In this document: positions 1-64,000 of the stretch, one piece after another
How positions within the stretch are numbered: the first letter of the stretch is position 1
How the letters are laid out: every line of letters begins with the position of its first letter
From: Synechococcus sp. RS9909
Lineage (GTDB): Bacteria > Cyanobacteriota > Cyanobacteriia > PCC-6307 > Cyanobiaceae
Length of the DNA stretch: 64,000 nt
Reading direction: 5' to 3'
Assembly (NCBI RefSeq): GCF_014279595.1
Contig: NZ_CP047943.1
Span: forward strand, 2,354,422 to 2,418,421
Notes under the pieces: model-generated
What the model was told of the DNA's origin: nothing
Database searches by the model: none
Seen by the model: only the letters and a program-made list of their open reading frames with translations
Position numbers and translations under genes: made by a program

Positions 1-500
1 TTCAGGGCCTGCCGGCGCATGTCCTCGGCGCCCATGTAAACAACGCAGTCCAGGCCGAAGCGAGCGCAGACGGTGGCGGTGGCGACACCATGCTGGCCGG
101 CACCGGTTTCGGCGATGATCCGCTTCTTGCCCATGCGCAAGGCGAGCAAGGCCTGGCCGAGGGCGTTGTTGATCTTGTGGGCGCCGGTGTGGTTGAGGTC
201 TTCGCGCTTCAGCCAGATGCGCGGGCCACCCTCGCTGCGGCGGTAATGCTCCGTGAGCCGTTCGGCTTCATACAACGGGTTGGGGCGCCCCACATAGGTG
301 CGCAGCAGGTGGTGAAGGCGATCGGTGAACGCCGGATCCTTCCAGGCTTCCGCCGCGGCCTGCTCCAGTTCGGCCAGCGCCGGCATCAGGGTTTCGGGCA
401 CGTATTGCCCCCCGAAGCGACCGAAGCGGCCCAGGGGGCTCGGCCTGGAGCTCACGGCCAGATCCGCGTCGGTGGGCTTGGGAGGCAGGGTGCTGGTCAC
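1..500 (-). CDS. trpB: Tryptophan synthase beta chain, N-terminal part (cut by window edge)
   Basis: The beta subunit condenses indole with serine in the last step of tryptophan synthesis and pairs with TrpA in the cytosol. About 166 N-terminal residues are present; the rest lies left of the window. The early [15 protein letters not shown] stretch is typical of TrpB. The PLP-lysine motif HTGAHKINN is at residues 104-112 (Lys109), and ETGAGQHG is at 131-138. The best start is a GTG at 500, which gives the usual short leader before the conserved block. It is divergent from the SUI1-type gene. Identification is firm. Confidence 0.95.
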
Positions 501-633
501 GGAGCAGCCGACCGCGGAACGATCGTTGAAGCGTGGGGTCAGCGTAAGCAGGCGATCAGGCCGTGCCGTGGGTGTCGGGCGGTCGGGCGCCGATCCCGGA
601 AACGGCAGGATGGGCAGGGTTGGGATCTCGAGG

Positions 634-960
634 ATGCCGAAGGGAGGCTGGCAGGAATTCAGCAGCGCCGACAGCCTGGCGCGGGCCCCGAGCCCGGCGA
701 AGACCTCCACGCCGAAAAGCCAGCAGGTGGTGCGGGTGCAACCGACCCGGGGGGGCCGGGGCGGCAAAACCGTGACCGTGATCCGGGGCCTCGAGCTGGA
801 TGCGGCCGGTTTCAAGACCCTGCTGAAAACGCTGAAAAGCCGCATCGGCAGTGGCGGCACAGCGAAAGACGGCATCGTGGAACTCCAGGGCGACCAGGTG
901 GATCTGGTGCTGGAGCTCCTCAGCAAAGAGGGCTACCGCCCCAAGCGCGCCGGCGGTTGA
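634..960 (+). CDS. SUI1/eIF1-family translation factor (YciH type)
   Basis: This 108-residue protein belongs to the SUI1/YciH family, which in eukaryotes helps start-codon selection and in bacteria is a small ribosome-associated factor. A low-complexity N-terminus (residues 1-35) leads into the SUI1 fold. Visible hallmarks are the basic [14 protein letters not shown] strand near residues 43-56 and the C-terminal G-D-(Q)-V-x-x-VLELL helix followed by [10 protein letters not shown]. The ATG at 634 was chosen because upstream in-frame codons run antisense through trpB. It lies 45 nt upstream of cysC on the same strand, a common picocyanobacterial arrangement. Its exact role in cyanobacteria is not established. 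Confidence 0.88.
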
Positions 961-1005
961 CGCCTCAGGCTGGGCAACAATGACGGGCCGCCATCGCCCC
1001 TCGCC

Positions 1006-1638
1006 ATGACCGCTGCCCGCGCCGAGACCCCCAAGGCCACCAACATCGTGTGGCATCACGCCTCGGTCGACCGGGCCGCCCGGGCTGAACAGCGCGGCCA
1101 TCGCAGCGCCATCCTCTGGTTCACCGGCCTGAGCGGTGCCGGCAAGAGCACCCTGGCCAATGCGGTGAATCAGGCCCTGTTCGTGCGGGGGCTGGCCACC
1201 TACGTGCTCGATGGTGACAACATCCGCCATGGTCTCTGCAAAGACCTGGGCTTCTCTGATGCAGACCGGGAGGAGAACATTCGTCGCATCGGTGAAGTGG
1301 CGAAGCTGTTCCTCGATGCCGGCGTGGTGGTGCTCACCGCCTTCGTGTCTCCCTTCCGCGCCGATCGCGACCGGGCCCGCCAGCTCGTGAGCGCTGGCGA
1401 TTTCATCGAGATCCACTGCGCCGCCGACCTGGAAACCTGCGAGCAGCGCGACACCAAGGGGTTGTATGCCAAGGCCCGGGCCGGGGAGATCAAGGACTTC
1501 ACCGGCATTTCCAGCCCCTATGAGGCCCCGGAACAGCCCGAGCTGAAAGTCGACACGGGCAGCAGCGATCTGGAGGCCTGCGTCCATCAGGTGGTGCATC
1601 ACCTGATTCAGCAGGGCATCATTCCGGCGCAGTCCTGA
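1006..1638 (+). CDS. cysC: Adenylyl-sulfate kinase (APS kinase)
   Basis: The enzyme phosphorylates APS to PAPS in assimilatory sulfate reduction. The 210-residue protein has the Walker A motif GLSGAGKST at about residues 43-51, the APS-binding [16 protein letters not shown] block, RxENIRR and the lid motif [16 protein letters not shown]. The ATG at 1006 follows the SUI1 gene by 45 nt, so the two may be co-transcribed. Its 3' end overlaps the end of the convergent transporter gene by 20 nt. There is no fused ATP sulfurylase domain, so it is the stand-alone form. Identification is firm. Confidence 0.95.
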
Positions 1639-2668
1639 AATCGACCCAGGCATCGAGCAGGGTCTTGATACAGCTGGCGACCGGAACCGCCAGCAACAGG
1701 CCCAGCAGTTCACCGACCCCCAGCAGATCGCCCGCCCTGGCCCCGAGGGGGAGGGCGATCAGCAGCCAGGCGGGTTGCAGGCCGACGATGCTGCCCATCA
1801 GGCGCGGCTGGATCACCTGATCCACCACCTGGCCCACACCAATCGCCGCCGCAAGGATCTCCAGGCCTGTGCGCGGATCCTGCACCGCCAACAGGGCGCT
1901 GACAGCGACGATGGTGAGGGCACTGGCGTAGGGAATCAGGGTGGTGAGCCCGATCACCACTGCAAACAGCACGCCGTAGGGAATGCCGATCACCGTGAAC
2001 ACCACAATCTGACCAGCGCTGAGGATCAGCGCGAGCAACACCTGACCGGCGAAATAGCCCCGAAAGGTGCGGGTGATCGTGCTGACCACCAACTGACGCC
2101 AACGTTCCGGCAGCCAGCGGGCCAGACCGGCCGTGATCGCATCGCCTCCCAGCAGAAAGAACACCGCGAGCACCAACACGATCACGGTGTTGATCGTGAT
2201 ACCGAGGGTGGCGCCAAGGATCGCGAGCAAGCGCTGGCTGAGCTGGCTGGCCACCCGACTGACCCGGGTGAGCAGATCGCTGCTCAGATCACCAAATTCA
2301 CTGGGCAAGCCTCGGGAGGCCGCCAGATCCTGCAGCCGGTTGATCCAGGCCTCCGCCGCCACCAGCCAGCCGGGGAGGGCATTGATCAGCTGGGCGAGCT
2401 GGTCGATCAGGCGGGGCACCAGGGTGACGCCGGCCAGCACCACACCACCCACGGTGACCAGCGTCACGATCAGGATCGCCGACCAGCGCGGCAAGCCGCG
2501 TCGGTTGAGCCAGCGACTGGGAATGTCGAGCAGAAAAGCAATCAGGGCGGACGTGAGAAACAGCCCTGGGAAGGGCGCCAGGGGCAACAACAGCTGCCGG
2601 AGCACATAGAGATTCAGTGTGAGCAGCGGCAGGGCCAACCCCCACCGCAACCAGCTGGGCCAGGCCAT
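1619..2668 (-). CDS. AI-2E/PerM-family membrane transporter
   Basis: This is a roughly 349-residue polytopic membrane protein of the AI-2E (PerM/YdiK) family, whose substrates in cyanobacteria are unknown. Hydrophobic segments appear near the N-terminus (two helices), in the [11 protein letters not shown] region, and in a C-terminal group that includes the family-typical [16 protein letters not shown] and [14 protein letters not shown] stretches. A long amphipathic region around the [17 protein letters not shown] block is also typical. The ATG at 2668 is preferred over an in-frame GTG four codons upstream. The gene end overlaps cysC convergently. Family assignment is secure; the substrate is not. 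Confidence 0.85.
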
Positions 2669-2724
2669 GCACAGTCGCACCTGCGGCCATTGTGCGGGGA
2701 GGCCACCACGGCTGGACGGGCCGG

Positions 2725-3258
2725 TCAGCGTCCAGGCATCGCCTCGAGATACCGGGCGGCTCCGATCGACTGGAGGCGGGCATCCTTGGCCACCACCGTG
2801 GCGTGCAACTCGTGGCGATAGTCGGCCAGGCGTTGCGTCAGCTCCCCATCGGTGGTGGCGAGAATCTGGGCCGCCAGCAGGCCGGCATTGAGGCCACCGC
2901 CGATCGCCACCGTGGCCACGGGTATTCCGCCGGGCATCTGCACGATCGAATGCAGTGAATCCACACCGGAGAGCGCCCGGCTCTGCACTGGCACGCCGAT
3001 CACCGGCAGGGTAGTGAGGGAAGCGACCATGCCGGGCAGATGGGCCGCGCCACCGGCACCGGCCACGATCACCCGCAGACCGCGATCCCTGGCCTGCTGA
3101 GCAAAGTCGACCATCTCCAACGGTGTGCGATGGGCCGACAACACGCGCACCTCCACCGCCACACCCAAACGCTCCAGCACCTCCACAGCGGGTTGCAGGG
3201 TGGGCAGATCGGAATCACTGCCCATGATCACCGCCACCCGGGGTGCAGTCGTAGCCAT
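2725..3258 (-). CDS. purE: N5-carboxyaminoimidazole ribonucleotide mutase (PurE class I)
   Basis: PurE moves the carboxyl group of N5-CAIR to form CAIR in purine synthesis. The 177-residue length fits class I PurE. The expected motifs occur in order: [10 protein letters not shown] near residues 12-21, SAHRTP near 41-46 with the catalytic His, [10 protein letters not shown], and the [14 protein letters not shown] stretch. The ATG at 3258 lies 63 nt from the divergent nagA start, so the short gap should hold both promoters. Nothing unusual was seen. Confidence 0.95.
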
Positions 3259-3321
3259 GGCGTTGTCGTCAACGGAGCGAGACTGTCATCGTGTCGCAGC
3301 CGCCGCTGCCGGTCAGGCCCC

Positions 3322-4488
3322 ATGCAACGGATCACCGATGTGCGTCTGCCCCGCCGACCGGGTGAGACCTCCAGCCCGGCGCTGTGGTGGCTGCAGCTGG
3401 ATGCAGCGGGCTGCATCGATGCCCTGGGGCCCATGCCGGAGCGGGCCGCCTTGCGCGGCCAGAGCTGGAACGGTGACTGGCTCAGCCCGATGGGCGTGGA
3501 TCTTCAGATCAATGGCGGCCTCGGACTGGCCTTCCCGGAACTGACGGCGGCGGATCTGCCTCGGCTGCTGCAGTTGCTGGACCAGCTCTGGCGCGACGGC
3601 GTGGAAGCGATTGCCCCGACCCTGGTGACCTGCGCGGTGGAGCCGCTGCGCCGGGCCCTGGCGGTGCTGCGGCAGGCGCGCGAGCAGCACCAACCCCAGC
3701 GCTGCTGCCTGCTCGGCGCCCATCTGGAAGGTCCGTTTCTGGCGGAGGCGCGCCGGGGGGCCCATCCACGCGAGCACCTCTGTGCGCCGAGCCTTGACGC
3801 GCTTGAGCAACGCATCGCCGGCTTCGAGCATGAGATCGCCCTGGTGACCCTGGCGCCGGAACTGGCGGGCGCTGAAGCGGTGATCGAGCGCTTGCGGGCG
3901 CTGGGCATTGTGGTGGCACTCGGTCACAGCGCCGCTGATGCCGACCAGGCCCATGTCGCGTTCGACAGGGGGCTGGCCATGCTGACCCACAGTTTCAATG
4001 CCATGCCAGGACTGCATCACCGCGCGCCAGGCCCCCTGGGTGCGGCCTGTCGTCAGGGCTGCATTGCTCTGGGGCTGATCGCCGACGGGGTGCATGTGGA
4101 CCCGACGATGGCCGTGCTTCTGCAACGGCTTGCCGGGGATCAGCTGGTGCTGGTGAGCGATGCCCTGGCGCCCTATGGCCTCGCCGATGGCCAGCATCGA
4201 TGGGATGAACGGGTGCTGCGGGTGGAGAACGGCACCTGTCGCCTCGAGGACGGCACCCTGGCTGGCGTCACCCTCCCCCTGCTGGAGGGGGTGCGGCGCC
4301 TGGCGCGCTGGGGTGGCGAGTGTGAGGGGGCGATCTGGGCCGCCACCCTGGCGCCGAGAGCGGTGCTCGCGGGCACAGACGTGGACGCGATCGCCTGGCG
4401 CAGCCTGTTGCTGCAGCAGCCACTCGCCAACCTGCTGCGCTGGAGCGCCGGAGCGGATGGTGATCTGCACTGGCGACACGCTGCTTAG
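3322..4488 (+). CDS. nagA: N-acetylglucosamine-6-phosphate deacetylase
   Basis: This cytosolic amidohydrolase deacetylates GlcNAc-6-P during amino-sugar turnover or wall recycling. It is 388 residues long, the usual size. Metal and substrate motifs are visible: HLEGPFL with the metal-ligand Glu, LGHSAADADQA, TLTHSFNAM-like THSFNAMPGLHHR, IADGVHV, and VSDALAPYG with the catalytic Asp. The ATG at 3322 was chosen over a far-upstream in-frame start that runs antisense through purE. It precedes chlM by 32 nt on the same strand. Whether the cell takes up exogenous GlcNAc cannot be read from this window. Confidence 0.9.
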   Translation: MQRITDVRLPRRPGETSSPALWWLQLDAAGCIDALGPMPERAALRGQSWNGDWLSPMGVDLQINGGLGLAFPELTAADLPRLLQLLDQLWRDGVEAIAPTLVTCAVEPLRRALAVLRQAREQHQPQRCCLLGAHLEGPFLAEARRGAHPREHLCAPSLDALEQRIAGFEHEIALVTLAPELAGAEAVIERLRALGIVVALGHSAADADQAHVAFDRGLAMLTHSFNAMPGLHHRAPGPLGAACRQGCIALGLIADGVHVDPTMAVLLQRLAGDQLVLVSDALAPYGLADGQHRWDERVLRVENGTCRLEDGTLAGVTLPLLEGVRRLARWGGECEGAIWAATLAPRAVLAGTDVDAIAWRSLLLQQPLANLLRWSAGADGDLHWRHAA

Positions 4489-4520
4489 GATCCCGCCGAT
4501 CTGCCCGCCCGTTCACCCTG

Positions 4521-5234
4521 ATGGCCCCCGACCAGCTGCTGGAGCAAACCAAGGCCGAGAAACAGGAGGTGAAGGGTTACTTCGAATCCACCGGTTTCGA
4601 TCGCTGGAACCGCATCTACAGCGACTCCGACGATGTGAACAAAGTGCAGCGGAACATCCGCATCGGCCACCAGAAAACGGTGGATGAAGTGCTGCAGTGG
4701 ATCCAAACCAGCGGCGTGTTCCGCGACGTGAGTTTCTGCGATGCAGGCTGCGGCGTCGGCAGCCTCGCCCTGCCCCTGGCGGCCATGGGAGCCGGCTCCG
4801 TCCAGGCGAGCGACATCTCCGACGCGATGGTGCAGGAGGCGAAACGACGGGCGCAGGAGGCGGGGCTGGCCCTGGACACACTCCACTTCCACACCTCCGA
4901 TCTGGACAGCCTCAGCGGCTCCTTCCACACCGTGTGCTGCCTGGATGTGTTCATCCACTATCCCCAGGCTCCGGCGGAGGCCATGGTGCGTCACCTCTGC
5001 AGCCTCTGTGAGGAACGCCTGATCGTGAGCTTTGCCCCCTTCACCCCTGTGCTGGCCCTGCTCAAGGGGATCGGCCAGCTGTTCCCGGGCCCGAGCAAAA
5101 CCACCCGTGCCTACACCCTCAGAGAAGAGGGCATCGTGAGGGCCGCGATGGCCTGCGGCTTTCAACCGATGCGCCGCAGCCTGAACACGGCTCCGTTCTA
5201 TTTCTCACGCCTGATCGAGTTCAAACGCGCCTGA
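4521..5234 (+). CDS. chlM: Magnesium-protoporphyrin IX O-methyltransferase
   Basis: ChlM methylates Mg-protoporphyrin IX with SAM in chlorophyll synthesis and acts at the membrane surface. The 237-residue protein has the SAM-binding glycine motif CDAGCGVGSLALPLA at about residues 73-87 and the family-typical VKGYFESTGFDRWNRIYSD N-terminus. The C-terminal part with FAPFTPVLALLKGIGQLFPG and the final FYFSRLIEF also fits ChlM. Its 3' end overlaps the convergent RluA-like gene by 37 nt. This gene is strong evidence for a phototroph. Confidence 0.95.
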   Translation: MAPDQLLEQTKAEKQEVKGYFESTGFDRWNRIYSDSDDVNKVQRNIRIGHQKTVDEVLQWIQTSGVFRDVSFCDAGCGVGSLALPLAAMGAGSVQASDISDAMVQEAKRRAQEAGLALDTLHFHTSDLDSLSGSFHTVCCLDVFIHYPQAPAEAMVRHLCSLCEERLIVSFAPFTPVLALLKGIGQLFPGPSKTTRAYTLREEGIVRAAMACGFQPMRRSLNTAPFYFSRLIEFKRA

Positions 5235-6226
5235 TCGCGCAGGGGCTCGGGCAACGGCGCCTCCAGATCCAGCAGGCCTCCATCCGGAGACGCCAACTGC
5301 AACCGATGGGCATGCAGGTGGTAGCCCCCCTCCCCTGGCAAGGACTGATCAGAAGCGCCACCACCGGGCAGGTAAAGCGGATCACCCAGCAGCGGCGCCC
5401 CGGCGGTGGCGGCGTGGATGCGGATCTGATGGGGCCTGCCGCTGGCGATCACCACCTCCACCAGGCAGCTCTCCGGCCGCCGCTCCAGCAGGGTGAAGCT
5501 GCTGCGGGAGGGCAACGCCGTAGCAACCGATGGATCGGCGGCGCACCAGATCTCCCCCAGCAACGGATGGGGATGCCGGCCGATCGCAACGGTGACCTCG
5601 CGGGATTCGCCCAAGGGCCAGTCGGGTGGCAGAGGCTCCGTGAGGGCGCGATAGACCTTGCGGCAGGCCGAGGCGGCGCCGTCAGCGGTGCTGTCGCGCA
5701 GCAACCGACTCAGCCAGGCGCGGCTCTCGGGCCGGCGGGCACACACCAACAGGCCGGAGGTGAAACGCCCGAGCCGATGCACCGGCTTGGGCGCCAGCGG
5801 CTCCCCCTGCTCCCGGCTCCACAGCACCAGCTGATGGCTGAGCGTGTGCACCAGAAAGCCGCCGGCCGGCATCACCGGCAGCCCCGAGGGCTTGTTGATC
5901 ACCAGCACATCGCCATCGTCGTGCAGGGTTTGCCAGTGCTCGGGAATCGCCGGCTCGACCCAGGGGGGGCGCTGCCACCGAATCCGATCGCCAGCGGCGA
6001 CCACGACATCCCCCTGCAGCAGCCGGCCATTGAGGCCAAGCTCGCCGCTCTGCAACCGCTGCCGCCAGGTCGCAGCCGAGGAGTGGCGGTAGCGGTCCGC
6101 CAGCCATGCACTCAACAGCTGGCCCGACTGACCAGCGGCCACACGATCGCGGTAGACCCAGCCCTGATTGAACGCCGCCGGTCGCCATCCCGGCAGCGCT
6201 CGCCCCGCAGGGCCAGCCCCTCTCAC
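5198..6226 (-). CDS. RluA-family pseudouridine synthase-like protein lacking the usual catalytic Asp
   Basis: The 342-residue protein has an S4-like N-terminus (SWLADRYRHSSAATW onward) and an RluA catalytic fold containing VLVINKPSGLPVMPAGG and GRPHQIRIHAA. At the catalytic loop the codons read HRLGRFTSGLLV, whereas canonical RluA enzymes have HRLDxxTSG, where the Asp is the nucleophile. The Gly codon is clear on the minus strand near position 5775. It may therefore use different chemistry or only bind RNA. The start at 6226 overlaps the stop of the response-regulator gene by 4 nt, implying coupling. A second, canonical family member lies at 45901-46890. Confidence 0.8.
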   Translation of the reverse strand: MRGAGPAGRALPGWRPAAFNQGWVYRDRVAAGQSGQLLSAWLADRYRHSSAATWRQRLQSGELGLNGRLLQGDVVVAAGDRIRWQRPPWVEPAIPEHWQTLHDDGDVLVINKPSGLPVMPAGGFLVHTLSHQLVLWSREQGEPLAPKPVHRLGRFTSGLLVCARRPESRAWLSRLLRDSTADGAASACRKVYRALTEPLPPDWPLGESREVTVAIGRHPHPLLGEIWCAADPSVATALPSRSSFTLLERRPESCLVEVVIASGRPHQIRIHAATAGAPLLGDPLYLPGGGASDQSLPGEGGYHLHAHRLQLASPDGGLLDLEAPLPEPLRDQARLNSIRREK

Positions 6227-6975
6227 TCCACCAGGCGGTGCTGCAAGGCAAAGCGCACCAGCTCGGTGCGACTGGAGGTGCCGGTCTTGATGAACAACCG
6301 GCTCACATATTTCTCCACATTGCGGATCGAAGTCTCCAACTGGCGGGCGATCTCCTTGTTCATCAGCCCCTCAGCCACCAGTTGCAACACACTCGCCTCC
6401 CGTGGCGTGAAGCTCAGCTGCGGCGCCTCCGCCGCCGCGACCGCCTCCGCCGCCGCTCCAGAGAGCATCGAACGGATCTCATTGATCTGCCGCGCCATCT
6501 GGCCCACATCCGCATCAGCAAAGCGGGCCGCTTCGGCCAGGAGCCGGTCCTGACGCCGCACCACATTGCGCACGCGCGCCACCAGTTCCTCGGGATCAAA
6601 CGGCTTGGGGATGTAGTCATCCACGCCGGCCAGATATCCCTGGGTGCGATCGGCGGTCATCCCCTTGGCGGTGAGAAAGATCACCGGGGTGCCGCCCAGG
6701 CGCTCGTCTTCGCGCATGCGACTGAGCAAGCCGTAGCCATCGCAGCGCGGCATCATCACGTCGCTGATCACCAGATCGGGCAACAACTGCTGGGCCTTGG
6801 CAAAACCCTCCTCGCCATCCACCGCGGTGGTCACGTCAAAGCCCTCGTCCTCGAGGTAGGCCTGCACGGCGCTGCGCAAACCGGGTTCGTCATCGACCAG
6901 AAGCAGGCGGGGGGTGGGGTGGGACGCCTCCGCGGTGGCCGGCGGTTCCTGATCGGCAGGACGGGGAGTCGTCAT
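6223..6975 (-). CDS. NarL/FixJ-type DNA-binding response regulator
   Basis: This is a two-component output protein of 250 residues. The receiver domain (about residues 22-145) has the acidic pair in LLVDDEPGLRSAV, the phospho-acceptor Asp in PDLVISDVMMP, the Thr of FLTAKG and the Lys of DYIPKPFDPEEL. A Q/A-rich linker leads to a LuxR-type HTH (SFTPREASVLQLVAEGLMNKEIARQL region) at the C-terminus. It resembles the cyanobacterial/plastid Ycf29 type, but I am not sure of the orthologue. ATG at 6975 is preferred to one 17 codons upstream. No histidine kinase is adjacent. Confidence 0.88.
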   Translation of the reverse strand: MTTPRPADQEPPATAEASHPTPRLLLVDDEPGLRSAVQAYLEDEGFDVTTAVDGEEGFAKAQQLLPDLVISDVMMPRCDGYGLLSRMREDERLGGTPVIFLTAKGMTADRTQGYLAGVDDYIPKPFDPEELVARVRNVVRRQDRLLAEAARFADADVGQMARQINEIRSMLSGAAAEAVAAAEAPQLSFTPREASVLQLVAEGLMNKEIARQLETSIRNVEKYVSRLFIKTGTSSRTELVRFALQHRLVE

Positions 6976-7009
6976 GGCCGGATGCTGCACTGGCGAAAAT
7001 CTAGAAGCG

Positions 7010-7543
7010 TCAGGGGCCTGGCACACGCAGGGTTTCCGTGGTTTCCGTGAGCAAACCGCTGTAGCCGAGTTGCCGTGCCTGGTCGGCCAGCGTCGCCGGG
7101 TCCTTGCCCGCCTCGGCAGGCACGCAGGCCGCCCACCACACCAGATGGTCCTCCCGGTTGCTGTCGTTCACCACCCCGCCCGGGTTGAGGCGGCGGATGT
7201 AGATCGCGTCCTGATCGCGGGTGACCCGCAGGGGCTCCGTGGTGCTGCAGTTCACCGATTCGGTGGGCACCACCAGATCGTTGGGATATTCCTTCCAGAG
7301 CTTGTAGCGGCGAAGATCCGGATCCGAATCGTCGCCCTTGATCGCAAAGATCGCCAGGGTGTAGTCGCCACCAGCCATCGGCTTGGTCTCCAGCACGATC
7401 AGATCGGCGGGACGCATGCGCTTCATCTGCTCCAGCAGCTCCCCCCGCTCGATCGCTTCCGCAGGGCCAGCCCCCACGGAAAGGGCACTCAGCGAGAGCC
7501 CGGCAGCCAGGCCCAGACTGCAGAGGCGGAAAACGGTGTCCAT
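7010..7543 (-). CDS. Secreted hypothetical protein, cyanobacterial type
   Basis: From the ATG at 7543 the protein is 177 residues with a clear signal peptide: MDTVFRLCSLGLAAGLSLS, then a small-residue stretch ending GPAEA near residue 29. The mature part is soluble, with two cysteines (VNCST and WAACVP) that could form a disulfide outside the cytosol. I do not recognise a domain. It sits 34 nt upstream of the response-regulator start on the same strand and is divergent from the cysteine desulfurase, with only 25 nt between starts. In-frame ATGs at 7570 and 7588 would overlap that gene. Function unknown. Confidence 0.75.
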   Translation of the reverse strand: MDTVFRLCSLGLAAGLSLSALSVGAGPAEAIERGELLEQMKRMRPADLIVLETKPMAGGDYTLAIFAIKGDDSDPDLRRYKLWKEYPNDLVVPTESVNCSTTEPLRVTRDQDAIYIRRLNPGGVVNDSNREDHLVWWAACVPAEAGKDPATLADQARQLGYSGLLTETTETLRVPGP

Positions 7544-7568
7544 CCCGATCAGGAGCAAACGCCACACC

Positions 7569-8741
7569 ATGCTGCCAAGCCCGGCCAAGACGGATCCAAT
7601 CTGCCTCGACTACCAGGCCACCACCCCCTGCGCCGCCGAGGTCATCGAAGCGATGGCACCGTGGTGGCGTGAGCACTGGGGCAATCCCTCCAGCCGCCAG
7701 CACCGCCTCGGGCTGATGGCCGCCGCCGCCGTGAGCGAGGCCCGGGAGCGACTGGGCCGCTGCCTTGGTGTGACGCCGGAGCGGATCGTCTTCACCAGCG
7801 GCGCCACAGAGGCCAACAACCTCGCCCTGCTCGGCCATGCGCGCGCCCTTGCACGACAACGGGGCAGACCCGGCCATCTGATCAGCGTGGCCACGGAACA
7901 TCACGCCGTTCTCGATCCCTTGCGCCAGCTGGAACGGGAGGGCTTTCAGCTCACCCTGCTCACACCGGCTGAGGATGGCCTGCTCCAACCGGCCCAGCTG
8001 GAAGCGGCGCTCCGCGACGACACCCAGTTGGTGAGCGTGATGGCCGCCAACAACGAAATCGGTGTGCTGCAGCCGCTGGCGAGCCTGGGCCGGCTGTGCA
8101 GGGAGAGGGGCATCACCTTGCACAGCGATGGCGCCCAGGCGTTCGGAGCCATGGCTTTTGAGCCCGATGCGCTCGGTATTGATCTCACCAGCCTCAGCGC
8201 CCATAAGATCTACGGTCCCAAGGGCATCGGCGCCCTCGTGCGACCCCTGGCCTTGCCGATCGAACCGCTGCAATGGGGCGGAGGCCAGGAGGGAGGGCTG
8301 CGACCGGGGACGCTGCCCGTACCCCTGATCGTGGGCTTCGCAACAGCCGCCGAGCTGGCCCTGCGCGATCAAGACCGGCGCACGCAGCGGCTGCGACAGT
8401 GGCGCGACCGGCTCTGGAGGGGCCTAAGGACCGCCCTACCGGATCTGCTCTGCAACGGCACCCTGGAACAGCGCCTGGCCCACAACCTCAACATCACCAT
8501 TCCAGGGGTGAGCGGCAGCCGCCTGCATCAGCAGCTGCGGCGACACGTGCTCTGCAGCAGCGGTTCCGCCTGCAGCCGCGGCGAACCATCCCATGTGCTG
8601 AGGGCACTCGGCCGCAGCCGCCAGGAGGCCGAGGCCTCGCTGCGACTCAGCCTCGGTTGGGCCACCACGGAGCATGAGATCGACGCAGCCATTGCAGCGA
8701 TTGCCGAAACGGTCACAAGGCTGCGCGCGTCAGCGTTGTGA
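7569..8741 (+). CDS. Cysteine desulfurase (NifS/IscS family, class V aminotransferase)
   Basis: This PLP enzyme takes sulfur from cysteine for Fe-S clusters or thiolated tRNA. It is 390 residues. Visible features are the N-terminal YLD-like CLDYQATTP, GNPSSRQH, FTSGATEANNLAL, the PLP-Lys motif SLSAHKIYGPKGIGAL, and the active-site Cys in SSGSACSRGEPSHVL. The extended loop with SGSAC is that of class I NifS/IscS enzymes. The ATG at 7569 is inside the divergent promoter gap. No scaffold gene adjoins it, so iscS versus nifS cannot be settled. Confidence 0.92.
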   Translation: MLPSPAKTDPICLDYQATTPCAAEVIEAMAPWWREHWGNPSSRQHRLGLMAAAAVSEARERLGRCLGVTPERIVFTSGATEANNLALLGHARALARQRGRPGHLISVATEHHAVLDPLRQLEREGFQLTLLTPAEDGLLQPAQLEAALRDDTQLVSVMAANNEIGVLQPLASLGRLCRERGITLHSDGAQAFGAMAFEPDALGIDLTSLSAHKIYGPKGIGALVRPLALPIEPLQWGGGQEGGLRPGTLPVPLIVGFATAAELALRDQDRRTQRLRQWRDRLWRGLRTALPDLLCNGTLEQRLAHNLNITIPGVSGSRLHQQLRRHVLCSSGSACSRGEPSHVLRALGRSRQEAEASLRLSLGWATTEHEIDAAIAAIAETVTRLRASAL

Positions 8742-8805
8742 CAGACAACCTGAAAAAAACAGTTAAACCCGCTACTTTCCGCCCAGATCCGCATCGCTCC
8801 AGAGC

Positions 8806-9561
8806 ATGGCCGACACCCCCGTCAGCAGCAGGCTGCACGTTCTCAAAGCCGTGGAAGACGGCTGGAATGCCTTCACCAAGGCTCCTTGGCCCTTCGTGTT
8901 GTTCGCCCTGATCGTGGGGGTGCTCTCGGTGGTGTTTCAACTGATCGGCAATGCCGCCACCGGCGGAGGCGACAACACCACGGTTGGTGTTGGTGGAATC
9001 ATCCTCACGATCGTGGCCCTGATCGGCTCCTGGATCGTGAGCCTCTGGGGCGTCACCGGGATGGTGCGGGGCTCCTGGATTGCCCTCGATGGGAGCAAAC
9101 CCTCCTTCGCTGATTTCAGCCGTTGGGATGGTGCCGCGGCCGGGCGCCTTTTCGTGCGCTGGATTGCCCTTGGCATCGTCTTCCTGGTGATCGCCATCAT
9201 CTGCGGACTGGTGGGTTTCGGTCTCGCCCAGCTCAACCAGGTGCTGCTCTGGATCCCCGCCGCTGTGGGCCTGATCCTGTTCGTTTATCTGTCTGTCAAT
9301 CAGAAATTTCTGCCCTATGTGGCCCTGCTCGAGCAGCGCGGGCCGTTTGAAACCGTGCAGCGCGGTCGTGATGTGGTCGACCCATCCTGGTGGTGGGTGG
9401 TGCTGCTGCTGATCGTTGATGCCGTGATCATTGTGATCGGCACCCTGCTCTGCGGCGTTGGACTTCTGGTGGCGGCACCTGTGGTGGCCTGCATCACCAC
9501 AGCGGCCTACCGCCAACTGTTCGGCAGCGAGGATCAGACCGGACTTCTCAGCGGAAACTGA
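8806..9561 (+). CDS. Conserved polytopic membrane protein
   Basis: The 251-residue protein has an amphipathic N-terminus (VLKAVEDGWNAFTKAPWPF) followed by about five or six hydrophobic helices, including VLFALIVGVLSVVFQLIG, GIILTIVALIGSWIVSLWG, IALGIVFLVIAIICGLVGFG, LLWIPAAVGLILFVYLSV and VVLLLIVDAVIIVIGTLLC. The layout resembles DUF975/glycerophosphodiester-associated integral membrane families, but I cannot name it. ATG at 8806 lies 64 nt after the desulfurase. Its 3' end overlaps by 14 nt the orphaned reading-frame tail of the convergent DUF456 gene. Function unknown. Confidence 0.75.
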   Translation: MADTPVSSRLHVLKAVEDGWNAFTKAPWPFVLFALIVGVLSVVFQLIGNAATGGGDNTTVGVGGIILTIVALIGSWIVSLWGVTGMVRGSWIALDGSKPSFADFSRWDGAAAGRLFVRWIALGIVFLVIAIICGLVGFGLAQLNQVLLWIPAAVGLILFVYLSVNQKFLPYVALLEQRGPFETVQRGRDVVDPSWWWVVLLLIVDAVIIVIGTLLCGVGLLVAAPVVACITTAAYRQLFGSEDQTGLLSGN

Positions 9562-9694
9562 GCGCCACAAAGCCAGCGATTCCAACAAGGGCCAGCAACA
9601 CCTGAGCTATTCGGCTCACTAGCAGGCCCGCCACAACCGCCACACCGACCACCGCACCACGCTGCATCGCCTGCGGCCATCCCATCGGCAGGGA
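9548..9694 (-). other. Orphaned C-terminal tail of the DUF456 gene, beyond an in-frame TAA
   Basis: The frame of the DUF456 gene continues past its TAA (9695-9697) for 48 codons to a TGA at 9548. The tail encodes a hydrophobic helix (AVVGVAVVAGLLVSRIAQVLL, then LVGIAGFVAL) such as normally ends DUF456 proteins. An ATG at 9685 could in principle start a separate 45-residue membrane peptide. The simplest reading is a nonsense mutation that cuts off the last transmembrane segment. No frame change is involved. Confidence 0.6.
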
Positions 9695-10084
9695 TTAGCG
9701 CAGGCAAACCACCATTTCCGTTCCAGCCGCTCCCAGCCAAGGACCAAACAAGGCGCCAACCACTGGCCCTCCCACGGGGAGCGCCGGCAACAGCCCCACG
9801 AGGCCCAGCAACAGACCGACCCCAGCCGCCACCGGTGCCCAACGGCTGGCACCGAGGCGGGCCGACGCCAGGGTGAGGGCCACCACATCGGCGCAGAGCC
9901 CGAGGCCGAACACGGCAAGGGCCAGCACCACCGCGGGCCAGGCCACCGACCAGCCCGCTGCCAACCACCAAAGTGCCGCCCCGATCGGCAACCAGATCAG
10001 CCCTGGCAACAGGGGCAGCAGAGTGCCCGGAAGCGCCAGACACTCCACCAGCAAGGCCAACCACCAGAAGCCCTCCACCGTCAT
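9695..10084 (-). CDS. DUF456-family membrane protein, apparently truncated by a nonsense codon
   Basis: The 129-residue product has the DUF456 pattern: an N-terminal helix with PGTLLPLLPGLIWLPIGA, a second helix pair around VVLALAVFGLGLCADVVAL, and a glycine-rich LLLGLVGLLPALPVGGPVVGALFGPWLGA. It stops at a TAA directly before the sequence that should form the last membrane segment, which persists in frame downstream. Its ATG overlaps the stop of the upstream TPR gene (ATGA at 10081-10084), so translation is probably coupled. The family has no settled function. The shortened form may or may not be stable. Confidence 0.7.
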   Translation of the reverse strand: MTVEGFWWLALLVECLALPGTLLPLLPGLIWLPIGAALWWLAAGWSVAWPAVVLALAVFGLGLCADVVALTLASARLGASRWAPVAAGVGLLLGLVGLLPALPVGGPVVGALFGPWLGAAGTEMVVCLR

Positions 10085-11313
10085 GGCAACCCGTCCTGTC
10101 CACCACGGGTTAGCTCCAGGCTGCGAACGGTCTGATGAAGAACCCGCGCCTGGGCATCACTGCCGCCGGCGTGATCGATCCAGCCACGGATCGGCGCCAG
10201 CAGCTCCCAGGCTGTCGCCCTCCGGCCGCAGGCCGCAGCCCCAATCGCCTCCACCAGGGTCAGCCCCGCCGGTCGCCAGCACCACCCCGCCTCCGGTCCG
10301 GCCACCCGAGCCTGATCGCGGCAATGGTCGAGCAGGGTCTCCAGGTCTTGCTGCTGCCCGGCTCGCCCGAGGCACCAGGCGTAATGACAGGCGATGAAGG
10401 GAATCAGCGGCAGGCAAAGACGCTCCTGCACAAGCGGCACCAGCGAAGACCAGAGCGTCTCCTGGGGTGCTGCAGACAGATCAAGCCACCAGCCGAGGGC
10501 GATCGCATCGAGGAGCGGGCCGGTGCCCGTTTCGCCACGGAACTCCGCCAGAGCAGGAATCGCCCGGTCCGGCTGCCCCATCTCCAGGGAGAGCAGGGCG
10601 GCATGCCATCGGTTATGCAGCCGCATCGCCGGCAGGGCCTCCGACCAACTGGCTCGGCGCTGCCCGGCCCAGTCCAGAGCCCGATCCAGATCGCCCTGGC
10701 GATGCCAGGCATGCAGTAGCGCGTGGTCGGCCCAGGGATTGAGGCTACGGGCGCCGATGGCCGCCTGGGCGGCTGCGATCGCCTCGGGACAACAGCCGCA
10801 GAGCTCCAGCGCGAAGGCATGAATGGCCAACCAATCGGGATCGCTGCCATGGCTGGCTTCGAAGATGAGGCTCAGATCGAGCAGGGCAGGGCCGTGGAGC
10901 TCCTGACCGCGGAGATAGGTAAGCCACTCGGCGATCTTGAGCACCAGCAGACCCTCCGGCGCGCGCTCCGCCAGATCCACCAACCGCCGCAACGCCGAGC
11001 CCAGAGCGCCAGCACCCCAGAGCAGACCGGCTTCCAGCAGCTGCTGACCCCAGGCATCCAACCGCTGTCGCTGGATCTGGCACTGCTGCAGGCGAGCCAC
11101 GGCACGCGTCTGGGCGTCAGGCGCCTGCACGGTGAGCTCCACAAGGGCGGTGAGTAGTTGCAGCGGGATCACATCGCCCCGCTCGGCCGCCTCACCAACC
11201 AGAGCCATCCCGGGGCAAAACGACAACCAGCCTCGGGCGATCCGCTCGCCCAGCGCCGCGTCTGCAGGCGCCATCGAGCCAAGAAAGGACGCCGGAAGGG
11301 ATGGGCCGGTCAT
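10081..11313 (-). CDS. TTC38-like tetratricopeptide-repeat protein
   Basis: The 410-residue, all-helical protein resembles the tetratricopeptide repeat protein 38 family. Repeats can be seen in the middle (HAFALELCGCCPEAIAAAQ, NPWADHALLHAWHRQGD, NRWHAALLSLEMGQPDRAI), with HYAWCLGRAGQQQDLETLLD near the C-terminus. The family motif WADHALLHAWHRQGD matches the known conserved HA(M/L)AHVLEMQGR-type block. Function is unknown; such proteins usually bind partners. The ATG at 11313 overlaps the rsmH stop by one base (TGATG), placing it in an rsmH-TTC38-DUF456 operon. No signal peptide was seen. Confidence 0.75.
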   Translation of the reverse strand: MTGPSLPASFLGSMAPADAALGERIARGWLSFCPGMALVGEAAERGDVIPLQLLTALVELTVQAPDAQTRAVARLQQCQIQRQRLDAWGQQLLEAGLLWGAGALGSALRRLVDLAERAPEGLLVLKIAEWLTYLRGQELHGPALLDLSLIFEASHGSDPDWLAIHAFALELCGCCPEAIAAAQAAIGARSLNPWADHALLHAWHRQGDLDRALDWAGQRRASWSEALPAMRLHNRWHAALLSLEMGQPDRAIPALAEFRGETGTGPLLDAIALGWWLDLSAAPQETLWSSLVPLVQERLCLPLIPFIACHYAWCLGRAGQQQDLETLLDHCRDQARVAGPEAGWCWRPAGLTLVEAIGAAACGRRATAWELLAPIRGWIDHAGGSDAQARVLHQTVRSLELTRGGQDGLP

Positions 11314-12230
11314 CACAACGCACAACGCCGCCTGGCGATTCGCAGTTTGGCGCTTCTGCTGCGCGGGTTCCGTTCCTGTTCCTGCTCAGAGGCCACCAAA
11401 GGGCGACGGGTGATCCGCTCCAGCCGCTGATCCTGGAGAAACGCCGTTTTCACGCGCCGATCCTCCAGGGAATGAAAGCTGATGATCGCCAGCAGCCCTC
11501 CGGGCTGGAGCCAATCAGGAGCGGCGCTCAGCAGTTTGTCCAGCACCCCCAGTTCGTCATTGATGGCGATGCGCAGGGCCTGAAAGGTGCGGGTCGCCGG
11601 ATGGATCCGTCCACGCCTGGCTTTGGGTGGGTAACAGCCGGCGATCGCGTAGGCGAGGGCGGCCGTGCCTGCATAGGCCCCCTGGGCCGCCAGATCGGCC
11701 TTGATCCGCCGGGCAATCCGCCTGGACAGGCGTTCCTCGCCATAGGCGTAGATGAGATCGGCCAGGTCGGATTCCTCCAACCGCGCGATCAACTCCGCCG
11801 CCGTCTCACCCCCACCCTCCGGATTCATGCGCATGTCGAGGGGACCGTTGTGACGAAAGCTGAACCCCCGCTCGGCCACATCGAGCTGGGGACTGCTGAC
11901 CCCGAGGTCGGCCAGCAGCAGAGCGACGGGCTCCTCCGGCCGGTAGGTGGCGAAATTGGTGGCAACGATGCGCACCCTCTCCGCGCAGGGCAGCAGATGC
12001 TCGGCGGCTGCAGCGCGGGCTGTGCTGTCCTGATCGAGCCCGATCAGGTGCAGACCGGGGTAATGCTCCAGCAGCAGGCGACTGTGACCACCACCGCCGA
12101 GGGTGGCGTCGAGAAGGAGGCCCTGCTGCCAGCGTGGATCGGCGTGCTCCTGCAACGCCTGCAGCAGCACGTCAGCCAACACGGGCACGTGGCTGAAGGC
12201 CTGGGCAGACGTTGAGGGCTGATCCGGCAT
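11313..12230 (-). CDS. rsmH: 16S rRNA (cytosine1402-N4)-methyltransferase
   Basis: RsmH (MraW) methylates C1402 in the P-site of 16S rRNA. The 305-residue protein has the N-terminal [13 protein letters not shown] block, the SAM-binding [28 protein letters not shown], the [16 protein letters not shown] segment, the family-specific [15 protein letters not shown], and [13 protein letters not shown] near the C-terminus. Unlike in many bacteria it is not next to ftsL or penicillin-binding genes, which is usual for cyanobacteria. It diverges from ndhH with 43 nt between starts. Confidence 0.95.
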
Positions 12231-12273
12231 GGGTCCTTCCTAAGATCAGATGTGATCGCTTTGCCACGGCCCC

Positions 12274-13458
12274 ATGACGCAGCTGGAAACGCGCACGGAG
12301 CCGATGGTGGTCAACTTCGGCCCCCATCACCCCTCGATGCATGGGGTGCTGCGGCTGGTGGTGACCCTCGATGGCGAAGACGTGGTGGATTGCGAGCCGG
12401 TGATCGGCTATCTCCACCGCGGCATGGAAAAGATCGCCGAAAACCGCACGAACGTGATGTTTGTGCCCTACGTGAGCCGTATGGACTATGCGGCGGGCAT
12501 GTTTTACGAGGCGATCGTGGTGAATGCGCCGGAGCGGCTGGCCGACATCCCTGTGCCGAAACGGGCCAGCTACATCCGGGTGCTGATGCTGGAGCTCAAC
12601 CGCATCGCCAATCACCTGCTCTGGCTTGGCCCCTTCCTGGCCGACGTGGGGGCGCAGACGCCGTTTTTCTATATCTTCCGGGAACGGGAGATGATCTATG
12701 ACCTCTGGGAAGCCGCCACCGGCCAACGCCTGATCAACAACAATTATTTTCGGATCGGTGGTGTGGCCGCCGATCTGCCGTTCGGCTGGCTGGAGAAGTG
12801 CCGTGATTTCTGCGACTGGTTCGGCCCGAAGATCGACGAATACGAAAAACTGATTACCAACAATCCGATCTTCCGTCGCCGGATCGAGGGGCTGGGAACG
12901 ATCGGGCGCGAGGAAGCGATCAACTGGAGCCTCTCCGGGCCGATGCTGCGTGCCTCAGGCGTGCCCTGGGATCTACGCAAGGTGGATCACTACGAGTGCT
13001 ACGACGATTTCGACTGGGATGTGGCCTGGGAGAACGAGGGCGACTGCTTCGCGCGCTATCGGGTGCGCATTGAAGAGATGCGCCAGTCGCTGAAGATCCT
13101 GCGCCAGGCCTGCGACATGATCCCCGGCGGCCCCACCGAAAATCTGGAGGCCAGGCGGATGGCCGAGGGCAAGAGCAGTGACTTCGCCGGTTTCGATTAT
13201 CAATATGTGGCCAAAAAGGTGGCGCCCACGTTCAAGATTCCCAACGGTGAGCTGTACACCCGACTGGAATCAGGCAAGGGCGAAATCGGTGTGTTCATCC
13301 AGGGCAACAACGATGTGACCCCCTGGCGCTTCAAGATCCGAGCTGCTGACAGCAACAACCTGCAGATCCTGCCTCACATCCTCAAAGGCCACAAAGTGGC
13401 CGACATCATGGCGATCCTCGGTTCGATCGACGTGATCATGGGCTCGGTTGATCGCTGA
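12274..13458 (+). CDS. ndhH: NAD(P)H-quinone oxidoreductase subunit H (NDH-1)
   Basis: NdhH is the 49-kDa-type peripheral subunit next to the quinone site of the thylakoid NDH-1 complex, used in respiration and cyclic electron flow. The 394-residue protein has the hallmark [16 protein letters not shown] near the N-terminus (about residues 11-26), [15 protein letters not shown], the [15 protein letters not shown] block and the C-terminal [13 protein letters not shown]. Its 3' end overlaps the thioesterase start by 11 nt. The 43-nt upstream gap contains TAAGAT at 12241-12246, a plausible -10 box. Confidence 0.97.
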
Positions 13459-13918
13459 CGCCTCCAGCTGGCTCCGGCTGCAGCGGACGGTGCGCTTCGG
13501 CGACACCGATGCCGCTGGGGTGATGCATTTTCATCAGCTGCTGCGCTGGTGCCATGAAGCCTGGGAGGAGAGCCTGGAGCGCTATGGCGTAGAAGCCGCC
13601 GTGGTGTTTCCCGGCTGCCGCCACCAGGCGCGCTGGCCCGATGTGGCCTTACCGGTGGTGCATTGCAGCGCCGATTTTCTGCGGCCGGTGCATGGCGGCG
13701 ATCACCTGACCGTCCACCTGAAGCCCCAGCGTCTCGACCCAGGCAGCTTTGCCGTGCGTTATCGGTTTCTGCTCAACCACCAGGATGTGGCCCGCGGCCA
13801 GATCCGTCAGGTGGCGATCAGCACGGCCTCGCGTCAACGCTGCCGCCTGCCGGAAGCGATTGATCGCTGGCTGGAAGCCTCAGGCCTTGGTCAGATCGGG
13901 GAAGTTTCAGACGGTTGA
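13448..13918 (+). CDS. Hot-dog thioesterase, likely 1,4-dihydroxy-2-naphthoyl-CoA hydrolase
   Basis: The 156-residue protein has the 4-hydroxybenzoyl-CoA-thioesterase-type motif [20 protein letters not shown], with the catalytic Asp in the GDTDAAG turn. Such an enzyme releases DHNA from DHNA-CoA in phylloquinone synthesis. The assignment rests on this motif and on menE, menC, menA and menF lying immediately downstream. An in-frame TGA at 13433 forces a start at or after the TTG at 13448, inside the end of ndhH; GTG at 13490 would remove part of the fold. So a TTG start with overlap is the best choice. Confidence 0.82.
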
Positions 13919-14145
13919 CTGGCACACGGTTGACTTTCAAGCGGTGACCCTGCGGTCGATCTGCCCTGATGGGTCCGGACCCAAACCAAGGCGGCCAACT
14001 GAAGGGGCAACAGACAAACCAGGACGGGACGCATGAACAGTTGCGAGCCCTCGGAAAGGGTGCCACCCATCGCAGCAGCGCTGCAGGTGGCACATCCCAG
14101 CAACAGGATGGTCGCTGCGGGGCGCGCGAATCGGGAGCGAAGCAT
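13891..14145 (-). CDS. Small membrane protein coupled to the TM2 gene
   Basis: This is an 84-residue reading frame with a signal-like first helix (ATILLLGCATCSAAAMGG) and a second hydrophobic segment (PVLVCLLPLQLAALVWVRT), followed by a Ser/Pro-rich tail. I recognise no family. The case for it being real is that its ATG shares a base with the stop of the upstream TM2 gene (TGATG at 14143-14147) and nothing else occupies the stretch. Against it, its last 28 nt overlap the thioesterase end. Treat as probable but unproven. Confidence 0.45.
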   Translation of the reverse strand: MLRSRFARPAATILLLGCATCSAAAMGGTLSEGSQLFMRPVLVCLLPLQLAALVWVRTHQGRSTAGSPLESQPCASQPSETSPI

Positions 14146-14423
14146 CAGAACCAGGCCTTCTGCCCATCGAGATACAGCTCCCGGAATTCCTCCGGCGTTT
14201 TGGTGAGATAAATCACACCCTCGATCAAACCGATCACCCCCATCACAAACGAGGCTGCGCCACAGGTCACAACGCCACCGGCAATGCTCACCACCAGCAT
14301 GATGATGCCGGCATTGTGATATCCAAGCACAAATTTGTGCACCCCAAACGAACCGAGAAAAACGCCCAGCAAACCTGCCGCCAACTTTTTATTGCTGATT
14401 TCCGTCTCAGACAGGCTGGTCAT
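14145..14423 (-). CDS. TM2-domain membrane protein
   Basis: The 92-residue protein carries a TM2 domain: the basic lead-in SNKKLAAGLLGVFLGSFGVH, the FxxG-type turn KFVLGYHNAGI, and two hydrophobic helices separated by a short loop, then GVIYLTKTPEEFRELYLDG. Family function is unknown. The ATG at 14423 lies inside the last codons of menE (17-nt overlap), so expression probably follows the menA-menC-menE operon; an ATG three codons earlier is also possible. The codon ending the gene overlaps the next small membrane ORF. Confidence 0.82.
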   Translation of the reverse strand: MTSLSETEISNKKLAAGLLGVFLGSFGVHKFVLGYHNAGIIMLVVSIAGGVVTCGAASFVMGVIGLIEGVIYLTKTPEEFRELYLDGQKAWF

Positions 14424-15702
14424 CACAAGCACGGAGCTGTTCCGCTTTTAGCGACTGAAGCCAGGCCTGCCAACGCGGCCGCTGCCATTTCCCGGCCGCC
14501 GTTGGCGCCAAGTCTGGGCAGGAGTGCCAGGCGATCGGCCGCTCCGCCGGCAACCAGTCAGCCACCAGAGCCTGCAACGCCCGCAGCCGCTCCATGGCGC
14601 CATCGCCATCACCATCGCCAGATCCCGGCGACCAGCGCACCAACGCCACCAGCCGCTCGCCCCACTCCGGATCCCTCACCCCCAGCAGCAGCAGGGCCTG
14701 CACAGGCAGCTGAGTGGCCCGCACCGATGCCATCAGCCGCCGCTCCAACTGCTCGGGGAACACCGTGACGCCACCGGAATGGATCGCGCCATCGAGGCGG
14801 CCGAGGATGCACAGATTGGGCTTCCCATCAGACGCTGGGGTGAGAGCAGCGGCATCGCCGGAGCGCCACCAGCCCTCACCATTCAGCAGCGGCATCACGG
14901 CACCATCGCTGCCCAGCCGGCCGATCGCCAGCCGCGGGCTGCGCACGGCCAGGGCTCCCTGGGCATCGACCCGCAGCTCCACATCAGCCAGCGGCGCACC
15001 ACAACCGTCGACCCCCCTGAGAAACGCTGCCGGGGTCTGGGCCGCCACCATCGCCGCTGTTTCCGTGGCGCCATAACAGGGCGACAGCGCAATCCGGGCC
15101 TGTCGAGCCCGTTGGGCCAGGTCGTCAGGCAAGGCGGCACCCCCCACCCAGATCACCGTCATGGCGCGCAACCACTCGATGCCAGCGGGATCCTTCAGCA
15201 GACGGGCGAGTTGGGTGGGCACCAGCGACAGCAGCATCGGGCCATCGCGCCAGCGCCGCTGCTGCCGGCACCACTCCAGCAGCGCGCGGGGTTGTTTCAT
15301 CAGGGCCGGAGACAGCCAACCATGGCCGGCACCCCACTGCTGCGCCCTCCACCAGGGCATCAGGCCGCTCACATGCTGCAGCGGCAACGGATTCCAGATC
15401 TGCACCTCCGAGGGAACGAGACCAAGGGCCTCCAACCAGCGCGCTGTCGCGGCAGCCGATTGATCGCAGTGGGCGAGCGGCTGCAGACAGTGCTGACGGC
15501 CGCCGCTGCTGCCACCACTGGCAAGCACCAGACCAGGGCCGGGCGGTAGCTCCACAGATCGAGGCACCAGCTCCGGATCTCCGGCCGAGCCACGCGGGCC
15601 CAGCAGCTGCAGCCAGCCACCAGCAGCGAGCTCCAGCGTCAAGCGCTCCACCGCCTGGTCGAAGGCCTGCGGATCGCAGCGCAACTGACGCCAAGCCGTC
15701 AT
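14407..15702 (-). CDS. menE: o-Succinylbenzoate-CoA ligase
   Basis: MenE activates OSB to OSB-CoA with ATP. The 431-residue protein is shorter than typical adenylate-forming enzymes, as usual in picocyanobacteria. It has the P-loop-like LASGGSSGGRQHCL, LQHVSGLMPWWRA, the A5-type SPCYGATETAAMV, RSGDAAAL and GRLDGAIHSGGVTVFPEQLE, with the C-terminal Lys in APTAAGKWQRP. The ATG at 15702 overlaps the menC stop (ATGA). A longer frame extends upstream but runs through menC. Operon order is menA-menC-menE. Confidence 0.9.
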   Translation of the reverse strand: MTAWRQLRCDPQAFDQAVERLTLELAAGGWLQLLGPRGSAGDPELVPRSVELPPGPGLVLASGGSSGGRQHCLQPLAHCDQSAAATARWLEALGLVPSEVQIWNPLPLQHVSGLMPWWRAQQWGAGHGWLSPALMKQPRALLEWCRQQRRWRDGPMLLSLVPTQLARLLKDPAGIEWLRAMTVIWVGGAALPDDLAQRARQARIALSPCYGATETAAMVAAQTPAAFLRGVDGCGAPLADVELRVDAQGALAVRSPRLAIGRLGSDGAVMPLLNGEGWWRSGDAAALTPASDGKPNLCILGRLDGAIHSGGVTVFPEQLERRLMASVRATQLPVQALLLLGVRDPEWGERLVALVRWSPGSGDGDGDGAMERLRALQALVADWLPAERPIAWHSCPDLAPTAAGKWQRPRWQAWLQSLKAEQLRACDDQPV

Positions 15703-16715
15703 GCCCCGTCCATCCCCGTGGCGTTCTCCACCGCCGCGTTCCAGACCTGCTGCGGATCCTGGCTGAACAGAGGACCCGGCGGACACCAGCCCGGGGCCAG
15801 GCCGGGAGCCGTGGGGGTGGGGCCCCGTTGCTGCAGCGCCGCCAGCAGAGCAAGCCACCGCGCACCGATGCCGGTTTCAAAAGCGGTGCTCAGCATCAGC
15901 CGCGGGGCACCCGCCTGCAACTGCCGCAGCAATGGGCGGGGGTCGCCCTCCAGCAGCGGCCGCCGCACCTGCCAACCGCGCCAGTGCTGCCGCCAGGCCG
16001 GATGCACCTGCAACGTTTCATCCAGCGCCACGGGCAGACGCTGCGCCAACTGCCCCAGGCCCTCCAGGTCATCCACCGCCAGGGGCTGCTCCAACCACTC
16101 GAGCCGAGGATCACCCCTCAACGCCTCAGCCCAGCGTTCAGCAGTCGGGCGATCCCATCCGGCGTTGGCATCCAGGCGCAACCGCACCTGGGGCGGCAGC
16201 CGCTCCAGCAACTCCGCCAACAACACCAACTCCAGCGCGGGATCGGCTGCGGCCACTTTCCACTTCAGCGTTCCCCCCTCCACGGCCTGACCTGAAGCCA
16301 GCCAGTGCTCCAGAGCCGCTGGCATCGCCTCACCGGCCGGCAACAGCTGGGCCGAAGGGGGAGCCGGCAGCCAGGGTTGCCCCTCACCGGCGGCGACTCC
16401 CACCACGCCGTCCAGTTCGGCCAGGGCAGCACCAAGGGCAAAGGCCAAGGGCGGCGGCCCGTGCTGCAACCGGTCGTTGAGCATCAGCCGATCACAGCAC
16501 ACAGCAGCCGGTTCCAACCACCCGTCGAGGGCGGCAGCGCAGCGTTGCCCCATCCCCGGATCCAGGGGCGCCAGCTCACCCCAGCCCAACCGACCCGTCG
16601 CCGGTTCCTCCAGGCGCAGCAACCAGCCGGAGCGCTGCCGCCAACAGCCCTGGGCCGTTTGCAGCGGCCTGTGGAGCGCAAAGCGATAGGGCCGGATCTG
16701 CAGCCGCAGCGTCAT
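15699..16715 (-). CDS. menC: o-Succinylbenzoate synthase
   Basis: MenC dehydrates SHCHC to OSB and belongs to the enolase superfamily. The 338-residue protein has the expected Lys in TLKWKVA, metal ligands in LRLDANAGWD, LEWLEQPL and VALDETL, and a C-terminal LMLSTAFETGIG block. The ATG at 16715 lies 4 nt after the menA stop, and its stop overlaps menE, giving tight translational coupling. Length and motifs are normal for cyanobacterial MenC. Confidence 0.92.
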   Translation of the reverse strand: MTLRLQIRPYRFALHRPLQTAQGCWRQRSGWLLRLEEPATGRLGWGELAPLDPGMGQRCAAALDGWLEPAAVCCDRLMLNDRLQHGPPPLAFALGAALAELDGVVGVAAGEGQPWLPAPPSAQLLPAGEAMPAALEHWLASGQAVEGGTLKWKVAAADPALELVLLAELLERLPPQVRLRLDANAGWDRPTAERWAEALRGDPRLEWLEQPLAVDDLEGLGQLAQRLPVALDETLQVHPAWRQHWRGWQVRRPLLEGDPRPLLRQLQAGAPRLMLSTAFETGIGARWLALLAALQQRGPTPTAPGLAPGWCPPGPLFSQDPQQVWNAAVENATGMDGA

Positions 16716-16719
16716 CGCT

Positions 16720-17709
16720 TCAACCGGATGGCCCCAGCCCCAGCACAGGCTCCAACACGGGGCCCAGGGCCAGGCCGAGGCTCAGCCCCAGGCCATTGAG
16801 AGCCTGGAAACGCAGGGCCAGAAATTTGCTTTGGCTGATCCGCTCCGGCACGTGATGGTGATCCCGCAACAGGCGAATCAAAGCGGCACCGGCCGGCAGC
16901 CCTGCCGCCGCCAGCAGGGCGGTGAGAGGCCAGTCGCCCTGCAGCACGGGAGCCCACTCCAAAGCCAGGGTGCCGGCCACCATCCAGGGGATCAGGGCTG
17001 CAGCGCGGGCGGTGCCCAACCGCACCACCGGCGATCGCTTGCCATGGGCCGCATCCTCCTCCACCTGATGAAAGTGAGAACAGAAGAGCACCAGGGTGGT
17101 GGCCAGGGCAGGACCGGCGCCCAGGCTCAGGGCCGTTCCCCAGGGCACCGCTCCGCCATCGGTTTCACCAGCACCGGCTGGAGACAGCACCAGCAGGGCT
17201 GCCGCCGTCGCGAACGGACCGAACGCCAACCAGCAGAGTGGTTCCCCCAGCCCCAGATAGCCCAGCCGGAACGGTGGCCCCTGGTAGAGATAGCCCAGGC
17301 CGCAGCTCAGCAGCACCAGCACGAGCACGGCAGGGCTGCTGCGCCAGGCCAGGGCCAGCATCAGCAACAGACCGCTGAGCAGAGCGCCATGGGCGAGCCG
17401 GCGCACCGGACGGCGCCGACCGAGCAAGGCCACCACCGAATGGGGTTTGGCCACGGTGTCGACCCCGGTGTCGGCATCAAACAGATCGTTGCTGAGGTTC
17501 TCCCAGAGGAGCAGGAGCACCGCCGCAACCAGAAAGCCGAGAAACTGGCCCCAGCGCACCGTCTGGGCACTACCGAGACGCCAGCCCGCCGCCAGCACCA
17601 CCGGCATCACGGCCACCGAATACATCGGCCACTTGATGGCGGCTTTCCACAAGCGCCGGCGATCGCCTGCAGGGGCGTGAAGGGATGCAACAGCCTGGCG
17701 ATCTGGCAT
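16720..17709 (-). CDS. menA: 1,4-Dihydroxy-2-naphthoate phytyltransferase
   Basis: MenA attaches the phytyl (prenyl) chain to DHNA in the membrane. The 329-residue protein is a UbiA-type prenyltransferase with about eight hydrophobic helices. The first Asp-rich motif is in NLSNDLFDADTGVDT (near residues 70-85) and the second in HQVEEDAAHGKRSPVVRLG. It is first in the menA-menC-menE run. The ATG at 17709 was chosen because codons further upstream lack conservation-like features; the divergent menF start is 68 nt away. Confidence 0.92.
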   Translation of the reverse strand: MPDRQAVASLHAPAGDRRRLWKAAIKWPMYSVAVMPVVLAAGWRLGSAQTVRWGQFLGFLVAAVLLLLWENLSNDLFDADTGVDTVAKPHSVVALLGRRRPVRRLAHGALLSGLLLMLALAWRSSPAVLVLVLLSCGLGYLYQGPPFRLGYLGLGEPLCWLAFGPFATAAALLVLSPAGAGETDGGAVPWGTALSLGAGPALATTLVLFCSHFHQVEEDAAHGKRSPVVRLGTARAAALIPWMVAGTLALEWAPVLQGDWPLTALLAAAGLPAGAALIRLLRDHHHVPERISQSKFLALRFQALNGLGLSLGLALGPVLEPVLGLGPSG

Positions 17710-17777
17710 GGACTGGACCCCTGAGGCCCGCATGAAGGCCCATACATTTGAGCAGCATCCCTTTCCCTGCCGCCCGG

Positions 17778-19193
17778 ATGACGGCCGCGCCCGCCAATCC
17801 CCACGCTGTGAGCAGCTTCAGCGATCTGCTGGATCAGGCCCTGACGGCCTGGCGCGGGCGTCAGGGGGAGGAAGGGGTGTTCAGCCTGGCCCTGCCGCTG
17901 CATGGGGTCGATCCCCTGCTCCAGCTGCCGTTGCTGAGCAGCGCCGATCCGTTCCGCTTCCTCTGGGACAGCGCTCCCGGCCTGAGCCTGGCCGCAGCTG
18001 GGCGCTGCCATCACCTCGACCTGGCTGGCCCGCGTCGGTTTGAACTCGCCCAGCGCTTCAGCGATACAACCCTGGCGCGGATTCTGGATGCAACGCCGGA
18101 GGCCCCGGCGCAGGCGCGCTCACGGATCCTGCTGGCCTTCGCCTTTTTCGAGAGCAACAGCGAGCAGCAGCCCAGGCCCACCATGCCCTCGGTTCAGGCG
18201 GTGCTACCCCGCTGGCAACTCAGTCGCCATGGCCGCCAGGGCTGGCTGCGCCTGCATGGCAGCGTCAGCCAGAGCGCCGATGTGCGCCACCTGGCGGAAA
18301 CGCTCTGGCAGATGGCCCAACGACTGGAGCAGTGTCCTCACGCCCCCTTGCCCGCATGGTCGACCACCATCAGTGGCACCACCACCCCTGGAGCCTGGCA
18401 GGAGCGCTATGCGCCGGCTCTGCGCCGAGGCCTGGATCTGGTGAATGGGGGCGACCTGCACAAACTGGTGTTGGCGGTGCGCCAGTCGATTCAGCTCCGG
18501 GCCCCGCTCGATCCCCTGCCCCTCCTGCAACGCCTGCGGCAGCAGCAAGCCGGCAGCTGCCGATTCCTCTGGCAACGCAACAGCGACGACAGTTTCTTCG
18601 GCGCCTCGCCCGAGCGGTTGCTCTGCCTGCGCAGCGATCAGCTGCGCAGCGATGCCCTGGCAGGGACGGCGGGCCAAGGCGATCGCGGTGATGCCCTGCT
18701 CCGTTCCGACAAAGATCGACGCGAGCACGAGCTGGTGGTGCAGGCGATCACCGACCACCTGCGCGCCCAGGGGCTCAGCCCCCGCAGGCCGCGCCGCCCC
18801 CAGCTGGCGCGCCATGGCCAACTCGTGCATCTCCACACCCCGATCACGGCCGCTGCCGCTGGGCGGGCACCGCTTGCTCTCGCGGAAGCCCTTCACCCCA
18901 CACCCGCCGTTGCCGGCCTGCCGCGGCGGGAGGCGATCAGCTGGCTGCGCAGCCTCGAGCCTTTTGAACGCGGGGGCTATGCGGCTCCGATCGGCTGGAT
19001 CGACAACGCCGGTGATGCCGATCTGCGCGTGGCCATCCGCTGCGGCCATGCCAATGGCTGCCAGCTCGATCTCACCGCGGGGGCCGGGCTCGTGCGCGGT
19101 TCGGTGGCGGAACGGGAGCTGCAGGAAGTGGGCCTCAAACTCACCGTGCTGGCCGATCAGCTGGAGCTTCAGGCCGTTCCGCTCGCCACCTGA
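17778..19193 (+). CDS. menF: Isochorismate synthase
   Basis: MenF converts chorismate to isochorismate, the first step toward phylloquinone. The 471-residue protein has the chorismate-binding domain in its C-terminal half: [38 protein letters not shown] (a variant of the usual LAGTxxRG), [26 protein letters not shown] and the closing [15 protein letters not shown]. The ATG at 17778 is preferred to a TTG at 17748. It diverges from menA, and its end overlaps the convergent gshB end by 25 nt. Confidence 0.92.
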
Positions 19194-20107
19194 GCCTGAA
19201 GCCGCTCGATCACCTGATCGGCAAGCGGTTGATCCATCAGTCGCTCCACCTCTCGGATGCCGGTGGGGCTGGTGACGTTGATCTCACTGAGCATGCCGCC
19301 GATCACATCAATCCCCACGAAGAAGAGGCCCTCGGCACGCAGCGATGGGGCCAGCGCCGCACAGATGTGCCGTTCGCGCTCGCTCAGTTCCGTGGCTTCG
19401 GGATGGCCCCCGACTGCAAGATTGCTGCGGAACTCCCCCTGTTTCGGGCGGCGATTGACGGCGCCGAGCGGTTCACCATCCACCAGCAGAATCCGCTTGT
19501 CACCGTCGCTGACCTGGGGCAGGAAGCGCTGGGCCATCACCGGCAGGCGTTCCTGCTCAGTGACCAGTTCCAGGAGCGCCCCGAGGCCAGGTGCATCCGC
19601 CGCCACGCGAATCACACCCAGACCGGCACGACCGCCGAGGGGTTTGAGCACGATGTCGCCCTGCTCCTGGGCAAAGGCCGTTAATTCGGCCACACGACCG
19701 GCTACCAGGGTGGGAGCCATCCAACGACTGAAGCGGAGGGCGCCGAGCTTTTCGTTCCAGGCCCGCAGGGACGACGGACGATTGAGCACGCGCACACCGG
19801 CCCGCTCCGCCACCTCCAAGAGATGGGTGGCGTAGAGATAGGCCTCATCCACCGGCGGATCCTTCCGCATCCAGATCACACTGAATCCTTCGAGAGGGAG
19901 GCGTTCGAGAGCGCCGACCTCGAGCCATGGCTCCGGCTGGACCATCGCCGCCATCGCAATCGGGGCATCGCCCATCGCGATCAGATCGGCGGGCGTGCAG
20001 GCCCAGAGCTCATGGCCAGCTCTGGCGGCAGCCTGCATCAGGGCCGCCGTGGAATCTTTGCTTGGGTTGATGCGCTGGAGCGGATCCAGCACGAACAGGT
20101 GACGCAT
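19169..20107 (-). CDS. gshB: Glutathione synthetase
   Basis: GshB adds glycine to gamma-glutamylcysteine with ATP. The 312-residue protein shows the N-terminal [35 protein letters not shown], the ATP-grasp [15 protein letters not shown], and the C-terminal [20 protein letters not shown]. The ATG at 20107 begins the conserved fold; a longer frame from 20185 overlaps glutaredoxin and is rejected. It follows grxC by 11 nt, so a thiol-redox operon grxC-gshB is likely. Confidence 0.95.
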
Positions 20108-20118
20108 GGAGGGGAGCG

Positions 20119-20382
20119 TCAGGCGGCGCCGGCGAGCAGGGCGTCGAGCTCTCCGGCCCGTTCCATCGCATGCAAATCGTCGCAACCGCCGATGTGGCGA
20201 TCGGCGATGAAAATCTGCGGCACGCTGCGCCGACCGTCACCGCGGGCTGCCATCGCATCGCGCGCTGGCTCGTCGCCATCAATGGCGTATTCGGTGTAAG
20301 CCACACCCTTGCGATCGAGCAGCTGTTTCGCCCGCACGCAGAACGGACAGAAACGCCAGGTGTAGATCTCAACCGCAGCCAT
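20119..20382 (-). CDS. grxC: Glutaredoxin 3 type
   Basis: This small dithiol glutaredoxin (87 residues) reduces disulfides with glutathione. The CPFC active site is at about residues 12-15, followed by a conserved Lys-containing helix ([11 protein letters not shown]). The GSH-binding [18 protein letters not shown] with its cis-Pro and Gly-Gly-x-Asp is present. It heads a likely operon with gshB, which makes the co-substrate, and diverges from prfB. Confidence 0.95.
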
Positions 20383-20494
20383 TGGGCCTTATCAAGCGAC
20401 AACAATCTTATGCAGGGCTTGGCCATAGCGACCAGGGCGGCCACTCCCCGGGCCAGGTTGTTCAGTACGGTTGCCCCAAGTAACAACGCAACCG

Positions 20495-21623
20495 TTGCTC
20501 GACCTCACCGACTTCAAGCGCGATCTCTCCGAGCTCACTGACCGCCTGGGCCATGCCCAGGACTGTCTTTGACGTTCCTGCACTGAAAGCCAGGCAACAG
20601 GACCTCGAACAACTGGCCTCCCAACCGGATTTCTGGGACGACCAGCCAAACGCTCAGAAGCAGATGCGCCGCCTTGACGAGGTGAAGGCCCAGCTGCAGC
20701 AACTGGAGCAATGGCGAGGAGCGATCGATGACGCCCAGGCCACCCTGGAGCTCTACGACCTCGAACCTGACGACGACATGCTCAGCGAGGCCCAGGAGGG
20801 TCTCACCACGCTGCGCCATGCCCTCGACCGCTGGGAGCTGGAACGGCTGCTGAGCGGCGAGTACGACAAGGAAGGCGCCGTGCTCTCGATCAATGCCGGC
20901 GCTGGCGGCACCGACGCCCAGGACTGGGCCCAGATGCTGCTGCGCATGTACACGCGCTGGGCCGAGGATCACGGCATGAAGGTGAGCGTGGATGAACTCT
21001 CCGAAGGGGAGGAAGCGGGCATCAAGAGCGCCACGATCGAAATTGATGGCCGTTACGCCTATGGCTATCTGCGCAACGAGAAAGGCACACACCGGCTCGT
21101 GCGCATCTCACCGTTCAACGCCAACGACAAGCGCCAGACCAGCTTCGCCGGCGTGGAGGTGATGCCCAAGCTGGAGGACGAGGTCGACATTGACATTCCA
21201 GACAAGGATCTCGAAGTCACCACTTCCCGCTCCGGTGGGGCCGGTGGACAGAATGTCAACAAGGTGGAAACGGCCGTGCGGATCCTGCACATCCCCACCG
21301 GTCTGGCCGTGCGCTGCACCCAGGAACGCTCCCAGCTCCAGAACAAGGAAAAGGCGATGGCCCTGTTGAAGGCCAAGCTGCTGGTGATCGCCCAGGAACA
21401 GCGTGCTGCCGAGATCGCCGACATCCGCGGCGACATCGTCGAGGCGGCCTGGGGCAACCAGATCCGCAACTACGTGTTTCATCCCTATCAGATGGTCAAG
21501 GATCTGCGCACCCAGGAGGAGACCACCGATGTGCAGGGGGTGATGGATGGCCATCTCGATCCCTTCATCCAGGCCCTGCTGCGCCAGGGTGTGGACAGTC
21601 CCGGACGCGATGAGGACGGCTGA
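20495..21623 (+). CDS. prfB: Peptide chain release factor 2, expressed by programmed +1 frameshift
   Basis: RF2 ends translation at UGA and UAA. The main frame (20571-21623) has the RF2-type stop-recognition tripeptide SPF in [11 protein letters not shown] and the catalytic GGQ in [13 protein letters not shown]. An upstream frame from a TTG at 20495 gives a typical RF2 N-terminus ([19 protein letters not shown]) and ends at CTT TGA C (20567-20573). A +1 slip there joins it to [10 protein letters not shown] in the main frame, giving about 375 residues, normal for RF2. An ATG at 20553 would give a shortened protein and is unlikely to be used. The exact upstream start is uncertain; TTG at 20471 is also in frame. 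Confidence 0.9.
20556..20573 (+). promoter_or_regulatory. prfB autoregulatory frameshift site
   Basis: The slippery sequence CTTTGAC at 20567-20573 places an in-frame UGA after Leu codon 25. A Shine-Dalgarno-like CAGGA at 20558-20562 lies a few bases upstream, as in the classic bacterial prfB element. When RF2 is scarce the ribosome pauses on UGA and slips +1 to read GAC. The element is recognised from sequence and from the known family mechanism. Confidence 0.85.
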
Positions 21624-21626
21624 ACC

Positions 21627-21815
21627 ATGCCAGACGAACCCCAGCCCACTCCGCCGACCCCCTCCTCACCGCCACCCAGCTTCGTGAAGCAGGCGATGCG
21701 GAACATGGTGCGTAAGGGGCGCCAGAGCCTGGTGCACTTCGGCCTGACCGCCATGGGCTTCCTCGGCTTCATCCTTCTGGTCGCCTGGCTGGGGCGCCCC
21801 ACCCTGCCGCAATGA
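21627..21815 (+). CDS. DUF3285-type small membrane protein
   Basis: A 62-residue protein with a Pro-rich N-terminus (TPPTPSSPPPSF), a basic amphipathic stretch (KQAMRNMVRKGRQSLVHF) and one membrane helix (GLTAMGFLGFILLVAWL). This matches the short DUF3285 proteins found in cyanobacteria between prfB and ybeY. Its ATG is 3 nt after the prfB stop and its stop overlaps the ybeY ATG (ATGA at 21812-21815), so it belongs to a prfB-DUF3285-ybeY-dgkA-trpG operon. Function unknown. Confidence 0.85.
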   Translation: MPDEPQPTPPTPSSPPPSFVKQAMRNMVRKGRQSLVHFGLTAMGFLGFILLVAWLGRPTLPQ

Positions 21816-22402
21816 CCCCAGGGTTCGAGCTTGATCTGGCCTTCGACCCTGCGCCGGCAGGCCTGATCCCGGAACCCGGCAACCCTGAGACGCTGGCACG
21901 CCTCAGCGCTCCGGCCCCCTGGATGGCCGATCTTTCCGCCTGGCTCACCCTGCTGCGTGCCGATACCGAGCTGACCTGCCCCGGGCCGGTGCGCACGGCC
22001 CAGGCGATCAGCCTCGGGCTCCAGTTCTGTGACGACGCCACGATTGCCGCCCTCAACGGCACCTGGCGCCAGAAACCCAAGGCCACCGATGTGCTTTCCT
22101 TCGCCGCCCTCGACGGGGACGGACCGATGCCTGACGCTCCCTGCGTGGAACTGGGAGACATCATCGTTTCCGTCGACACCGCCGGTCGCCAGGCCATGGA
22201 GCAGGGCCATGGGCTGGTGCATGAACTGCGCTGGCTGGTCAGCCACGGGCTGCTCCATCTGCTGGGCTGGGATCACCCGGATGAGGCACAGCTGACCGCC
22301 ATGCTCCAGTGTCAGGAGCGTCTCCTCGCCATCAGCGGTAAGGTTCAATCCCACGGTGAGATCAGCTGTGAATCAACAGATGGGATCACTGCTGCACTCT
22401 GA
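21812..22402 (+). CDS. ybeY: Endoribonuclease YbeY
   Basis: YbeY is a zinc-dependent endonuclease for 16S rRNA maturation and quality control. The 196-residue protein has the UPF0054 signature H-GLL-H-LLGWD-H (HGLLHLLGWDH, about residues 147-157), which supplies three His zinc ligands, plus the preceding WRQKPKATDVLSFA and ELGDIIVS strands. The C-terminal 45 residues after the signature include a tail that overlaps dgkA. Start is coupled to the upstream small gene by ATGA. Confidence 0.93.
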   Translation: MTPGFELDLAFDPAPAGLIPEPGNPETLARLSAPAPWMADLSAWLTLLRADTELTCPGPVRTAQAISLGLQFCDDATIAALNGTWRQKPKATDVLSFAALDGDGPMPDAPCVELGDIIVSVDTAGRQAMEQGHGLVHELRWLVSHGLLHLLGWDHPDEAQLTAMLQCQERLLAISGKVQSHGEISCESTDGITAAL

Positions 22403-22844
22403 GGACGACCGGACCTTGACGGACGAGCTCAGCCAGGCCAGCAGGCAAAGAGCCGCCCATCGCGGCGCCTGGCGCATCGCCGGCGACCTCCCCGCCAGCT
22501 TCCGTTATGCCGCCCAGGGCCTGGGCTACGGCTTCATCAGCCAGCGCAATTTCCGCATCCACGTGATCATCGGAGCGGTGGTGTTCGCACTCGGCCTGTG
22601 GCTGCAGCTGGCAGCCCTGCCCATGGCTGTTCTGGTGCTAACCGTGGCCGCCGTGCTCGTGCTGGAGCTGCTCAACACCGCCATCGAAGCGGTGGTGGAT
22701 CTGGCGATCGGTCGTCGCTTCCACCCCCTGGCCCGGATCGCCAAGGATTGCGCCGCGGCGGCCGTGCTGGTGGCTGCGATCAGCTCCCTGCTGATCGCCC
22801 TGCTCCTGCTGCTGCCACCTCTGATGGAGCGCCTGCAGGGATAA
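22368..22844 (+). CDS. dgkA: Diacylglycerol kinase (prokaryotic DgkA type)
   Basis: This integral membrane kinase phosphorylates diacylglycerol or, in many bacteria, undecaprenol. About 158 residues from a GTG at 22368 (GTG at 22356 and ATG at 22380 are alternatives). After a hydrophilic leader come [21 protein letters not shown] and three helices; the signature [13 protein letters not shown] with the catalytic Glu is in helix two, then [13 protein letters not shown]. The start lies within ybeY, a 35-nt overlap. Confidence 0.9.
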
Positions 22845-22852
22845 TCGACGCC

Positions 22853-23443
22853 ATGCTTCTGGTCATCGACAACTACGACAGCTTCACCTTCAACCTGGTG
22901 CAGTATCTGGGGGAGCTGGCCGCGGAGCATCCTGTCGCCGCTGAGCTGCGGGTGGAACGCAACGACGCCCTCAACCTGGAGCAGATTCGCGCTCTGGCTC
23001 CGGACGCGATCCTGCTCTCGCCAGGACCCGGCGATCCGGACCAGTCAGGCGTCTGCCTCGAGGTGCTGCGGGAGCTTTCACCCACGGTTCCCACCCTGGG
23101 CGTCTGCCTTGGCCATCAGGCCCTCGCCCAGGTGTATGGAGGCCGCGTCGTGCGCGCTTCGGAACTCATGCATGGCAAAACCTCCCCGGTGCTGCACGGA
23201 GGTGAAGGGGTGTTCGCCGGGCTGCCCCAGCCACTCACCGCCACCCGCTATCACAGCCTCATCGCGGATCGCGCCAGCCTGCCCGACTGCCTGGAGGTGA
23301 CGGCCTGGCTCGAGGATGGCACGATCATGGGTCTTCGCCACTGCAACCACCGCCACCTGCAGGGGGTGCAGTTTCATCCGGAAAGCGTGCTCACCGAAGC
23401 CGGTCATCAGCTTCTGGCCAACTTCCTGCGTGACGCGGAGTGA
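22853..23443 (+). CDS. trpG: Anthranilate/aminodeoxychorismate synthase glutamine amidotransferase
   Basis: Class I glutamine amidotransferase of 196 residues that supplies ammonia to anthranilate synthase and/or aminodeoxychorismate synthase. The catalytic triad is visible: Cys in [12 protein letters not shown] (about residue 84), and His and Glu in [13 protein letters not shown] (near residue 175). The [13 protein letters not shown] oxyanion-region motif is also intact. ATG at 22853 lies 8 nt after dgkA. No trpE or pabB is adjacent, so the partner is unknown; the single copy may be shared by both pathways. Confidence 0.9.
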
Positions 23444-23488
23444 TGGCGTCACCGCTGCTAACTTCCACACCCACCAGGATTCCGCTCC

Positions 23489-24226
23489 ATGCCTGACCGT
23501 CCGATGGTTCCGGCCCTGCGGCCGGCCGCAACGCTGCTCGGCGCGGCGATGGCTTGCACCATGGCGGCGCCCGTCTGGGCCGGCGGCGTCACGATCACCA
23601 GCTATGGCCACAGCGCTCTGCTGATCAATGGCGGTGGCCAGTCTGTTCTGGTGAATCCCTTCAAGGCGGTGGGATGCGCCCAGGGCCTGCGCGAACCACG
23701 CGTGAACGCCACGGTGGTGCTGGCCAGTTCGGAGTTGCCCGATGAGGGCGCGCGCATCGCCGGCGGCACCTTTCTGTCGAAGCCCGGGTCCTATCGGGTC
23801 GGCGGCCTGAAACTGGAGGGATTCGCAGCTCCCCACGACCGCCTCGGTGGGCGGCGCTTCGGTCAGGCCACGATCTGGCGATGGCAGCAGGGTGGCCTGA
23901 GCTTCGCCCATCTGGGTGGCACCGCAGCACAGCTGAGCAGCGAAGACAAAGTGCTGCTGGGCCGCCCGGATGTGCTGATCATCGGCGTCGGGGGTGGCGC
24001 CAAGGTCTACAACGGCGAGGAGGCCGCCAAGGTGGTGAGGGAACTCAACCCCCGCCGTGTGATTCCCGTGCAATACGTGAACGGGGACGCCCCCAGTGGC
24101 TGCGATCAGGGCGGCGTCGATCCTTTTTTGGAGGCGATGGCCGGCACGGAGGTGCGCCGGGTCGGCGCCACCCTCTCACTCCCGGGCGGCCTGGGTGACA
24201 GCACCGTGATCGATGTGATGCGTTGA
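23489..24226 (+). CDS. Exported MBL-fold (metallo-beta-lactamase-like) protein
   Basis: The 245-residue protein has a signal peptide (RPAATLLGAAMACTMAAPVWAGG, cleavage near residue 31) and an MBL-like body. TSYGHSALLINGGGQSVLVNPF resembles the UPF0173 opening, but the classic HxHxDH zinc motif is missing; only AAPHDRLGG and FAHLGGTAAQL provide His residues. The C-terminal INPRRVIPVQYV-like NPRRVIPVQYVNGD is typical of this cyanobacterial subgroup. Substrate unknown and activity doubtful. It lies 45 nt after trpG. Confidence 0.75.
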   Translation: MPDRPMVPALRPAATLLGAAMACTMAAPVWAGGVTITSYGHSALLINGGGQSVLVNPFKAVGCAQGLREPRVNATVVLASSELPDEGARIAGGTFLSKPGSYRVGGLKLEGFAAPHDRLGGRRFGQATIWRWQQGGLSFAHLGGTAAQLSSEDKVLLGRPDVLIIGVGGGAKVYNGEEAAKVVRELNPRRVIPVQYVNGDAPSGCDQGGVDPFLEAMAGTEVRRVGATLSLPGGLGDSTVIDVMR

Positions 24227-24242
24227 GCCCCCCTTGGCGCCG

Positions 24243-25298
24243 TCAGTGCGTCAGCAACAGCTCAGCGATCCGACCGCGATCGATCCCCTGCAACAGAGCC
24301 AGCAACACCAACACCCTGGCCTTCTGGGGGCTTAGGTCGTCTGCGGCTAACAATCCGAGCGAGGCATCGTCCTTGCGGGCTGGCACCCGACCGTTCCCCG
24401 TGCGTGAGGACCTCACGATCAGCGGAGTCGCCTGGCCGGCCTGCTGCCGCTGGCGACAGGCCTCCTCCAGGGCATCGCGCTCGAAACAGGACAGCTGACC
24501 AGCCCCCGTTCCGGCCACAACCAGGGCATCAACACCGCTTTGCAGCCAACAGGCGAGCCAGGTGGCGGAAGGCTGCACGTAGCCGTAGAGGATCTCCACC
24601 GAAGGCCAGGCCTTCACCTCGGGCCAGGCCTTGAGGCTGGCGCCACGAACAGCCAAGGTCGACGCCACGGTGTGCCGATGGCTGGGTGTGCGGGTGAAGC
24701 GCACCCCCTCACCATCGACCGTGCCGAGGCGACCATGACCTGGCGAGCGGAAGGCACCGACGCCGGCGCAGGCCGCTTTGGTCACCTCCCGCGCGCCATG
24801 GATCACACCATCCATCACCACCAGCACACCCCGGCCCGCCGCCTGCGGATCCACCGCCAGCTGAAGCGCCTGCAACAGATTCAGAGGGCCATCCGCACTG
24901 AGGGCCGTGGCCGGTCGCATCGCCCCCACCAGCACCACCGGTCGCGCATGGGCCAGGGCGAGATGCAACCAGTAGGCGGTTTCCTCCAGGGTGTTGGTGC
25001 CATGGGTGATCACCACACCCGTGAGGTCTGGATCGGCCCTGAAGGCGGCATCGATCCGTTGCAGCAACCGGAACCAGAGTGAATGGCTCATGTCGGCGCT
25101 GTCGATATTGGCGATCTGCTCCACCGTGAGCGCCGCCACGGCACGGGCTTCCGGAAGAGCTGCCAACAACTGTTCGCCGCTGCGCACGCCAGCGCTGTAG
25201 GTCTCGAGATCGCAACTGGAGACCCCCGCACCAGCGATGGTGCCACCGGTGCAGAGCACCAGAAGCCGCGGCTGGGACTGGAGGGAGCGCTCGTTCAT
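24243..25298 (-). CDS. L-asparaginase
   Basis: The 351-residue protein is a type I/II bacterial asparaginase that hydrolyses asparagine to aspartate and ammonia. Both catalytic threonine motifs are present: CTGGTIAGAG near residues 16-25 and VITHGTNTLEETAYWLH near 94-110, followed by VLVGAMRP. No signal peptide is evident from the ATG at 25298, suggesting a cytosolic enzyme, though the longer frame was not excluded. It follows hisC by 13 nt. Confidence 0.92.
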   Translation of the reverse strand: MNERSLQSQPRLLVLCTGGTIAGAGVSSCDLETYSAGVRSGEQLLAALPEARAVAALTVEQIANIDSADMSHSLWFRLLQRIDAAFRADPDLTGVVITHGTNTLEETAYWLHLALAHARPVVLVGAMRPATALSADGPLNLLQALQLAVDPQAAGRGVLVVMDGVIHGAREVTKAACAGVGAFRSPGHGRLGTVDGEGVRFTRTPSHRHTVASTLAVRGASLKAWPEVKAWPSVEILYGYVQPSATWLACWLQSGVDALVVAGTGAGQLSCFERDALEEACRQRQQAGQATPLIVRSSRTGNGRVPARKDDASLGLLAADDLSPQKARVLVLLALLQGIDRGRIAELLLTH

Positions 25299-25311
25299 GT
25301 TCGACCAGCCC

Positions 25312-26451
25312 TCAGGGAAGCGAGGCCAGTGCCTCCAGGGAGACATACACCTCCCAGAACCGTTGCATCTGCTCCAGCGTGCCGATGCTGACCCGCAGGG
25401 AGCCATCGATCTGGGGTTTGCCGGCCATCGAACGCACCAGGATGCCGGCCGTGCGCAGGTCAGCCTCCACCTCCTGAACAGACCGCTGCGGCCAGATCAG
25501 CAGGTAATTACCGCCAGCGGCATGGTGCCTCACCTTGTGTTGCTGGAGCATCGACAGAAGCCAGTGGCGCGCTTGCTTCACCTCCGCCACATAGGCATCG
25601 GTGTAGGGCTGATCGCTGAGGGCAGCAATGGCGGCCGTCACCGCCACGCTGTTGACGTCGTAGGGGCCGGTGACCCGACTGACGCGATCGACAACGGCGG
25701 CATGGCCGATGGCGAAACCGATGCGCAGACCGGCCAGGCCGGCGGTCTTGGCCAGGGAGCGCAGCACCAGCAGGTTGGGCGTGATCTCGAAATCAGCGAT
25801 CGGGAGAACGCTGTCGCCCGTGAAGGCCTCATACAGCTCATCCACCACCACGAGGGTGTCGGGAGCGGCCGCCGCCAACTCCAGCACCCGGTCCGCCGCC
25901 AGGCGAGTGCCGGTGGGGTTGTTGGGGTTGCAGAGCATCAGGATCCGCGGCGTCCGGCTCAGGGCTGAGCAGATCGCCGCGAATGGGAAGGCGAAACCAG
26001 GCATTGCATGGGGGATCGCCTCGATCACCATCCCCTGCATTGCCGCGCAGGGGGCGTAGTAGCCGAAGGTGGGGCTGGTGGTGAGCAGACCATCACCGGG
26101 GCCGCCGTAGGCATGCATCACGGCGTGAATCGCCGCATCAACGCCGTTGAAAATGCCGATCTGATCCGAGCTCAGGGCGCAGCCCAGTCCGGCTGGGGCA
26201 GCCGCCAGGTTGGCCAGCACCGCCTCCCGCAGGCCGTCGTATTCGGGATAGATGGCGAGGTGATCGGAGGGAATGGCACGCAACGCCTTCAGCACCTTGG
26301 GGCTTGGGCCAATGGTGTTTTCGTTGAAATCGAGCCGCAACAAGCCGCGACGCCCTTCCAGGGGAGCGCTGTAGGCATGCAGACCCTCCACCTCTGGGCG
26401 GGGCTGGGGGAAGGGGGGCTGCACAGCGCTCAAGAGTTCAGATCGTTCCAA
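25312..26451 (-). CDS. hisC: Histidinol-phosphate aminotransferase-like enzyme
   Basis: PLP enzyme of fold type I, 379 residues. Features include LRLDFNENTIGPSPKV, YPEYDGLREAVL, SPTFGYYAPCAA, MLCNPNNPTGTRL, VVDELYEAFTG and the PLP-Lys motif LRSLAKTAGLAGLRIGFA. It most likely transaminates imidazole-acetol phosphate in histidine synthesis; paralogues of this family (including cobD at 54116) make substrate assignment less than certain. Its start overlaps the DUF29 gene end by 22 nt, and it precedes the asparaginase. Confidence 0.82.
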   Translation of the reverse strand: MERSELLSAVQPPFPQPRPEVEGLHAYSAPLEGRRGLLRLDFNENTIGPSPKVLKALRAIPSDHLAIYPEYDGLREAVLANLAAAPAGLGCALSSDQIGIFNGVDAAIHAVMHAYGGPGDGLLTTSPTFGYYAPCAAMQGMVIEAIPHAMPGFAFPFAAICSALSRTPRILMLCNPNNPTGTRLAADRVLELAAAAPDTLVVVDELYEAFTGDSVLPIADFEITPNLLVLRSLAKTAGLAGLRIGFAIGHAAVVDRVSRVTGPYDVNSVAVTAAIAALSDQPYTDAYVAEVKQARHWLLSMLQQHKVRHHAAGGNYLLIWPQRSVQEVEADLRTAGILVRSMAGKPQIDGSLRVSIGTLEQMQRFWEVYVSLEALASLP

Positions 26452-26786
26452 TCGCCACGGGTGTCGCAGAGCAGGCTGGGATCGAGGGCTTGATCCAGGT
26501 TCCAGGCCGACGAGTCCGGCAACACACGCAGGCTCAGATCCGTTTCGCGCAAGACCAGATCCACCCCGGCTTCAAAACCATCACTGACCGCGTCATCGGC
26601 CTTGGCACGCAGGCTGGGGTTCTGCGCCAGCCGGCTGACGAGCGCCCGGTATTCCTGTCGCCCCAACGCCTCCAATTCCTCCTGCAATCCATCCCAATCG
26701 AGCTGAGCGCTGTTGTGCTCCCGCAGAGCGACGCATTGCTGCTGCACCCAGCCGTAGAAATCACGCGCGTGCAGGGAGGCAGTCAC
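26430..26786 (-). CDS. DUF29 protein with an internal deletion
   Basis: The 118-residue product begins like a DUF29 protein (DFYGWVQQQCVALREHN, DWDGLQEELEALGRQEYRAL) and ends like one (AVSDGFEAGVDLVLRETDL). Between VSRLAQ and NPSLRAK the usual central block, with its WQ-containing helix and RSWxxTIxxQR segment of about 35-40 residues, is absent while the frame is kept. DUF29 function is unknown. The fusion of the two ends suggests an in-frame deletion. The stop overlaps hisC. Confidence 0.72.
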   Translation of the reverse strand: MTASLHARDFYGWVQQQCVALREHNSAQLDWDGLQEELEALGRQEYRALVSRLAQNPSLRAKADDAVSDGFEAGVDLVLRETDLSLRVLPDSSAWNLDQALDPSLLCDTRGDWNDLNS

Positions 26787-26833
26787 ATCCGACCGAGAGA
26801 AGCGTCACCACTCACGCTAGTCGCGGGCACGAA

Positions 26834-28651
26834 TCACATGCGCTCGAGCGTGGCAATGCCCAACAGCCCTAGGCCGCACTTCAACGTATCGGCCGTGAGG
26901 CGGCACAGGGCCAGGCGCGAGCGGAGTGTGGCCCCCTCAGCCTTGAGCACCGGCACCTGGTCGTAGAAGCGATTGAACACCTGGCTGAGTTCAAACAAGT
27001 AGGTGCAGAGGCGATTGGGCAGCAACTCCTCCTCCACCTCGGCGATCACCGCATCGAACCTGAGCAGCTCGCGCACCAGGGCCCACTCCTGCGGCTCGTT
27101 GAAGTGGAGATCCGAACCGGAGCCTGCCGCAGCACCAGCGCCCGCCAACGCAAGATCACCCCCCTTGCGGGCGATGCCTGCGATGCGCACCACCGCATAG
27201 AGCAGATACGGGGCCGTGTTGCCCTGCAGCGCCAGCATCCGGTCAAAGCTGAACTGGTAGTTGGTGATCCGGTTCTGGCTGAGGTCGGCGTACTTCACCG
27301 CTGCCAGGCCCACGGTGGTGGCCACGTGCTGGATGAAGGCCTCGTCTTCGCTGCGGCCCTCCTCCTCAAGGCGGCGCCGCAGGTCGGCCTCGGCGCGTTC
27401 CACCGCCTCATCGAGCAGGTCGCGCAGACGCACGGTGTCGCCGGCGCGGGTTTTGAGCTTCTTGCCGTCGTCCCCTTGCACCAGCCCGAAGGGCACGTGC
27501 TCGAGCCGGCCATCGTCCGGCACCCAACCGGCACGGCGCGCCACCTGGAACACACCGGCGAAGTGGTTGGCCTGGCCGGCATCGGTCACATAGATCACCC
27601 GGCGGGCGCCATCGCCATCCGGGGCCCCGCCGAAGCGGTAGCGGATCGCCGCCAGGTCGGTGGTGGCGTAGTTGAAACCGCCGTCGCTTTTCTGCACGAT
27701 CACCGGCAGCGGCTTGCCGTCCTTGCCGCTCACGCCCTCGAGGAACACGCAACGGGCCCCGTCATCCACCGCGAGCAGGCCGGCGGCCTCGAGATCGGTG
27801 ACCACGCCCTCCAGGTAGGGGTTGTAGAAGGATTCGCCACGCTCGCTGAGGTGAATGTCGAGCCGGTCGTAGATCTTCTGAAATTCACGGCGACTCTGAT
27901 CGCAAAGCAAACCCCAGGCCTTGAGCGACACGGGATCACCGCCCTGCAGCTTCACCACCTCCTCCCGCGAGGTGGTCTGGAAGGCTTCGTCGTCGTCGAA
28001 ACGCTTCTTGGCCTCGCGGTAGAAGGCCACCAGATCGCCAAGATCCACCGCATCGGCGGTGTCGAGCGCCTCGGGCGCCACCTGCTTGAGGTGGGTGATC
28101 AGCATGCCGAACTGGGTGCCCCAGTCGCCCACATGGTTGAGGCGTAGCACGGGGTGGCCGCGGAACTCCAGCACCCGCGCCAGCGAGTCGCCGATGATCG
28201 TGGAGCGCAGATGCCCCACGTGCATCTCCTTGGCGATGTTGGGGCTGGAGAAATCCACCACCACCGGCGCGCTGCCCTGCACCGCCGGCACCCCCAGGCG
28301 CGGATCGCCCAGCCGCTCAGCCACCTCAGCCGCCAGGCGCTCGGGCCGGAGCGTGAGGTTGATGAAACCCGGGCCGGCGATCACGGGCTCCAGGCAGAGC
28401 GCGCTGAACGAGGGATCCGCCTGCAATTGCTCCACAATCGCGCTGGCGATCTGCCGCGGCGCCTGCTTCAGCGGCTTGGCCAGGGGCAGGGCCCCATTCG
28501 CCTGGAAATCACCGAATTCAGGCTTGTTGGCCGGCGCGAGCTGGGGATCGAGGGGTCGACCAGCCTCACGCGCTTGCGCTGCCGCGTCCGGAAACGCCCG
28601 GTCCATCGCGCCGCGCAACTGGGTGTCCAGGGTGTGGGCAATGCGCAGCAT
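26834..28651 (-). CDS. argS: Arginyl-tRNA synthetase
   Basis: Class I aminoacyl-tRNA synthetase of 605 residues. The HIGH-type motif appears in [18 protein letters not shown], and the C-terminal anticodon-binding DALR-type domain has [13 protein letters not shown]-like segments, [13 protein letters not shown] and [14 protein letters not shown]. The KMSK loop is replaced by [17 protein letters not shown], normal for many ArgRS. The ATG at 28651 starts the conserved domain; a frame beginning at 28690 is less likely. It borders the accessory pocket. Confidence 0.95.
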
Positions 28652-28723
28652 GGGCGAAACTCTCAGAGGCGGCAGCGGTCTTCCGATCATCTCCCCCGGG
28701 CTGATCCAGCGCTACCGCGAAGC

Positions 28724-29299
28724 GCGCAGTGGCTGCGGCGGTTCCTGCGATTCCATGGCAGGCGCCATCCTCGGGAGATGGGCAGCGCAGAGGTGAAGAC
28801 GTTTCTCACCCATCTGGCGGTGGACCTGCAGGTGAGCCCTTCCACCCAGAACCAGGCCCTGGCGGCGCTGCTGTTTCTGTATCGAGAGTTGCTGGAGAAG
28901 CTGGATGGGGTGAAGGCGCCGGCAGATCACCGTGCGGCAGGGCAAAGGCGGCAAGGATCGGCGCACGATGTTGCCTGCAATGGTGGGAAAGAAGCTGCGA
29001 GTGCATCTGGAGGGAGTGCGCAGATTGCATCGCCAGGATCTTGCCGAGGGGGTATGGCAGGGGCGGCACCACCTGGATCCCAGCCTGATCCAGAAAGCGG
29101 TGCGGCGAGCGGTGCTCGCCTCAGGAATCGTGACACCTGCCACAACTTCCGGCACTCGTTTGCTACCCACCTGTTGGAGCGAGGCCCATTGGGGGTGGTC
29201 AGCCCGGCCGACCTTGACGGCAAAAACGGTGCCGAGGCACGCCATACGATGATCCGTCCATTTAGCGCTATCCGTATCCAGCAAGCCGTTGAGGGGTAG
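28724..29299 (+). pseudogene. Decayed integron-type tyrosine recombinase (IntI-like)
   Basis: Pieces of an IntI-like integrase lie in order in different frames. First is the N-terminal core-binding domain ([39 protein letters not shown]) up to about 28920. A frame jump follows to [20 protein letters not shown] and the IntI-typical [16 protein letters not shown], then [17 protein letters not shown] second jump leads to [20 protein letters not shown] ending at 29299. The box-I Arg region, part of the additional domain and the catalytic Tyr segment are all missing, so at least three deletions occurred and no active enzyme is possible. No attC-like site was recognised nearby. Confidence 0.85.
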
Positions 29300-29306
29300 C
29301 CGCATC

Positions 29307-29327
29307 TGGTACCGAGAGGCAGTACCA
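29307..29327. promoter_or_regulatory. Palindromic operator candidate before hicA
   Basis: TGGTAC (29307-29312) and GTACCA (29322-29327) form a perfect 6-bp inverted repeat with a 9-nt spacer, ending 7 nt before the hicA ATG. Type II antitoxins usually bind such repeats to repress their own operon. The role is inferred from position and symmetry only. Confidence 0.35.
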
Positions 29328-29334
29328 TGACGGA

Positions 29335-29589
29335 ATGAAGCGGAAGCACCAGCGCACCCTTGAGCTGATCTTCTCCCGACCAGTAAGCGGCAGCTTGCCG
29401 TGGAGGGACATCGAAGCCCTGTTTCAGGAGCTTGGTGGGGAGGTAAGCGAGAGGGCGGGCAGCCGAGTCGCGGTCGTTCTGTTTGGCGAAGTCAGGGTCT
29501 TCCACAGACCCCACCCATCGCCCGATACAGACAAGGGTGCTGTTGCTTCAATCCGCAAATGGTTCGAAGAACACGGAGTGACACCATGA
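29335..29589 (+). CDS. hicA: HicA-family toxin (mRNA interferase fold), His variant
   Basis: The 84-residue protein matches HicA/YcfA-like proteins of the subgroup with KHQRTLELIFSRPVSG, WRDIEALFQELGGEV and FHRPHPSPDTDKGAV. HicA toxins cleave mRNA using a His in a GSHH-type strand; here that strand reads GSRVAVVLFG, so the usual His is not present there. Activity is therefore unproven, although the FHRPHP His residues could matter. Its stop overlaps the hicB ATG (ATGA), giving toxin-first order as in other hicAB pairs. It lies directly after the integrase remnant. Confidence 0.82.
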   Translation: MKRKHQRTLELIFSRPVSGSLPWRDIEALFQELGGEVSERAGSRVAVVLFGEVRVFHRPHPSPDTDKGAVASIRKWFEEHGVTP

Positions 29590-29918
29590 ATCTGATGAAT
29601 GTGGACGGCTACCACGCCAAGATTGAGTACGACGAGGAAAAAGATCAGTTTCGCGGGGAGATTCTTGGGGTTTCTGGAGGAGCGGACTTCTATGGATCAA
29701 GCCCAGATGAGCTTCGACGTGAGTTCAAGAAATCACTGGAGATTTTTCTTGAGGTCTGCAAGGAGCAAGGAATCGAGCCACGTAGACAGTATTCAGGCAA
29801 GTTCAATCTTCGAATTTCGCCTGAACTGCACGAGAAACTGGCGATGACTGCGGAGGTGCAGGGAAAGAGTCTCAACACGCTCGCTCAGGAAGCACTCCAG
29901 AGAAGTGTCACGGCATAG
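29586..29918 (+). CDS. hicB: HicB-family antitoxin
   Basis: The 110-residue protein has the HicB partial RNase-H-like fold (DGYHAKIEYDEEKDQFRGEI, VSGGADFYGSSPDELRREF) and a C-terminal ribbon-helix-helix DNA-binding tail (SGKFNLRISPELHEKLAM, KSLNTLAQEALQRSV). The fold should neutralise HicA, and the tail should bind the operator. Translation is coupled to hicA by the ATGA overlap. The local base composition is lower in GC than flanking argS and nadC, in line with transfer. Confidence 0.88.
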   Translation: MNLMNVDGYHAKIEYDEEKDQFRGEILGVSGGADFYGSSPDELRREFKKSLEIFLEVCKEQGIEPRRQYSGKFNLRISPELHEKLAMTAEVQGKSLNTLAQEALQRSVTA

Positions 29919-29942
29919 AGGAACGGATAACATGCCCCTCGA

Positions 29943-30095
29943 TTGGACAGGCCAACAAAAAAGGAATCAGCTGCAACTTCATTCTTCTTGCCTACCTATA
30001 GTTATTCTGAGATTGACACTGGCGCTGCTGTTTTCCAGTTCACCCGCTTCAATGGACAACCGGAAGTGATTCGTTGCGGTGACTTCAGCTCCTGA
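29943..30095 (+). other. Possible gene remnant or small ORF
   Basis: The 233-nt stretch between hicB and nadC has no assigned gene. One frame, open from a TTG at 29943 (after a TAA at 29928) to a TGA at 30093-30095, encodes 50 residues ending FTRFNGQPEVIRCGDFSS. It has protein-like composition but no plausible ATG or GTG start, so it could be the 3' end of a lost gene. Composition is AT-richer than the surroundings. Nothing else was seen here except the inverted repeat at 30106-30151. Confidence 0.25.
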
Positions 30096-30105
30096 TCCTG
30101 AGCGC

Positions 30106-30151
30106 TCGACCAGTCAAATCGACATCGAGAGACGTCGATTTGACTGGTCGA
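30106..30151. terminator. Perfect 18-bp inverted repeat next to the nadC stop
   Basis: TCGACCAGTCAAATCGAC (30106-30123) pairs exactly with 30134-30151 around a 10-nt loop. It abuts the nadC stop codon (30152-30154) and lies between two convergent transcription units, so a bidirectional terminator is the simplest reading. No T-run follows on either side, which weakens the case for an intrinsic terminator. A mobile-element end or a protein site is possible. Confidence 0.55.
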
Positions 30152-31042
30152 TCATGGGGCTTCATGCAGAAGAGAATCAGGCTCAAAACGCATGCTCAGA
30201 TCCAGCCAGCTGCTGCGGGTGACCGGTGCACTGGTGGAGATCAGGTCGATGCCGGTGGCCGCATAGGCCGCGAGGGCATCCGGCTGGATCCCCGAGGCCT
30301 CCAGCACCACCGGTGCAGCTCCGAGGCGAGCACGCGCTTCGTCCCGCAGGATTGGCACCAGCTCCATCAGCTCCTGTGGGCTGAACTCATCCAACAGCAC
30401 CCCATCGGCGCCGGCGCGCACAGCCGCGATCGCTTCCGCCTCGGTTTCCGCCTCCACGATCACCCGCGCCGGCCAGGGCGCGGAGGCCCGCACCGCCGTG
30501 ATCGCCGGCTCCACCCCACCGGCCCAGGCGAGATGGTTCTCCTTGAGCATGGCCGCATCATCGAGGCCCATGCGGTGGTTCAGCCCACCGCCGCAGCGCA
30601 CGGCGTATTTCTCGAGAACCCGCAGGCCCGGCGTGGTTTTGCGGGTGTCGACGAGCTGCACACCCGAGCCCTCCAGCTGAGCAGCTAGCGCTGCGGTCGC
30701 CGTGGCGATGCCGGAGAGGCGCATCGCCAGATTGAGGGCCGTGCGCTCCACCGCCACCAGGGCCTGGGCGGAACCCTCCAGCTCCAGCAACCGCTGACCC
30801 GCCTCGACCCGCTGACCTTCGCCGACCAGCAGAGTCACCTCAGCCGCAGGGTCGAGCAGGTGCACCAAGGGCTCCACCACCACCCCCCCGCAGAAACGCC
30901 CCTCGGCCTTGCTGATCCAATGGGCCCAGCCAGCGCTACCGACCAGGGCAGGGGCGCTGAGATCGCCGCGGCCGATGTCTTCCGCAAGCCAGGCCTCGAG
31001 CTGGGCGCGAAGCTGGGGGGTGATCGGCAAAGGAGTCACCAT
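30152..31042 (-). CDS. nadC: Nicotinate-nucleotide pyrophosphorylase (carboxylating)
   Basis: Quinolinate phosphoribosyltransferase of 296 residues for NAD synthesis. Recognisable motifs include LAEDIGRGDLSA, ERTALNLAMRLSGIAT, VDTRKTTPGLRVLEKYAV, the RCGGGLNHRMGLDDAAMLKENH block and EASGIQPDALAAYAATGID near the C-terminus. The ATG at 31042 shares one base with the upstream TerB-like stop (TGATG). A perfect inverted repeat directly follows the stop. Confidence 0.95.
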   Translation of the reverse strand: MVTPLPITPQLRAQLEAWLAEDIGRGDLSAPALVGSAGWAHWISKAEGRFCGGVVVEPLVHLLDPAAEVTLLVGEGQRVEAGQRLLELEGSAQALVAVERTALNLAMRLSGIATATAALAAQLEGSGVQLVDTRKTTPGLRVLEKYAVRCGGGLNHRMGLDDAAMLKENHLAWAGGVEPAITAVRASAPWPARVIVEAETEAEAIAAVRAGADGVLLDEFSPQELMELVPILRDEARARLGAAPVVLEASGIQPDALAAYAATGIDLISTSAPVTRSSWLDLSMRFEPDSLLHEAP

Positions 31043-31548
31043 CAGAGCCAACTGGTGCCGGATGCTTCCAGGGCTTCGATCGAAGGCCAGGCCCCCCAGC
31101 CAAACAGGAGCTGATTCAGACGGTCGATCAGGGCTGGCGTTTCCTTGAGAGCCTGACGGGCGGCCCATTCGGCCTCCTGCACCTGGGCCTCGGGCAGGTT
31201 GAGCGCCTCCAGCAGGCGTCGATAGGCCACCCGCTCGGCGGCATTGATGGCACTGGCCTCCTCCGGTGCCTGACTGCTGCAGGCCATCTGGAAGGCCAGC
31301 GACACCATGGCGAGGCGCTCCTCCCTGCCCTGCAGCTGGGCCACCTGGGCCTCCAGATCCAAGGTCTCCTCCGCCTGCAAGGCCACCAACGCATCCTCTG
31401 GATCCACCTGGGGCAGCAACCGGGCCGACAGCTTGCCGAGCAGCGATCGCTCCTCGGCCGCCACATCCCCATCCACACCCGCCACCCAACACAGCAATGT
31501 CAACTGGGACCGTTGAGAAGGGGTGAGACCAGCCAATGGATCAGTCAC
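31042..31548 (-). CDS. TerB-like helical protein
   Basis: A roughly 168-residue, all-alpha protein whose beginning (LTLLCWVAGVDGDVAAEERSL) follows the TerB pattern of an Ala/Val-Asp-Gly turn and an acidic helix. TerB-like proteins are cytosolic, sometimes metal-binding and linked to stress functions. The rest is acidic and helical with no clear catalytic residues. GTG at 31548 gives VTDPLAGL; ATG at 31575 is an alternative. It lies between mnmE and nadC, coupled to nadC. Function in cyanobacteria is not known. Confidence 0.68.
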   Translation of the reverse strand: MTDPLAGLTPSQRSQLTLLCWVAGVDGDVAAEERSLLGKLSARLLPQVDPEDALVALQAEETLDLEAQVAQLQGREERLAMVSLAFQMACSSQAPEEASAINAAERVAYRRLLEALNLPEAQVQEAEWAARQALKETPALIDRLNQLLFGWGAWPSIEALEASGTSWL

Positions 31549-31594
31549 CGGACACACCGAGCGATGGATCCTCATTCTGAAAGCCCAGCGGCCC

Positions 31595-32977
31595 TCACTT
31601 GCCGATGCAGAAGCGGGAGAAAATGCGATCCAGAACGGATTCGCTGAGCTCCTCGCCGGTGATCGCGCCGAGGCTCTGGATCGCCTGGCGCAGATCGATC
31701 GTCCAGAAGTCCCAGGGCAGCCCCTCGGCAGCCACCTGCTCACTGCGGGCGAGGGCCTCAGCCGCTTGCTGAGCCAGATCGGCCTGGCGCTGATTGAGGG
31801 CCAGGAGCAGGGAGCCATCGGTGAGGGCACCGCAACGGGCCAACAGGGCCTGAATCAGCTCCGCCTCCCCGGCACCGGTGCTGGCGCTGAGGCAAACGTC
31901 GGCAGCCACCGCAGCCCCCAACCCCGCCCCAGAGGAGGGGCTCAGGTCCGCCTTGTTGCCCACCAGCAGATGGGGCACTTCCTCAGGGATGCGTTGCCGC
32001 AGCGCCTGATCATCTGCTGTCCAGCCCTCGCTCAGATCGAACAGGAGCAGCACCAGATCGGCGCTGGCCAGAGCGTCGTGGCTGCGCGCAATTCCGAGCT
32101 GCTCCACCGCATCGGTCGTCGCCCGAATGCCCGCGGTGTCGAGCAGGGTGATCGGCACCCCCTCCAGCACGATCTCACTTTCCAGCAGATCCCGGGTGGT
32201 GCCGGGCAGGTCGGTCACGATCGCCCGCTCCCGACGGCTGAGCCGATTGAGCAGGGAGCTCTTGCCCACATTCGGCCGCCCCACCAGGGCCACCCGCAGG
32301 CCACTGCGCAGCGCCGCGCTCCGTTCACCATCCGCCACCAACTGCAGCAGCTCGGCGCGCACGGCCTGCAGCTCCGCTAGCAACGCGGCGCCATCAAGGG
32401 GGGGTAGATCCTCCTCAAAATCCACGCGCGCTTCCAGCTCGCTGAGCTGATCGAGCAAACGTTCGCGCAGGGCCGTGGTCCTGCGCTGAATCCCCCCGTC
32501 CACGCCGGCCATCGCCAGCTGCGCCGCCCGTTGACTGCGGGCCGCCACCAGATCACTGATCGCTTCAGCGCGGGTCAGATCCAAGCGCCCATTGAGCACC
32601 GCCCGCTGGCTGAACTCTCCCGGCAGAGCCCGGCGCACCCCGGGCTGTTCCAACACCCGTGCCAACACCCGTTGCACGGCCATCACGCCGCCATGGCAAT
32701 GGATCTCCACCACGTCTTCGGCGGTGAAACTACGGGGCGCCAGCATCGGCAGCACCAGCACCTCGTCAATCCGCTCCTGTCCATCAGCGGCAAGCACATG
32801 GCCATAAAGCACCCGATGGCTCTCCCAGGGCTGATAGCCGGGAATGCGGGTGATGGCGCGAACAGCGGGCTGCGCGGCAGGGCCGGAGAGACGGATCACG
32901 GCAATCCCGCCCTGCCCCGGGGCCAGGGCCGTTGCAATCGCTGCAATGGTGTCTCCACTGGGGCTGCACTCAGGCAT
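31595..32977 (-). CDS. mnmE: tRNA modification GTPase MnmE
   Basis: MnmE, with MnmG, modifies U34 of tRNAs. The 460-residue protein has the N-terminal formyl-THF-type domain (DTIAAIATALAPGQGGIAVI), a helical domain, an inserted G domain (GRPNVGKSSLLNRL, DLPGTTRD, DTAG and NKAD motifs), and the terminal CIGK containing the essential Cys. ATG at 32977 is preferred to one four codons earlier. It is divergent from the DUF2062 gene. Confidence 0.96.
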   Translation of the reverse strand: MPECSPSGDTIAAIATALAPGQGGIAVIRLSGPAAQPAVRAITRIPGYQPWESHRVLYGHVLAADGQERIDEVLVLPMLAPRSFTAEDVVEIHCHGGVMAVQRVLARVLEQPGVRRALPGEFSQRAVLNGRLDLTRAEAISDLVAARSQRAAQLAMAGVDGGIQRRTTALRERLLDQLSELEARVDFEEDLPPLDGAALLAELQAVRAELLQLVADGERSAALRSGLRVALVGRPNVGKSSLLNRLSRRERAIVTDLPGTTRDLLESEIVLEGVPITLLDTAGIRATTDAVEQLGIARSHDALASADLVLLLFDLSEGWTADDQALRQRIPEEVPHLLVGNKADLSPSSGAGLGAAVAADVCLSASTGAGEAELIQALLARCGALTDGSLLLALNQRQADLAQQAAEALARSEQVAAEGLPWDFWTIDLRQAIQSLGAITGEELSESVLDRIFSRFCIGK

Positions 32978-33057
32978 TCGCGCGTCCAACCGGTTCCAGC
33001 TCCCTCCTCTCTACGATCAAAGGCCCTTCTCCATCCCGCAGGCAACGGACAGCAGCC

Positions 33058-33543
33058 ATGGCCCGGATGCTCCTGAAGGATGTGCGCTCCAGAGCCAGCC
33101 GGGCGATCAGATGGGTCTGGGAGCAGGAGGGGACGCCCGGTCAGCGGGCGCGGGGTGTCGGCGCTGGCGTCTTCTGTGGCTGCTTTCCCTTCTTCGGATT
33201 GCAGATCGTCCTCAGCGTGGGCGTGGCGTCGCTGCTGCGGGGCAATCACCTGCTCGCCGCCGCCGCCACCCTGATCAGCAACCCCTTCACCTACGTGCCG
33301 CTCTACTGGTTCAACTACCGGGTGGGTGAAGCACTGCTGGGGAGCAACACAGCCCCGATCGTGGGCGCCATCAACGCCAACACGATCTGGGAACACGGCT
33401 GGGGCTTCACCGGTCGACTCCTTCTTGGTTCAGCCGTGGTGGCCACAGTTTTTGGCGCCGTGCTCGGCGTGGTGGCCTACGCCGTGTTTCACGCCCGAGA
33501 GTCAGCGGTACTGCCGAACGGCAGCAGCGGCTCACACAGCTGA
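33058..33543 (+). CDS. DUF2062 membrane protein
   Basis: The 161-residue protein has the DUF2062 features: EGTPGQRARGVGAGVFCGCF, LLRGNHLLAAAATLISNPF, TYVPLYWFNYRVGEALLG, and two or three hydrophobic segments, ending in a helix (LLLGSAVVATVFGAVLGVVAY). The family is of unknown function, often near envelope genes. ATG at 33058 is preferred over a frame running from 32932 through the divergent mnmE start. It precedes the tandem phosphatase-like genes by 49 nt. Confidence 0.85.
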   Translation: MARMLLKDVRSRASRAIRWVWEQEGTPGQRARGVGAGVFCGCFPFFGLQIVLSVGVASLLRGNHLLAAAATLISNPFTYVPLYWFNYRVGEALLGSNTAPIVGAINANTIWEHGWGFTGRLLLGSAVVATVFGAVLGVVAYAVFHARESAVLPNGSSGSHS

Positions 33544-33592
33544 ACACGCCGATCGCTGCTAAAGCCTGGGAGAGAAACGCGGATCGTGTTCT

Positions 33593-34345
33593 GTGGCGAC
33601 CCTCCGGCAGCGCTGCGTTGGCGCACTGCTGATCAGCCCGGTGCTGTTGCTGATCACCAGCCTCTGCTGCGGGCCTCTCCAGGCGGTGCCCCGGCGCCTG
33701 ATCATCCTGCGCCATGGCGAAAAAGCGAATCCGTATGCCCTCTGTGGCATCGGCCAGCAACGGGCCATCGCTCTGCGCGGCACCTATCTGGGCCGCGACG
33801 CCACCGAATCCGTGATTCCCCCCGGGGAATCCCCGGCAGCTTTCTTAGCCATGACCCTGCACACGGTGGAACTGGCCACACCCTCCGCCCAGAGTTGGGG
33901 ACTGCCGGTCACCACCTACGCCGTGGTGCCGATGGAGGGCCGCCCGGAACACGTGAAACGCGAGCAGGAAATCGAGAGCGTGCAAACCGCCGCCGCCGAT
34001 GTGCTGAACAACCCGGCCTGGCATGACCGCACCGTGGTGATCACCTGGGAACACAGCACCATTGCTCGCGAGAAGCTCGAACGCGAACACCCGGGCGAAG
34101 CCGTGACCTTCCGCCAGCTGCTGCACCTCGACACCCTCGCGAACGTGCCCAGGAGCTGGGCCGGCAACAACTACGACTACCTCTGGATCGTGGACTATGC
34201 CCCGGAGATCTCCGATCAACCCACAGGGTTCAGGCTGCAACGGCAACGGTTTCCAGCTCCGTTCCAGGCCCTGCCCCACAACCTCTGGGGCACCCCACTG
34301 CCCGCCGATTACCCAGCGAGCTGTGAACGCAAGGTGAGCAACTGA
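33593..34345 (+). CDS. Exported histidine-phosphatase-like protein, copy 1
   Basis: The 250-residue protein starts at a GTG (33593) with a signal peptide (VGALLISPVLLLITSLCCG) cleaved around residue 31. The mature protein begins PRRLIILRHGEKANPYALC, which fits the phosphoglycerate-mutase-like RHG phosphohistidine motif. A second His occurs in ITWEHSTIAREKLE, as expected for the partner active-site His. The substrate is unknown and the body has diverged from known phosphatases. It is closely related to the next gene, 1 nt downstream, so they form a tandem pair. Confidence 0.78.
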   Translation: MATLRQRCVGALLISPVLLLITSLCCGPLQAVPRRLIILRHGEKANPYALCGIGQQRAIALRGTYLGRDATESVIPPGESPAAFLAMTLHTVELATPSAQSWGLPVTTYAVVPMEGRPEHVKREQEIESVQTAAADVLNNPAWHDRTVVITWEHSTIAREKLEREHPGEAVTFRQLLHLDTLANVPRSWAGNNYDYLWIVDYAPEISDQPTGFRLQRQRFPAPFQALPHNLWGTPLPADYPASCERKVSN

Positions 34346-34346
34346 G

Positions 34347-35087
34347 ATGGGCCAATTCCACACTCCGCCTTCAAGGGCATGGCAGCGATTCGGCATGGTG
34401 CTGTGCATGGCCATCGCCGCAGGCAGCATGGCCACGGCTGACGCCGTACCCCGCCGCATCATCCTGGGGCGCCATGGCGAAAAAGCGAATGCCTATGCCC
34501 TCTGCAAACAAGGGCAGCAACGCTCCCTGGCCCTGCGCGATCAGTTTCTGGGACGTTCGGCCCGCAGCCAGGCTCTGCTGGAAGGGCAGCAACCGGTCGC
34601 CTTCCTGGCGATCACCCCGCACACCCTGGAAACCCTCGCTCCCTCCGCCCGCAGCTGGTCGCTGCCGGTGGTGATGTTCTCCCAGGTGCCCCAACAAGGG
34701 GAGTCGACCGCCACGAAGCGACAGCTGCAGCAGCAACGCACCCGCGAAGCGGCCGCCCAAGTGCTCAGCAACCCAACCTGGGCAGGCGGCACCGTGGTGA
34801 TGGCCTGGGAGCATCGCACCATTGCCAACCAACAACTCGCCGAACGCTTCCCTGATCAGCCAGTGACCCTGCGACAGCTCCTGAACCTGGATCAGCTGCC
34901 GGGTGTTCCCGACACCTGGCCCGATGACACCTACGGCTGGATCTGGATCATCGACTACGCCAACGCTCCCTCTCCTATCCCCACGGGCTTCCGGATGGTG
35001 CGGGAAGCCTTCGCCACTCCCTACAGCCACCTGAAGGCTCCGGCCTGGGGAACGCCGGTGCCACAGGCTGCCGGCTGCCTGCCCTGA
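34347..35087 (+). CDS. Exported histidine-phosphatase-like protein, copy 2
   Basis: A 246-residue paralogue of the preceding protein, with a signal peptide (GMVLCMAIAAGSMATADA) and shared motifs: PRRIILGRHGEKANAYALC, GQQRSLALRDQFLGR, MAWEHRTIANQQLAE, VTLRQLLNLDQLPGVP and the shared IVDYA/IIDYA plus PTGFR blocks. Tandem duplication is evident. Note that ILGRHGEK replaces the LRHGEK of copy 1. The pair faces the ClC-like gene, whose stop is 7 nt away. Confidence 0.78.
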   Translation: MGQFHTPPSRAWQRFGMVLCMAIAAGSMATADAVPRRIILGRHGEKANAYALCKQGQQRSLALRDQFLGRSARSQALLEGQQPVAFLAITPHTLETLAPSARSWSLPVVMFSQVPQQGESTATKRQLQQQRTREAAAQVLSNPTWAGGTVVMAWEHRTIANQQLAERFPDQPVTLRQLLNLDQLPGVPDTWPDDTYGWIWIIDYANAPSPIPTGFRMVREAFATPYSHLKAPAWGTPVPQAAGCLP

Positions 35088-35094
35088 AACTCCG

Positions 35095-36399
35095 TCAGGT
35101 CAACGCACGGCACAAGCCCTCGGTGCCGTGTTCATTCCAGCCGGTGCCGCGCAGGGGAGCAGCGCAAGCGACAGCGACGGCACTACAGAGCAGCAGCAAC
35201 GGCAAGATCTGCGGATCGCCCTGAAGCGTGAACACAAACAGGGCACAGAACACCGGCGTGCCGCAGGCAGCGGCAAAGAGGGCCGTCGCCCCGACCGCCG
35301 CCAGCTGCCCCCGCTCCGCCGTCACCATCCCCCCATGCCAGGCGGCAGTCCAGGCGATCAGCCGCTCCGAGAGGAGCGAGCCGAGGGTCATGGTGTCGTG
35401 CATCAGCCCGCCGGGGGCTCCGGCCGCGATGCTCAACCAGGAGGAGAGCGTGCGCCAGAGAACAGTGGTTGGAACTCCGCCCGATCCGCCCGCCAGCGCC
35501 GCATCCAGCGACAGCCCACCGTCGTTGAGGCTGAGACCACCACTGCCGAGGGCGATCAGAAGCAGCGCCAGAGCGATCAGCGCTGCACCCCACCAGCGCT
35601 GCCGGCGCAGGCCAGCCGCCAACCAGCCGGAGAGCGGAATCAACACCTTCACAAACAGGGCACCGGCCATCGCAGCGATCAGCGTGATCACCAGCGCCAG
35701 GCCCCACCACTGAATCGGCACCGCGGCGAACGCCGCCTGACCCCCAGGCGCTGCCTGCGGCAGCACAGCCTGCAGGAGCAGGGTGCCGCTGCCACCGAGG
35801 AGCAGCGTGGGCAACACGAGATCGAGCCCCTTCTGCCGGCTCAGTTCCTCCAGGGCATAGGCCGTGCCCAGCAGAGGCGAGCGGAACGCCGCACCGAGTC
35901 CGGCACCGCCGCCGATGGCGGCGACAAGGGGAAGCGACAGACCCGCCAGGGGCTGGGCAGCGGGCCAGCGGCGTCGGATCGCCAGAAGCAGCGCCGCGCC
36001 GAGGGAAGCCGATGGCGACTCGATCCCCACCGTGAGGCCGCCCAGGTGGGTGAAGAGCATCAAGGGAAGACGCCGCAGCTGGGTGCGCAGGTCGAGGCGA
36101 TCAAGCAGGGCAGCCTGCTGAGCCGATGGCGCCTGTTGCAGCGCCAGCAAGGGGGGCAAGCCGCCGCCACGGGCTCTGCGCAAGGGTCCCCAGGCCAGCC
36201 ACACCGTGAGGAAGGAACCGGCGAACACCAGCAAGGCGCCAACACCCCGATTCACAACCGCTCCCCCCACCAGCCCAGGCAACGCCCAGAAGCGCTGCTG
36301 CAAGGCGAAACCGAGGGAAGACAGCGCCTGGTAGGGCTGCTCCACCAGGGCCAGGAGAAGACCGAGCAGGAGGAACCAAACCAATCGCAAGGCGGTCAT
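35095..36399 (-). CDS. Divergent ClC-family chloride channel-like protein
   Basis: The 434-residue polytopic protein has a ClC-like order: an early GGGLPPLLAL segment in place of GxGIPE, a VGIESPSASLGAALL stretch where GREGPxVQ is expected, the family-like GGGAGLGAAFRSPLLGTAYALEE, and GAPGGLMHDTMTLGSLL where GxFxP would lie. So the fold seems conserved while the anion-pathway motifs are changed. It follows the methyltransferase by 12 nt and is the last gene of a four-gene minus-strand run starting at rel. Transported ion unknown. Confidence 0.72.
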   Translation of the reverse strand: MTALRLVWFLLLGLLLALVEQPYQALSSLGFALQQRFWALPGLVGGAVVNRGVGALLVFAGSFLTVWLAWGPLRRARGGGLPPLLALQQAPSAQQAALLDRLDLRTQLRRLPLMLFTHLGGLTVGIESPSASLGAALLLAIRRRWPAAQPLAGLSLPLVAAIGGGAGLGAAFRSPLLGTAYALEELSRQKGLDLVLPTLLLGGSGTLLLQAVLPQAAPGGQAAFAAVPIQWWGLALVITLIAAMAGALFVKVLIPLSGWLAAGLRRQRWWGAALIALALLLIALGSGGLSLNDGGLSLDAALAGGSGGVPTTVLWRTLSSWLSIAAGAPGGLMHDTMTLGSLLSERLIAWTAAWHGGMVTAERGQLAAVGATALFAAACGTPVFCALFVFTLQGDPQILPLLLLCSAVAVACAAPLRGTGWNEHGTEGLCRALT

Positions 36400-36411
36400 G
36401 CCGGTTCGATC

Positions 36412-37227
36412 TCAGGGGCGCACGCCCCGGGCGAGGAACACACCCACAAAGGCCCAGGCCCTGGGATCGTCCACCAGGGCATCGGCGGCCTCCAATGTGG
36501 CGCGGGCCGCTTCGAGTTCCTCTCCCTCAAGCAACAGGCGCTTGAAGCCGAGGGTGATGTCGAGGAATGCCCGCATCCCGAGCTGTCGCGACGTCACCGT
36601 CTCCACATGCACGTCGACCGGGTCGTAGCCGCTCTCCTCCAGCAGGCGACCGAGCTGGCGACCGATCAGACGATTGCCACCGCGCCGCTCCTGGGCGCGA
36701 GCCGCAGCCGCCGTGAAGCTGGCGAAGCCCTCCGGTTCGGGAACCAACGTCAACCAGCTGTCGTCGATATCAAAAATGCACAGCACACCGCCGGGCTTCA
36801 GCAGGGCGCGGATCGCCTCCAGCGCCTGCAACGGCTTCTCGAGGTGCTGGAACAGCAGCCGGGCGTAAATGAAATCAAACTGCCCCTGCTCCAGGGGAGG
36901 GGCATACACATCTCCCTGCACAAACCGAATCGACGCCAACCCCGCGGTCGCCGCTTCTTCGCGGGCGGCGGCGAGCAACGCACCGTTGAGATCCATGGCC
37001 GTGACCTGCGACTTGGGATGGGCCTGGGCGATCAATCGACTGATCACCCCGGGGCCGCAGGCCAGATCCAGCACCGCCTGGCCATCCGCCAATCCCATCC
37101 TCTCGAGCAGCTGCAGTTCAAGCTGGGCCGAACGCTGAGCCTGAAGCTGAAGCCGCTCCAGTTCACCACTCTCATCACCGAGGGCGGTAAAGTCATAGGA
37201 GCCGGCGGCGTTGGGGTTGGTCGTCAT
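36412..37227 (-). CDS. SAM-dependent methyltransferase (class I)
   Basis: The 271-residue protein is a class I methyltransferase: motif I VLDLACGPGVISRLIA, motif II VTAMDLNGALL, FVQGDVYAPPLEQGQFDFIY and the post-I block LLFQHLEKPLQALEAI. The C-terminal half is a substrate cap of unknown specificity. The start (ATG 37227, alternatively 37236) lies within the last codons of the acyltransferase-CNB gene, so the two are probably made together. The substrate could be the product of that neighbour, but this is inference. Confidence 0.85.
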   Translation of the reverse strand: MTTNPNAAGSYDFTALGDESGELERLQLQAQRSAQLELQLLERMGLADGQAVLDLACGPGVISRLIAQAHPKSQVTAMDLNGALLAAAREEAATAGLASIRFVQGDVYAPPLEQGQFDFIYARLLFQHLEKPLQALEAIRALLKPGGVLCIFDIDDSWLTLVPEPEGFASFTAAAARAQERRGGNRLIGRQLGRLLEESGYDPVDVHVETVTSRQLGMRAFLDITLGFKRLLLEGEELEAARATLEAADALVDDPRAWAFVGVFLARGVRP

Positions 37228-38386
37228 CGGGGGCATCCCAGCTGAGCTGAAGTAGGCGTTCCGTTGTGCTGGAGAGGCGTTCCGACAGCACCAGCGCCAG
37301 GTTACGCAGCACGAGCGCCATGGCATCCGGTTGGGTGCGCAGCGCCTTGTTCAGAAAGGCCTGGGTGAGCACCAACACCCGCGTGTCCGTGGCCGCCACC
37401 ACATCGGCACTGCGTTGCCTGCGGCCGAGGAAGCCCATCTCACCGAACACATCGCCGGGCTTGAGCACAGCAAGCCCCAGGCGTTGCCCCTGATGCTGCC
37501 GACTCACCTCGGCAAAGCCCTCCATCACCACGAACAGATCCTGCCGAGGCTCCCCTTCCGAAACGATGCGATCTCCGGCGGCGCACTGCAGCACGGTGCC
37601 GGTTTTCAGCAGACGACGGGACTGCTCATCGCTCAACCCCTGCAGAAGCGGCAGACCCTGCCCGGGCTGACGCAGGGCCTCGCCAGCGAGCTCCCAGAAC
37701 TGATCGGGATTCACCAGGCGATGGTTCAGCCCCCAATACCTCTGAGACTGCTGATCCAGCCAACGCCCATCGGCCTCTGCATCGACGCATTGGGCCAGCG
37801 CCGGATGACGCATCAGGGGAGAACGACTCCGGCGCAGATGGTCGCGATCGCGGAGGGCCAGCAACATCGGCACCTGATAGCCCACACCAGGCCAGGCGAT
37901 GCCGGCACAGAAGCGGCGATACCCCAGCTGCTCATACAGCTCGATCAAGCCGGGATGGGCATGGCAGAGGTCCAATCGGATGCCCTGCGCAAGGGCATCG
38001 GCAAAGCAACGGTTGAACAACAACCCGAGGGAGCCGCCGCCGCGCCAGTCGGCGCGAAGCATGAGCCTGGAGGTGTAAGACAGCGCTTCCAGGGGCGCCT
38101 GCTCCAGCAGAGGATCCAGGGCAATCGGGCGCAGGGCCTCCCGGGCTGACGCCAGGGCGGCGAGGCGATTGAAACGCAGCGTGCCGACCAGGGCACCGTC
38201 GCCATCGTGGAGCACATACAGGCTGGCACTGGCATCAAAGCGGTCGGTGAGCTCACGGCGCTCATGGTTGGCATCCGGTGGAGACTTGCCCATCTCCTCC
38301 ACATACACCGCATAGCGAAAGCGATACACCTCCTGCCGCTCGGCCTCCGAGACGGCCAGCGACACAGTGGTGAGCGGATCGGTCAA
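37193..38386 (-). CDS. Autoinducer-synthase/FeeM-like GNAT acyltransferase fused to a cNMP-binding domain
   Basis: The N-terminal half (about residues 1-200) resembles LuxI/FeeM-type N-acyl amino-acid or homoserine-lactone synthases: VYRFRYAVYVEEMGKSPP, DASASLYVLHDGDGALVGTL and SRLMLRADWRGGGSLGLLF. The C-terminal part (about 245-375) is a CRP-type cyclic-nucleotide domain with GDVFGEMGFLGRRQRSADVV, keeping the Glu and Arg that normally hold the nucleotide. No DNA-binding HTH follows. So acylation may be gated by cAMP or cGMP. A TTG at 38386 is the best start (GTG 38365 also fits), 18 nt after rel. Product unknown. Confidence 0.8.
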   Translation of the reverse strand: MTDPLTTVSLAVSEAERQEVYRFRYAVYVEEMGKSPPDANHERRELTDRFDASASLYVLHDGDGALVGTLRFNRLAALASAREALRPIALDPLLEQAPLEALSYTSRLMLRADWRGGGSLGLLFNRCFADALAQGIRLDLCHAHPGLIELYEQLGYRRFCAGIAWPGVGYQVPMLLALRDRDHLRRSRSPLMRHPALAQCVDAEADGRWLDQQSQRYWGLNHRLVNPDQFWELAGEALRQPGQGLPLLQGLSDEQSRRLLKTGTVLQCAAGDRIVSEGEPRQDLFVVMEGFAEVSRQHQGQRLGLAVLKPGDVFGEMGFLGRRQRSADVVAATDTRVLVLTQAFLNKALRTQPDAMALVLRNLALVLSERLSSTTERLLQLSWDAPDDDQPQRRRLL

Positions 38387-38404
38387 CGCACCATCTCCCG
38401 GCGG

Positions 38405-40738
38405 TCAGCTCTGCCCGGTGCGGGCGATGTCGAGCACATCGGCCATGGAGCGGATCTGCGCCATGGTGCGCTGCAACTGCTCCACACTGCTGATCTCCAC
38501 CCGCAGATCAATCCGAGCCGGTTTGTCGTAAGCGGTTTTCACCCGGGCATCACTCACGTTGATCGAACCATCGGACAGACGCATGAGGATGTCTTTAAGA
38601 ATGCCGACGCGGTCGATCACCTCGATGCGCAACTGGGCCGGGAAGCGCAGACCATGGCGAGTCACCGCCGGGTTCCAGCTCACCGGCAGACGACGTTCAC
38701 TGGGAATCGCCTCCACGTTGGCGCACTCCTGCCGGTGGATGGTGATGCCGTGATTGCCAAGCGCCACCGTGCCCACGATCGCTTCACCCGGCAAGGGGCT
38801 GCAACACCCACCGAGCCGGTAGTCGAGTCCCTCCACGCCGAGAATCGGCACCGTGGATCCCTGGGATGGGCGCGGCGACGACGCTTCCGCCTGCTCCACC
38901 AAACGACGCGCCACATCCTCATTGCTGAGGGGCTGGGCCGCCGCTGCGGTCTGCAGGCGGATTTCCTCCCGCAGGCGATTGAGCACCTGATGCAGCGTGA
39001 CCGCGCCAAACCCAAGGGCCGCCAACAGATCATCCGTGCTGTGGAGATTGCAGCGCTCAGCCACCCGCGTCATCGCGTCGCTGTGCAACAAGGCATCGAA
39101 TCCATTGCGGCCCAGCTCCTTCTCCAGCAGATCCTTGCCCCGCTGGATCGTTTCATCCCGATGGCTGCGCTTGTACCACTGGCGGATGCGGTTGCGAGCG
39201 GTGGGTGTGGCAACGAAATTCAGCCAATCGAGGCTGGGATGGGCTGTTTTGCTGGTGAGAATCGTGATGAAGTCGCCGTTTTGCAGAGGGGTCGACAACG
39301 GGGAGAGGCGATCGTTGATGCGCACGCCATGGCACTGGTTGCCCACTTCGGAGTGGATGCGATAGGCGAAATCCACGGCCGTTGATCCTTTGCGGAGGCC
39401 CACCACATCCCCCTTCGGGGTGAACACGAACACCTCCTCATCGAACAGGTCTTCCTTGATCGAGGCGAGGTAGTCGTTGTGGTCATCAGCGCCACCCTCC
39501 TGCTGCCAGTCGACCAGTTGCCGCAACCAGTTGAAGCGTTCGGTGTCACCTCCCGCAGCCGGCGAGCCGCCCTCCTTGTATTTCCAGTGGGCCGCAATGC
39601 CGAATTCGGCCACCTGATGCATCTCCAGGGTGCGGATCTGCACTTCAATCGGTCGGTGCCGGCCGATCACAGCCGTGTGCAACGACTGATAGCCATTCGG
39701 TTTGGGCAGACCGATGTAGTCCTTGAAGCGTCCGGGAATGGGCCGAAACGTGTCGTGCACCACCGCCAGCGCCCGATAGCAACTCTCCACGTTGGGCGTG
39801 AGGATCCGCAGCGCTGCCACGTCGTAGATCTCGTGGAACGCCTTCTGCTGCCGCTGCATCTTGCTCCAGATGCCATAAAGGTGCTTCGGCCTGCCGCTCA
39901 CCTCGCAGCTGTCGAGCCCCACCGCTGCCAGGCGATCGCTCAGCAGCTTGACGGTGACGCCGAGCCGTTCCTCCCGCTCGCTGCGCTTGGTGGCCACCTC
40001 CTGCTGGATCTCGCGGAAGGCATCGGGTTCCAGCAGCTTGAAGGCGAGATCCTCGAGCTCCCACTTGAAGCGACCAATGCCGAGACGGTTGGCCAGGGGG
40101 GCGTAGATCTCCCGCGTTTCCCGGGCGATGCGCTGGCGTTTCTCTTCCTTCAGCGCCCCCAGGGTGCGCATGTTGTGCAGCCGATCGGCCAGCTTCACCA
40201 GCACCACACGGATGTCGCTGGCCATGGCCAGAAACATCTTGCGCAGGTTCTCGGCCTGGGCTTCCGTGCGATTGGTGAAGTGGAGCCCGCCCAGCTTGGT
40301 GACCCCCTCCACCAGCTCCCGCACTTCCGCACCGAAATGACTCTCGAGCTGGGCGGGGGTCAGGTCGGTGTCTTCCACCACATCGTGGAGAAAGCCGGCG
40401 GCGATCACCGGCGCACTGGCGCCGATGTCGCGGAGCAGGTCGGCCACCGCCACCGGGTGCACGATGTAAGGGTCACCACTGGCCCGGAACTGGCCCTGAT
40501 GCAGCTGGAAGGCGAAATCGAACGCAGCCGCCAGCAACGCCTCCGGATCGGTTGGACAGCTGTAGCCCTCACCGGGGGGCACATGGGTGAGGCACTCCCG
40601 CAGCCAGTCGGGCAGATCGATGCCGTAATCCTCGATCGTGCGAATCGGATGCACCCGCTGCACAGGCTGGTCGCAGGGCTCTGCAGCACGGACCGCATCG
40701 GTCTGGGGCTGTTCCGGCGCAGAGGTGACGTTCAGCAT
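38405..40738 (-). CDS. Bifunctional (p)ppGpp synthetase/hydrolase (Rel/SpoT)
   Basis: The 777-residue protein controls (p)ppGpp. An HD hydrolase domain (HPVAVADLL, GFLHDVVEDTDL, LADRLHNMRTLGAL) is followed by the synthetase domain (GIGRFKWELEDLAFKLL, GIWSKMQRQQKAFHEIYDV, PNGYQSLHTAVIG), TGS (VFVFTPKGDVVGLRKG), a Cys/His-rich helical part and a C-terminal ACT domain (LRIEVIDRVGILKDIL). Both active sites look intact. The ATG at 40738 is divergent from the ABC gene. It heads the run with the acyltransferase-CNB, methyltransferase and ClC-like genes. Confidence 0.95.
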   Translation of the reverse strand: MLNVTSAPEQPQTDAVRAAEPCDQPVQRVHPIRTIEDYGIDLPDWLRECLTHVPPGEGYSCPTDPEALLAAAFDFAFQLHQGQFRASGDPYIVHPVAVADLLRDIGASAPVIAAGFLHDVVEDTDLTPAQLESHFGAEVRELVEGVTKLGGLHFTNRTEAQAENLRKMFLAMASDIRVVLVKLADRLHNMRTLGALKEEKRQRIARETREIYAPLANRLGIGRFKWELEDLAFKLLEPDAFREIQQEVATKRSEREERLGVTVKLLSDRLAAVGLDSCEVSGRPKHLYGIWSKMQRQQKAFHEIYDVAALRILTPNVESCYRALAVVHDTFRPIPGRFKDYIGLPKPNGYQSLHTAVIGRHRPIEVQIRTLEMHQVAEFGIAAHWKYKEGGSPAAGGDTERFNWLRQLVDWQQEGGADDHNDYLASIKEDLFDEEVFVFTPKGDVVGLRKGSTAVDFAYRIHSEVGNQCHGVRINDRLSPLSTPLQNGDFITILTSKTAHPSLDWLNFVATPTARNRIRQWYKRSHRDETIQRGKDLLEKELGRNGFDALLHSDAMTRVAERCNLHSTDDLLAALGFGAVTLHQVLNRLREEIRLQTAAAAQPLSNEDVARRLVEQAEASSPRPSQGSTVPILGVEGLDYRLGGCCSPLPGEAIVGTVALGNHGITIHRQECANVEAIPSERRLPVSWNPAVTRHGLRFPAQLRIEVIDRVGILKDILMRLSDGSINVSDARVKTAYDKPARIDLRVEISSVEQLQRTMAQIRSMADVLDIARTGQS

Positions 40739-40794
40739 CCAACCCGACGGGGTCAATCCATGGTATTGACTCAGGTGTCCCCGTGCTCCCCCTG

Positions 40795-42399
40795 ATGTCC
40801 ACCCCGGCGGCAGCGGTGCTGGAGCTGGACCAGCTGCAATTGCGTTACCCAGGCAGCGACCGCTGGACCCTCGATGGGTTGGATCTGCAGCTGGCGCAAG
40901 GGGAGCGGCTCGCCCTGGTGGGCCCGTCCGGCTGCGGCAAAAGCACGGTGGCGCGGGCGGTGCTCCAGTTGCTGCCGACGGGCAGCCAATGCCGGGGTGG
41001 CCTGCGTCTGCGCGGGCAGGATCCGCGCCAGCTGAGCCGCAGCGCCCTGCGCCGACTGCGCGGCGAGGCGGTGGGCCTGGTGTTTCAGGATCCGATGACA
41101 CGGCTGAACCCGCTGATGACTGTGGGGCGTCACCTGAGCGACACCCTCAGCGCCCACCGGACGACCTGGCCGGCATCCGCCAAGCGAGAACGGGCGGAAC
41201 AGTTGCTGGAGGCGGTGGGCATCGGTGCCGAGCGCTTCAGCGCCTACCCGCATGAATTCAGCGGTGGCATGCGGCAGCGTCTGGCGATCGCCCTGGCCAT
41301 CGCCCTTGATCCGCCGCTGGTGATCGCCGATGAACCCACCACCAGCCTCGATGTGGCCGTGGCGAACCAGGTGATGGGCGTGCTGCAGGGCCTCTGTGCG
41401 GAGCGGGGAAGTGCCCTGCTGCTGATCAGCCATGACCTGGCCATGGCCCACCGCTGGTGCGAACGGATGGCAGTGCTGGATCAGGGCCGGGTGGCCGAGC
41501 TGAGCAGCAGCCAGGCGGTGCTGACCCAGCCCCACTCCGACGTGGGCCGGCGTCTGGTGGCGGCAGCGCGCCAGCGGGAGGGAGGGGCAACGCCCACAGC
41601 TCCAGAGAGTCGACTGCTGCTCCGCGTGGAGAACCTGCGTTGCTGGCACAACCTGGGAGGACCTCCCTGGTCGCCCACCTGGCTGAAAGCGGTGGATGGG
41701 GTGAGCTTTGCGCTGCAGGCCGGCGAATCCCTGGGGGTGGTAGGCGGCTCGGGATGTGGCAAAAGCACGCTCTGCCGCGCCCTCATGGGCCTGAACCCGA
41801 TTCGGGGCGGGCGGGTGTGGCTCAACGGTGAGAATCTGTTGCGCCTGCGAGGGGAGCGGGAACGCGCCGCTCGACGCTCCCTTCAGATGGTGTTTCAAGA
41901 TCCGCTCGCCTGCCTCAACCCGGCCATGCCGGTGGGGGAAGCGATCGCCGATCCGCTCCTGATCCATCGGCTGGCCAGCACGGCAGCCGCCCGGGAACGG
42001 GCCCGGGAGCTGCTGAAGCTGGTGGGCCTGACTCCGGCCGAAGAGTTTCAGAACCGCCGGCCCCGGCAGCTCTCGGGTGGGCAGCAACAACGGGTGGCGA
42101 TCGCCCGCGCCCTCGCCCTCGAACCGCAGGTGCTGATCTGTGATGAAAGCGTGAGCATGCTCGATGCCGAGATCCAGGCGGAGGTGCTCGGCCTGTTGCG
42201 GGCGCTGCAGCAACGGCTGGGTCTGGCGATGATCTTCATCACCCACGACCTGTCGGTGGCCAGTGGCTTCTGCCACCGGGTGATCGTGCTCGACCACGGC
42301 CAGATCGTGGAGGAAGGCCCCGGGGATCAGCTGCTGCGCGCACCCGCTGCGGCGATCACCCGAAAGCTGGTGGCGGCGTGTCCGCGATTGCCCACCTGA
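40795..42399 (+). CDS. Fused two-ATPase ABC protein, dipeptide/oligopeptide importer type
   Basis: The 534-residue protein has two ABC ATPase domains in tandem, like a DppD-DppF fusion. Domain 1 has Walker A GPSGCGKST, signature FSGGMRQRLAIALA and Walker B LVIADEPTTSLD; domain 2 has GGSGCGKST, LSGGQQQRVAIARA and LICDESVSMLD. Both nucleotide sites look complete. No permease or binding-protein gene lies in the window, so the rest of the importer must be elsewhere. ATG at 40795 is preferred to GTG at 40783. The LuxR-type gene follows after 4 nt. Confidence 0.9.
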   Translation: MSTPAAAVLELDQLQLRYPGSDRWTLDGLDLQLAQGERLALVGPSGCGKSTVARAVLQLLPTGSQCRGGLRLRGQDPRQLSRSALRRLRGEAVGLVFQDPMTRLNPLMTVGRHLSDTLSAHRTTWPASAKRERAEQLLEAVGIGAERFSAYPHEFSGGMRQRLAIALAIALDPPLVIADEPTTSLDVAVANQVMGVLQGLCAERGSALLLISHDLAMAHRWCERMAVLDQGRVAELSSSQAVLTQPHSDVGRRLVAAARQREGGATPTAPESRLLLRVENLRCWHNLGGPPWSPTWLKAVDGVSFALQAGESLGVVGGSGCGKSTLCRALMGLNPIRGGRVWLNGENLLRLRGERERAARRSLQMVFQDPLACLNPAMPVGEAIADPLLIHRLASTAAARERARELLKLVGLTPAEEFQNRRPRQLSGGQQQRVAIARALALEPQVLICDESVSMLDAEIQAEVLGLLRALQQRLGLAMIFITHDLSVASGFCHRVIVLDHGQIVEEGPGDQLLRAPAAAITRKLVAACPRLPT

Positions 42400-42403
42400 G
42401 CCG

Positions 42404-43099
42404 ATGGGCACCTCCCTGAGACCACTGGGTGACATCGAACGGGCCCGCCGGATCCGAAGACTGATCCATGATCAGGATCTGCTGGTGTGCCTCTACCCCC
42501 ATCTGTTTGCTGTGAAACAGATGGCCCGGCTGGCGGGCATGCACAGCCCCAAAGAACGGCGGTTCCTCGACTCCAGAGCCGAAGCCATCGGCTACCTGGA
42601 GAGCGTCAACACACCCCACTGGTTATTGATCTCCGAACAGCTGAGTGATGGTTCCGGGCTGGAGCTCTTGCGCGACTGCAAGCGTCTGAACAGCAACCAT
42701 CGCTGCTTGCTTCTCCTCAATCGCCCCAGGAAAGACAGCCTGCGTCTGGCCCGTCAACTGCGGGCGGACGCCTGCATCGATGAGCGCAGTGTGGAGCAAC
42801 GCTCCGGCGCCCTGATCGCTGCGCTGCAAGCCTTGAAGGACGGTCACCGCTATCTGGATCCGCTCCTGGGGGAGGCGAACGTGATGGAGCCGTCCGATCA
42901 GGGAGTGGTCCTCTCGGAGCGACAACTGGAGATCCTGGCGTTGGTGGCCGAAGGCCTCAGTAACCGCGAGATCGCAACCCAACTCCAAATCACAGCGAAC
43001 ACGGTGCGCGATCACCTCAGCGAGATCATGCAACGCCTGGGGGTGGGAAACCGGGCCAGCGCCGTCTCCTCCGCCCTGCGTCTCAGGCTGATTCCCTGA
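42404..43099 (+). CDS. LuxR-type regulator with degenerate receiver domain
   Basis: The 231-residue protein ends in a LuxR/NarL HTH (SERQLEILALVAEGLSNREI, NTVRDHLSEIMQRLGVGNR). The N-terminal 150 residues have a receiver-like layout (LLISEQLSDGSGLELLRDCK, HRCLLLLNRPR), but the acidic pocket and Lys of normal receivers are not obvious, and a helix (DLLVCLYPHLFAVKQMARL) precedes it. It may sense something other than phosphorylation. It is placed between the ABC fusion and the cellulose-binding-like protein, which suggests local control of one or both. Confidence 0.82.
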   Translation: MGTSLRPLGDIERARRIRRLIHDQDLLVCLYPHLFAVKQMARLAGMHSPKERRFLDSRAEAIGYLESVNTPHWLLISEQLSDGSGLELLRDCKRLNSNHRCLLLLNRPRKDSLRLARQLRADACIDERSVEQRSGALIAALQALKDGHRYLDPLLGEANVMEPSDQGVVLSERQLEILALVAEGLSNREIATQLQITANTVRDHLSEIMQRLGVGNRASAVSSALRLRLIP

Positions 43100-43190
43100 G
43101 GGTCGCCTGCAAAAACCCTCCATTTGAAGGATTGAACGATGACGCCATCAGGAGCTGAATGAGTCCATACCCGGTCCAGTCACACCGCCC

Positions 43191-44729
43191 ATGTCGTCCA
43201 ACCTCCTCAACGTCTCCATCACTGGAGACATCTGGTGGGGTGGCTTTACCGCTGCCCTCACCATCACCAACACCTCAGGCAACCAGCTTGAACGCTGGAG
43301 CACCAGCTTTGAGAGTGCTCACGTGATCGACGGCAGCCCCTGGGGAGCCGATCTCGAACGCGAGAGCCTTGCAGATGGCCGCTTCCGTTACACACTGACC
43401 GGAGCGGACTGGGGGCAGTCACTGGCGCCCGGCGCATCGGTCACGGTGGGCTTCAACGGCCACCAGGGCGTTCCCCTGGGAGACCGCGGTGAGCTCACGG
43501 CCGCGCTCCTCACGGGCGCTGACACCCCAGAAGCCAGCCCCGTGGAGGCCCATGCCTCAACGGAAGCACCCGAGTCAGCCAAGCCCCATGACGACACTCC
43601 GCACACCATGGATCACTCCCATGGCTCCCAAAACGGCTACGAGCTGATCACGGCCTTCGGGGCCTCCAATGGCAGCATGCACACCACCCATGAGGAACTC
43701 AGGGATGGGCGCACACCCATCACAACCGAAGCCCTGGTTGCTTACAACCATTTACGGACCTTCATGGGCCTGGAAACCGTTGACCTCGAGACGGTCGGCC
43801 GCTGGGCCTTTGCTCATCAGCTCACCAACAACAGCCAGGCCTGGGGAGATGAGCTGAAGGGTGTAGGTCTCTGGTATGCCATGCAGGGCAGCAAGGTGGG
43901 CTGGATCGCTGACCAGCACTACGCCCCAGAGCTGATCGCCAGCTTGCAACGCACAGCCCGGCTCGGCAGGGCCGACGAGGTGATCGCCCTGGCGCGAAAC
44001 GTCGACCAGGACGGCTTCATCGAGCATCTGGAGGCCAACAACGGCATCGATGCCTTCATCAACACCCTGAAAATGGAACCCCATTTCGGAGGTTGGATGC
44101 ATGATCGCGCCCATGGCTGGCTGCCGATTCCGGGCGGAGCGATCGCCCATGACATCAACCACCTGACCATCCTGAGCCATGACCAAACGCAGGCCTTCAT
44201 GAACGACACCTTCGATTGGCCCCAATGGCCAGCCCTGGAGGTGGAAGCAGCTGTGGTGATCGACTACTTCCAGAGCATGGTGAGCCTGGGCGACCCCCTT
44301 GGCAGCGATGTCGACTGGCTGGCAACCCGTGAGGATGCAACGGTGCCCGACGCGACATCCACGGATCCGATCACGGGAACAACGACGCCATTAGCCGTCG
44401 CGATCGACGGAGACATCTGGTGGGGGGGCTTCACCGCCGAAATCACCCTCACAAATACGGGTTCGGAAGCACTGGACGACTGGAGCCTGAGCTTCATCAG
44501 TCCCCACCGCATCGCAAACGAGGCCTGGGGGGCGACCGTCAGCAGGGAAGCCCTGGGCGATGGGGAGTATCGCTACGTGCTCACAGGGGACGCCTGGGGA
44601 TCATCGATTGGAAGCCAGCAGTCGCTGACCGTCGGTTTCAACGGCTTACAGGGTATGGATCTTGGCGTGAGTGGAGCTCTCAGCCTCGACACGCTGATGG
44701 TCGGAGACAGTCTTCTCACCCTCACCTGA
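43191..44729 (+). CDS. Two cellulose-binding-like (CBM2) domains around an uncharacterised His-rich core
   Basis: The 512-residue protein has two homologous CBM2-like domains, about residues 1-110 and 400-512. Shared blocks include GDIWWGGFTA, the NTG/NTS turn, PWGAD/AWGAT, RYTLTG/RYVLTG and TVGFNGxQG. A His-rich linker (HDDTPHTMDHSHGSQNG) leads to a core of about 240 residues with EPHFGGWMHDRAHGWLPI and GAIAHDINHLTILSHDQ, which may bind metal. No signal peptide was seen, so export would need type I secretion or leakage. I do not know this core's function. Confidence 0.75.
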   Translation: MSSNLLNVSITGDIWWGGFTAALTITNTSGNQLERWSTSFESAHVIDGSPWGADLERESLADGRFRYTLTGADWGQSLAPGASVTVGFNGHQGVPLGDRGELTAALLTGADTPEASPVEAHASTEAPESAKPHDDTPHTMDHSHGSQNGYELITAFGASNGSMHTTHEELRDGRTPITTEALVAYNHLRTFMGLETVDLETVGRWAFAHQLTNNSQAWGDELKGVGLWYAMQGSKVGWIADQHYAPELIASLQRTARLGRADEVIALARNVDQDGFIEHLEANNGIDAFINTLKMEPHFGGWMHDRAHGWLPIPGGAIAHDINHLTILSHDQTQAFMNDTFDWPQWPALEVEAAVVIDYFQSMVSLGDPLGSDVDWLATREDATVPDATSTDPITGTTTPLAVAIDGDIWWGGFTAEITLTNTGSEALDDWSLSFISPHRIANEAWGATVSREALGDGEYRYVLTGDAWGSSIGSQQSLTVGFNGLQGMDLGVSGALSLDTLMVGDSLLTLT

Positions 44730-44782
44730 CGCAGACCCTCATCACCGGAGAGAATCGACGCCAACGGCATCCCCCCGGCGCC

Positions 44783-45904
44783 ATGGCTGGAGTCTCACTG
44801 CGGAGACGACACAGGCTCATAACAGCCTGCAGCACATTCTCTCTCTGCCTCTGCAGCGCCTTCGGCCACGGTCTTCACGCCGCTGAACCCAGCCTCAATC
44901 CACCAGCCCCGGTGGATGTGATCTGGTTTCCGAATCCGCCCTATGCCGTCGATGCCCAGGGCGTGCCTTCAGGCCTTGAAATTGACCTGTGGCGCATGAT
45001 TGCTGAAACCCGTCAGATTCCTTACCGAATCAGACGAGCGGAAAGCTTCGAGTCTTTGATTGAGCAGATCAGCAGCGGCGAAGCCGACCTGGCCATTTCA
45101 GGCGTGCTGATCAACGAGAATCGCAGCAAAATATTTCAATTCTCATTCCCAACGGCCAGCAGCAACCTGAAGCTCTACAAACTTGAGAAAAAAAAGCCTA
45201 CCGCAATCAAACTCCTCCGCATCATCCTATCCAGAGAGGTGCTGCTGATCTTCATAGGCCTCATCCTGATTGCCTGCCTGTTTGCAATTCCCGTCTGGCT
45301 ACTGGAACGCCACCGCCAAGACTTTTCAAGCCTCAGGAAACGGCATCAGCTGATCTTCATCCTGCAGAAAACGCTCCTCCTCTCCACCGATCACACCAAG
45401 CGCTCCAAAAGCCGCATTATTTCCATTGGCTCACTGTTTGCGCGCGTCCTTCTCACCGCCTACTTCGCCTCCTATGTTCTCAAACTATCCAATGAAGCCT
45501 CCACAAGCAAAGAGGCCAAAACGGAAAGCACCGTGCAAGCCGAAATTCAACAGCAGTCATCCTTCGCCACCATTCCGGGCTATATCCAGACGTCAATCCT
45601 GAAAAGCAACGGAGCCAAGACCGTTGCTTGCAACATTGCCAGCGCCTGTGTGGCCCTGCTTCAACAAGGTCGGGTCGACGCCATTCTGGATGACGAACAA
45701 ACGATCCAGGCCACCTTGGACACGATGCCCGCATCACCCAAAGTGTCAGCCGCTTCCGGGGCGCTCATGCCGTTGTTCATGGCCTTTGCGTTTTCCAATC
45801 GCTTCAGCCAAGACCCGCGTGCTCAAGCGATCAATATCGGCATCTCCCGCAGTTACTACGACGGCTCCTACAGCAAACTCAAACAACATTGGATGACCCC
45901 CTAA
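44783..45904 (+). CDS. GluR0-like ionotropic-receptor homologue with a non-canonical pore loop
   Basis: The 373-residue protein has a signal-type N-terminus (residues 1-34), a solute-binding half (VDVIWFPNPPYAVDAQG, LEIDLWRMIAE, SGEADLAISGVLINENR), a membrane helix at about 152-174, a hydrophobic re-entrant-like stretch at 188-202, a helix at 211-233 and the second ligand-binding half. That is the S1-TM-pore-TM-S2 order of bacterial glutamate receptors. The pore segment reads LIFILQKTLLLSTDH without TVGYG. The gene is AT-richer than its neighbours, suggesting transfer. It may be a channel of other selectivity or a non-conducting sensor. Confidence 0.72.
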   Translation: MAGVSLRRRHRLITACSTFSLCLCSAFGHGLHAAEPSLNPPAPVDVIWFPNPPYAVDAQGVPSGLEIDLWRMIAETRQIPYRIRRAESFESLIEQISSGEADLAISGVLINENRSKIFQFSFPTASSNLKLYKLEKKKPTAIKLLRIILSREVLLIFIGLILIACLFAIPVWLLERHRQDFSSLRKRHQLIFILQKTLLLSTDHTKRSKSRIISIGSLFARVLLTAYFASYVLKLSNEASTSKEAKTESTVQAEIQQQSSFATIPGYIQTSILKSNGAKTVACNIASACVALLQQGRVDAILDDEQTIQATLDTMPASPKVSAASGALMPLFMAFAFSNRFSQDPRAQAINIGISRSYYDGSYSKLKQHWMTP

Positions 45905-46890
45905 CGCCGCCGAAGCACCGCAAGCAGCTTCTCCATGACCGGCGGAAGCGGGGCTTCAAACAGCAGCCGCTCGCGCGTGATCGGATGGTCCAGCCCTAAC
46001 TGGAACGCATGCAACGCCTGCCCGGGCAACTCAACGGGAAGCTTGCGGCAGCGGCTGTAGGTGGGGTCGCCCACCACCGGGTGGTTCATGTGGGCGCAAT
46101 GCACCCGAATCTGGTGGGTGCGGCCGGTGTCGAGCTTGAAACGCAACAGCGAATAATCAGCCAACCGCTCCTGCAGGCTCCAGTGGGTGCAGGCATAACG
46201 CCCGTTTTCGCCACTCACCACCGCATATTTCTTGCGATCGGCCGGATGGCGACCGATCGCGCCCACGATCGTGCCACTGTCGCCCCGCGGCACCCCATGC
46301 ACCACCGCCAGATACTCCCTTGAGGCAATCCGCTTCTGAATCTGCAACTGCAGTTTCACCAGCGCCTCCTGGCTTTTGGCGATCACGATGCAACCGGTGG
46401 TGTCTTTGTCGAGCCGATGCACGATCCCCGGCCGCAACTTGCCGCTGATGCCGGGCAGGTCGGGGCAGTGATGCAGCAGGCCATTCACCAGGGTTCCATC
46501 TTTGTTGCCCGGTGCCGGATGCACCGTGAGCCCCGCCGGTTTGTTGATCACGATCAGGTGCTCGTCTTCAAACAGCACATCGAGATCCATCGGCTCCGGC
46601 TTCAGGTAGGGCAGCGGCTCCGGTGGTGGCATCCACAACTGCACCGCATCGCCTTGGCGCAGGGGGGTCTTCGCCTTGCCCGTTTTGCCATTCACCCTCA
46701 CGAAGCCGGCATCGATGAATTTCTGAATCCGGGCCCGGCTCTGCTCACTGCGCTGGCTCACCAGCCAACGATCCAGTCGCATCGGCAGCGGCTTGGGGTA
46801 GGTGAGCGTCACCAGCTCTCCCTCGCCCTCCCCGAAGGCCTGGCTGAAGATCTCCTCCGGCAGCGGCGGCTTCGTGCGGGGGGGTCTCAA
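45901..46890 (-). CDS. rluD: RluA/RluD-family pseudouridine synthase
   Basis: This canonical family member is 329 residues with an S4 domain (MRLDRWLVSQRSEQSRARIQ) and the catalytic Asp in IVHRLDKDTTGCIVIAK, plus VINKPAGLTVHPAPGN and GRTHQIRVHCAHMNHPVVG. It probably acts on 23S rRNA like RluD. The best start is a TTG at 46890 that overlaps the rbgA stop, giving coupling. Its stop overlaps the end of the convergent GluR0-like gene by 4 nt. Compare the Asp-less paralogue at 5198-6226. Confidence 0.9.
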   Translation of the reverse strand: MRPPRTKPPLPEEIFSQAFGEGEGELVTLTYPKPLPMRLDRWLVSQRSEQSRARIQKFIDAGFVRVNGKTGKAKTPLRQGDAVQLWMPPPEPLPYLKPEPMDLDVLFEDEHLIVINKPAGLTVHPAPGNKDGTLVNGLLHHCPDLPGISGKLRPGIVHRLDKDTTGCIVIAKSQEALVKLQLQIQKRIASREYLAVVHGVPRGDSGTIVGAIGRHPADRKKYAVVSGENGRYACTHWSLQERLADYSLLRFKLDTGRTHQIRVHCAHMNHPVVGDPTYSRCRKLPVELPGQALHAFQLGLDHPITRERLLFEAPLPPVMEKLLAVLRRR

Positions 46891-47753
46891 ACCGGCAGCT
46901 CCAGGGCAATGCTGCCGAGGACCGACTTGCGGAAGTCATCCATCAGGCGCTGACTCATCCGCGCCGTATCGGCGGAGGTGTGCCTGGCTGCCGCCGCCTG
47001 GATCCAGAGGGCGGGATCGGCCGTATCGCCTGCCAGGGGGATGCCATAGCGCGTCTCCAGAAGAGGCAGCGACACCCCGGAACCCTGACGCGGCTCGAGG
47101 ACAGCCAACAGACGCAGAAACGACTGAGCGGCCCACTCACCGTCGTAGGCGGCCTGGCCGATGTCATCACAGAGGGCCAGGTGCAACGCCGCCCGTTGAT
47201 CGTCGAGCCGTGGCGGCAGCACCCCGGGGGCATCGAGCAGATCCAGGTCTTGCCCGAGGCGCACCCAGCGCAGGGTGCGGGTAACACCAGCGCGACGGGC
47301 ACTGGCCACCACCTTCTGCTTCACCAGGCGGTTGATCAGGGCCGACTTGCCCACATTCGGGAAACCCAGCGTGAGCGCCCGCACCGCCCGGGGGCGCATG
47401 CCGCGGTTGCGCCGCCGCTCATTGAGCTGATCACCAGCGCGGATCGCCGCCTGCTGCAGCTGTTTCACCCCCGTTCCGGCTTTGGCATCACACCAGACCG
47501 TGCTCTGGCCCTGCCCCTTGAACCACTGTTGCCAGGCGTCCCGCGCCTCCGCCGTGACCATGTCGCGTCGGTTGATCACCAACAGGTGCTGTTTGCCGTT
47601 GATCCAGCGGTTGAGGTGGGGATGGCCTGTGGCACGCGGAATCCGGGCGTCGCGCACCTCGATCACCAGATCCACCTTGTCGAGATGGCGCCTGAGCTGC
47701 TGCTCCGCTTTAGCGATATGACCTGGATACCACTGAATCGGGGGTGAGCTCAC
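46887..47753 (-). CDS. rbgA: Ribosome biogenesis GTPase A (YlqF type)
   Basis: Circularly permuted GTPase of 288 residues for late 50S assembly. G4 comes first (VINRRDMV), then G1 (GFPNVGKSALINRL) and G3 (DAPGVLPP), which is diagnostic for this family. The N-terminal WYPGHIAKAEQQLR is also typical. The GTG start at 47753 overlaps the stop of the universal-stress gene (GTGA). It is coupled to the downstream rluD, a logical pairing with 23S modification. Confidence 0.94.
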   Translation of the reverse strand: MSSPPIQWYPGHIAKAEQQLRRHLDKVDLVIEVRDARIPRATGHPHLNRWINGKQHLLVINRRDMVTAEARDAWQQWFKGQGQSTVWCDAKAGTGVKQLQQAAIRAGDQLNERRRNRGMRPRAVRALTLGFPNVGKSALINRLVKQKVVASARRAGVTRTLRWVRLGQDLDLLDAPGVLPPRLDDQRAALHLALCDDIGQAAYDGEWAAQSFLRLLAVLEPRQGSGVSLPLLETRYGIPLAGDTADPALWIQAAAARHTSADTARMSQRLMDDFRKSVLGSIALELPV

Positions 47754-48133
47754 GGCACCACCAGCACCGGGCAGGGGGCCAGCTGGATCACCCGCGCCGC
47801 CGTGCTTTCGCTGTCGTCCTCCAGATTCACCCCGCGGGTTCCCATCACGATCACATCCACATTCAACTCGTCGGCCACATCGCAGATCACAAAGGCCGGC
47901 TTGCCTTCGCGCTCCACCACCTCGCAGGGCAGGCCGGCATCGACGAAGCGTTGTCGGGCTTGCTCGAGCAAGGCGGCCACTGCCGCCGGATCGTGCATGT
48001 CCGGCCGGTCGGGCTGCACCACCGAGAGCACGATCAGACGACTGTCGTGACTGCGGGCCAGCTCCAAGGCCTTGCTGGCTGTCTCCATCGCCTCCCGGCT
48101 CTGGTCGATTGGAAAGAGAACGGTGTTGAACAT
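47750..48133 (-). CDS. Universal stress protein (UspA family)
   Basis: A 127-residue UspA-type protein: N-terminal [20 protein letters not shown], and the nucleotide-binding end [16 protein letters not shown], then [13 protein letters not shown]. The usual G-2x-G-9x-G(S/T) ATP motif is changed: after MGTRG the sequence reads [14 protein letters not shown], so ATP binding is uncertain. It starts 97 nt from the divergent pgk and is coupled to rbgA. Confidence 0.92.
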
Positions 48134-48230
48134 GACGCGTCCTGTCCTCGGGCCCTGTGAACGTCTTAGCGCTGAAGCCGCGACACTCGGGTTAATCTCT
48201 CCCCGTTTTCATACCGCACGACACAACCCC

Positions 48231-49439
48231 ATGGCGAAGCGTTCCCTGGCCAGCCTCAGTGGCACCGATCTCAGCGGCAAACGCGTTCTCGTGCGGGTTG
48301 ATTTCAATGTGCCCCTCAACGATGCCGGCGCCATCACCGACGACACCCGCATCCGTGCTGCCCTGCCCACGATCAAGGATCTGCTTGGCAAGGGCGCCAA
48401 GGTGATCCTCGCCGCTCACTTCGGCCGCCCCAAGGGACAGGTGAATGAGGGCATGCGTCTGACACCCGTGGCCGCCCGCCTGGGCGAGCTGCTCGGCAAG
48501 CCGGTGGTGAAGACCGACAGCTGCATCGGCCCGGATGCCGAGGCCAAGGTGGCCGCCATGGCCAACGGCGATGTGGTGCTGCTGGAGAACGTGCGCTTCT
48601 TCGCTGAGGAAGAAAAGAACGACGCCGGTTTCGCTGAAAAGCTGGCTGGCCTGGCCGATGTGTATGTGAACGACGCCTTCGGCGCCGCCCACCGCGCCCA
48701 CGCCTCCACCGAGGGGGTCACCAAGTTCCTGAAGCCCGCCGTCGCCGGCTTCCTGATGGAGAAAGAGCTGCAGTATCTGCAGGGTGCGGTGGATGAGCCC
48801 AAGCGCCCCCTGGCGGCGATCGTGGGCGGCTCCAAGGTGAGCTCCAAGATCGGCGTGCTCGAAGCCCTGATCGACAAGTGCGACAAGGTGCTGATCGGCG
48901 GCGGCATGATCTTCACCTTCTACAAGGCCCGCGGCCTCGCAGTGGGCAAGAGCCTGGTGGAAGACGACAAGCTGGAGCTGGCCAAGGAGCTGGAGGCCAA
49001 GGCCGCTGCCAAGGGCGTGCAGCTACTCCTGCCCACCGATGTGGTGCTCGCCGACAATTTCGCCCCCGATGCCAACAGCCAGGTGGCCTCGATCAATGCC
49101 ATCCCCGACGGCTGGATGGGCCTCGACATTGGCCCCGATTCGATCAAGGTGTTCCAGGAGGCCTTGGCCGACTGCCAGACCGTGATCTGGAACGGCCCCA
49201 TGGGCGTGTTCGAGTTTGACAAGTTCGCCGCCGGCACCAACGCCATCGCCACCACCCTGGCGGATCTGAGCGGCAAGGGCTGCTGCACGATCATCGGTGG
49301 CGGCGACTCGGTGGCTGCGGTGGAAAAGGCTGGCCTGGCCGACAAGATGTCGCACATCTCCACCGGTGGTGGTGCCAGCCTCGAGCTGCTCGAAGGCAAG
49401 GTGCTGCCCGGCGTCGCCGCCCTCGACGAGGCGGCCTGA
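48231..49439 (+). CDS. pgk: Phosphoglycerate kinase
   Basis: PGK works in glycolysis and the Calvin cycle. The 402-residue protein has the [11 protein letters not shown] signature near residues 22-32, the basic patch HFGRPKGQV, the LLENVRFF segment, [13 protein letters not shown] and the nucleotide-loop [13 protein letters not shown] with [17 protein letters not shown] at the C-terminus. ATG at 48231; longer frames upstream cross the divergent stress gene. TTAATCT at 48192-48198 is a possible -10 region. Confidence 0.97.
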
Positions 49440-49461
49440 ACCGACCAGCCGCATCACCAGA

Positions 49462-49881
49462 TCAGCCTTTGCGCGAGCCGTTCCCCCAGGGTCGGCCCTG
49501 CCGCTCCGGCATCGGCGGTAAGCCCAGCTTGCTCCGTTCCGCGTTCATCACCTCACGGCCCTGCGCCTGCAGGGCACGCCAGGCCTGACGTTGCTCCTGT
49601 TTGCAACCTCGGTACGCCTCCAGCGTGGTGGCTCCCTGCAAGCAGCTCTGGCCTTGGCGCAGCATGGCCAGGCGTTGGTCGTAGCTCCGCAGCTCCCAGG
49701 CGCGTCGCGTCTGGAACAACTGCTGTTTCTGGCTGTCGGTAAGGCTGGCCTCCGGCCCGCGCCCGCCCCAGCGACGGCCCGGTTCCGGATCCGCCAGGGA
49801 CAAACCCGGCTGGATCGCAGCGGCGGCGAGGGCGGCACAGGGAATCAACAGGGCACGGTGCCAGCGCAAAGGGAGAGCCAT
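49462..49881 (-). CDS. Secreted hypothetical protein
   Basis: From the ATG at 49881 the protein has 139 residues with a signal peptide (LLIPCAALAAAAIQPGLSLA, cut near residue 30). The mature part is charged and helical (SQKQQLFQTRRAWELRSYDQ, QGQSCLQGATTLEAYRGCKQ) with two Cys that may pair, and a basic, Gly-rich tail. Small periplasmic proteins of this kind are common in marine Synechococcus; no function is known. It is convergent with pgk, 22 nt apart. Confidence 0.7.
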   Translation of the reverse strand: MALPLRWHRALLIPCAALAAAAIQPGLSLADPEPGRRWGGRGPEASLTDSQKQQLFQTRRAWELRSYDQRLAMLRQGQSCLQGATTLEAYRGCKQEQRQAWRALQAQGREVMNAERSKLGLPPMPERQGRPWGNGSRKG

Positions 49882-50004
49882 GGGATTCGGGTCGATGGAC
49901 TCCGTCATGCTGCGCCGATTGCGGTGGCAGGATCTGACTGAAAGAGCCGCAAACGATGACCGGATCTGACCTGACCTTCCTGCCTCAGCCCCCCGACGAC
50001 GAGG

Positions 50005-50796
50005 TCAGAGCCTGAGCTGACTCTTGTCACTCACCACGCGCACCCGCTTGGTGACCGTGATCACGCCTTCCGGATGCACCACCAGAGCCGCCCAGGTCTG
50101 ACTGCCGGGCTGATACGGCGCCTTCACGGATTTGAACAGGCCGCCTCCACCAAGGGGCTCGAGCTGAATGTCGGGGCTCTGCTGCGCGGCCACCTGCTCC
50201 GGGGTCAGGCCGATCAAGCCACCGGCGAGCATGGCATCGCCCAGCGGTTGCTCCAGCACCACGTCGACGTCGTAACGACTGCCGGTGAGGACCGCATCCG
50301 GGATCAGGAGGCTCACGGGGAAGGGCTGGCTGGCGCTGGAGAGCACCGACTCTTCCTGCAGCACCTCCTGCCCGGTGATCCGACCGCCCGCCACGCTGAG
50401 GGCGAGCTGCTGACTCGCCTGCAGCGTGAAGCGCTGGCCATCCATTTCACGGCTGGCGCTCACCGCGAGCGACAGGGTCTGACGCCCATCCGCCATCGGC
50501 TGACCCGCCTTCAGGCTCCAGCGCGCATCGGGGAAATCCGCGGCGAAACGACGGAAACGACGGCCGATCAACGCCTGCTGATCCGGGGCCAACAGGGCAT
50601 CCAGACCGTTCTGGTCGGGGGCGTTGAGGGCCTGCTGCAGGCGCGTCACCAGCCCCGAAGCGCTGGCAGTGGCGTTGGCGTTGCTGGCCTCTGCGGTGCG
50701 GCCGGGCGGGGCAGCGGCGATCCCAGAGGCAGACAGCAGAAGGGCCGACAGGACGGCAAGGGCGGAGCGACGCACGCGGCTGGATCTCTTCGGCAC
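50005..50796 (-). CDS. Secreted hypothetical protein, cyanobacterial type
   Basis: A 263-residue protein with a basic N-terminus and signal peptide (ALAVLSALLLSASGIAAA, cut near residue 28). An NTF2-like or beta-rich periplasmic domain is suggested by RLQQALNAPDQNGLDALLA, FAADFPDARWSLKA and VHPEGVITVTKRVRVV. I do not recognise the family. It diverges from murG (41 nt between starts), so envelope functions are plausible but unproven. Confidence 0.7.
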   Translation of the reverse strand: MPKRSSRVRRSALAVLSALLLSASGIAAAPPGRTAEASNANATASASGLVTRLQQALNAPDQNGLDALLAPDQQALIGRRFRRFAADFPDARWSLKAGQPMADGRQTLSLAVSASREMDGQRFTLQASQQLALSVAGGRITGQEVLQEESVLSSASQPFPVSLLIPDAVLTGSRYDVDVVLEQPLGDAMLAGGLIGLTPEQVAAQQSPDIQLEPLGGGGLFKSVKAPYQPGSQTWAALVVHPEGVITVTKRVRVVSDKSQLRL

Positions 50797-50837
50797 TGCC
50801 CTTAAGTTAAAGCGCCTCTCGCAAGCCGCCCGTTGCC

Positions 50838-51914
50838 ATGTCTCGGCTTCTGATCGCTGCCAGCGGCACCGGCGGCCATCTGTTTCCAGCCCTGGCGGTG
50901 GCCGAAGCGCTTCCGGAGAGCTGGAACGTGCGCTGGCTCGGGGTTCCCGATCGCCTGGAGACCCAGCTGGTGCCCGAGCGCTATGGGCTGGTGACGGTGC
51001 AGGCCGGCGGACTGCAGGGGCGGGGCCTGCGCAAGCTGCTGCAGCTGGTGCAGCTGATCGCCGCCGCTGGTGCTGTGCGCCGCCTGATCCGACGCGAGCG
51101 GAGCACGGTGGTGTTCAGCACCGGGGGCTACATCGCCGCACCGGCGATCCTGGCGGCACGCTGGTGCGGTGTGCCGGTGGTGCTGCATGAATCCAATGCC
51201 ATTCCCGGTCGGGTGACCCGCTTGCTGGGGCGCTTCTGCCAGCAGGTGGCAGTGGGCCTGCCGGCGGCAGCGGCACGGATCCCGGGCTGCAAAGCCCTGG
51301 TCACCGGAACGCCGGTGCGACGCGAGTTCCTGGAAGCGCAGGCGCTGCCCGACTGGGCTCCCCATGGCGATGGCCCGCTCCTGGTGGTGATGGGCGGCAG
51401 CCAGGGTGCCGTGGGCCTGAACCGGATGGTGCGGGCGGTGCTGCCCGACCTGCTCACCGCCGGTTGCCGGGTGGTGCATCTGAGCGGCAGCAACGATGCC
51501 GAGGCGGGCAGCCTCAACCACCCGGCGCTGGTGGAACGTCCCTTCAGCGATGACATTCCCGGGTTGCTGCAACACGCCGATCTGGTGATCAGCCGGGCCG
51601 GTGCCGGCAGCCTCAGCGAACTGGCGGTGTGCCGCACGCCAACGGTGCTGGTGCCCTTCCCCCAGGCGGCGGATCAGCACCAGGACGCCAATGCCGCCTG
51701 CGCCGCCAGCCTTGGAGCCGCGGTGATCGTGCATCAGCACGCCCCGGAGCATCAGGCGCTGCGCACCACCCTGTGGCGGCTGCTGGGCCCACGCCTGCGC
51801 GGCTGCGATCCGGCAGCGGATCCGCTGCTGCAGCTTGCTGAGGGGATGGAACGGCTGGCGGTGCGCGATGCCGAGCAGCGACTGGTGGAGCTGCTGATGG
51901 TGCTGAGCAGGTGA
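50838..51914 (+). CDS. murG: UDP-GlcNAc:lipid I N-acetylglucosaminyltransferase
   Basis: MurG makes lipid II at the inner face of the membrane. The 358-residue GT-B protein has the G-loop [19 protein letters not shown] near residues 7-25, [31 protein letters not shown] and the C-terminal [14 protein letters not shown] with [15 protein letters not shown], which bind UDP-GlcNAc. All are intact. It borders the toxin-antitoxin island downstream. Confidence 0.95.
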
Positions 51915-51954
51915 CGCGGCTGCTCAGAGCGCTCAAAGGAACCGTGAACTAGAC

Positions 51955-51966
51955 TGGTCGAGACCA
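51955..51966. promoter_or_regulatory. Palindromic operator candidate before vapB
   Basis: TGGTC-GA-GACCA gives 5-bp arms in the 65-nt gap between murG and the AbrB-type antitoxin, 12 nt before its ATG. TAGACT at 51950-51955 next to it could serve as a -10 box. VapB-type antitoxins bind such repeats. The role is inferred. Confidence 0.35.
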
Positions 51967-51978
51967 ACAGGGCGCGGG

Positions 51979-52236
51979 ATGAGAGCAAAGCTGTTTCGCA
52001 ACGGGCGCAGCCAAGCCGTACGGCTGCCGGCCAGCTGCCGTTTTGAGGGCACGGAAGTGGAGGTTCAACGCGATGAACTCAGTGGTGTTGTGACGCTGAC
52101 CCCGATCAGATCCACGCCTTTGGAGTGGCTCAGGCGCCGCAGCGAACTGCTGGAGAGCGACCCCGAAGGTAGTTTCGAGCCACTGTTTACGGCGATCGAT
52201 CGAAGCGAAGTCGCTCAGGAGCGCGACTGGCCATGA
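51979..52236 (+). CDS. vapB: VapB antitoxin, AbrB/SpoVT type
   Basis: The 85-residue protein opens with an AbrB/MraZ-type swapped-hairpin DNA-binding fold ([20 protein letters not shown]), seen in many VapB antitoxins, followed by a C-terminal toxin-binding tail ([20 protein letters not shown] to the end). Its stop overlaps the vapC ATG by 4 nt (ATGA). It is the first of three TA modules in a row. Confidence 0.9.
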
Positions 52237-52628
52237 AGCAAGTGTTCATGCTCGACACGAATGCGGTGCGTGCCCTTGTCGACAGGACATCACCACAACT
52301 GGATCGATGGTTCGCCGAAGATCGCTGCTCACTCTCTGCCGTTGTGGCAGCAGAACTGCGTTTCGGCCTAGCTCGGAGGCGCCTGAGCCCCCAGCGTGAG
52401 CAACTGGTCATCGAGCTGCTCAAGGCAATCCCGATCCAACCGTTCGAGCAGAACGCTGCGGAAAGCTATGGCGACCTGCGCGCGCAGCTGATGCAAAACG
52501 GCATCACCCTCAACGCCATGGATCTGTTGATCGCCGCCCATGCCATTGCCTTGAACTGCACCCTACTGACGGCAGATCAAGCTTTCAACCAGGTGGAAGC
52601 TCTTGAGAGCCGGCATTGGGAGGCGTGA
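52233..52628 (+). CDS. vapC: VapC toxin, PIN-domain ribonuclease
   Basis: The 131-residue PIN protein has the acidic residues of the Mg-dependent RNase site: Asp in [10 protein letters not shown] (near residue 8), Glu in [11 protein letters not shown], Asp in [11 protein letters not shown] and Asp in LLTADQAF. All four are present, so activity is likely. Known VapC toxins cut tRNA or rRNA. It is coupled to vapB, and its end overlaps the convergent HEPN gene by 44 nt. Confidence 0.9.
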
Positions 52629-52995
52629 TCGAGCCTTCAATCCTGCTCTCCAAAGCCTTAAGACGACTCTCCAAATCATCCAGAAGCAGCACGCGGCTGG
52701 CCGGCAGTGCAAACGGCCCTTCTTCGTAGCGGGCCTCCACGGCAAACACCTGGAGTTTCTGAAGCCCCTCCGGCAGCTCCACGTTCAAGAGCAGAGCGAG
52801 ATCCAGGAGCTCATGGGTGCGCGGAGCCGGCTGATCGCGCAGCACGAGCTCGGCCTTCAACAGCTTTTCCAGCGCCTGCTGAGCCTGAAAGCCCCATTCC
52901 TCATCGGGATACTGCGGATCGAGGTTGAGCCGCATCGCCTGCAGATGGCGGCGCACAATGCGCAACAGCAGCGCAGCGTCTTCAGCCGGCGACAT
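52585..52995 (-). CDS. HEPN-domain toxin candidate (HepT-like)
   Basis: The 136-residue all-helical protein matches the HEPN family of MNT-HEPN pairs: LLLRIVRRHLQAMRLN, EWGFQAQQALEKLLKAELVL, APRTHELLDLALLL and VFAVEARYEEGPF. The RTHELLDL and ARYEE positions correspond to conserved family blocks, but a clear Rx4-6H RNase motif is not obvious, so it may be the non-RNase HEPN type. The start is 14 nt inside the nucleotidyltransferase gene. In known pairs the MntA protein adenylylates HepT. Confidence 0.82.
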   Translation of the reverse strand: MSPAEDAALLLRIVRRHLQAMRLNLDPQYPDEEWGFQAQQALEKLLKAELVLRDQPAPRTHELLDLALLLNVELPEGLQKLQVFAVEARYEEGPFALPASRVLLLDDLESRLKALESRIEGSITPPNAGSQELPPG

Positions 52996-53401
52996 AGAGC
53001 ACCCGCCCCTCGCGAGCCACATCACCCATCACATGCCAACGGGATCCAGCCAGATGCTGCGCGTCTGAAGCTCCCACCACCAGCAGATCCACACCACAAC
53101 CCACAGGCCCGAGCCACTGGCGGTAGCCAAAGCTGCGCTCGGTTTTCTCAGCCGGCGTGAGGATGGGCTTGCGGCAGATCACCGCCAGATCCAGATCAGA
53201 CTCCAGCTGAGCATCGCCCCGCGCCCTGGAGCCGAAGGCCACCAGAGCCTGCACCTGCGGCTCCGCAGCAAGCACCACCAATCCGTTGCGCAGGGCAGCC
53301 GCATCCAAGCCCGGCCCGAGATCGAGCTGCTCGACAAGCGGCTGCGACTGCAGCCAGGGAATGGCTGGCGCGCGGAAGCGAGTTGCCGGAGAACTGGCCA
53401 T
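52982..53401 (-). CDS. MNT-type nucleotidyltransferase antitoxin candidate (MntA-like)
   Basis: The 139-residue protein is a minimal nucleotidyltransferase with the GSx10DxD motif: VAFGSRARGDAQLESDLDLAV, plus a later Asp in GVDLLVVGA. In known MntA-HepT systems this protein transfers AMP to the HEPN toxin. The extra N-terminal 45 residues are longer than minimal forms. Its coupled HEPN partner follows. It is 41 nt from the stop of the next (upstream) VapC gene. Confidence 0.85.
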   Translation of the reverse strand: MASSPATRFRAPAIPWLQSQPLVEQLDLGPGLDAAALRNGLVVLAAEPQVQALVAFGSRARGDAQLESDLDLAVICRKPILTPAEKTERSFGYRQWLGPVGCGVDLLVVGASDAQHLAGSRWHVMGDVAREGRVLYVAG

Positions 53402-53442
53402 GGATCAACGCTACTGGCAGTTACCAGGGCAACCAAGCCGCC

Positions 53443-53835
53443 TCAGGGCGATGGCTTGCGATAGGGAATCAGCAGATCGGGAAGCATGGGGAAGTGACGC
53501 TGGTTCAGTGTCACCAACGTGCCGCCAACACCATCGGCAGTTGCGGCAATCAGGGCATCAGCCAGACCGGTGCCATGACTGCGTCCGTATTGGCGGCGCC
53601 AGAGCCCGGCCACCACGGCCGCCTTGTCATTCAGCGGAATCACGTCAAAAGCTTCAACAAAGGCGTCGAGACGCTTCCTCTCCTCACCATCGCGCACACC
53701 CGCATAAAGCTCGGCGACAGTGATCACCGATGCCGCAAGAACCTGATCAGAACCCTCCAGGAAGGCCACCGCCTGCGGTTGATCACGCAAGTAGTCGATG
53801 AGCACATCCGTGTCGACCACCAACAAGCCCGACAT
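53443..53835 (-). CDS. VapC-type PIN toxin, second copy
   Basis: The 130-residue PIN protein has LVVDTDVLIDYLRD, VITVAELYAGVRDG and GLADALIAATADG, giving the Asp, Glu and Asp of the active site; an Asn-containing TLNQRHF strand ends the pocket. Its ATG at 53835 is within the stop of the RHH antitoxin gene (TGATG), so it is made from the same mRNA. It is not closely alike to the PIN protein at 52233. Confidence 0.9.
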   Translation of the reverse strand: MSGLLVVDTDVLIDYLRDQPQAVAFLEGSDQVLAASVITVAELYAGVRDGEERKRLDAFVEAFDVIPLNDKAAVVAGLWRRQYGRSHGTGLADALIAATADGVGGTLVTLNQRHFPMLPDLLIPYRKPSP

Positions 53836-54065
53836 CAACGGTCGAGCTCGCGCCTGAGGGCATCCCAATCCGGCAGGTCGTTTCGCTCAGACCACAAACC
53901 ACGCCCCTCGCGCAGCCGGGCGAGACGCCCTCCCGCCTCCTGTCGCTGAAGAAACTCATCCAAGGCCTCTCGAATCAGAGCACTCTGGGTACGCCCCGAG
54001 CGCTGAGCCAGAACCCGAAGGCCCTCGTGCTCCTGCTCAGAGAGGTAGATCTGCGTTCTGCGCAC
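53835..54065 (-). CDS. Ribbon-helix-helix (CopG-type) antitoxin
   Basis: The 76-residue protein begins with an RHH DNA-binding domain (RRTQIYLSEQEHEGLRVLA, SGRTQSALIREALDEFL), followed by an acidic/aromatic tail (GLWSERNDLPDWDALRREL) that should wrap around the PIN toxin. It precedes and overlaps that toxin gene. A strong palindrome lies 21 nt upstream of its start. Confidence 0.9.
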   Translation of the reverse strand: MRRTQIYLSEQEHEGLRVLAQRSGRTQSALIREALDEFLQRQEAGGRLARLREGRGLWSERNDLPDWDALRRELDR

Positions 54066-54085
54066 AACCGGACCTCACCCGCAGT

Positions 54086-54104
54086 GATGTATGCATCATA
54101 CATC
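54086..54104 (-). promoter_or_regulatory. Operator/promoter of the RHH-VapC module
   Basis: GATGTATG-CAT-CATACATC is a perfect 8-bp inverted repeat with a 3-nt spacer, 21 nt upstream of the antitoxin ATG on the minus strand. Inside it TATGAT (complement of 54095-54100) has a good -10 sequence. An RHH dimer bound here would cover the promoter, the standard autoregulation of such modules. Protein binding is inferred. Confidence 0.6.
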
Positions 54105-54115
54105 GCAAAGCTGCA

Positions 54116-55228
54116 TCAGAACAACTCCCTCCGCATGGCAGCCAGGATGCGCCGATTACCGCGCCGGTTCTGGACGCCGATCCGCAGCCAGCTCTCATCC
54201 AGCCCTTCAAAGGAGCGGCAATCACGCAGCAGGATGCGATGGCGGCTTTCCAGCGCCTCGCGCAGGGGCTGGAGCGACAACGGCTCACCATCCCGCTCGC
54301 CCCGGATCAACAGGTAGTTCGCCGCTGAGGGCATGGGGCTGATCCCCGGCAGCCCCGCGAGCTGCAGCTGTAGCCAGGCGCCTTCGCGGGCGGTCCAGCG
54401 CTGCACACGCTGCAACCAAGCCTGGTGGCGCTTGGGGCTGCGCAGCAAGGCCTGGCCCACGGCTGACGCCACCGCATTCACCGGCCAGGGATCACGCCAG
54501 GCGGCCCAGCGCTGCAGGCGCTCGGGTTGGGCCACGGCATAACCGAGGCGCAAACCGGCGATGCCATAGAGCTTGGTGAGGCTGCGGATCACCACCAGAT
54601 TGGGGTGCTCCGCCACCAGCGGAATCAGCGACTGCGTCTCGCCACCGGGCACCAGGGGCAGAAACGCCTCATCGCAGATCACCAGAGTGAAGCGCTGCAG
54701 CAGTGGCGCCAGTGAGGCGCGGCTCCAGAGCTGGCCGGTGGGGTTGTGGGGATTGGTGATCCAAAGCACGGAGGCCACCCGGGCCGCAGCCGTGAGCGGG
54801 AACGGTTGCGGAGTCGCCGCACTCCAGCGCAGCGGCAACGCCAAAGCCTCGGATGCCCCATCCCAACAGCGCAGAGCCCGGGCGTAATCAGCAAAGCCAG
54901 GCTGGGGCAGCAGCGAAGGCCCGGCGGCGGCCGCATCGCGAGCAGCCCAGGTGAACAGCTCAGCGGCACCGTTGCCGGGAAGCACCCCGCTCGGATCGAG
55001 GCCATGCACTGCAGCGATGCAACGCCGCAAACGCTCCTGACCGCGATCGGGATAGGGCTGCAACGGCGCCCGCAGCCCCTGCCAGCGTGCTCGCCAGGGC
55101 AAGGGGAAGGGCGCCAAGGAGGCGCTGGCATCGAGCAGCTGATCCGGACGACAACCGAGGCGCCGTGCCGTGGCCTCCAGATTGCCGCCGTGAACTTCAG
55201 GCACAGGAGTGCTGCCAGTGGATGCCAT
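54116..55228 (-). CDS. cobD: Threonine-phosphate decarboxylase-like PLP enzyme
   Basis: The 370-residue protein is a class I/II aminotransferase-fold enzyme close to CobD/CobC of cobalamin synthesis: VHGGNLEATARRLG, LDASASLAPFPLP, NGAAELFTWAARD, WITNPHNPTGQLW, VICDEAFLPLVPG and the PLP-Lys motif RSLTKLYGIAGLRLGY. CobD makes aminopropanol phosphate for the (pseudo)cobalamin side chain. The N-terminal HGGN block is characteristic of CobD rather than HisC. ATG at 55228 (or 55231). No other cob genes lie in the window. Confidence 0.88.
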   Translation of the reverse strand: MASTGSTPVPEVHGGNLEATARRLGCRPDQLLDASASLAPFPLPWRARWQGLRAPLQPYPDRGQERLRRCIAAVHGLDPSGVLPGNGAAELFTWAARDAAAAGPSLLPQPGFADYARALRCWDGASEALALPLRWSAATPQPFPLTAAARVASVLWITNPHNPTGQLWSRASLAPLLQRFTLVICDEAFLPLVPGGETQSLIPLVAEHPNLVVIRSLTKLYGIAGLRLGYAVAQPERLQRWAAWRDPWPVNAVASAVGQALLRSPKRHQAWLQRVQRWTAREGAWLQLQLAGLPGISPMPSAANYLLIRGERDGEPLSLQPLREALESRHRILLRDCRSFEGLDESWLRIGVQNRRGNRRILAAMRRELF

Positions 55229-55413
55229 CATGCAGCGATCGATCGGAAGCGGCCCTGCACGACATCAGCGCCACCCCCACCTTTGTGATCGGCCCCACGA
55301 TCAGCAGTGAGCGTCATCGGGGCGGGGTTGTGGAAGGCGCCTTACCCTGGCCGCAATTCAAGGCGCTGATCGAGCAGCAACTGAAGCAGGCCTCCAACGA
55401 TGCGAAGCGATGA
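55222..55413 (+). pseudogene. C-terminal remnant of a DsbA-like thioredoxin-fold protein
   Basis: A 63-residue open frame has the end of a DsbA/thioredoxin-like protein: a cis-Pro motif in ISATPTFVIG followed by GGVVEGALPWPQFKALIEQQL. The N-terminal part with the CxxC active site is missing, because cobD lies there on the other strand. An ATG at 55222 could still start a short product. The stop overlaps the next gene (ATGA), so it may survive as a leader or as the result of a cobD-side rearrangement. Confidence 0.6.
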
Positions 55414-55787
55414 GCGCTGAGACGCTGCACAACGACAGATCCTGGTTCGCCAGCCATCCGGATGCCGTGGTGCGCTTCCGGCGGCAGCGCCTCGATGAAT
55501 TCGCCGGCCTGGCGGCCCGCGGTGAACAAGCGCCGGTGTTCCGCCCGAGTTTCAGCCGCGAAGAGGCGCTCACCTGGGTGGCGGTGGTGGATCTGTTTCA
55601 GCTGCTGCACGACGCCAACGCGGCCGCCGATGGCACCCGGATGCGGCTGCGGCTGCGCACGATTCCGATTCGAGGCGCAGCGGCACGAAGCCAAGCCAAA
55701 GCAGAACTGATCAAAGCGGTGGCGCGTGAACTACTCGAGCAAGCCCTGCTCGATGAGGCGCTGCACCACAACCTCGACGTGGCCTGA
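55410..55787 (+). CDS. Hypothetical protein
   Basis: The 125-residue soluble protein starts at the ATG overlapping the preceding fragment. It has charged helices (AVVRFRRQRLDEFAGLAARG, TWVAVVDLFQLLHDANAAAD) and ends in a predicted helix (AELIKAVARELLEQALLDEA). No known domain, signal peptide or membrane helix is seen. Its place after the DsbA remnant suggests it once formed a pair with it. It could itself be a degraded gene, though its frame is intact. Confidence 0.6.
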   Translation: MSAETLHNDRSWFASHPDAVVRFRRQRLDEFAGLAARGEQAPVFRPSFSREEALTWVAVVDLFQLLHDANAAADGTRMRLRLRTIPIRGAAARSQAKAELIKAVARELLEQALLDEALHHNLDVA

Positions 55788-55860
55788 CCCCCAGCCGGAT
55801 CGACAGAGGCTGCCGCGACTGATACAAGAAGCCCACTGCCATCGCAGCCGTTACCGACTC

Positions 55861-56694
55861 ATGCGCTCCCGTTCCCTGCTGCTGGCGATCACCCTGTTCG
55901 GCGGCAGCGCCCTCCCTTCCGATTTATCTCCGCCGGCAGCAGCCCATGCAGCCGATACCGAAGCCGTGCTGCTGGTGCTGCAGCAGCGGAGCTGCCCAGG
56001 GTGCAAGCTGCAGGATGCCGATCTGGTGCATGCCGATCTGCGTGATGCGGATCTGAGCGGCGCCCAGTTGCAACGCGCCAACCTTGGCCAGGCCCGCCTC
56101 GATGGAGCGGATCTGCGTGGCGCCGATCTCAGCTTCACCAGCCTGCGTAGTGCCTCCCTGCGCGGCGCCAACCTGGAGGGAGCACGGCTCTATGGCACTG
56201 ATCTGCGGGGGAGCGACCTCAGTGGCGTGCGCCTTGATCAGAACGCTCTGGAGGAAGCGCACTGGCAGGGTGCCCAGGGCATCGCCGGCGGCGTGCAAAG
56301 CCACGCCTCCCTGCACAATGCCGGCGTGGAAGCAGCCCAGGCCGGACGGTGGCAGAACGCGGAAGATCTTTTCGGCGAGGCCATCAAACAAGAACCCACA
56401 CAATCGCTGTCTTGGATTGCCCGGGGCATCGCACGCGCTCAACTCGTCAAAGACGATCTGGCCGCAGCAGATTTTCGCTACGCCGCATCACTACTCCAAC
56501 AAAACGGCAATCAAGCCTGGGCGGAACAACTCCAGGCGGCAGCCAACAATGTGAGCCAACGTCGCCATCACCAAGACACCCCTCCTGCCTCAAACGGCAT
56601 CGGCAGTGGCTTCCTGAGTGGAATGCTCGGCACAATGCGCATGCTGGCTCCGCTAGCAATCAAGGCGTTTGCGCCGATGGGCATGGGCTTCTGA
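55861..56694 (+). CDS. Secreted pentapeptide-repeat protein with TPR-like region
   Basis: The 277-residue protein has a signal peptide (RSRSLLLAITLFGGSALPSD, cleaved near an AAHAA site around residue 32), then CPGCKLQDADL and about a dozen A(D/N)LxX pentapeptide repeats (DADLSGAQLQRANLGQARLD and so on), forming a right-handed beta-helix. After it comes a TPR-like segment (HNAGVEAAQAGRWQNAEDL, QSLSWIARGIARAQLVKDD). Such proteins are abundant in cyanobacteria; the function is unknown. The tail is rich in Gly, Met and Leu. Confidence 0.85.
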   Translation: MRSRSLLLAITLFGGSALPSDLSPPAAAHAADTEAVLLVLQQRSCPGCKLQDADLVHADLRDADLSGAQLQRANLGQARLDGADLRGADLSFTSLRSASLRGANLEGARLYGTDLRGSDLSGVRLDQNALEEAHWQGAQGIAGGVQSHASLHNAGVEAAQAGRWQNAEDLFGEAIKQEPTQSLSWIARGIARAQLVKDDLAAADFRYAASLLQQNGNQAWAEQLQAAANNVSQRRHHQDTPPASNGIGSGFLSGMLGTMRMLAPLAIKAFAPMGMGF

Positions 56695-56714
56695 GCGGCC
56701 AGCCTGTCAGTCAG

Positions 56715-59063
56715 TCAGTTTCCCGTCATAATTTGCCGTGCCGCAGGCAGATTCGGGCGATAGCCATAACCATACGAACCGCCGGAGCGATCATCAATGA
56801 TGCGCGGCGTCACGAGGATGACCAGCTCGCTCTTCGAACGCTGCCCTCCGGAACTACGGAAAAATTGGCCAACAAAGGGGAGATCGCCAAGAATGGGCCA
56901 CTTCGACACCACCTCACGATCCGTGTCGTTAATTACACCCGTGAGAATCAAAGTCTGACCATCTCTGACGCGGATTTTACCCGTATCCAACGAGCGATCA
57001 TTGATAATCGTGATCGCCCCACAATTCCCCACCTGCTCCGAGCCAACGGGCGCCGAAATCTCCGGCGACAACGCAAACGTGATAAATCCATTGTCATCAA
57101 TTTTATCCACTCGCGCGCCAAATGTAAGACCAGCATTCGCGAACACTGGCTGACAAAAGTTATTGCCATTAATATCTTGCTTTACCTCGTACGACGTTAC
57201 AAACTGCGTGCCAACACGCACATAGGCTTCATTGGAATATTCACGACCAATTTTGCCATCTTCAGAGATTTTCCCCTTATCAGTGCCCATCGACTTTTCA
57301 CCTCCTTCCTGGAGCACAAGCGTGGGACTTGCCAACACCTTGGTCGACGAAGACTCAATCTTGGCCCGCAAGAAATCAAAGAATTGATTGGTGGGATACT
57401 GGAATTTGGTCGGCGCCGTGTATTCGACGGTATCTTCAGTCACATCACTGACACCTGGCTGCAGAGGGTTGTTGTAGGTGCCAAAATCGGGCCTCGTCGG
57501 CGATCGCGTCGTATCACCCAGCCGCGTTGATGAACCTGGCAATGGATAGGCCGAGGTCGGTTGATCAAAGAAGGGGGTGTTATCACCGGCAAGGCTGCCA
57601 GTGCCTGGCACAGGCGTCGTACCCTCTTGCGCCGAATATTGACCCGGCAAACCACCGGCTTCCGAACCAGGCGGTTTGTAACTGCCAAAATTAGCCAGCA
57701 ACTCGCCATTATTGCTCACCACAAACATATTACCAGAGCGGAAGGCAAAACTGTTGGCGATCTGCTTGTCATTCTCAAGATTGATATCCAAGATCTTAAC
57801 CGTCAATGCCACCTGCCGCTGCCTCAGGTCAATCTGCTTCAGATAGCTTTCAGCAATCGCAACCAACTGAGAGTCACCCACCAAGGTCACCGTTTGCAAT
57901 CGCGCATCCGTGGTTCCCGTCAAACCCCTGAGAGGCCCCACCGAAGAACCATAAGTCTCCACATTGGTCAACGTGGATCGCGTCTGCGAGGTCTGCGTGC
58001 TGAGCTGCGACGTGCCGGCGGATGCAGGCTCCCCAGTGATAATCGACGTGGTGTTGACCTTACTCATCGAAGCGCCCAGGCTCGCCAGGTAATCGGCAGC
58101 GGACGTGGCGCTGGCCTGATTGAGCCGATACACCTTCGACACCTGAGGGCCAAACGTCTTGGCAGACACAGAGGTCCCCACGAGCAAAGTGCGGCCATCC
58201 AGCTTTCCCTGTAGCCCCGAAGCCAACAAAATGCCGTTCAGGGCACGGGCATAATTTTCATTCTGAAACGACATCGTGACTGGAATCAACCCACCCAGCC
58301 CCTGACCTGAGGGTGGCGTCGTACCGGGAACTCCTGGCGTCGTCGTTGTGCCAGGAAGGTCTTCACCCACAAACACGAAGCCGTAGCCGCCGAGCCTGGC
58401 GATCGACAGCAACGCATCCTTCGCTGGTGCATTATTCAGCGTCAGCGTCACCGGTGGTCCGCTCACATTCACGAAGCTGCGGTTCTGCAGCACCATCGTG
58501 CCCACGGCCATATCGCCTAACGGTGGAGCCACAGCACGGGGGCGCAAGGGTGGGGCATAGCGCGCCTGGGGCACCCGTCCGGGTGTGTTGAGATCCAGCC
58601 GTCCGGTTTGCAGGGTGGGCGAGGCCAGTCCGGGAAACGACAGGATCAGATTGCGACCATCCGCACTCACCAACGGGTCGGGAGGCGTCACCCCATTCAC
58701 CGCATCGAATCGCAACAGATAGGTGGAGCCACTGCCCTCAAGACTGAAGCGCTGGATGCCCAAATCCGGAAGCGACAGCCGCGACACACCACCACGCACA
58801 CCCGGGGTGCCCTGCGTGGTCAGGCGTCCTTGCCATTGGCCGCTCTCCAGCCGCTGCTGCAGCACCGGTTGGGCGCCCACACCCACCACCACGATCTCCA
58901 GCCCCTCCGCACTGCGGCGCGCCTGCAGTTGCATCACGCCATCGGCCTCGGCCAGCACGGGAGCGGCCGCCAACTCATACAAGCCGAACGCCCCCAGCAG
59001 CGCTGTTCCACCGAGGCAGGAGCTCAGCATCGAGGCACAGATCCGTCGCTGCGGCGATCTCAT
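56715..59063 (-). CDS. pilQ: Type IV pilus secretin-like protein
   Basis: A signal peptide (SMLSSCLGGTALLGAFGLYE) opens the 782-residue secretin, followed by an AMIN-type beta domain, STN-like VTLTNNAPAKDALLSIARL-type region, an N1-type domain and the C-terminal secretin core with VLASPTLVLQEGG, NDRSLDTGKIRVRDGQTLIL and ILGDLPFVGQFFRSS. The outer-membrane channel lets the pilus exit. The middle and 3' part of the gene are noticeably AT-richer than the 5' part. The ATG at 59063 is preferred to a TTG at 59126. It is last in the pilMN-pilO-pilQ run. Confidence 0.9.
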   Translation of the reverse strand: MRSPQRRICASMLSSCLGGTALLGAFGLYELAAAPVLAEADGVMQLQARRSAEGLEIVVVGVGAQPVLQQRLESGQWQGRLTTQGTPGVRGGVSRLSLPDLGIQRFSLEGSGSTYLLRFDAVNGVTPPDPLVSADGRNLILSFPGLASPTLQTGRLDLNTPGRVPQARYAPPLRPRAVAPPLGDMAVGTMVLQNRSFVNVSGPPVTLTLNNAPAKDALLSIARLGGYGFVFVGEDLPGTTTTPGVPGTTPPSGQGLGGLIPVTMSFQNENYARALNGILLASGLQGKLDGRTLLVGTSVSAKTFGPQVSKVYRLNQASATSAADYLASLGASMSKVNTTSIITGEPASAGTSQLSTQTSQTRSTLTNVETYGSSVGPLRGLTGTTDARLQTVTLVGDSQLVAIAESYLKQIDLRQRQVALTVKILDINLENDKQIANSFAFRSGNMFVVSNNGELLANFGSYKPPGSEAGGLPGQYSAQEGTTPVPGTGSLAGDNTPFFDQPTSAYPLPGSSTRLGDTTRSPTRPDFGTYNNPLQPGVSDVTEDTVEYTAPTKFQYPTNQFFDFLRAKIESSSTKVLASPTLVLQEGGEKSMGTDKGKISEDGKIGREYSNEAYVRVGTQFVTSYEVKQDINGNNFCQPVFANAGLTFGARVDKIDDNGFITFALSPEISAPVGSEQVGNCGAITIINDRSLDTGKIRVRDGQTLILTGVINDTDREVVSKWPILGDLPFVGQFFRSSGGQRSKSELVILVTPRIIDDRSGGSYGYGYRPNLPAARQIMTGN

Positions 59064-59134
59064 CACAAACAAGGGACCCTGCGCTGCAACCGCTGGCCGG
59101 ATGGTATCGATCCGATCCGGCTCCAACCAGCCCG

Positions 59135-59878
59135 CTACGACGGCGGTGTCGCGCTCTTCGCCTCGTTGGCCTTCTGGGCCTTGGGCGGCAGGGTGTCGTA
59201 GAAGCTCAAACGCAGCTTCAGCTCGGTGAGCACGGGGCCGCTGTCCTCATCAGCCCCTGCGGCATCGTCCGTGGCGCTGGCCACTCCGTTCAGCTCCAGG
59301 TCGCTGGGGCGCACCAGCAGATCAAGCGATTCCATCCGCCGCAGAAACGCCAGCACGTTGGGATAGGAGCCGCGCACCTGGAGCAGCACGCTGGTGATGC
59401 TGTAACCGAGCGCCTCCAGCGGATCGCTCGGCGGCTTGGTCGCCTTTTCAGCCTGGCCCTTCTCGGGCTTGGCGGCGCCTTGTGGGGCAGAAACCACGGG
59501 CTTGGCTGGCACCGGTTCATAGAGCTCGATCGCCACCCCGGTGGCGCGCGCCGCCCGGCTCAGCTCGGCGAGAAAGGTGCGGATCTGGCCCTGGCCCGCC
59601 AGCAACTCCACGAGCAGGGCCTGCTGGTCGCGCGCCGCCTGCTCCTGCTGCTCCGCCTTCGCCAGCTGCGTCTCGAGCAGGGGCAGGCTCGACTGCTTGG
59701 CGCGCAGGGCCTCCAACCGCTGGTGCTGCTGCTGGAGACTGCCCCAGCGGGGCCAGCCAACGATCAACACCAAAGCGGCGGCCAACAATCCGCCCACGAG
59801 GATCGGCAGCCCGAACAGGAGGCGTTCCTGTGTGAATCGCCGGGCCCAGGCGGGCTGATCCGGGCTGAGATTGGTCAC
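59135..59878 (-). CDS. pilO: Type IV pilus assembly protein PilO-like
   Basis: The 247-residue protein has a single N-terminal membrane helix (LPILVGGLLAAALVLIVGWP), a coiled-coil stretch (QQQHQRLEALRAKQSSLPLL, TQLAKAEQQEQAARDQQALL) and a periplasmic ferredoxin-like domain with ELSRAARATGVAIELYEP, SVLLQVRGSYPNVLAFLRRM. A Lys/Glu/Pro-rich insert (KPEKGQAEKATKPP) interrupts the fold. It aligns the inner-membrane pilus platform. GTG start at 59878 overlaps the upstream stop. Confidence 0.88.
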   Translation of the reverse strand: MTNLSPDQPAWARRFTQERLLFGLPILVGGLLAAALVLIVGWPRWGSLQQQHQRLEALRAKQSSLPLLETQLAKAEQQEQAARDQQALLVELLAGQGQIRTFLAELSRAARATGVAIELYEPVPAKPVVSAPQGAAKPEKGQAEKATKPPSDPLEALGYSITSVLLQVRGSYPNVLAFLRRMESLDLLVRPSDLELNGVASATDDAAGADEDSGPVLTELKLRLSFYDTLPPKAQKANEAKSATPPS

Positions 59879-61494
59879 AGGGCCACCCCCGCCTGCTGCA
59901 GCAACTGGAAGCGCCGCACCAGCCCATCGGCCCCGAGCGCCTTCAGGGTGGCCAACGAGGGGCGAGCGGCGGGATCCAGCCCCCAGGTGAGGCTGAAGGT
60001 CACCGCTTGCACAGGCCCCCCGTCATCGCCGGAGCGCGTCGCCTTCACCACCTTCACCCCATCGGGCTCGCTGATCGGCAGCGCTGCAAGGGCCAGCACC
60101 AGGGCATTGATCCGCTCCAGGGGGCCGGGATCCAGCGACGCCTGCGCTTCACCCGACAGCTCGATCGCGTTCCCCTGCACGCGCAGGCTCTGGAGCTGCA
60201 CCCCCGCGGGGGTCACCTGGCGCAGTTGCTCCAGCAGCGCCGACCCGGAGGGCACCGCCACCAGCTGCTCCGCCAGACGGGTGTTGTTCTTGCGCAGAGC
60301 CGTCGTGGTTGAGCGGAGGCGACGCAAGCGCGATTCCGCCCGGGTCACCCGCTGCTCCACCGGCATCAGCTGCGCCAGCTGCTGGGCCTGCTGCCCCTCC
60401 TGCCAGCCCATCAGGGCGAGCAACAGCAGCGACGCCAGCACCAGGCCGCCGCCCCAGAGGCTGCCCTGCAGCAGCAGAGCCCGCGCGGGCGGCGGCCCGG
60501 CTCCAGCCCCAACCCCGGCGGCCGATGCCGCCAGGCCCAGCTCCCGGCGGCGCTCCTCAAGCAGATCCAACCCCGGTGGCGGCGCCTCCGCCTCCGCGCC
60601 CTGGTCGGGGAAGGCCAGGCTCTCGAGCGAGGCAAAACGCGCACCGCCCGCCTCCTCGGCCCAACGACCACCCAGCCACCCCTGCAGCTGCTGCCGCGCC
60701 TCCGCAGGCGCCGTGATCCAACAGCGCAGCGCTGGCGATGCAGCGCCGGCATGCCGCTCCCAGGCCAGCAGCAACGCCTCCAGATCGCTCTGCAGGGCAT
60801 CGGCGGAGGAGAACAGCCGCTCCAGCTCCGGCCAGCCATCCCGCAGCACCAGCAACCGCCAGGCGCTGCCCTGCTGGAGCAGCCAGGCCAGATCACCGGT
60901 CAACGGCATGCCCTCCGCCTCGCACCGCGCCAGCAAGCCCCGGCGGGCGGCCGCCAACACTCCGTCCACCCGCTCCAGACGCAGATCCGCCGCTTCGATC
61001 ACAGCCACCCAGGCCTGAAGCAGCAGCCGCTCCGCTCCCACCAGCAGCTGCGACGCCGACGACAGGCCAGGCGATTCCAGGGCCAGCACCAGCTCAGACA
61101 AAGGAAGCGACCAACCCAGATCCGGCTGGAGGCTGCGCAGGGCTTCAATGCTGAGCGGGGCCTGACCGTCGGGGGGCACCACCAGGCGCCAATGGCAGCA
61201 CTGCAACGGCAGCAACAGCACCAGATCCACCACCGCAGGCGGCAGGCCGTTCTCCAGCAGCCAATCGGCGAGGAAATCCGCCAGGGCATCGCGCTGCAGG
61301 GGCAAACCGTCCCGGCACACGTCCTCCGGCAATGGCACACACCGCTGCTCCCACACGCCTCCCTGGCGCCAGGCCAGGGTCAGCTGCGTGTCGTTGGGAG
61401 CGAGCCACACGGTCTGGCGCCGGGCGAGGGCGCGCCAGGCGAGCATCGACCGCTCCAGGGCCGGGAACCGTTCGCGCAGTGCCGCCAGCTCCAA
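59875..61494 (-). CDS. PilN-like pilus protein with a fused PilM-like N-terminal domain
   Basis: The 539-residue protein has a cytosolic part of about 330 residues, then one membrane helix (GSLWGGGLVLASLLLLALM near 345-365) and a PilN-type periplasmic part (RLAEQLVAVPSGSALLEQLR, TPAGVQLQSLRVQGNAIELS). The N-terminal part has a Trp/Leu-rich, actin-fold-like layout (AADLRLERVDGVLAAARRG) resembling PilM, but I see no ATP-binding phosphate loops. Fusion of the PilM and PilN functions is likely. It starts with a TTG at 61494, 38 nt after pyrD. Confidence 0.75.
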   Translation of the reverse strand: MELAALRERFPALERSMLAWRALARRQTVWLAPNDTQLTLAWRQGGVWEQRCVPLPEDVCRDGLPLQRDALADFLADWLLENGLPPAVVDLVLLLPLQCCHWRLVVPPDGQAPLSIEALRSLQPDLGWSLPLSELVLALESPGLSSASQLLVGAERLLLQAWVAVIEAADLRLERVDGVLAAARRGLLARCEAEGMPLTGDLAWLLQQGSAWRLLVLRDGWPELERLFSSADALQSDLEALLLAWERHAGAASPALRCWITAPAEARQQLQGWLGGRWAEEAGGARFASLESLAFPDQGAEAEAPPPGLDLLEERRRELGLAASAAGVGAGAGPPPARALLLQGSLWGGGLVLASLLLLALMGWQEGQQAQQLAQLMPVEQRVTRAESRLRRLRSTTTALRKNNTRLAEQLVAVPSGSALLEQLRQVTPAGVQLQSLRVQGNAIELSGEAQASLDPGPLERINALVLALAALPISEPDGVKVVKATRSGDDGGPVQAVTFSLTWGLDPAARPSLATLKALGADGLVRRFQLLQQAGVAL

Positions 61495-61532
61495 AGGTGT
61501 GTGGCGTACCGCCGCTGCCGGAAGGGTATCGA

Positions 61533-62696
61533 CTATTGCCAGGGCACGCCGCTGCCCACCGCATCGCGGAGATGGCGAAAGCCATGGCGGTCGAGCTGTT
61601 GCAACAGACCCTCCAGAATTCTCGGCACCAGATCGGGGCCCTCAAAAATCCAGCCCGTGTAGAGCTGAATCAGGGAAGCGCCGGCGGTGATCCGTTCCCA
61701 GGCCGACTCCGGACAGTCAATCCCTCCCACACCGATCAGGGGCAGGGCAGGGCCGGCGGTGGCCCGCAGGCGTCGCATCACCTCCAGGGCGCGATGACGC
61801 AGGGGTGCACCGCTGAGGCCACCGGCCTCCTCCGCCAGGGTGCGGCCGGTCTGGGTCAGGCGCCGCTGCTCAAGCCCGAGCCGATCCAGGCTGGTGTTGA
61901 CGGCGATCACCCCGGCCAGACCCTCTTCGTAGGCGAGGCGGGCGATGGCATCGATCGCGTCATCCTCCAGATCCGGCGCGATCTTCACCAGGAGGGGCGG
62001 ACAGGCCGGCAGGCGACGCAGGCGCTCCACCAGACGGCGCAGCTGGGCGGAATCCTGCAGCTCCCGCAGGCCGGGAGTGTTGGGGGAGCTGACATTGATC
62101 ACGGCATAGTCGGCCAGGGGAGCGAGCAGCTCCAGCGAGGAGGCGTAATCGTCGGGGGCCTGCTCCAGCGATGTGACCTTCGACTTGCCCAGATTGATGC
62201 CCAGAACGGCCGGCCGCTGCCCAGGGGGAGGCAGGGCCTGCCGCTCCAGGGTGCGGCGCATCGCCTCAGCACCGTCGTTGTTGAAGCCCATCCGGTTCAG
62301 GGCGGCCCGTTCCGCCGCCAGACGGAACAGACGCGGCCGGGGGTTGCCCGGCTGGGCATGCCAGGTGACCGTTCCCACCTCGGCGAAACCGAACCCGAAG
62401 CGATCCCACACACCCGCAGCCACACCGTTCTTGTCGAACCCGGCCGCCAGACCCACCGGGTTGGCAAAACGACAACCGAACAGCACCTGCTCCAAACGGA
62501 GATCACGACGATTCAGCTCACCGGCAACACCCTGCAGAACCGTCGACACCCCGGGCCACTGGCGCCTGAGGCTGGCCTGCCCCAGAGCCAACAGGGCCGA
62601 GCGACTCAACTGCTCCGCATCCAGCCCCTCATCCCGGGCCAGCACCGGACCGAGCCAGCGGCGGTAAAAACTCCCGGTGGAGAACGGCTCGGCCAT
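61533..62696 (-). CDS. pyrD: Dihydroorotate dehydrogenase (quinone type)
   Basis: PyrD oxidises dihydroorotate, passing electrons to quinone, in pyrimidine synthesis. The 387-residue protein is the class 2 type with an N-terminal membrane-associating extension, then [55 protein letters not shown] (with the catalytic Ser in the SSPNTPG loop), [30 protein letters not shown] and [16 protein letters not shown]. It lies between rnhA and the pil genes on the same strand. Confidence 0.95.
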
Positions 62697-62708
62697 CAGC
62701 CCGCCCAG

Positions 62709-63197
62709 TCAGTGCAACTCTGATCCTGCCGTGCCACGGGAGAAGGCGACAGCGATCTGATCGACGCGATCGTTATCGGGGTCGCCACTATGTCCTTTGA
62801 CGTAACGCAAAGGCACATCCGCCAGGCGGGCGCTGTCGAGAGCCTTCCACAGGTCTTGATTGAGCACGGGTTTCCCCGCCGCCGTCTTCCAACCCTTGCG
62901 TTTCCAGCCCGCCATCCAGGACCCGAGCCCATCAATCAGGTATTTGCTGTCGGTGCGCAGGGTCAGGTCGGGGTGCCTGGGGAGATCCTTCAGGCGTTCG
63001 AGGGCCGCAAGTGCCGCCTGCAGTTCCATCCGGTTGTTGGTGGTGGCCGGATCGAAGCCGCCGAACTCCTCGACGCTGCCATCCTCAAACCGAATCAGAA
63101 CGCCCCAGCCGCCGGGACCGGGGTTGCCACTGCAGGCCCCATCCGTGGCGACGGCCACGACCCGACCGCGACCCTCAGCAGCGGAGCGCTCAACCAT
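62709..63197 (-). CDS. rnhA: Ribonuclease HI
   Basis: RNase HI removes RNA from RNA-DNA hybrids. The 162-residue protein has the [17 protein letters not shown] strand with the first Asp, [15 protein letters not shown] with Glu, [12 protein letters not shown] with Asp, and the WxxxGHSG-type [17 protein letters not shown] loop with His and Asp. All catalytic residues are present. The ATG at 63197 follows 62 nt from the DUF3747 start on the other strand; pyrD follows after 12 nt. Confidence 0.95.
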
Positions 63198-63258
63198 TGG
63201 TCACCTCGGGGCATGTTCGATACAACACGGCCATATCCCCGCCAAGGAGAACACCGCC

Positions 63259-63954
63259 ATGTCGCGAACCTACCCTGGAAGCCTGGCGGCGGGCCTGCTG
63301 CTGAGCCTCACGGGCTTGCCCCTGCTGGCAGCTGGCCTGTTCGACAGCCAGCCCCTCGACGAGGAGCGCTTTGCTGTGCTGGCCCAGGCCGTGGGGGGCA
63401 ACAGCTGGAAGTTGCTGGTGCTGGAGCAGATCAAAGCGCGACCGCTCTGCTGGGAGGAGCGGGCCGATGGCCTGGTGAAGCCCTCCTTGAACGATTTCGA
63501 CTTCACGGGAATCTGCAGCCGCTACCTCGACAGCAACGGCTATTCCCTGCGCGCCGGTGACGAGGACATGGACCGCAGCTTCCGGCTGCGGCTGCAGCAG
63601 GATCGCGACGACCTCGTGCTGATGGCGATCGATCCGGATCAGGGAGTGCCGATCCCGGTGGCCCGCGCCAGCCGTCCCCGTCGTGATCGACACGCCTTCG
63701 TGAAACTGAACCTGGATCCGGGCTGGAGCCTGGAACGACGGGCCTACAAAGGGCGCACCCTCAGCCATGTGTATTTCGCCCACCAGGACTCCACCCCCCA
63801 ACTCCTCGCCAAGGCGCGGGGTGGGGAACCGCCCCAACGCTTCCGTGGCCTGGGGCGACCGACGGCACCCGGCGCACCGCAACTGGCGTCCCGCGGCAGC
63901 AACCTGCAAGGCAGGGGGCCGATCCGGCTGGAGGTGATCCCCTATCGCCCCTGA
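63259..63954 (+). CDS. Secreted DUF3747 protein
   Basis: The 231-residue protein has a signal peptide (YPGSLAAGLLLSLTGLPLLA, cut near residue 25) and the DUF3747 body: LFDSQPLDEERFAVLAQAVG, SWKLLVLEQIKARPLCWE, FTGICSRYLDSNGYSLRAG, then VKLNLDPGWSLERRAYKGR. The family is cyanobacterial and of unknown function. A good Shine-Dalgarno AAGGAGA at 63244-63250 lies 8 nt before the ATG at 63259, fixing the start. The C-terminal tail is basic and Pro/Gly-rich. Confidence 0.88.
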   Translation: MSRTYPGSLAAGLLLSLTGLPLLAAGLFDSQPLDEERFAVLAQAVGGNSWKLLVLEQIKARPLCWEERADGLVKPSLNDFDFTGICSRYLDSNGYSLRAGDEDMDRSFRLRLQQDRDDLVLMAIDPDQGVPIPVARASRPRRDRHAFVKLNLDPGWSLERRAYKGRTLSHVYFAHQDSTPQLLAKARGGEPPQRFRGLGRPTAPGAPQLASRGSNLQGRGPIRLEVIPYRP

Positions 63955-64000
63955 GGGCAGGGACAGTTCCAGGAGCGCCCCCGAAGGAGCACATCCACCT
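63942..64000 (-). other. Possible 3' end of a gene continuing right of the window
   Basis: A minus-strand frame is open from the right edge to a TAG at 63942-63944 and would end VDVLLRGRSWNCPCPQGR. It overlaps the end of DUF3747 by 13 nt, as other convergent pairs in this window do. Only 18 codons are visible, so this may be chance. On the plus strand AAGGAG at 63984-63989 could precede a start beyond the edge. Confidence 0.2.

Follow-up and report, generated by a model that had tools for sequence, protein, structure and literature searches.

To our knowledge, and in the literature searched, LuxI/FeeM-class synthases of signal lipids are regulated through transcription and have no second-messenger sensor joined to them, and those GNATs that have been described as cAMP-gated acetylate proteins. 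In the stieleriacine cluster proposed for planctomycetes, N-acyl synthases occur together with a desaturase and a methyltransferase (PMC7293339). We found no description of a GNAT-cNMP fusion in the open-access full-text literature. A protein of this architecture is encoded in the 64,000-nucleotide stretch of Synechococcus sp. RS9909 DNA analyzed here (the window). It is a predicted acyl synthase of the FeeM-like kind that ends in a cNMP-binding domain and has a partner methyltransferase; we infer its gating and its product.

The fusion gene (37193..38386, minus strand; exact open reading frame boundaries) encodes 397 residues. With nine orthologues in two genera and evidence of purifying selection, it is a real gene. 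The TTG start codon lies 18 bp past the stop codon of spoT and is preceded by GGGAG; this start is plausible, since in the relatives G557 and G547 the matching residue is encoded by ATG (MTDP and MNDP). No second copy of the fusion was found in the host genome, which is a single 2.6-Mb contig (G000).

The protein begins with a GNAT domain of the LuxI/FeeM class (residues about 6–200; 37787..38371, minus strand), followed by a CRP-like cNMP-binding (CNB) domain with a C-terminal helix (residues about 240–384; 37235..37669, minus strand), the latter supported by Pfam and by cAMP/cGMP-binding domains in the PDB that it matches in both sequence and fold. Three Pfam families match above their curated cut-offs: cNMP_binding (E 1e-19, residues 267–351), Acetyltransf_5 (E 9e-9, residues 23–123), and FeeM (PF21926; E 1.6e-7, residues 19–172), the last with a modest margin (31.7 bits against a cut-off of 27). 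Among 12 aligned homologues, the CNB domain is present in all, FeeM and Acetyltransf_5 are matched by 11, and Acetyltransf_1 and Acetyltransf_10 are also matched by five. Matches to the NCBIfam models for OlsB and for the PEP-CTERM-associated acyltransferase (TIGR03694) stay below cut-off (26.0 against 350 bits, and 26.4 against 111.95 bits), and the NCBIfam Pat model matches the CNB domain only (E 6.8e-7; 28 bits against a cut-off of 460). The order GNAT to CNB is constant among all homologues. The initial annotation had placed a GNAT domain N-terminal to a cNMP-binding domain at this locus, in the order opposite to that of mycobacterial Pat; Pfam and the 12 homologues bear out the first point, and the second is right as well (PMC8556138).

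The PDB fold matches of a model of the whole protein (pLDDT 78.5, pTM 0.75) were CRP-family CNB domains only, and a separate model of the GNAT domain was therefore made. This AF2 model (pLDDT 88, pTM 0.85) has TofI, FeeM (several chains), LasI and BjaI as its top PDB fold matches in Foldseek, with FeeM chains at ranks 2, 3, 5 and 9 (TM about 0.69–0.71). With these as the best solved structures, the modelled domain passes the proposed check, which a fold without a LuxI/FeeM-type cleft would have failed. The same fold list also holds many acetyl-CoA GNATs. A profile search of the PDB placed BjaI and other AHL synthases among the best sequence matches, at low significance.

Positions of LuxI were placed on the fusion through an alignment with BjaI. 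R24, D51 and R71 are invariant in the 12 homologues, which reach down to about 28% identity, while Y28 and D48 are each found in 11 of the 12, as is R107 (lysine in the remaining one). We take residues R24, Y28, D48, D51, R71 and R107 of the fusion to be the equivalents of the LuxI signature residues R24, F28, D45, D48, R70 and R104. W34 and E101 (LuxI numbering) are also signature residues of LuxI, and their equivalents are replaced, by K/R at position 34 and by Y/H/F/M/V at position 104. The acetyl-CoA P-loop Q/R-x-x-G-x-G/A, as defined in PMC8556138, is absent from all 12 homologues. Since neither W34/E101 nor a Pat-type P-loop is present, an AHL synthase is not supported and a Pat in reverse, whose GNAT belongs to another class, is very improbable; both candidates were rejected. 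Hence, of the suggested likeness to autoinducer or N-acyl amino-acid synthases, the FeeM-like part is supported and the AHL-synthase part is not.

The phosphate-binding cassette of the CNB domain, FGEMGFLGRRQRSA (residues 314–327; 37406..37447, minus strand), contains E316, R325, S326 and A327 and overlaps the motif GEMGFLGRRQRSADVV (residues 315–330). All 12 homologues, some of them only about 30% identical, share E316, R325 and A327, so that the conserved Glu and Arg of the cNMP pocket noted earlier are indeed kept. We align FGEMGFLGRRQRSA with FGELALIYGTPRAA of PKA RI-alpha, where E316, R325 and G318 correspond to E200, R209 and A202; the homologues have Gly or Ala, not Glu, at the A202 position. 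Nucleoside-binding CNB domains are marked by loss of the Arg together with a Glu at the A202 position (PMC10959531). By this criterion, the fusion has a pocket of the cyclic-nucleotide type rather than the nucleoside type. S326, which is replaced by Thr in four homologues of a distant family (f30), leaves both cAMP and cGMP possible as ligands. Among close pairs, dN/dS is 0.12–0.18 for the GNAT domain and 0.08–0.11 for the CNB domain; these low values indicate that both domains are in use, although a pairwise estimate is blind to the onset of relaxation in a lineage that lacks a cyclase.

The fusion gene is followed by a gene for a SAM-dependent methyltransferase (36412..37227, minus strand; 271 residues; Pfam Methyltransf_25, E 3.5e-22), the first 35 bp of which lie inside the 3' end of the fusion gene here; elsewhere the two genes are within about 40 bp of each other. 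This methyltransferase is a constant partner. It is found directly downstream of the fusion in all nine home-family genomes that carry it and, in a 201-genome sample of the home family, it shares exactly the same five genomes with the fusion, at an identity of at least 77%; at E 1e-20, no other match in the 201 genomes exceeds 34% identity. Upstream lies a RelA/SpoT-type (p)ppGpp enzyme (38405..41101, minus strand; Pfam HD_4, RelA_SpoT, TGS and ACT_4), the true start of which is probably near 40696, and downstream, in the same strand run, a ClC-type chloride channel/antiporter (35095..36399, minus strand; Pfam Voltage_CLC, E 2.8e-34).

The two-gene cassette follows spoT directly or follows Clc (in G009, one further open reading frame as well), and it precedes mnmE/DUF2062 wherever the contig extends that far; in G571, the contig ends before spoT. 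The arrangement spoT-(Clc)-mnmE without the cassette is seen in seven cassette-less genomes, and spoT is present in all nine such genomes tested. The constancy of the methyltransferase, together with presence or absence at the same site, indicates that the cassette is a two-gene unit at one chromosomal site. Clc is inconstant: it is missing beside the cassette in G543, G547 and G557 and present without it in G562 and G165, and it was rejected as part of the core. SpoT (78–99% identical between genomes) was likewise rejected as an obligate partner, being the constant neighbour of this site whether or not a cassette is there. Elsewhere in the window, two tandem related open reading frames (33593–34345 and 34347–35087), also present in G181, have RHGEKAN-type motifs and look histidine-phosphatase-like by eye, with no Pfam match at E 0.01. 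A LuxR/GerE-type helix-turn-helix regulator is encoded near the fusion (42404–43099), in which Pfam finds no autoinducer-binding domain.

The full-length fusion is rare yet spread over distant lineages. In the home genus, five genomes out of 31 have a homologue, and in a second genus four out of 25; none of the five occurrences in the 201-genome home-family sample falls outside these two genera. Beyond the home family, a 386-genome sample of the phylum yielded the fusion only in family f30, where four of five genomes carry it, two of them with two copies (six copies in all). A homologue of 28% identity is also carried by one MAG labelled Proteobacteria (SZAS-88; locus L033). FeeM-class GNATs in general are rare in the phylum: they were found above cut-off in at least seven of the 386 genomes, three of which are f30 genomes with the fusion; this is an undercount, as the six-frame family search behind it missed the fusion gene under study. 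In two f30 genomes, the second, divergent copies (L062 8983–10119 and L066 9001–10131) have changed GNAT loop residues and an intact CNB pocket.

A tblastn search of plasmids returned CNB domains only and no fusion, and spread by plasmids was rejected. The fusion tree separates the home genus from the second genus at 99/99, as does the SpoT tree at 100/100; no such resolution is reached in the methyltransferase tree. Transfer from one genus to the other is thus disfavoured. Because the fusion and SpoT trees both keep the genus split, one ancient gain followed by vertical descent and repeated loss is the simplest, though not a proven, reading.

The surroundings of the distant relatives differ from those in the home family. 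In f30, four of the six copies directly follow motB-motA (motB-motA-fusion runs at L061 7504–10128, L063 8932–11644, L064 4188–6895 and L065 1922–4635), which suggests a motility-linked role there. The L033 homologue lies in a run (2833–8787) with the order fatty acid desaturase, haem-oxygenase-like, fatty acid desaturase, haem-oxygenase-like, GNAT-cNMP, fatty acid desaturase, and PEMT/ICMT-type methyltransferase; within 3–5 kb of the fusion are also genes for an adenylate cyclase (about 5 kb away) and for a CNB protein in which one part looks patatin-like by eye. This run looks like an undescribed lipid pathway, and its gene content is the best evidence that the substrate may be a fatty acyl group, although it comes from a relative of 28% identity. 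In Phycisphaerae, a GNAT without a CNB domain is found between two haem-oxygenase-like genes (L034 5151–7360).

Gating would require a source of cyclic nucleotide. The host genome has one class III cyclase, with a CHASE2 domain, in which the metal-binding Asp pair and the Lys and Asn/Arg motifs are intact by eye. Its gene ends a run of an arginine-decarboxylase-like gene, an MscS-CNB channel and the adenylate cyclase (L090 1597–6916; about 2439596–2444915 of contig G000:C1), close to a Crp-like regulator (L090 13442–14128). A similar cAMP island is known from marine Synechococcus (PMC7522525). In the close relative G181, the channel and cyclase are gone from the corresponding place (L091), and a genome-wide search for class III cyclases came up empty even at E 10, while a 95%-identical fusion is intact; this weakens the case for gating by cAMP. 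With a cyclase in the host but none found in G181, gating of the predicted synthase by a cyclic nucleotide is no more than plausible. A cyclase match was found in 8 of 9 cassette genomes against 28 of 47 others, which is not significant (Fisher p 0.14), and co-occurrence was therefore rejected as a link. Three of the eight matches are weak; one of these was inspected, and its catalytic Asn is substituted.

The reading we favour, at a probability of roughly 45%, is a second-messenger-gated N-acyl synthase with a methyltransferase that acts on its product or a precursor. The FeeM/LuxI-class GNAT would take a fatty acyl group from its donor, probably acyl-ACP or else a long acyl-CoA, and attach it to an amine, with an amino acid or a similar small molecule as the likely acceptor. 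The CRP-like domain would bind a cyclic nucleotide through E316 and R325, most likely cAMP and possibly cGMP, and this binding would switch or tune the synthase; the adjacent enzyme would then methylate the product or its precursor. For this scheme, we infer the acyl donor and acceptor, the binding of the nucleotide, the direction of control and the methylation step. In its favour are the FeeM and Acetyltransf_5 matches, the TofI/FeeM/LasI/BjaI fold, the profile matches to BjaI and other AHL synthases, the retained LuxI-type positions, the missing P-loop, the pocket residues, the constant methyltransferase, the lipid setting at L033, the parallel with stieleriacine clusters and the CHASE2 cyclase of the host. 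Counting against it are the cyclase-less G181 and the non-significant cyclase link, the modest FeeM score, and the f30 copies, which mostly lie beside motB-motA and not beside lipid genes.

The observations in G181, where the cassette is intact and no class III cyclase was found, would be easier to understand if the protein were an N-acyl synthase whose CNB domain serves as a dimerisation or structural module, or senses another ligand, instead of acting as a cyclic-nucleotide switch; some CNB domains do bind other ligands, for example purine nucleosides in trypanosome PKA (PMC10959531). We nevertheless consider this unlikely, as E316, R325 and A327 are invariant across homologues that are about 30% identical, and purifying selection in close pairs is at least as strong on the CNB domain as on the GNAT domain.

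It is also conceivable, though rather improbable, that the GNAT half uses acetyl-CoA and has a LuxI/FeeM-like shape without long-chain use. The protein would then be a cNMP-gated acetyltransferase of a small molecule (an amine, a polyamine or an antibiotic-like compound), as the Acetyltransf_1 and Acetyltransf_10 matches in 5 of 12 homologues and the acetyl-CoA GNATs in the fold list would allow. The canonical P-loop is, however, found in 0 of 12 homologues, the top fold matches are acyl-ACP/acyl-CoA synthases, and the L033 gene is surrounded by desaturase and haem-oxygenase-like genes. Very improbable is a Pat of reversed order that acetylates protein lysines upon activation by cAMP, on a neighbour such as SpoT or on metabolic enzymes. 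In its favour are the two domain types that both proteins combine (Pat has a type III GNAT; PMC8556138), the match of the Pat model to the CNB domain, and the fixed place beside spoT; yet the GNAT half is of a different class without the P-loop, spoT is there in 9 of 9 cassette-less genomes tested, and the setting in f30 is different.

If the fusion is indeed a gated N-acyl synthase, cAMP would act on the enzyme itself to switch production of an N-acyl compound, linking a second messenger directly to a lipid signal, and the compound would be made in unicellular cyanobacteria, where such lipids are hardly known. More broadly, and only tentatively, we propose that picocyanobacteria share with a distant family of their phylum a group of N-acyl lipid synthases that cAMP or cGMP switches directly through a domain of the same polypeptide; the form with two genes, synthase and methyltransferase, would have come and gone at a single chromosomal site. 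The cassette is small, and a single genus includes both strains that carry it and strains that lack it.

Compared with known systems, the locus shares parts with each. The L033 homologue is surrounded by genes of the kinds that make up stieleriacine-type clusters, and in the window the fusion has a methyltransferase beside it, whereas the CNB fusion is not reported from those clusters and the cassette in the window consists of two genes only. Mycobacterial Pat (type III cAMP-GNAT; MSMEG_5458/Rv0998) likewise has one CNB and one GNAT domain per chain, with pocket residues of the cAMP kind, but its CNB domain comes first, and the GNAT of the fusion is of the LuxI/FeeM class without the acetyl-CoA P-loop. 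The LuxI-type AHL synthases TofI, LasI and BjaI have the same fold, and equivalents of LuxI R24, F28, D45, D48, R70 and R104 are kept in the fusion; those of W34 and E101 are not, and LuxI proteins have no CNB domain. FeeM itself (PDB 2g0b, PF21926) has no regulatory domain and is only 14–18% identical in structural alignments, yet it shares the GNAT fold (TM about 0.70) and a Pfam family that the fusion matches above cut-off.
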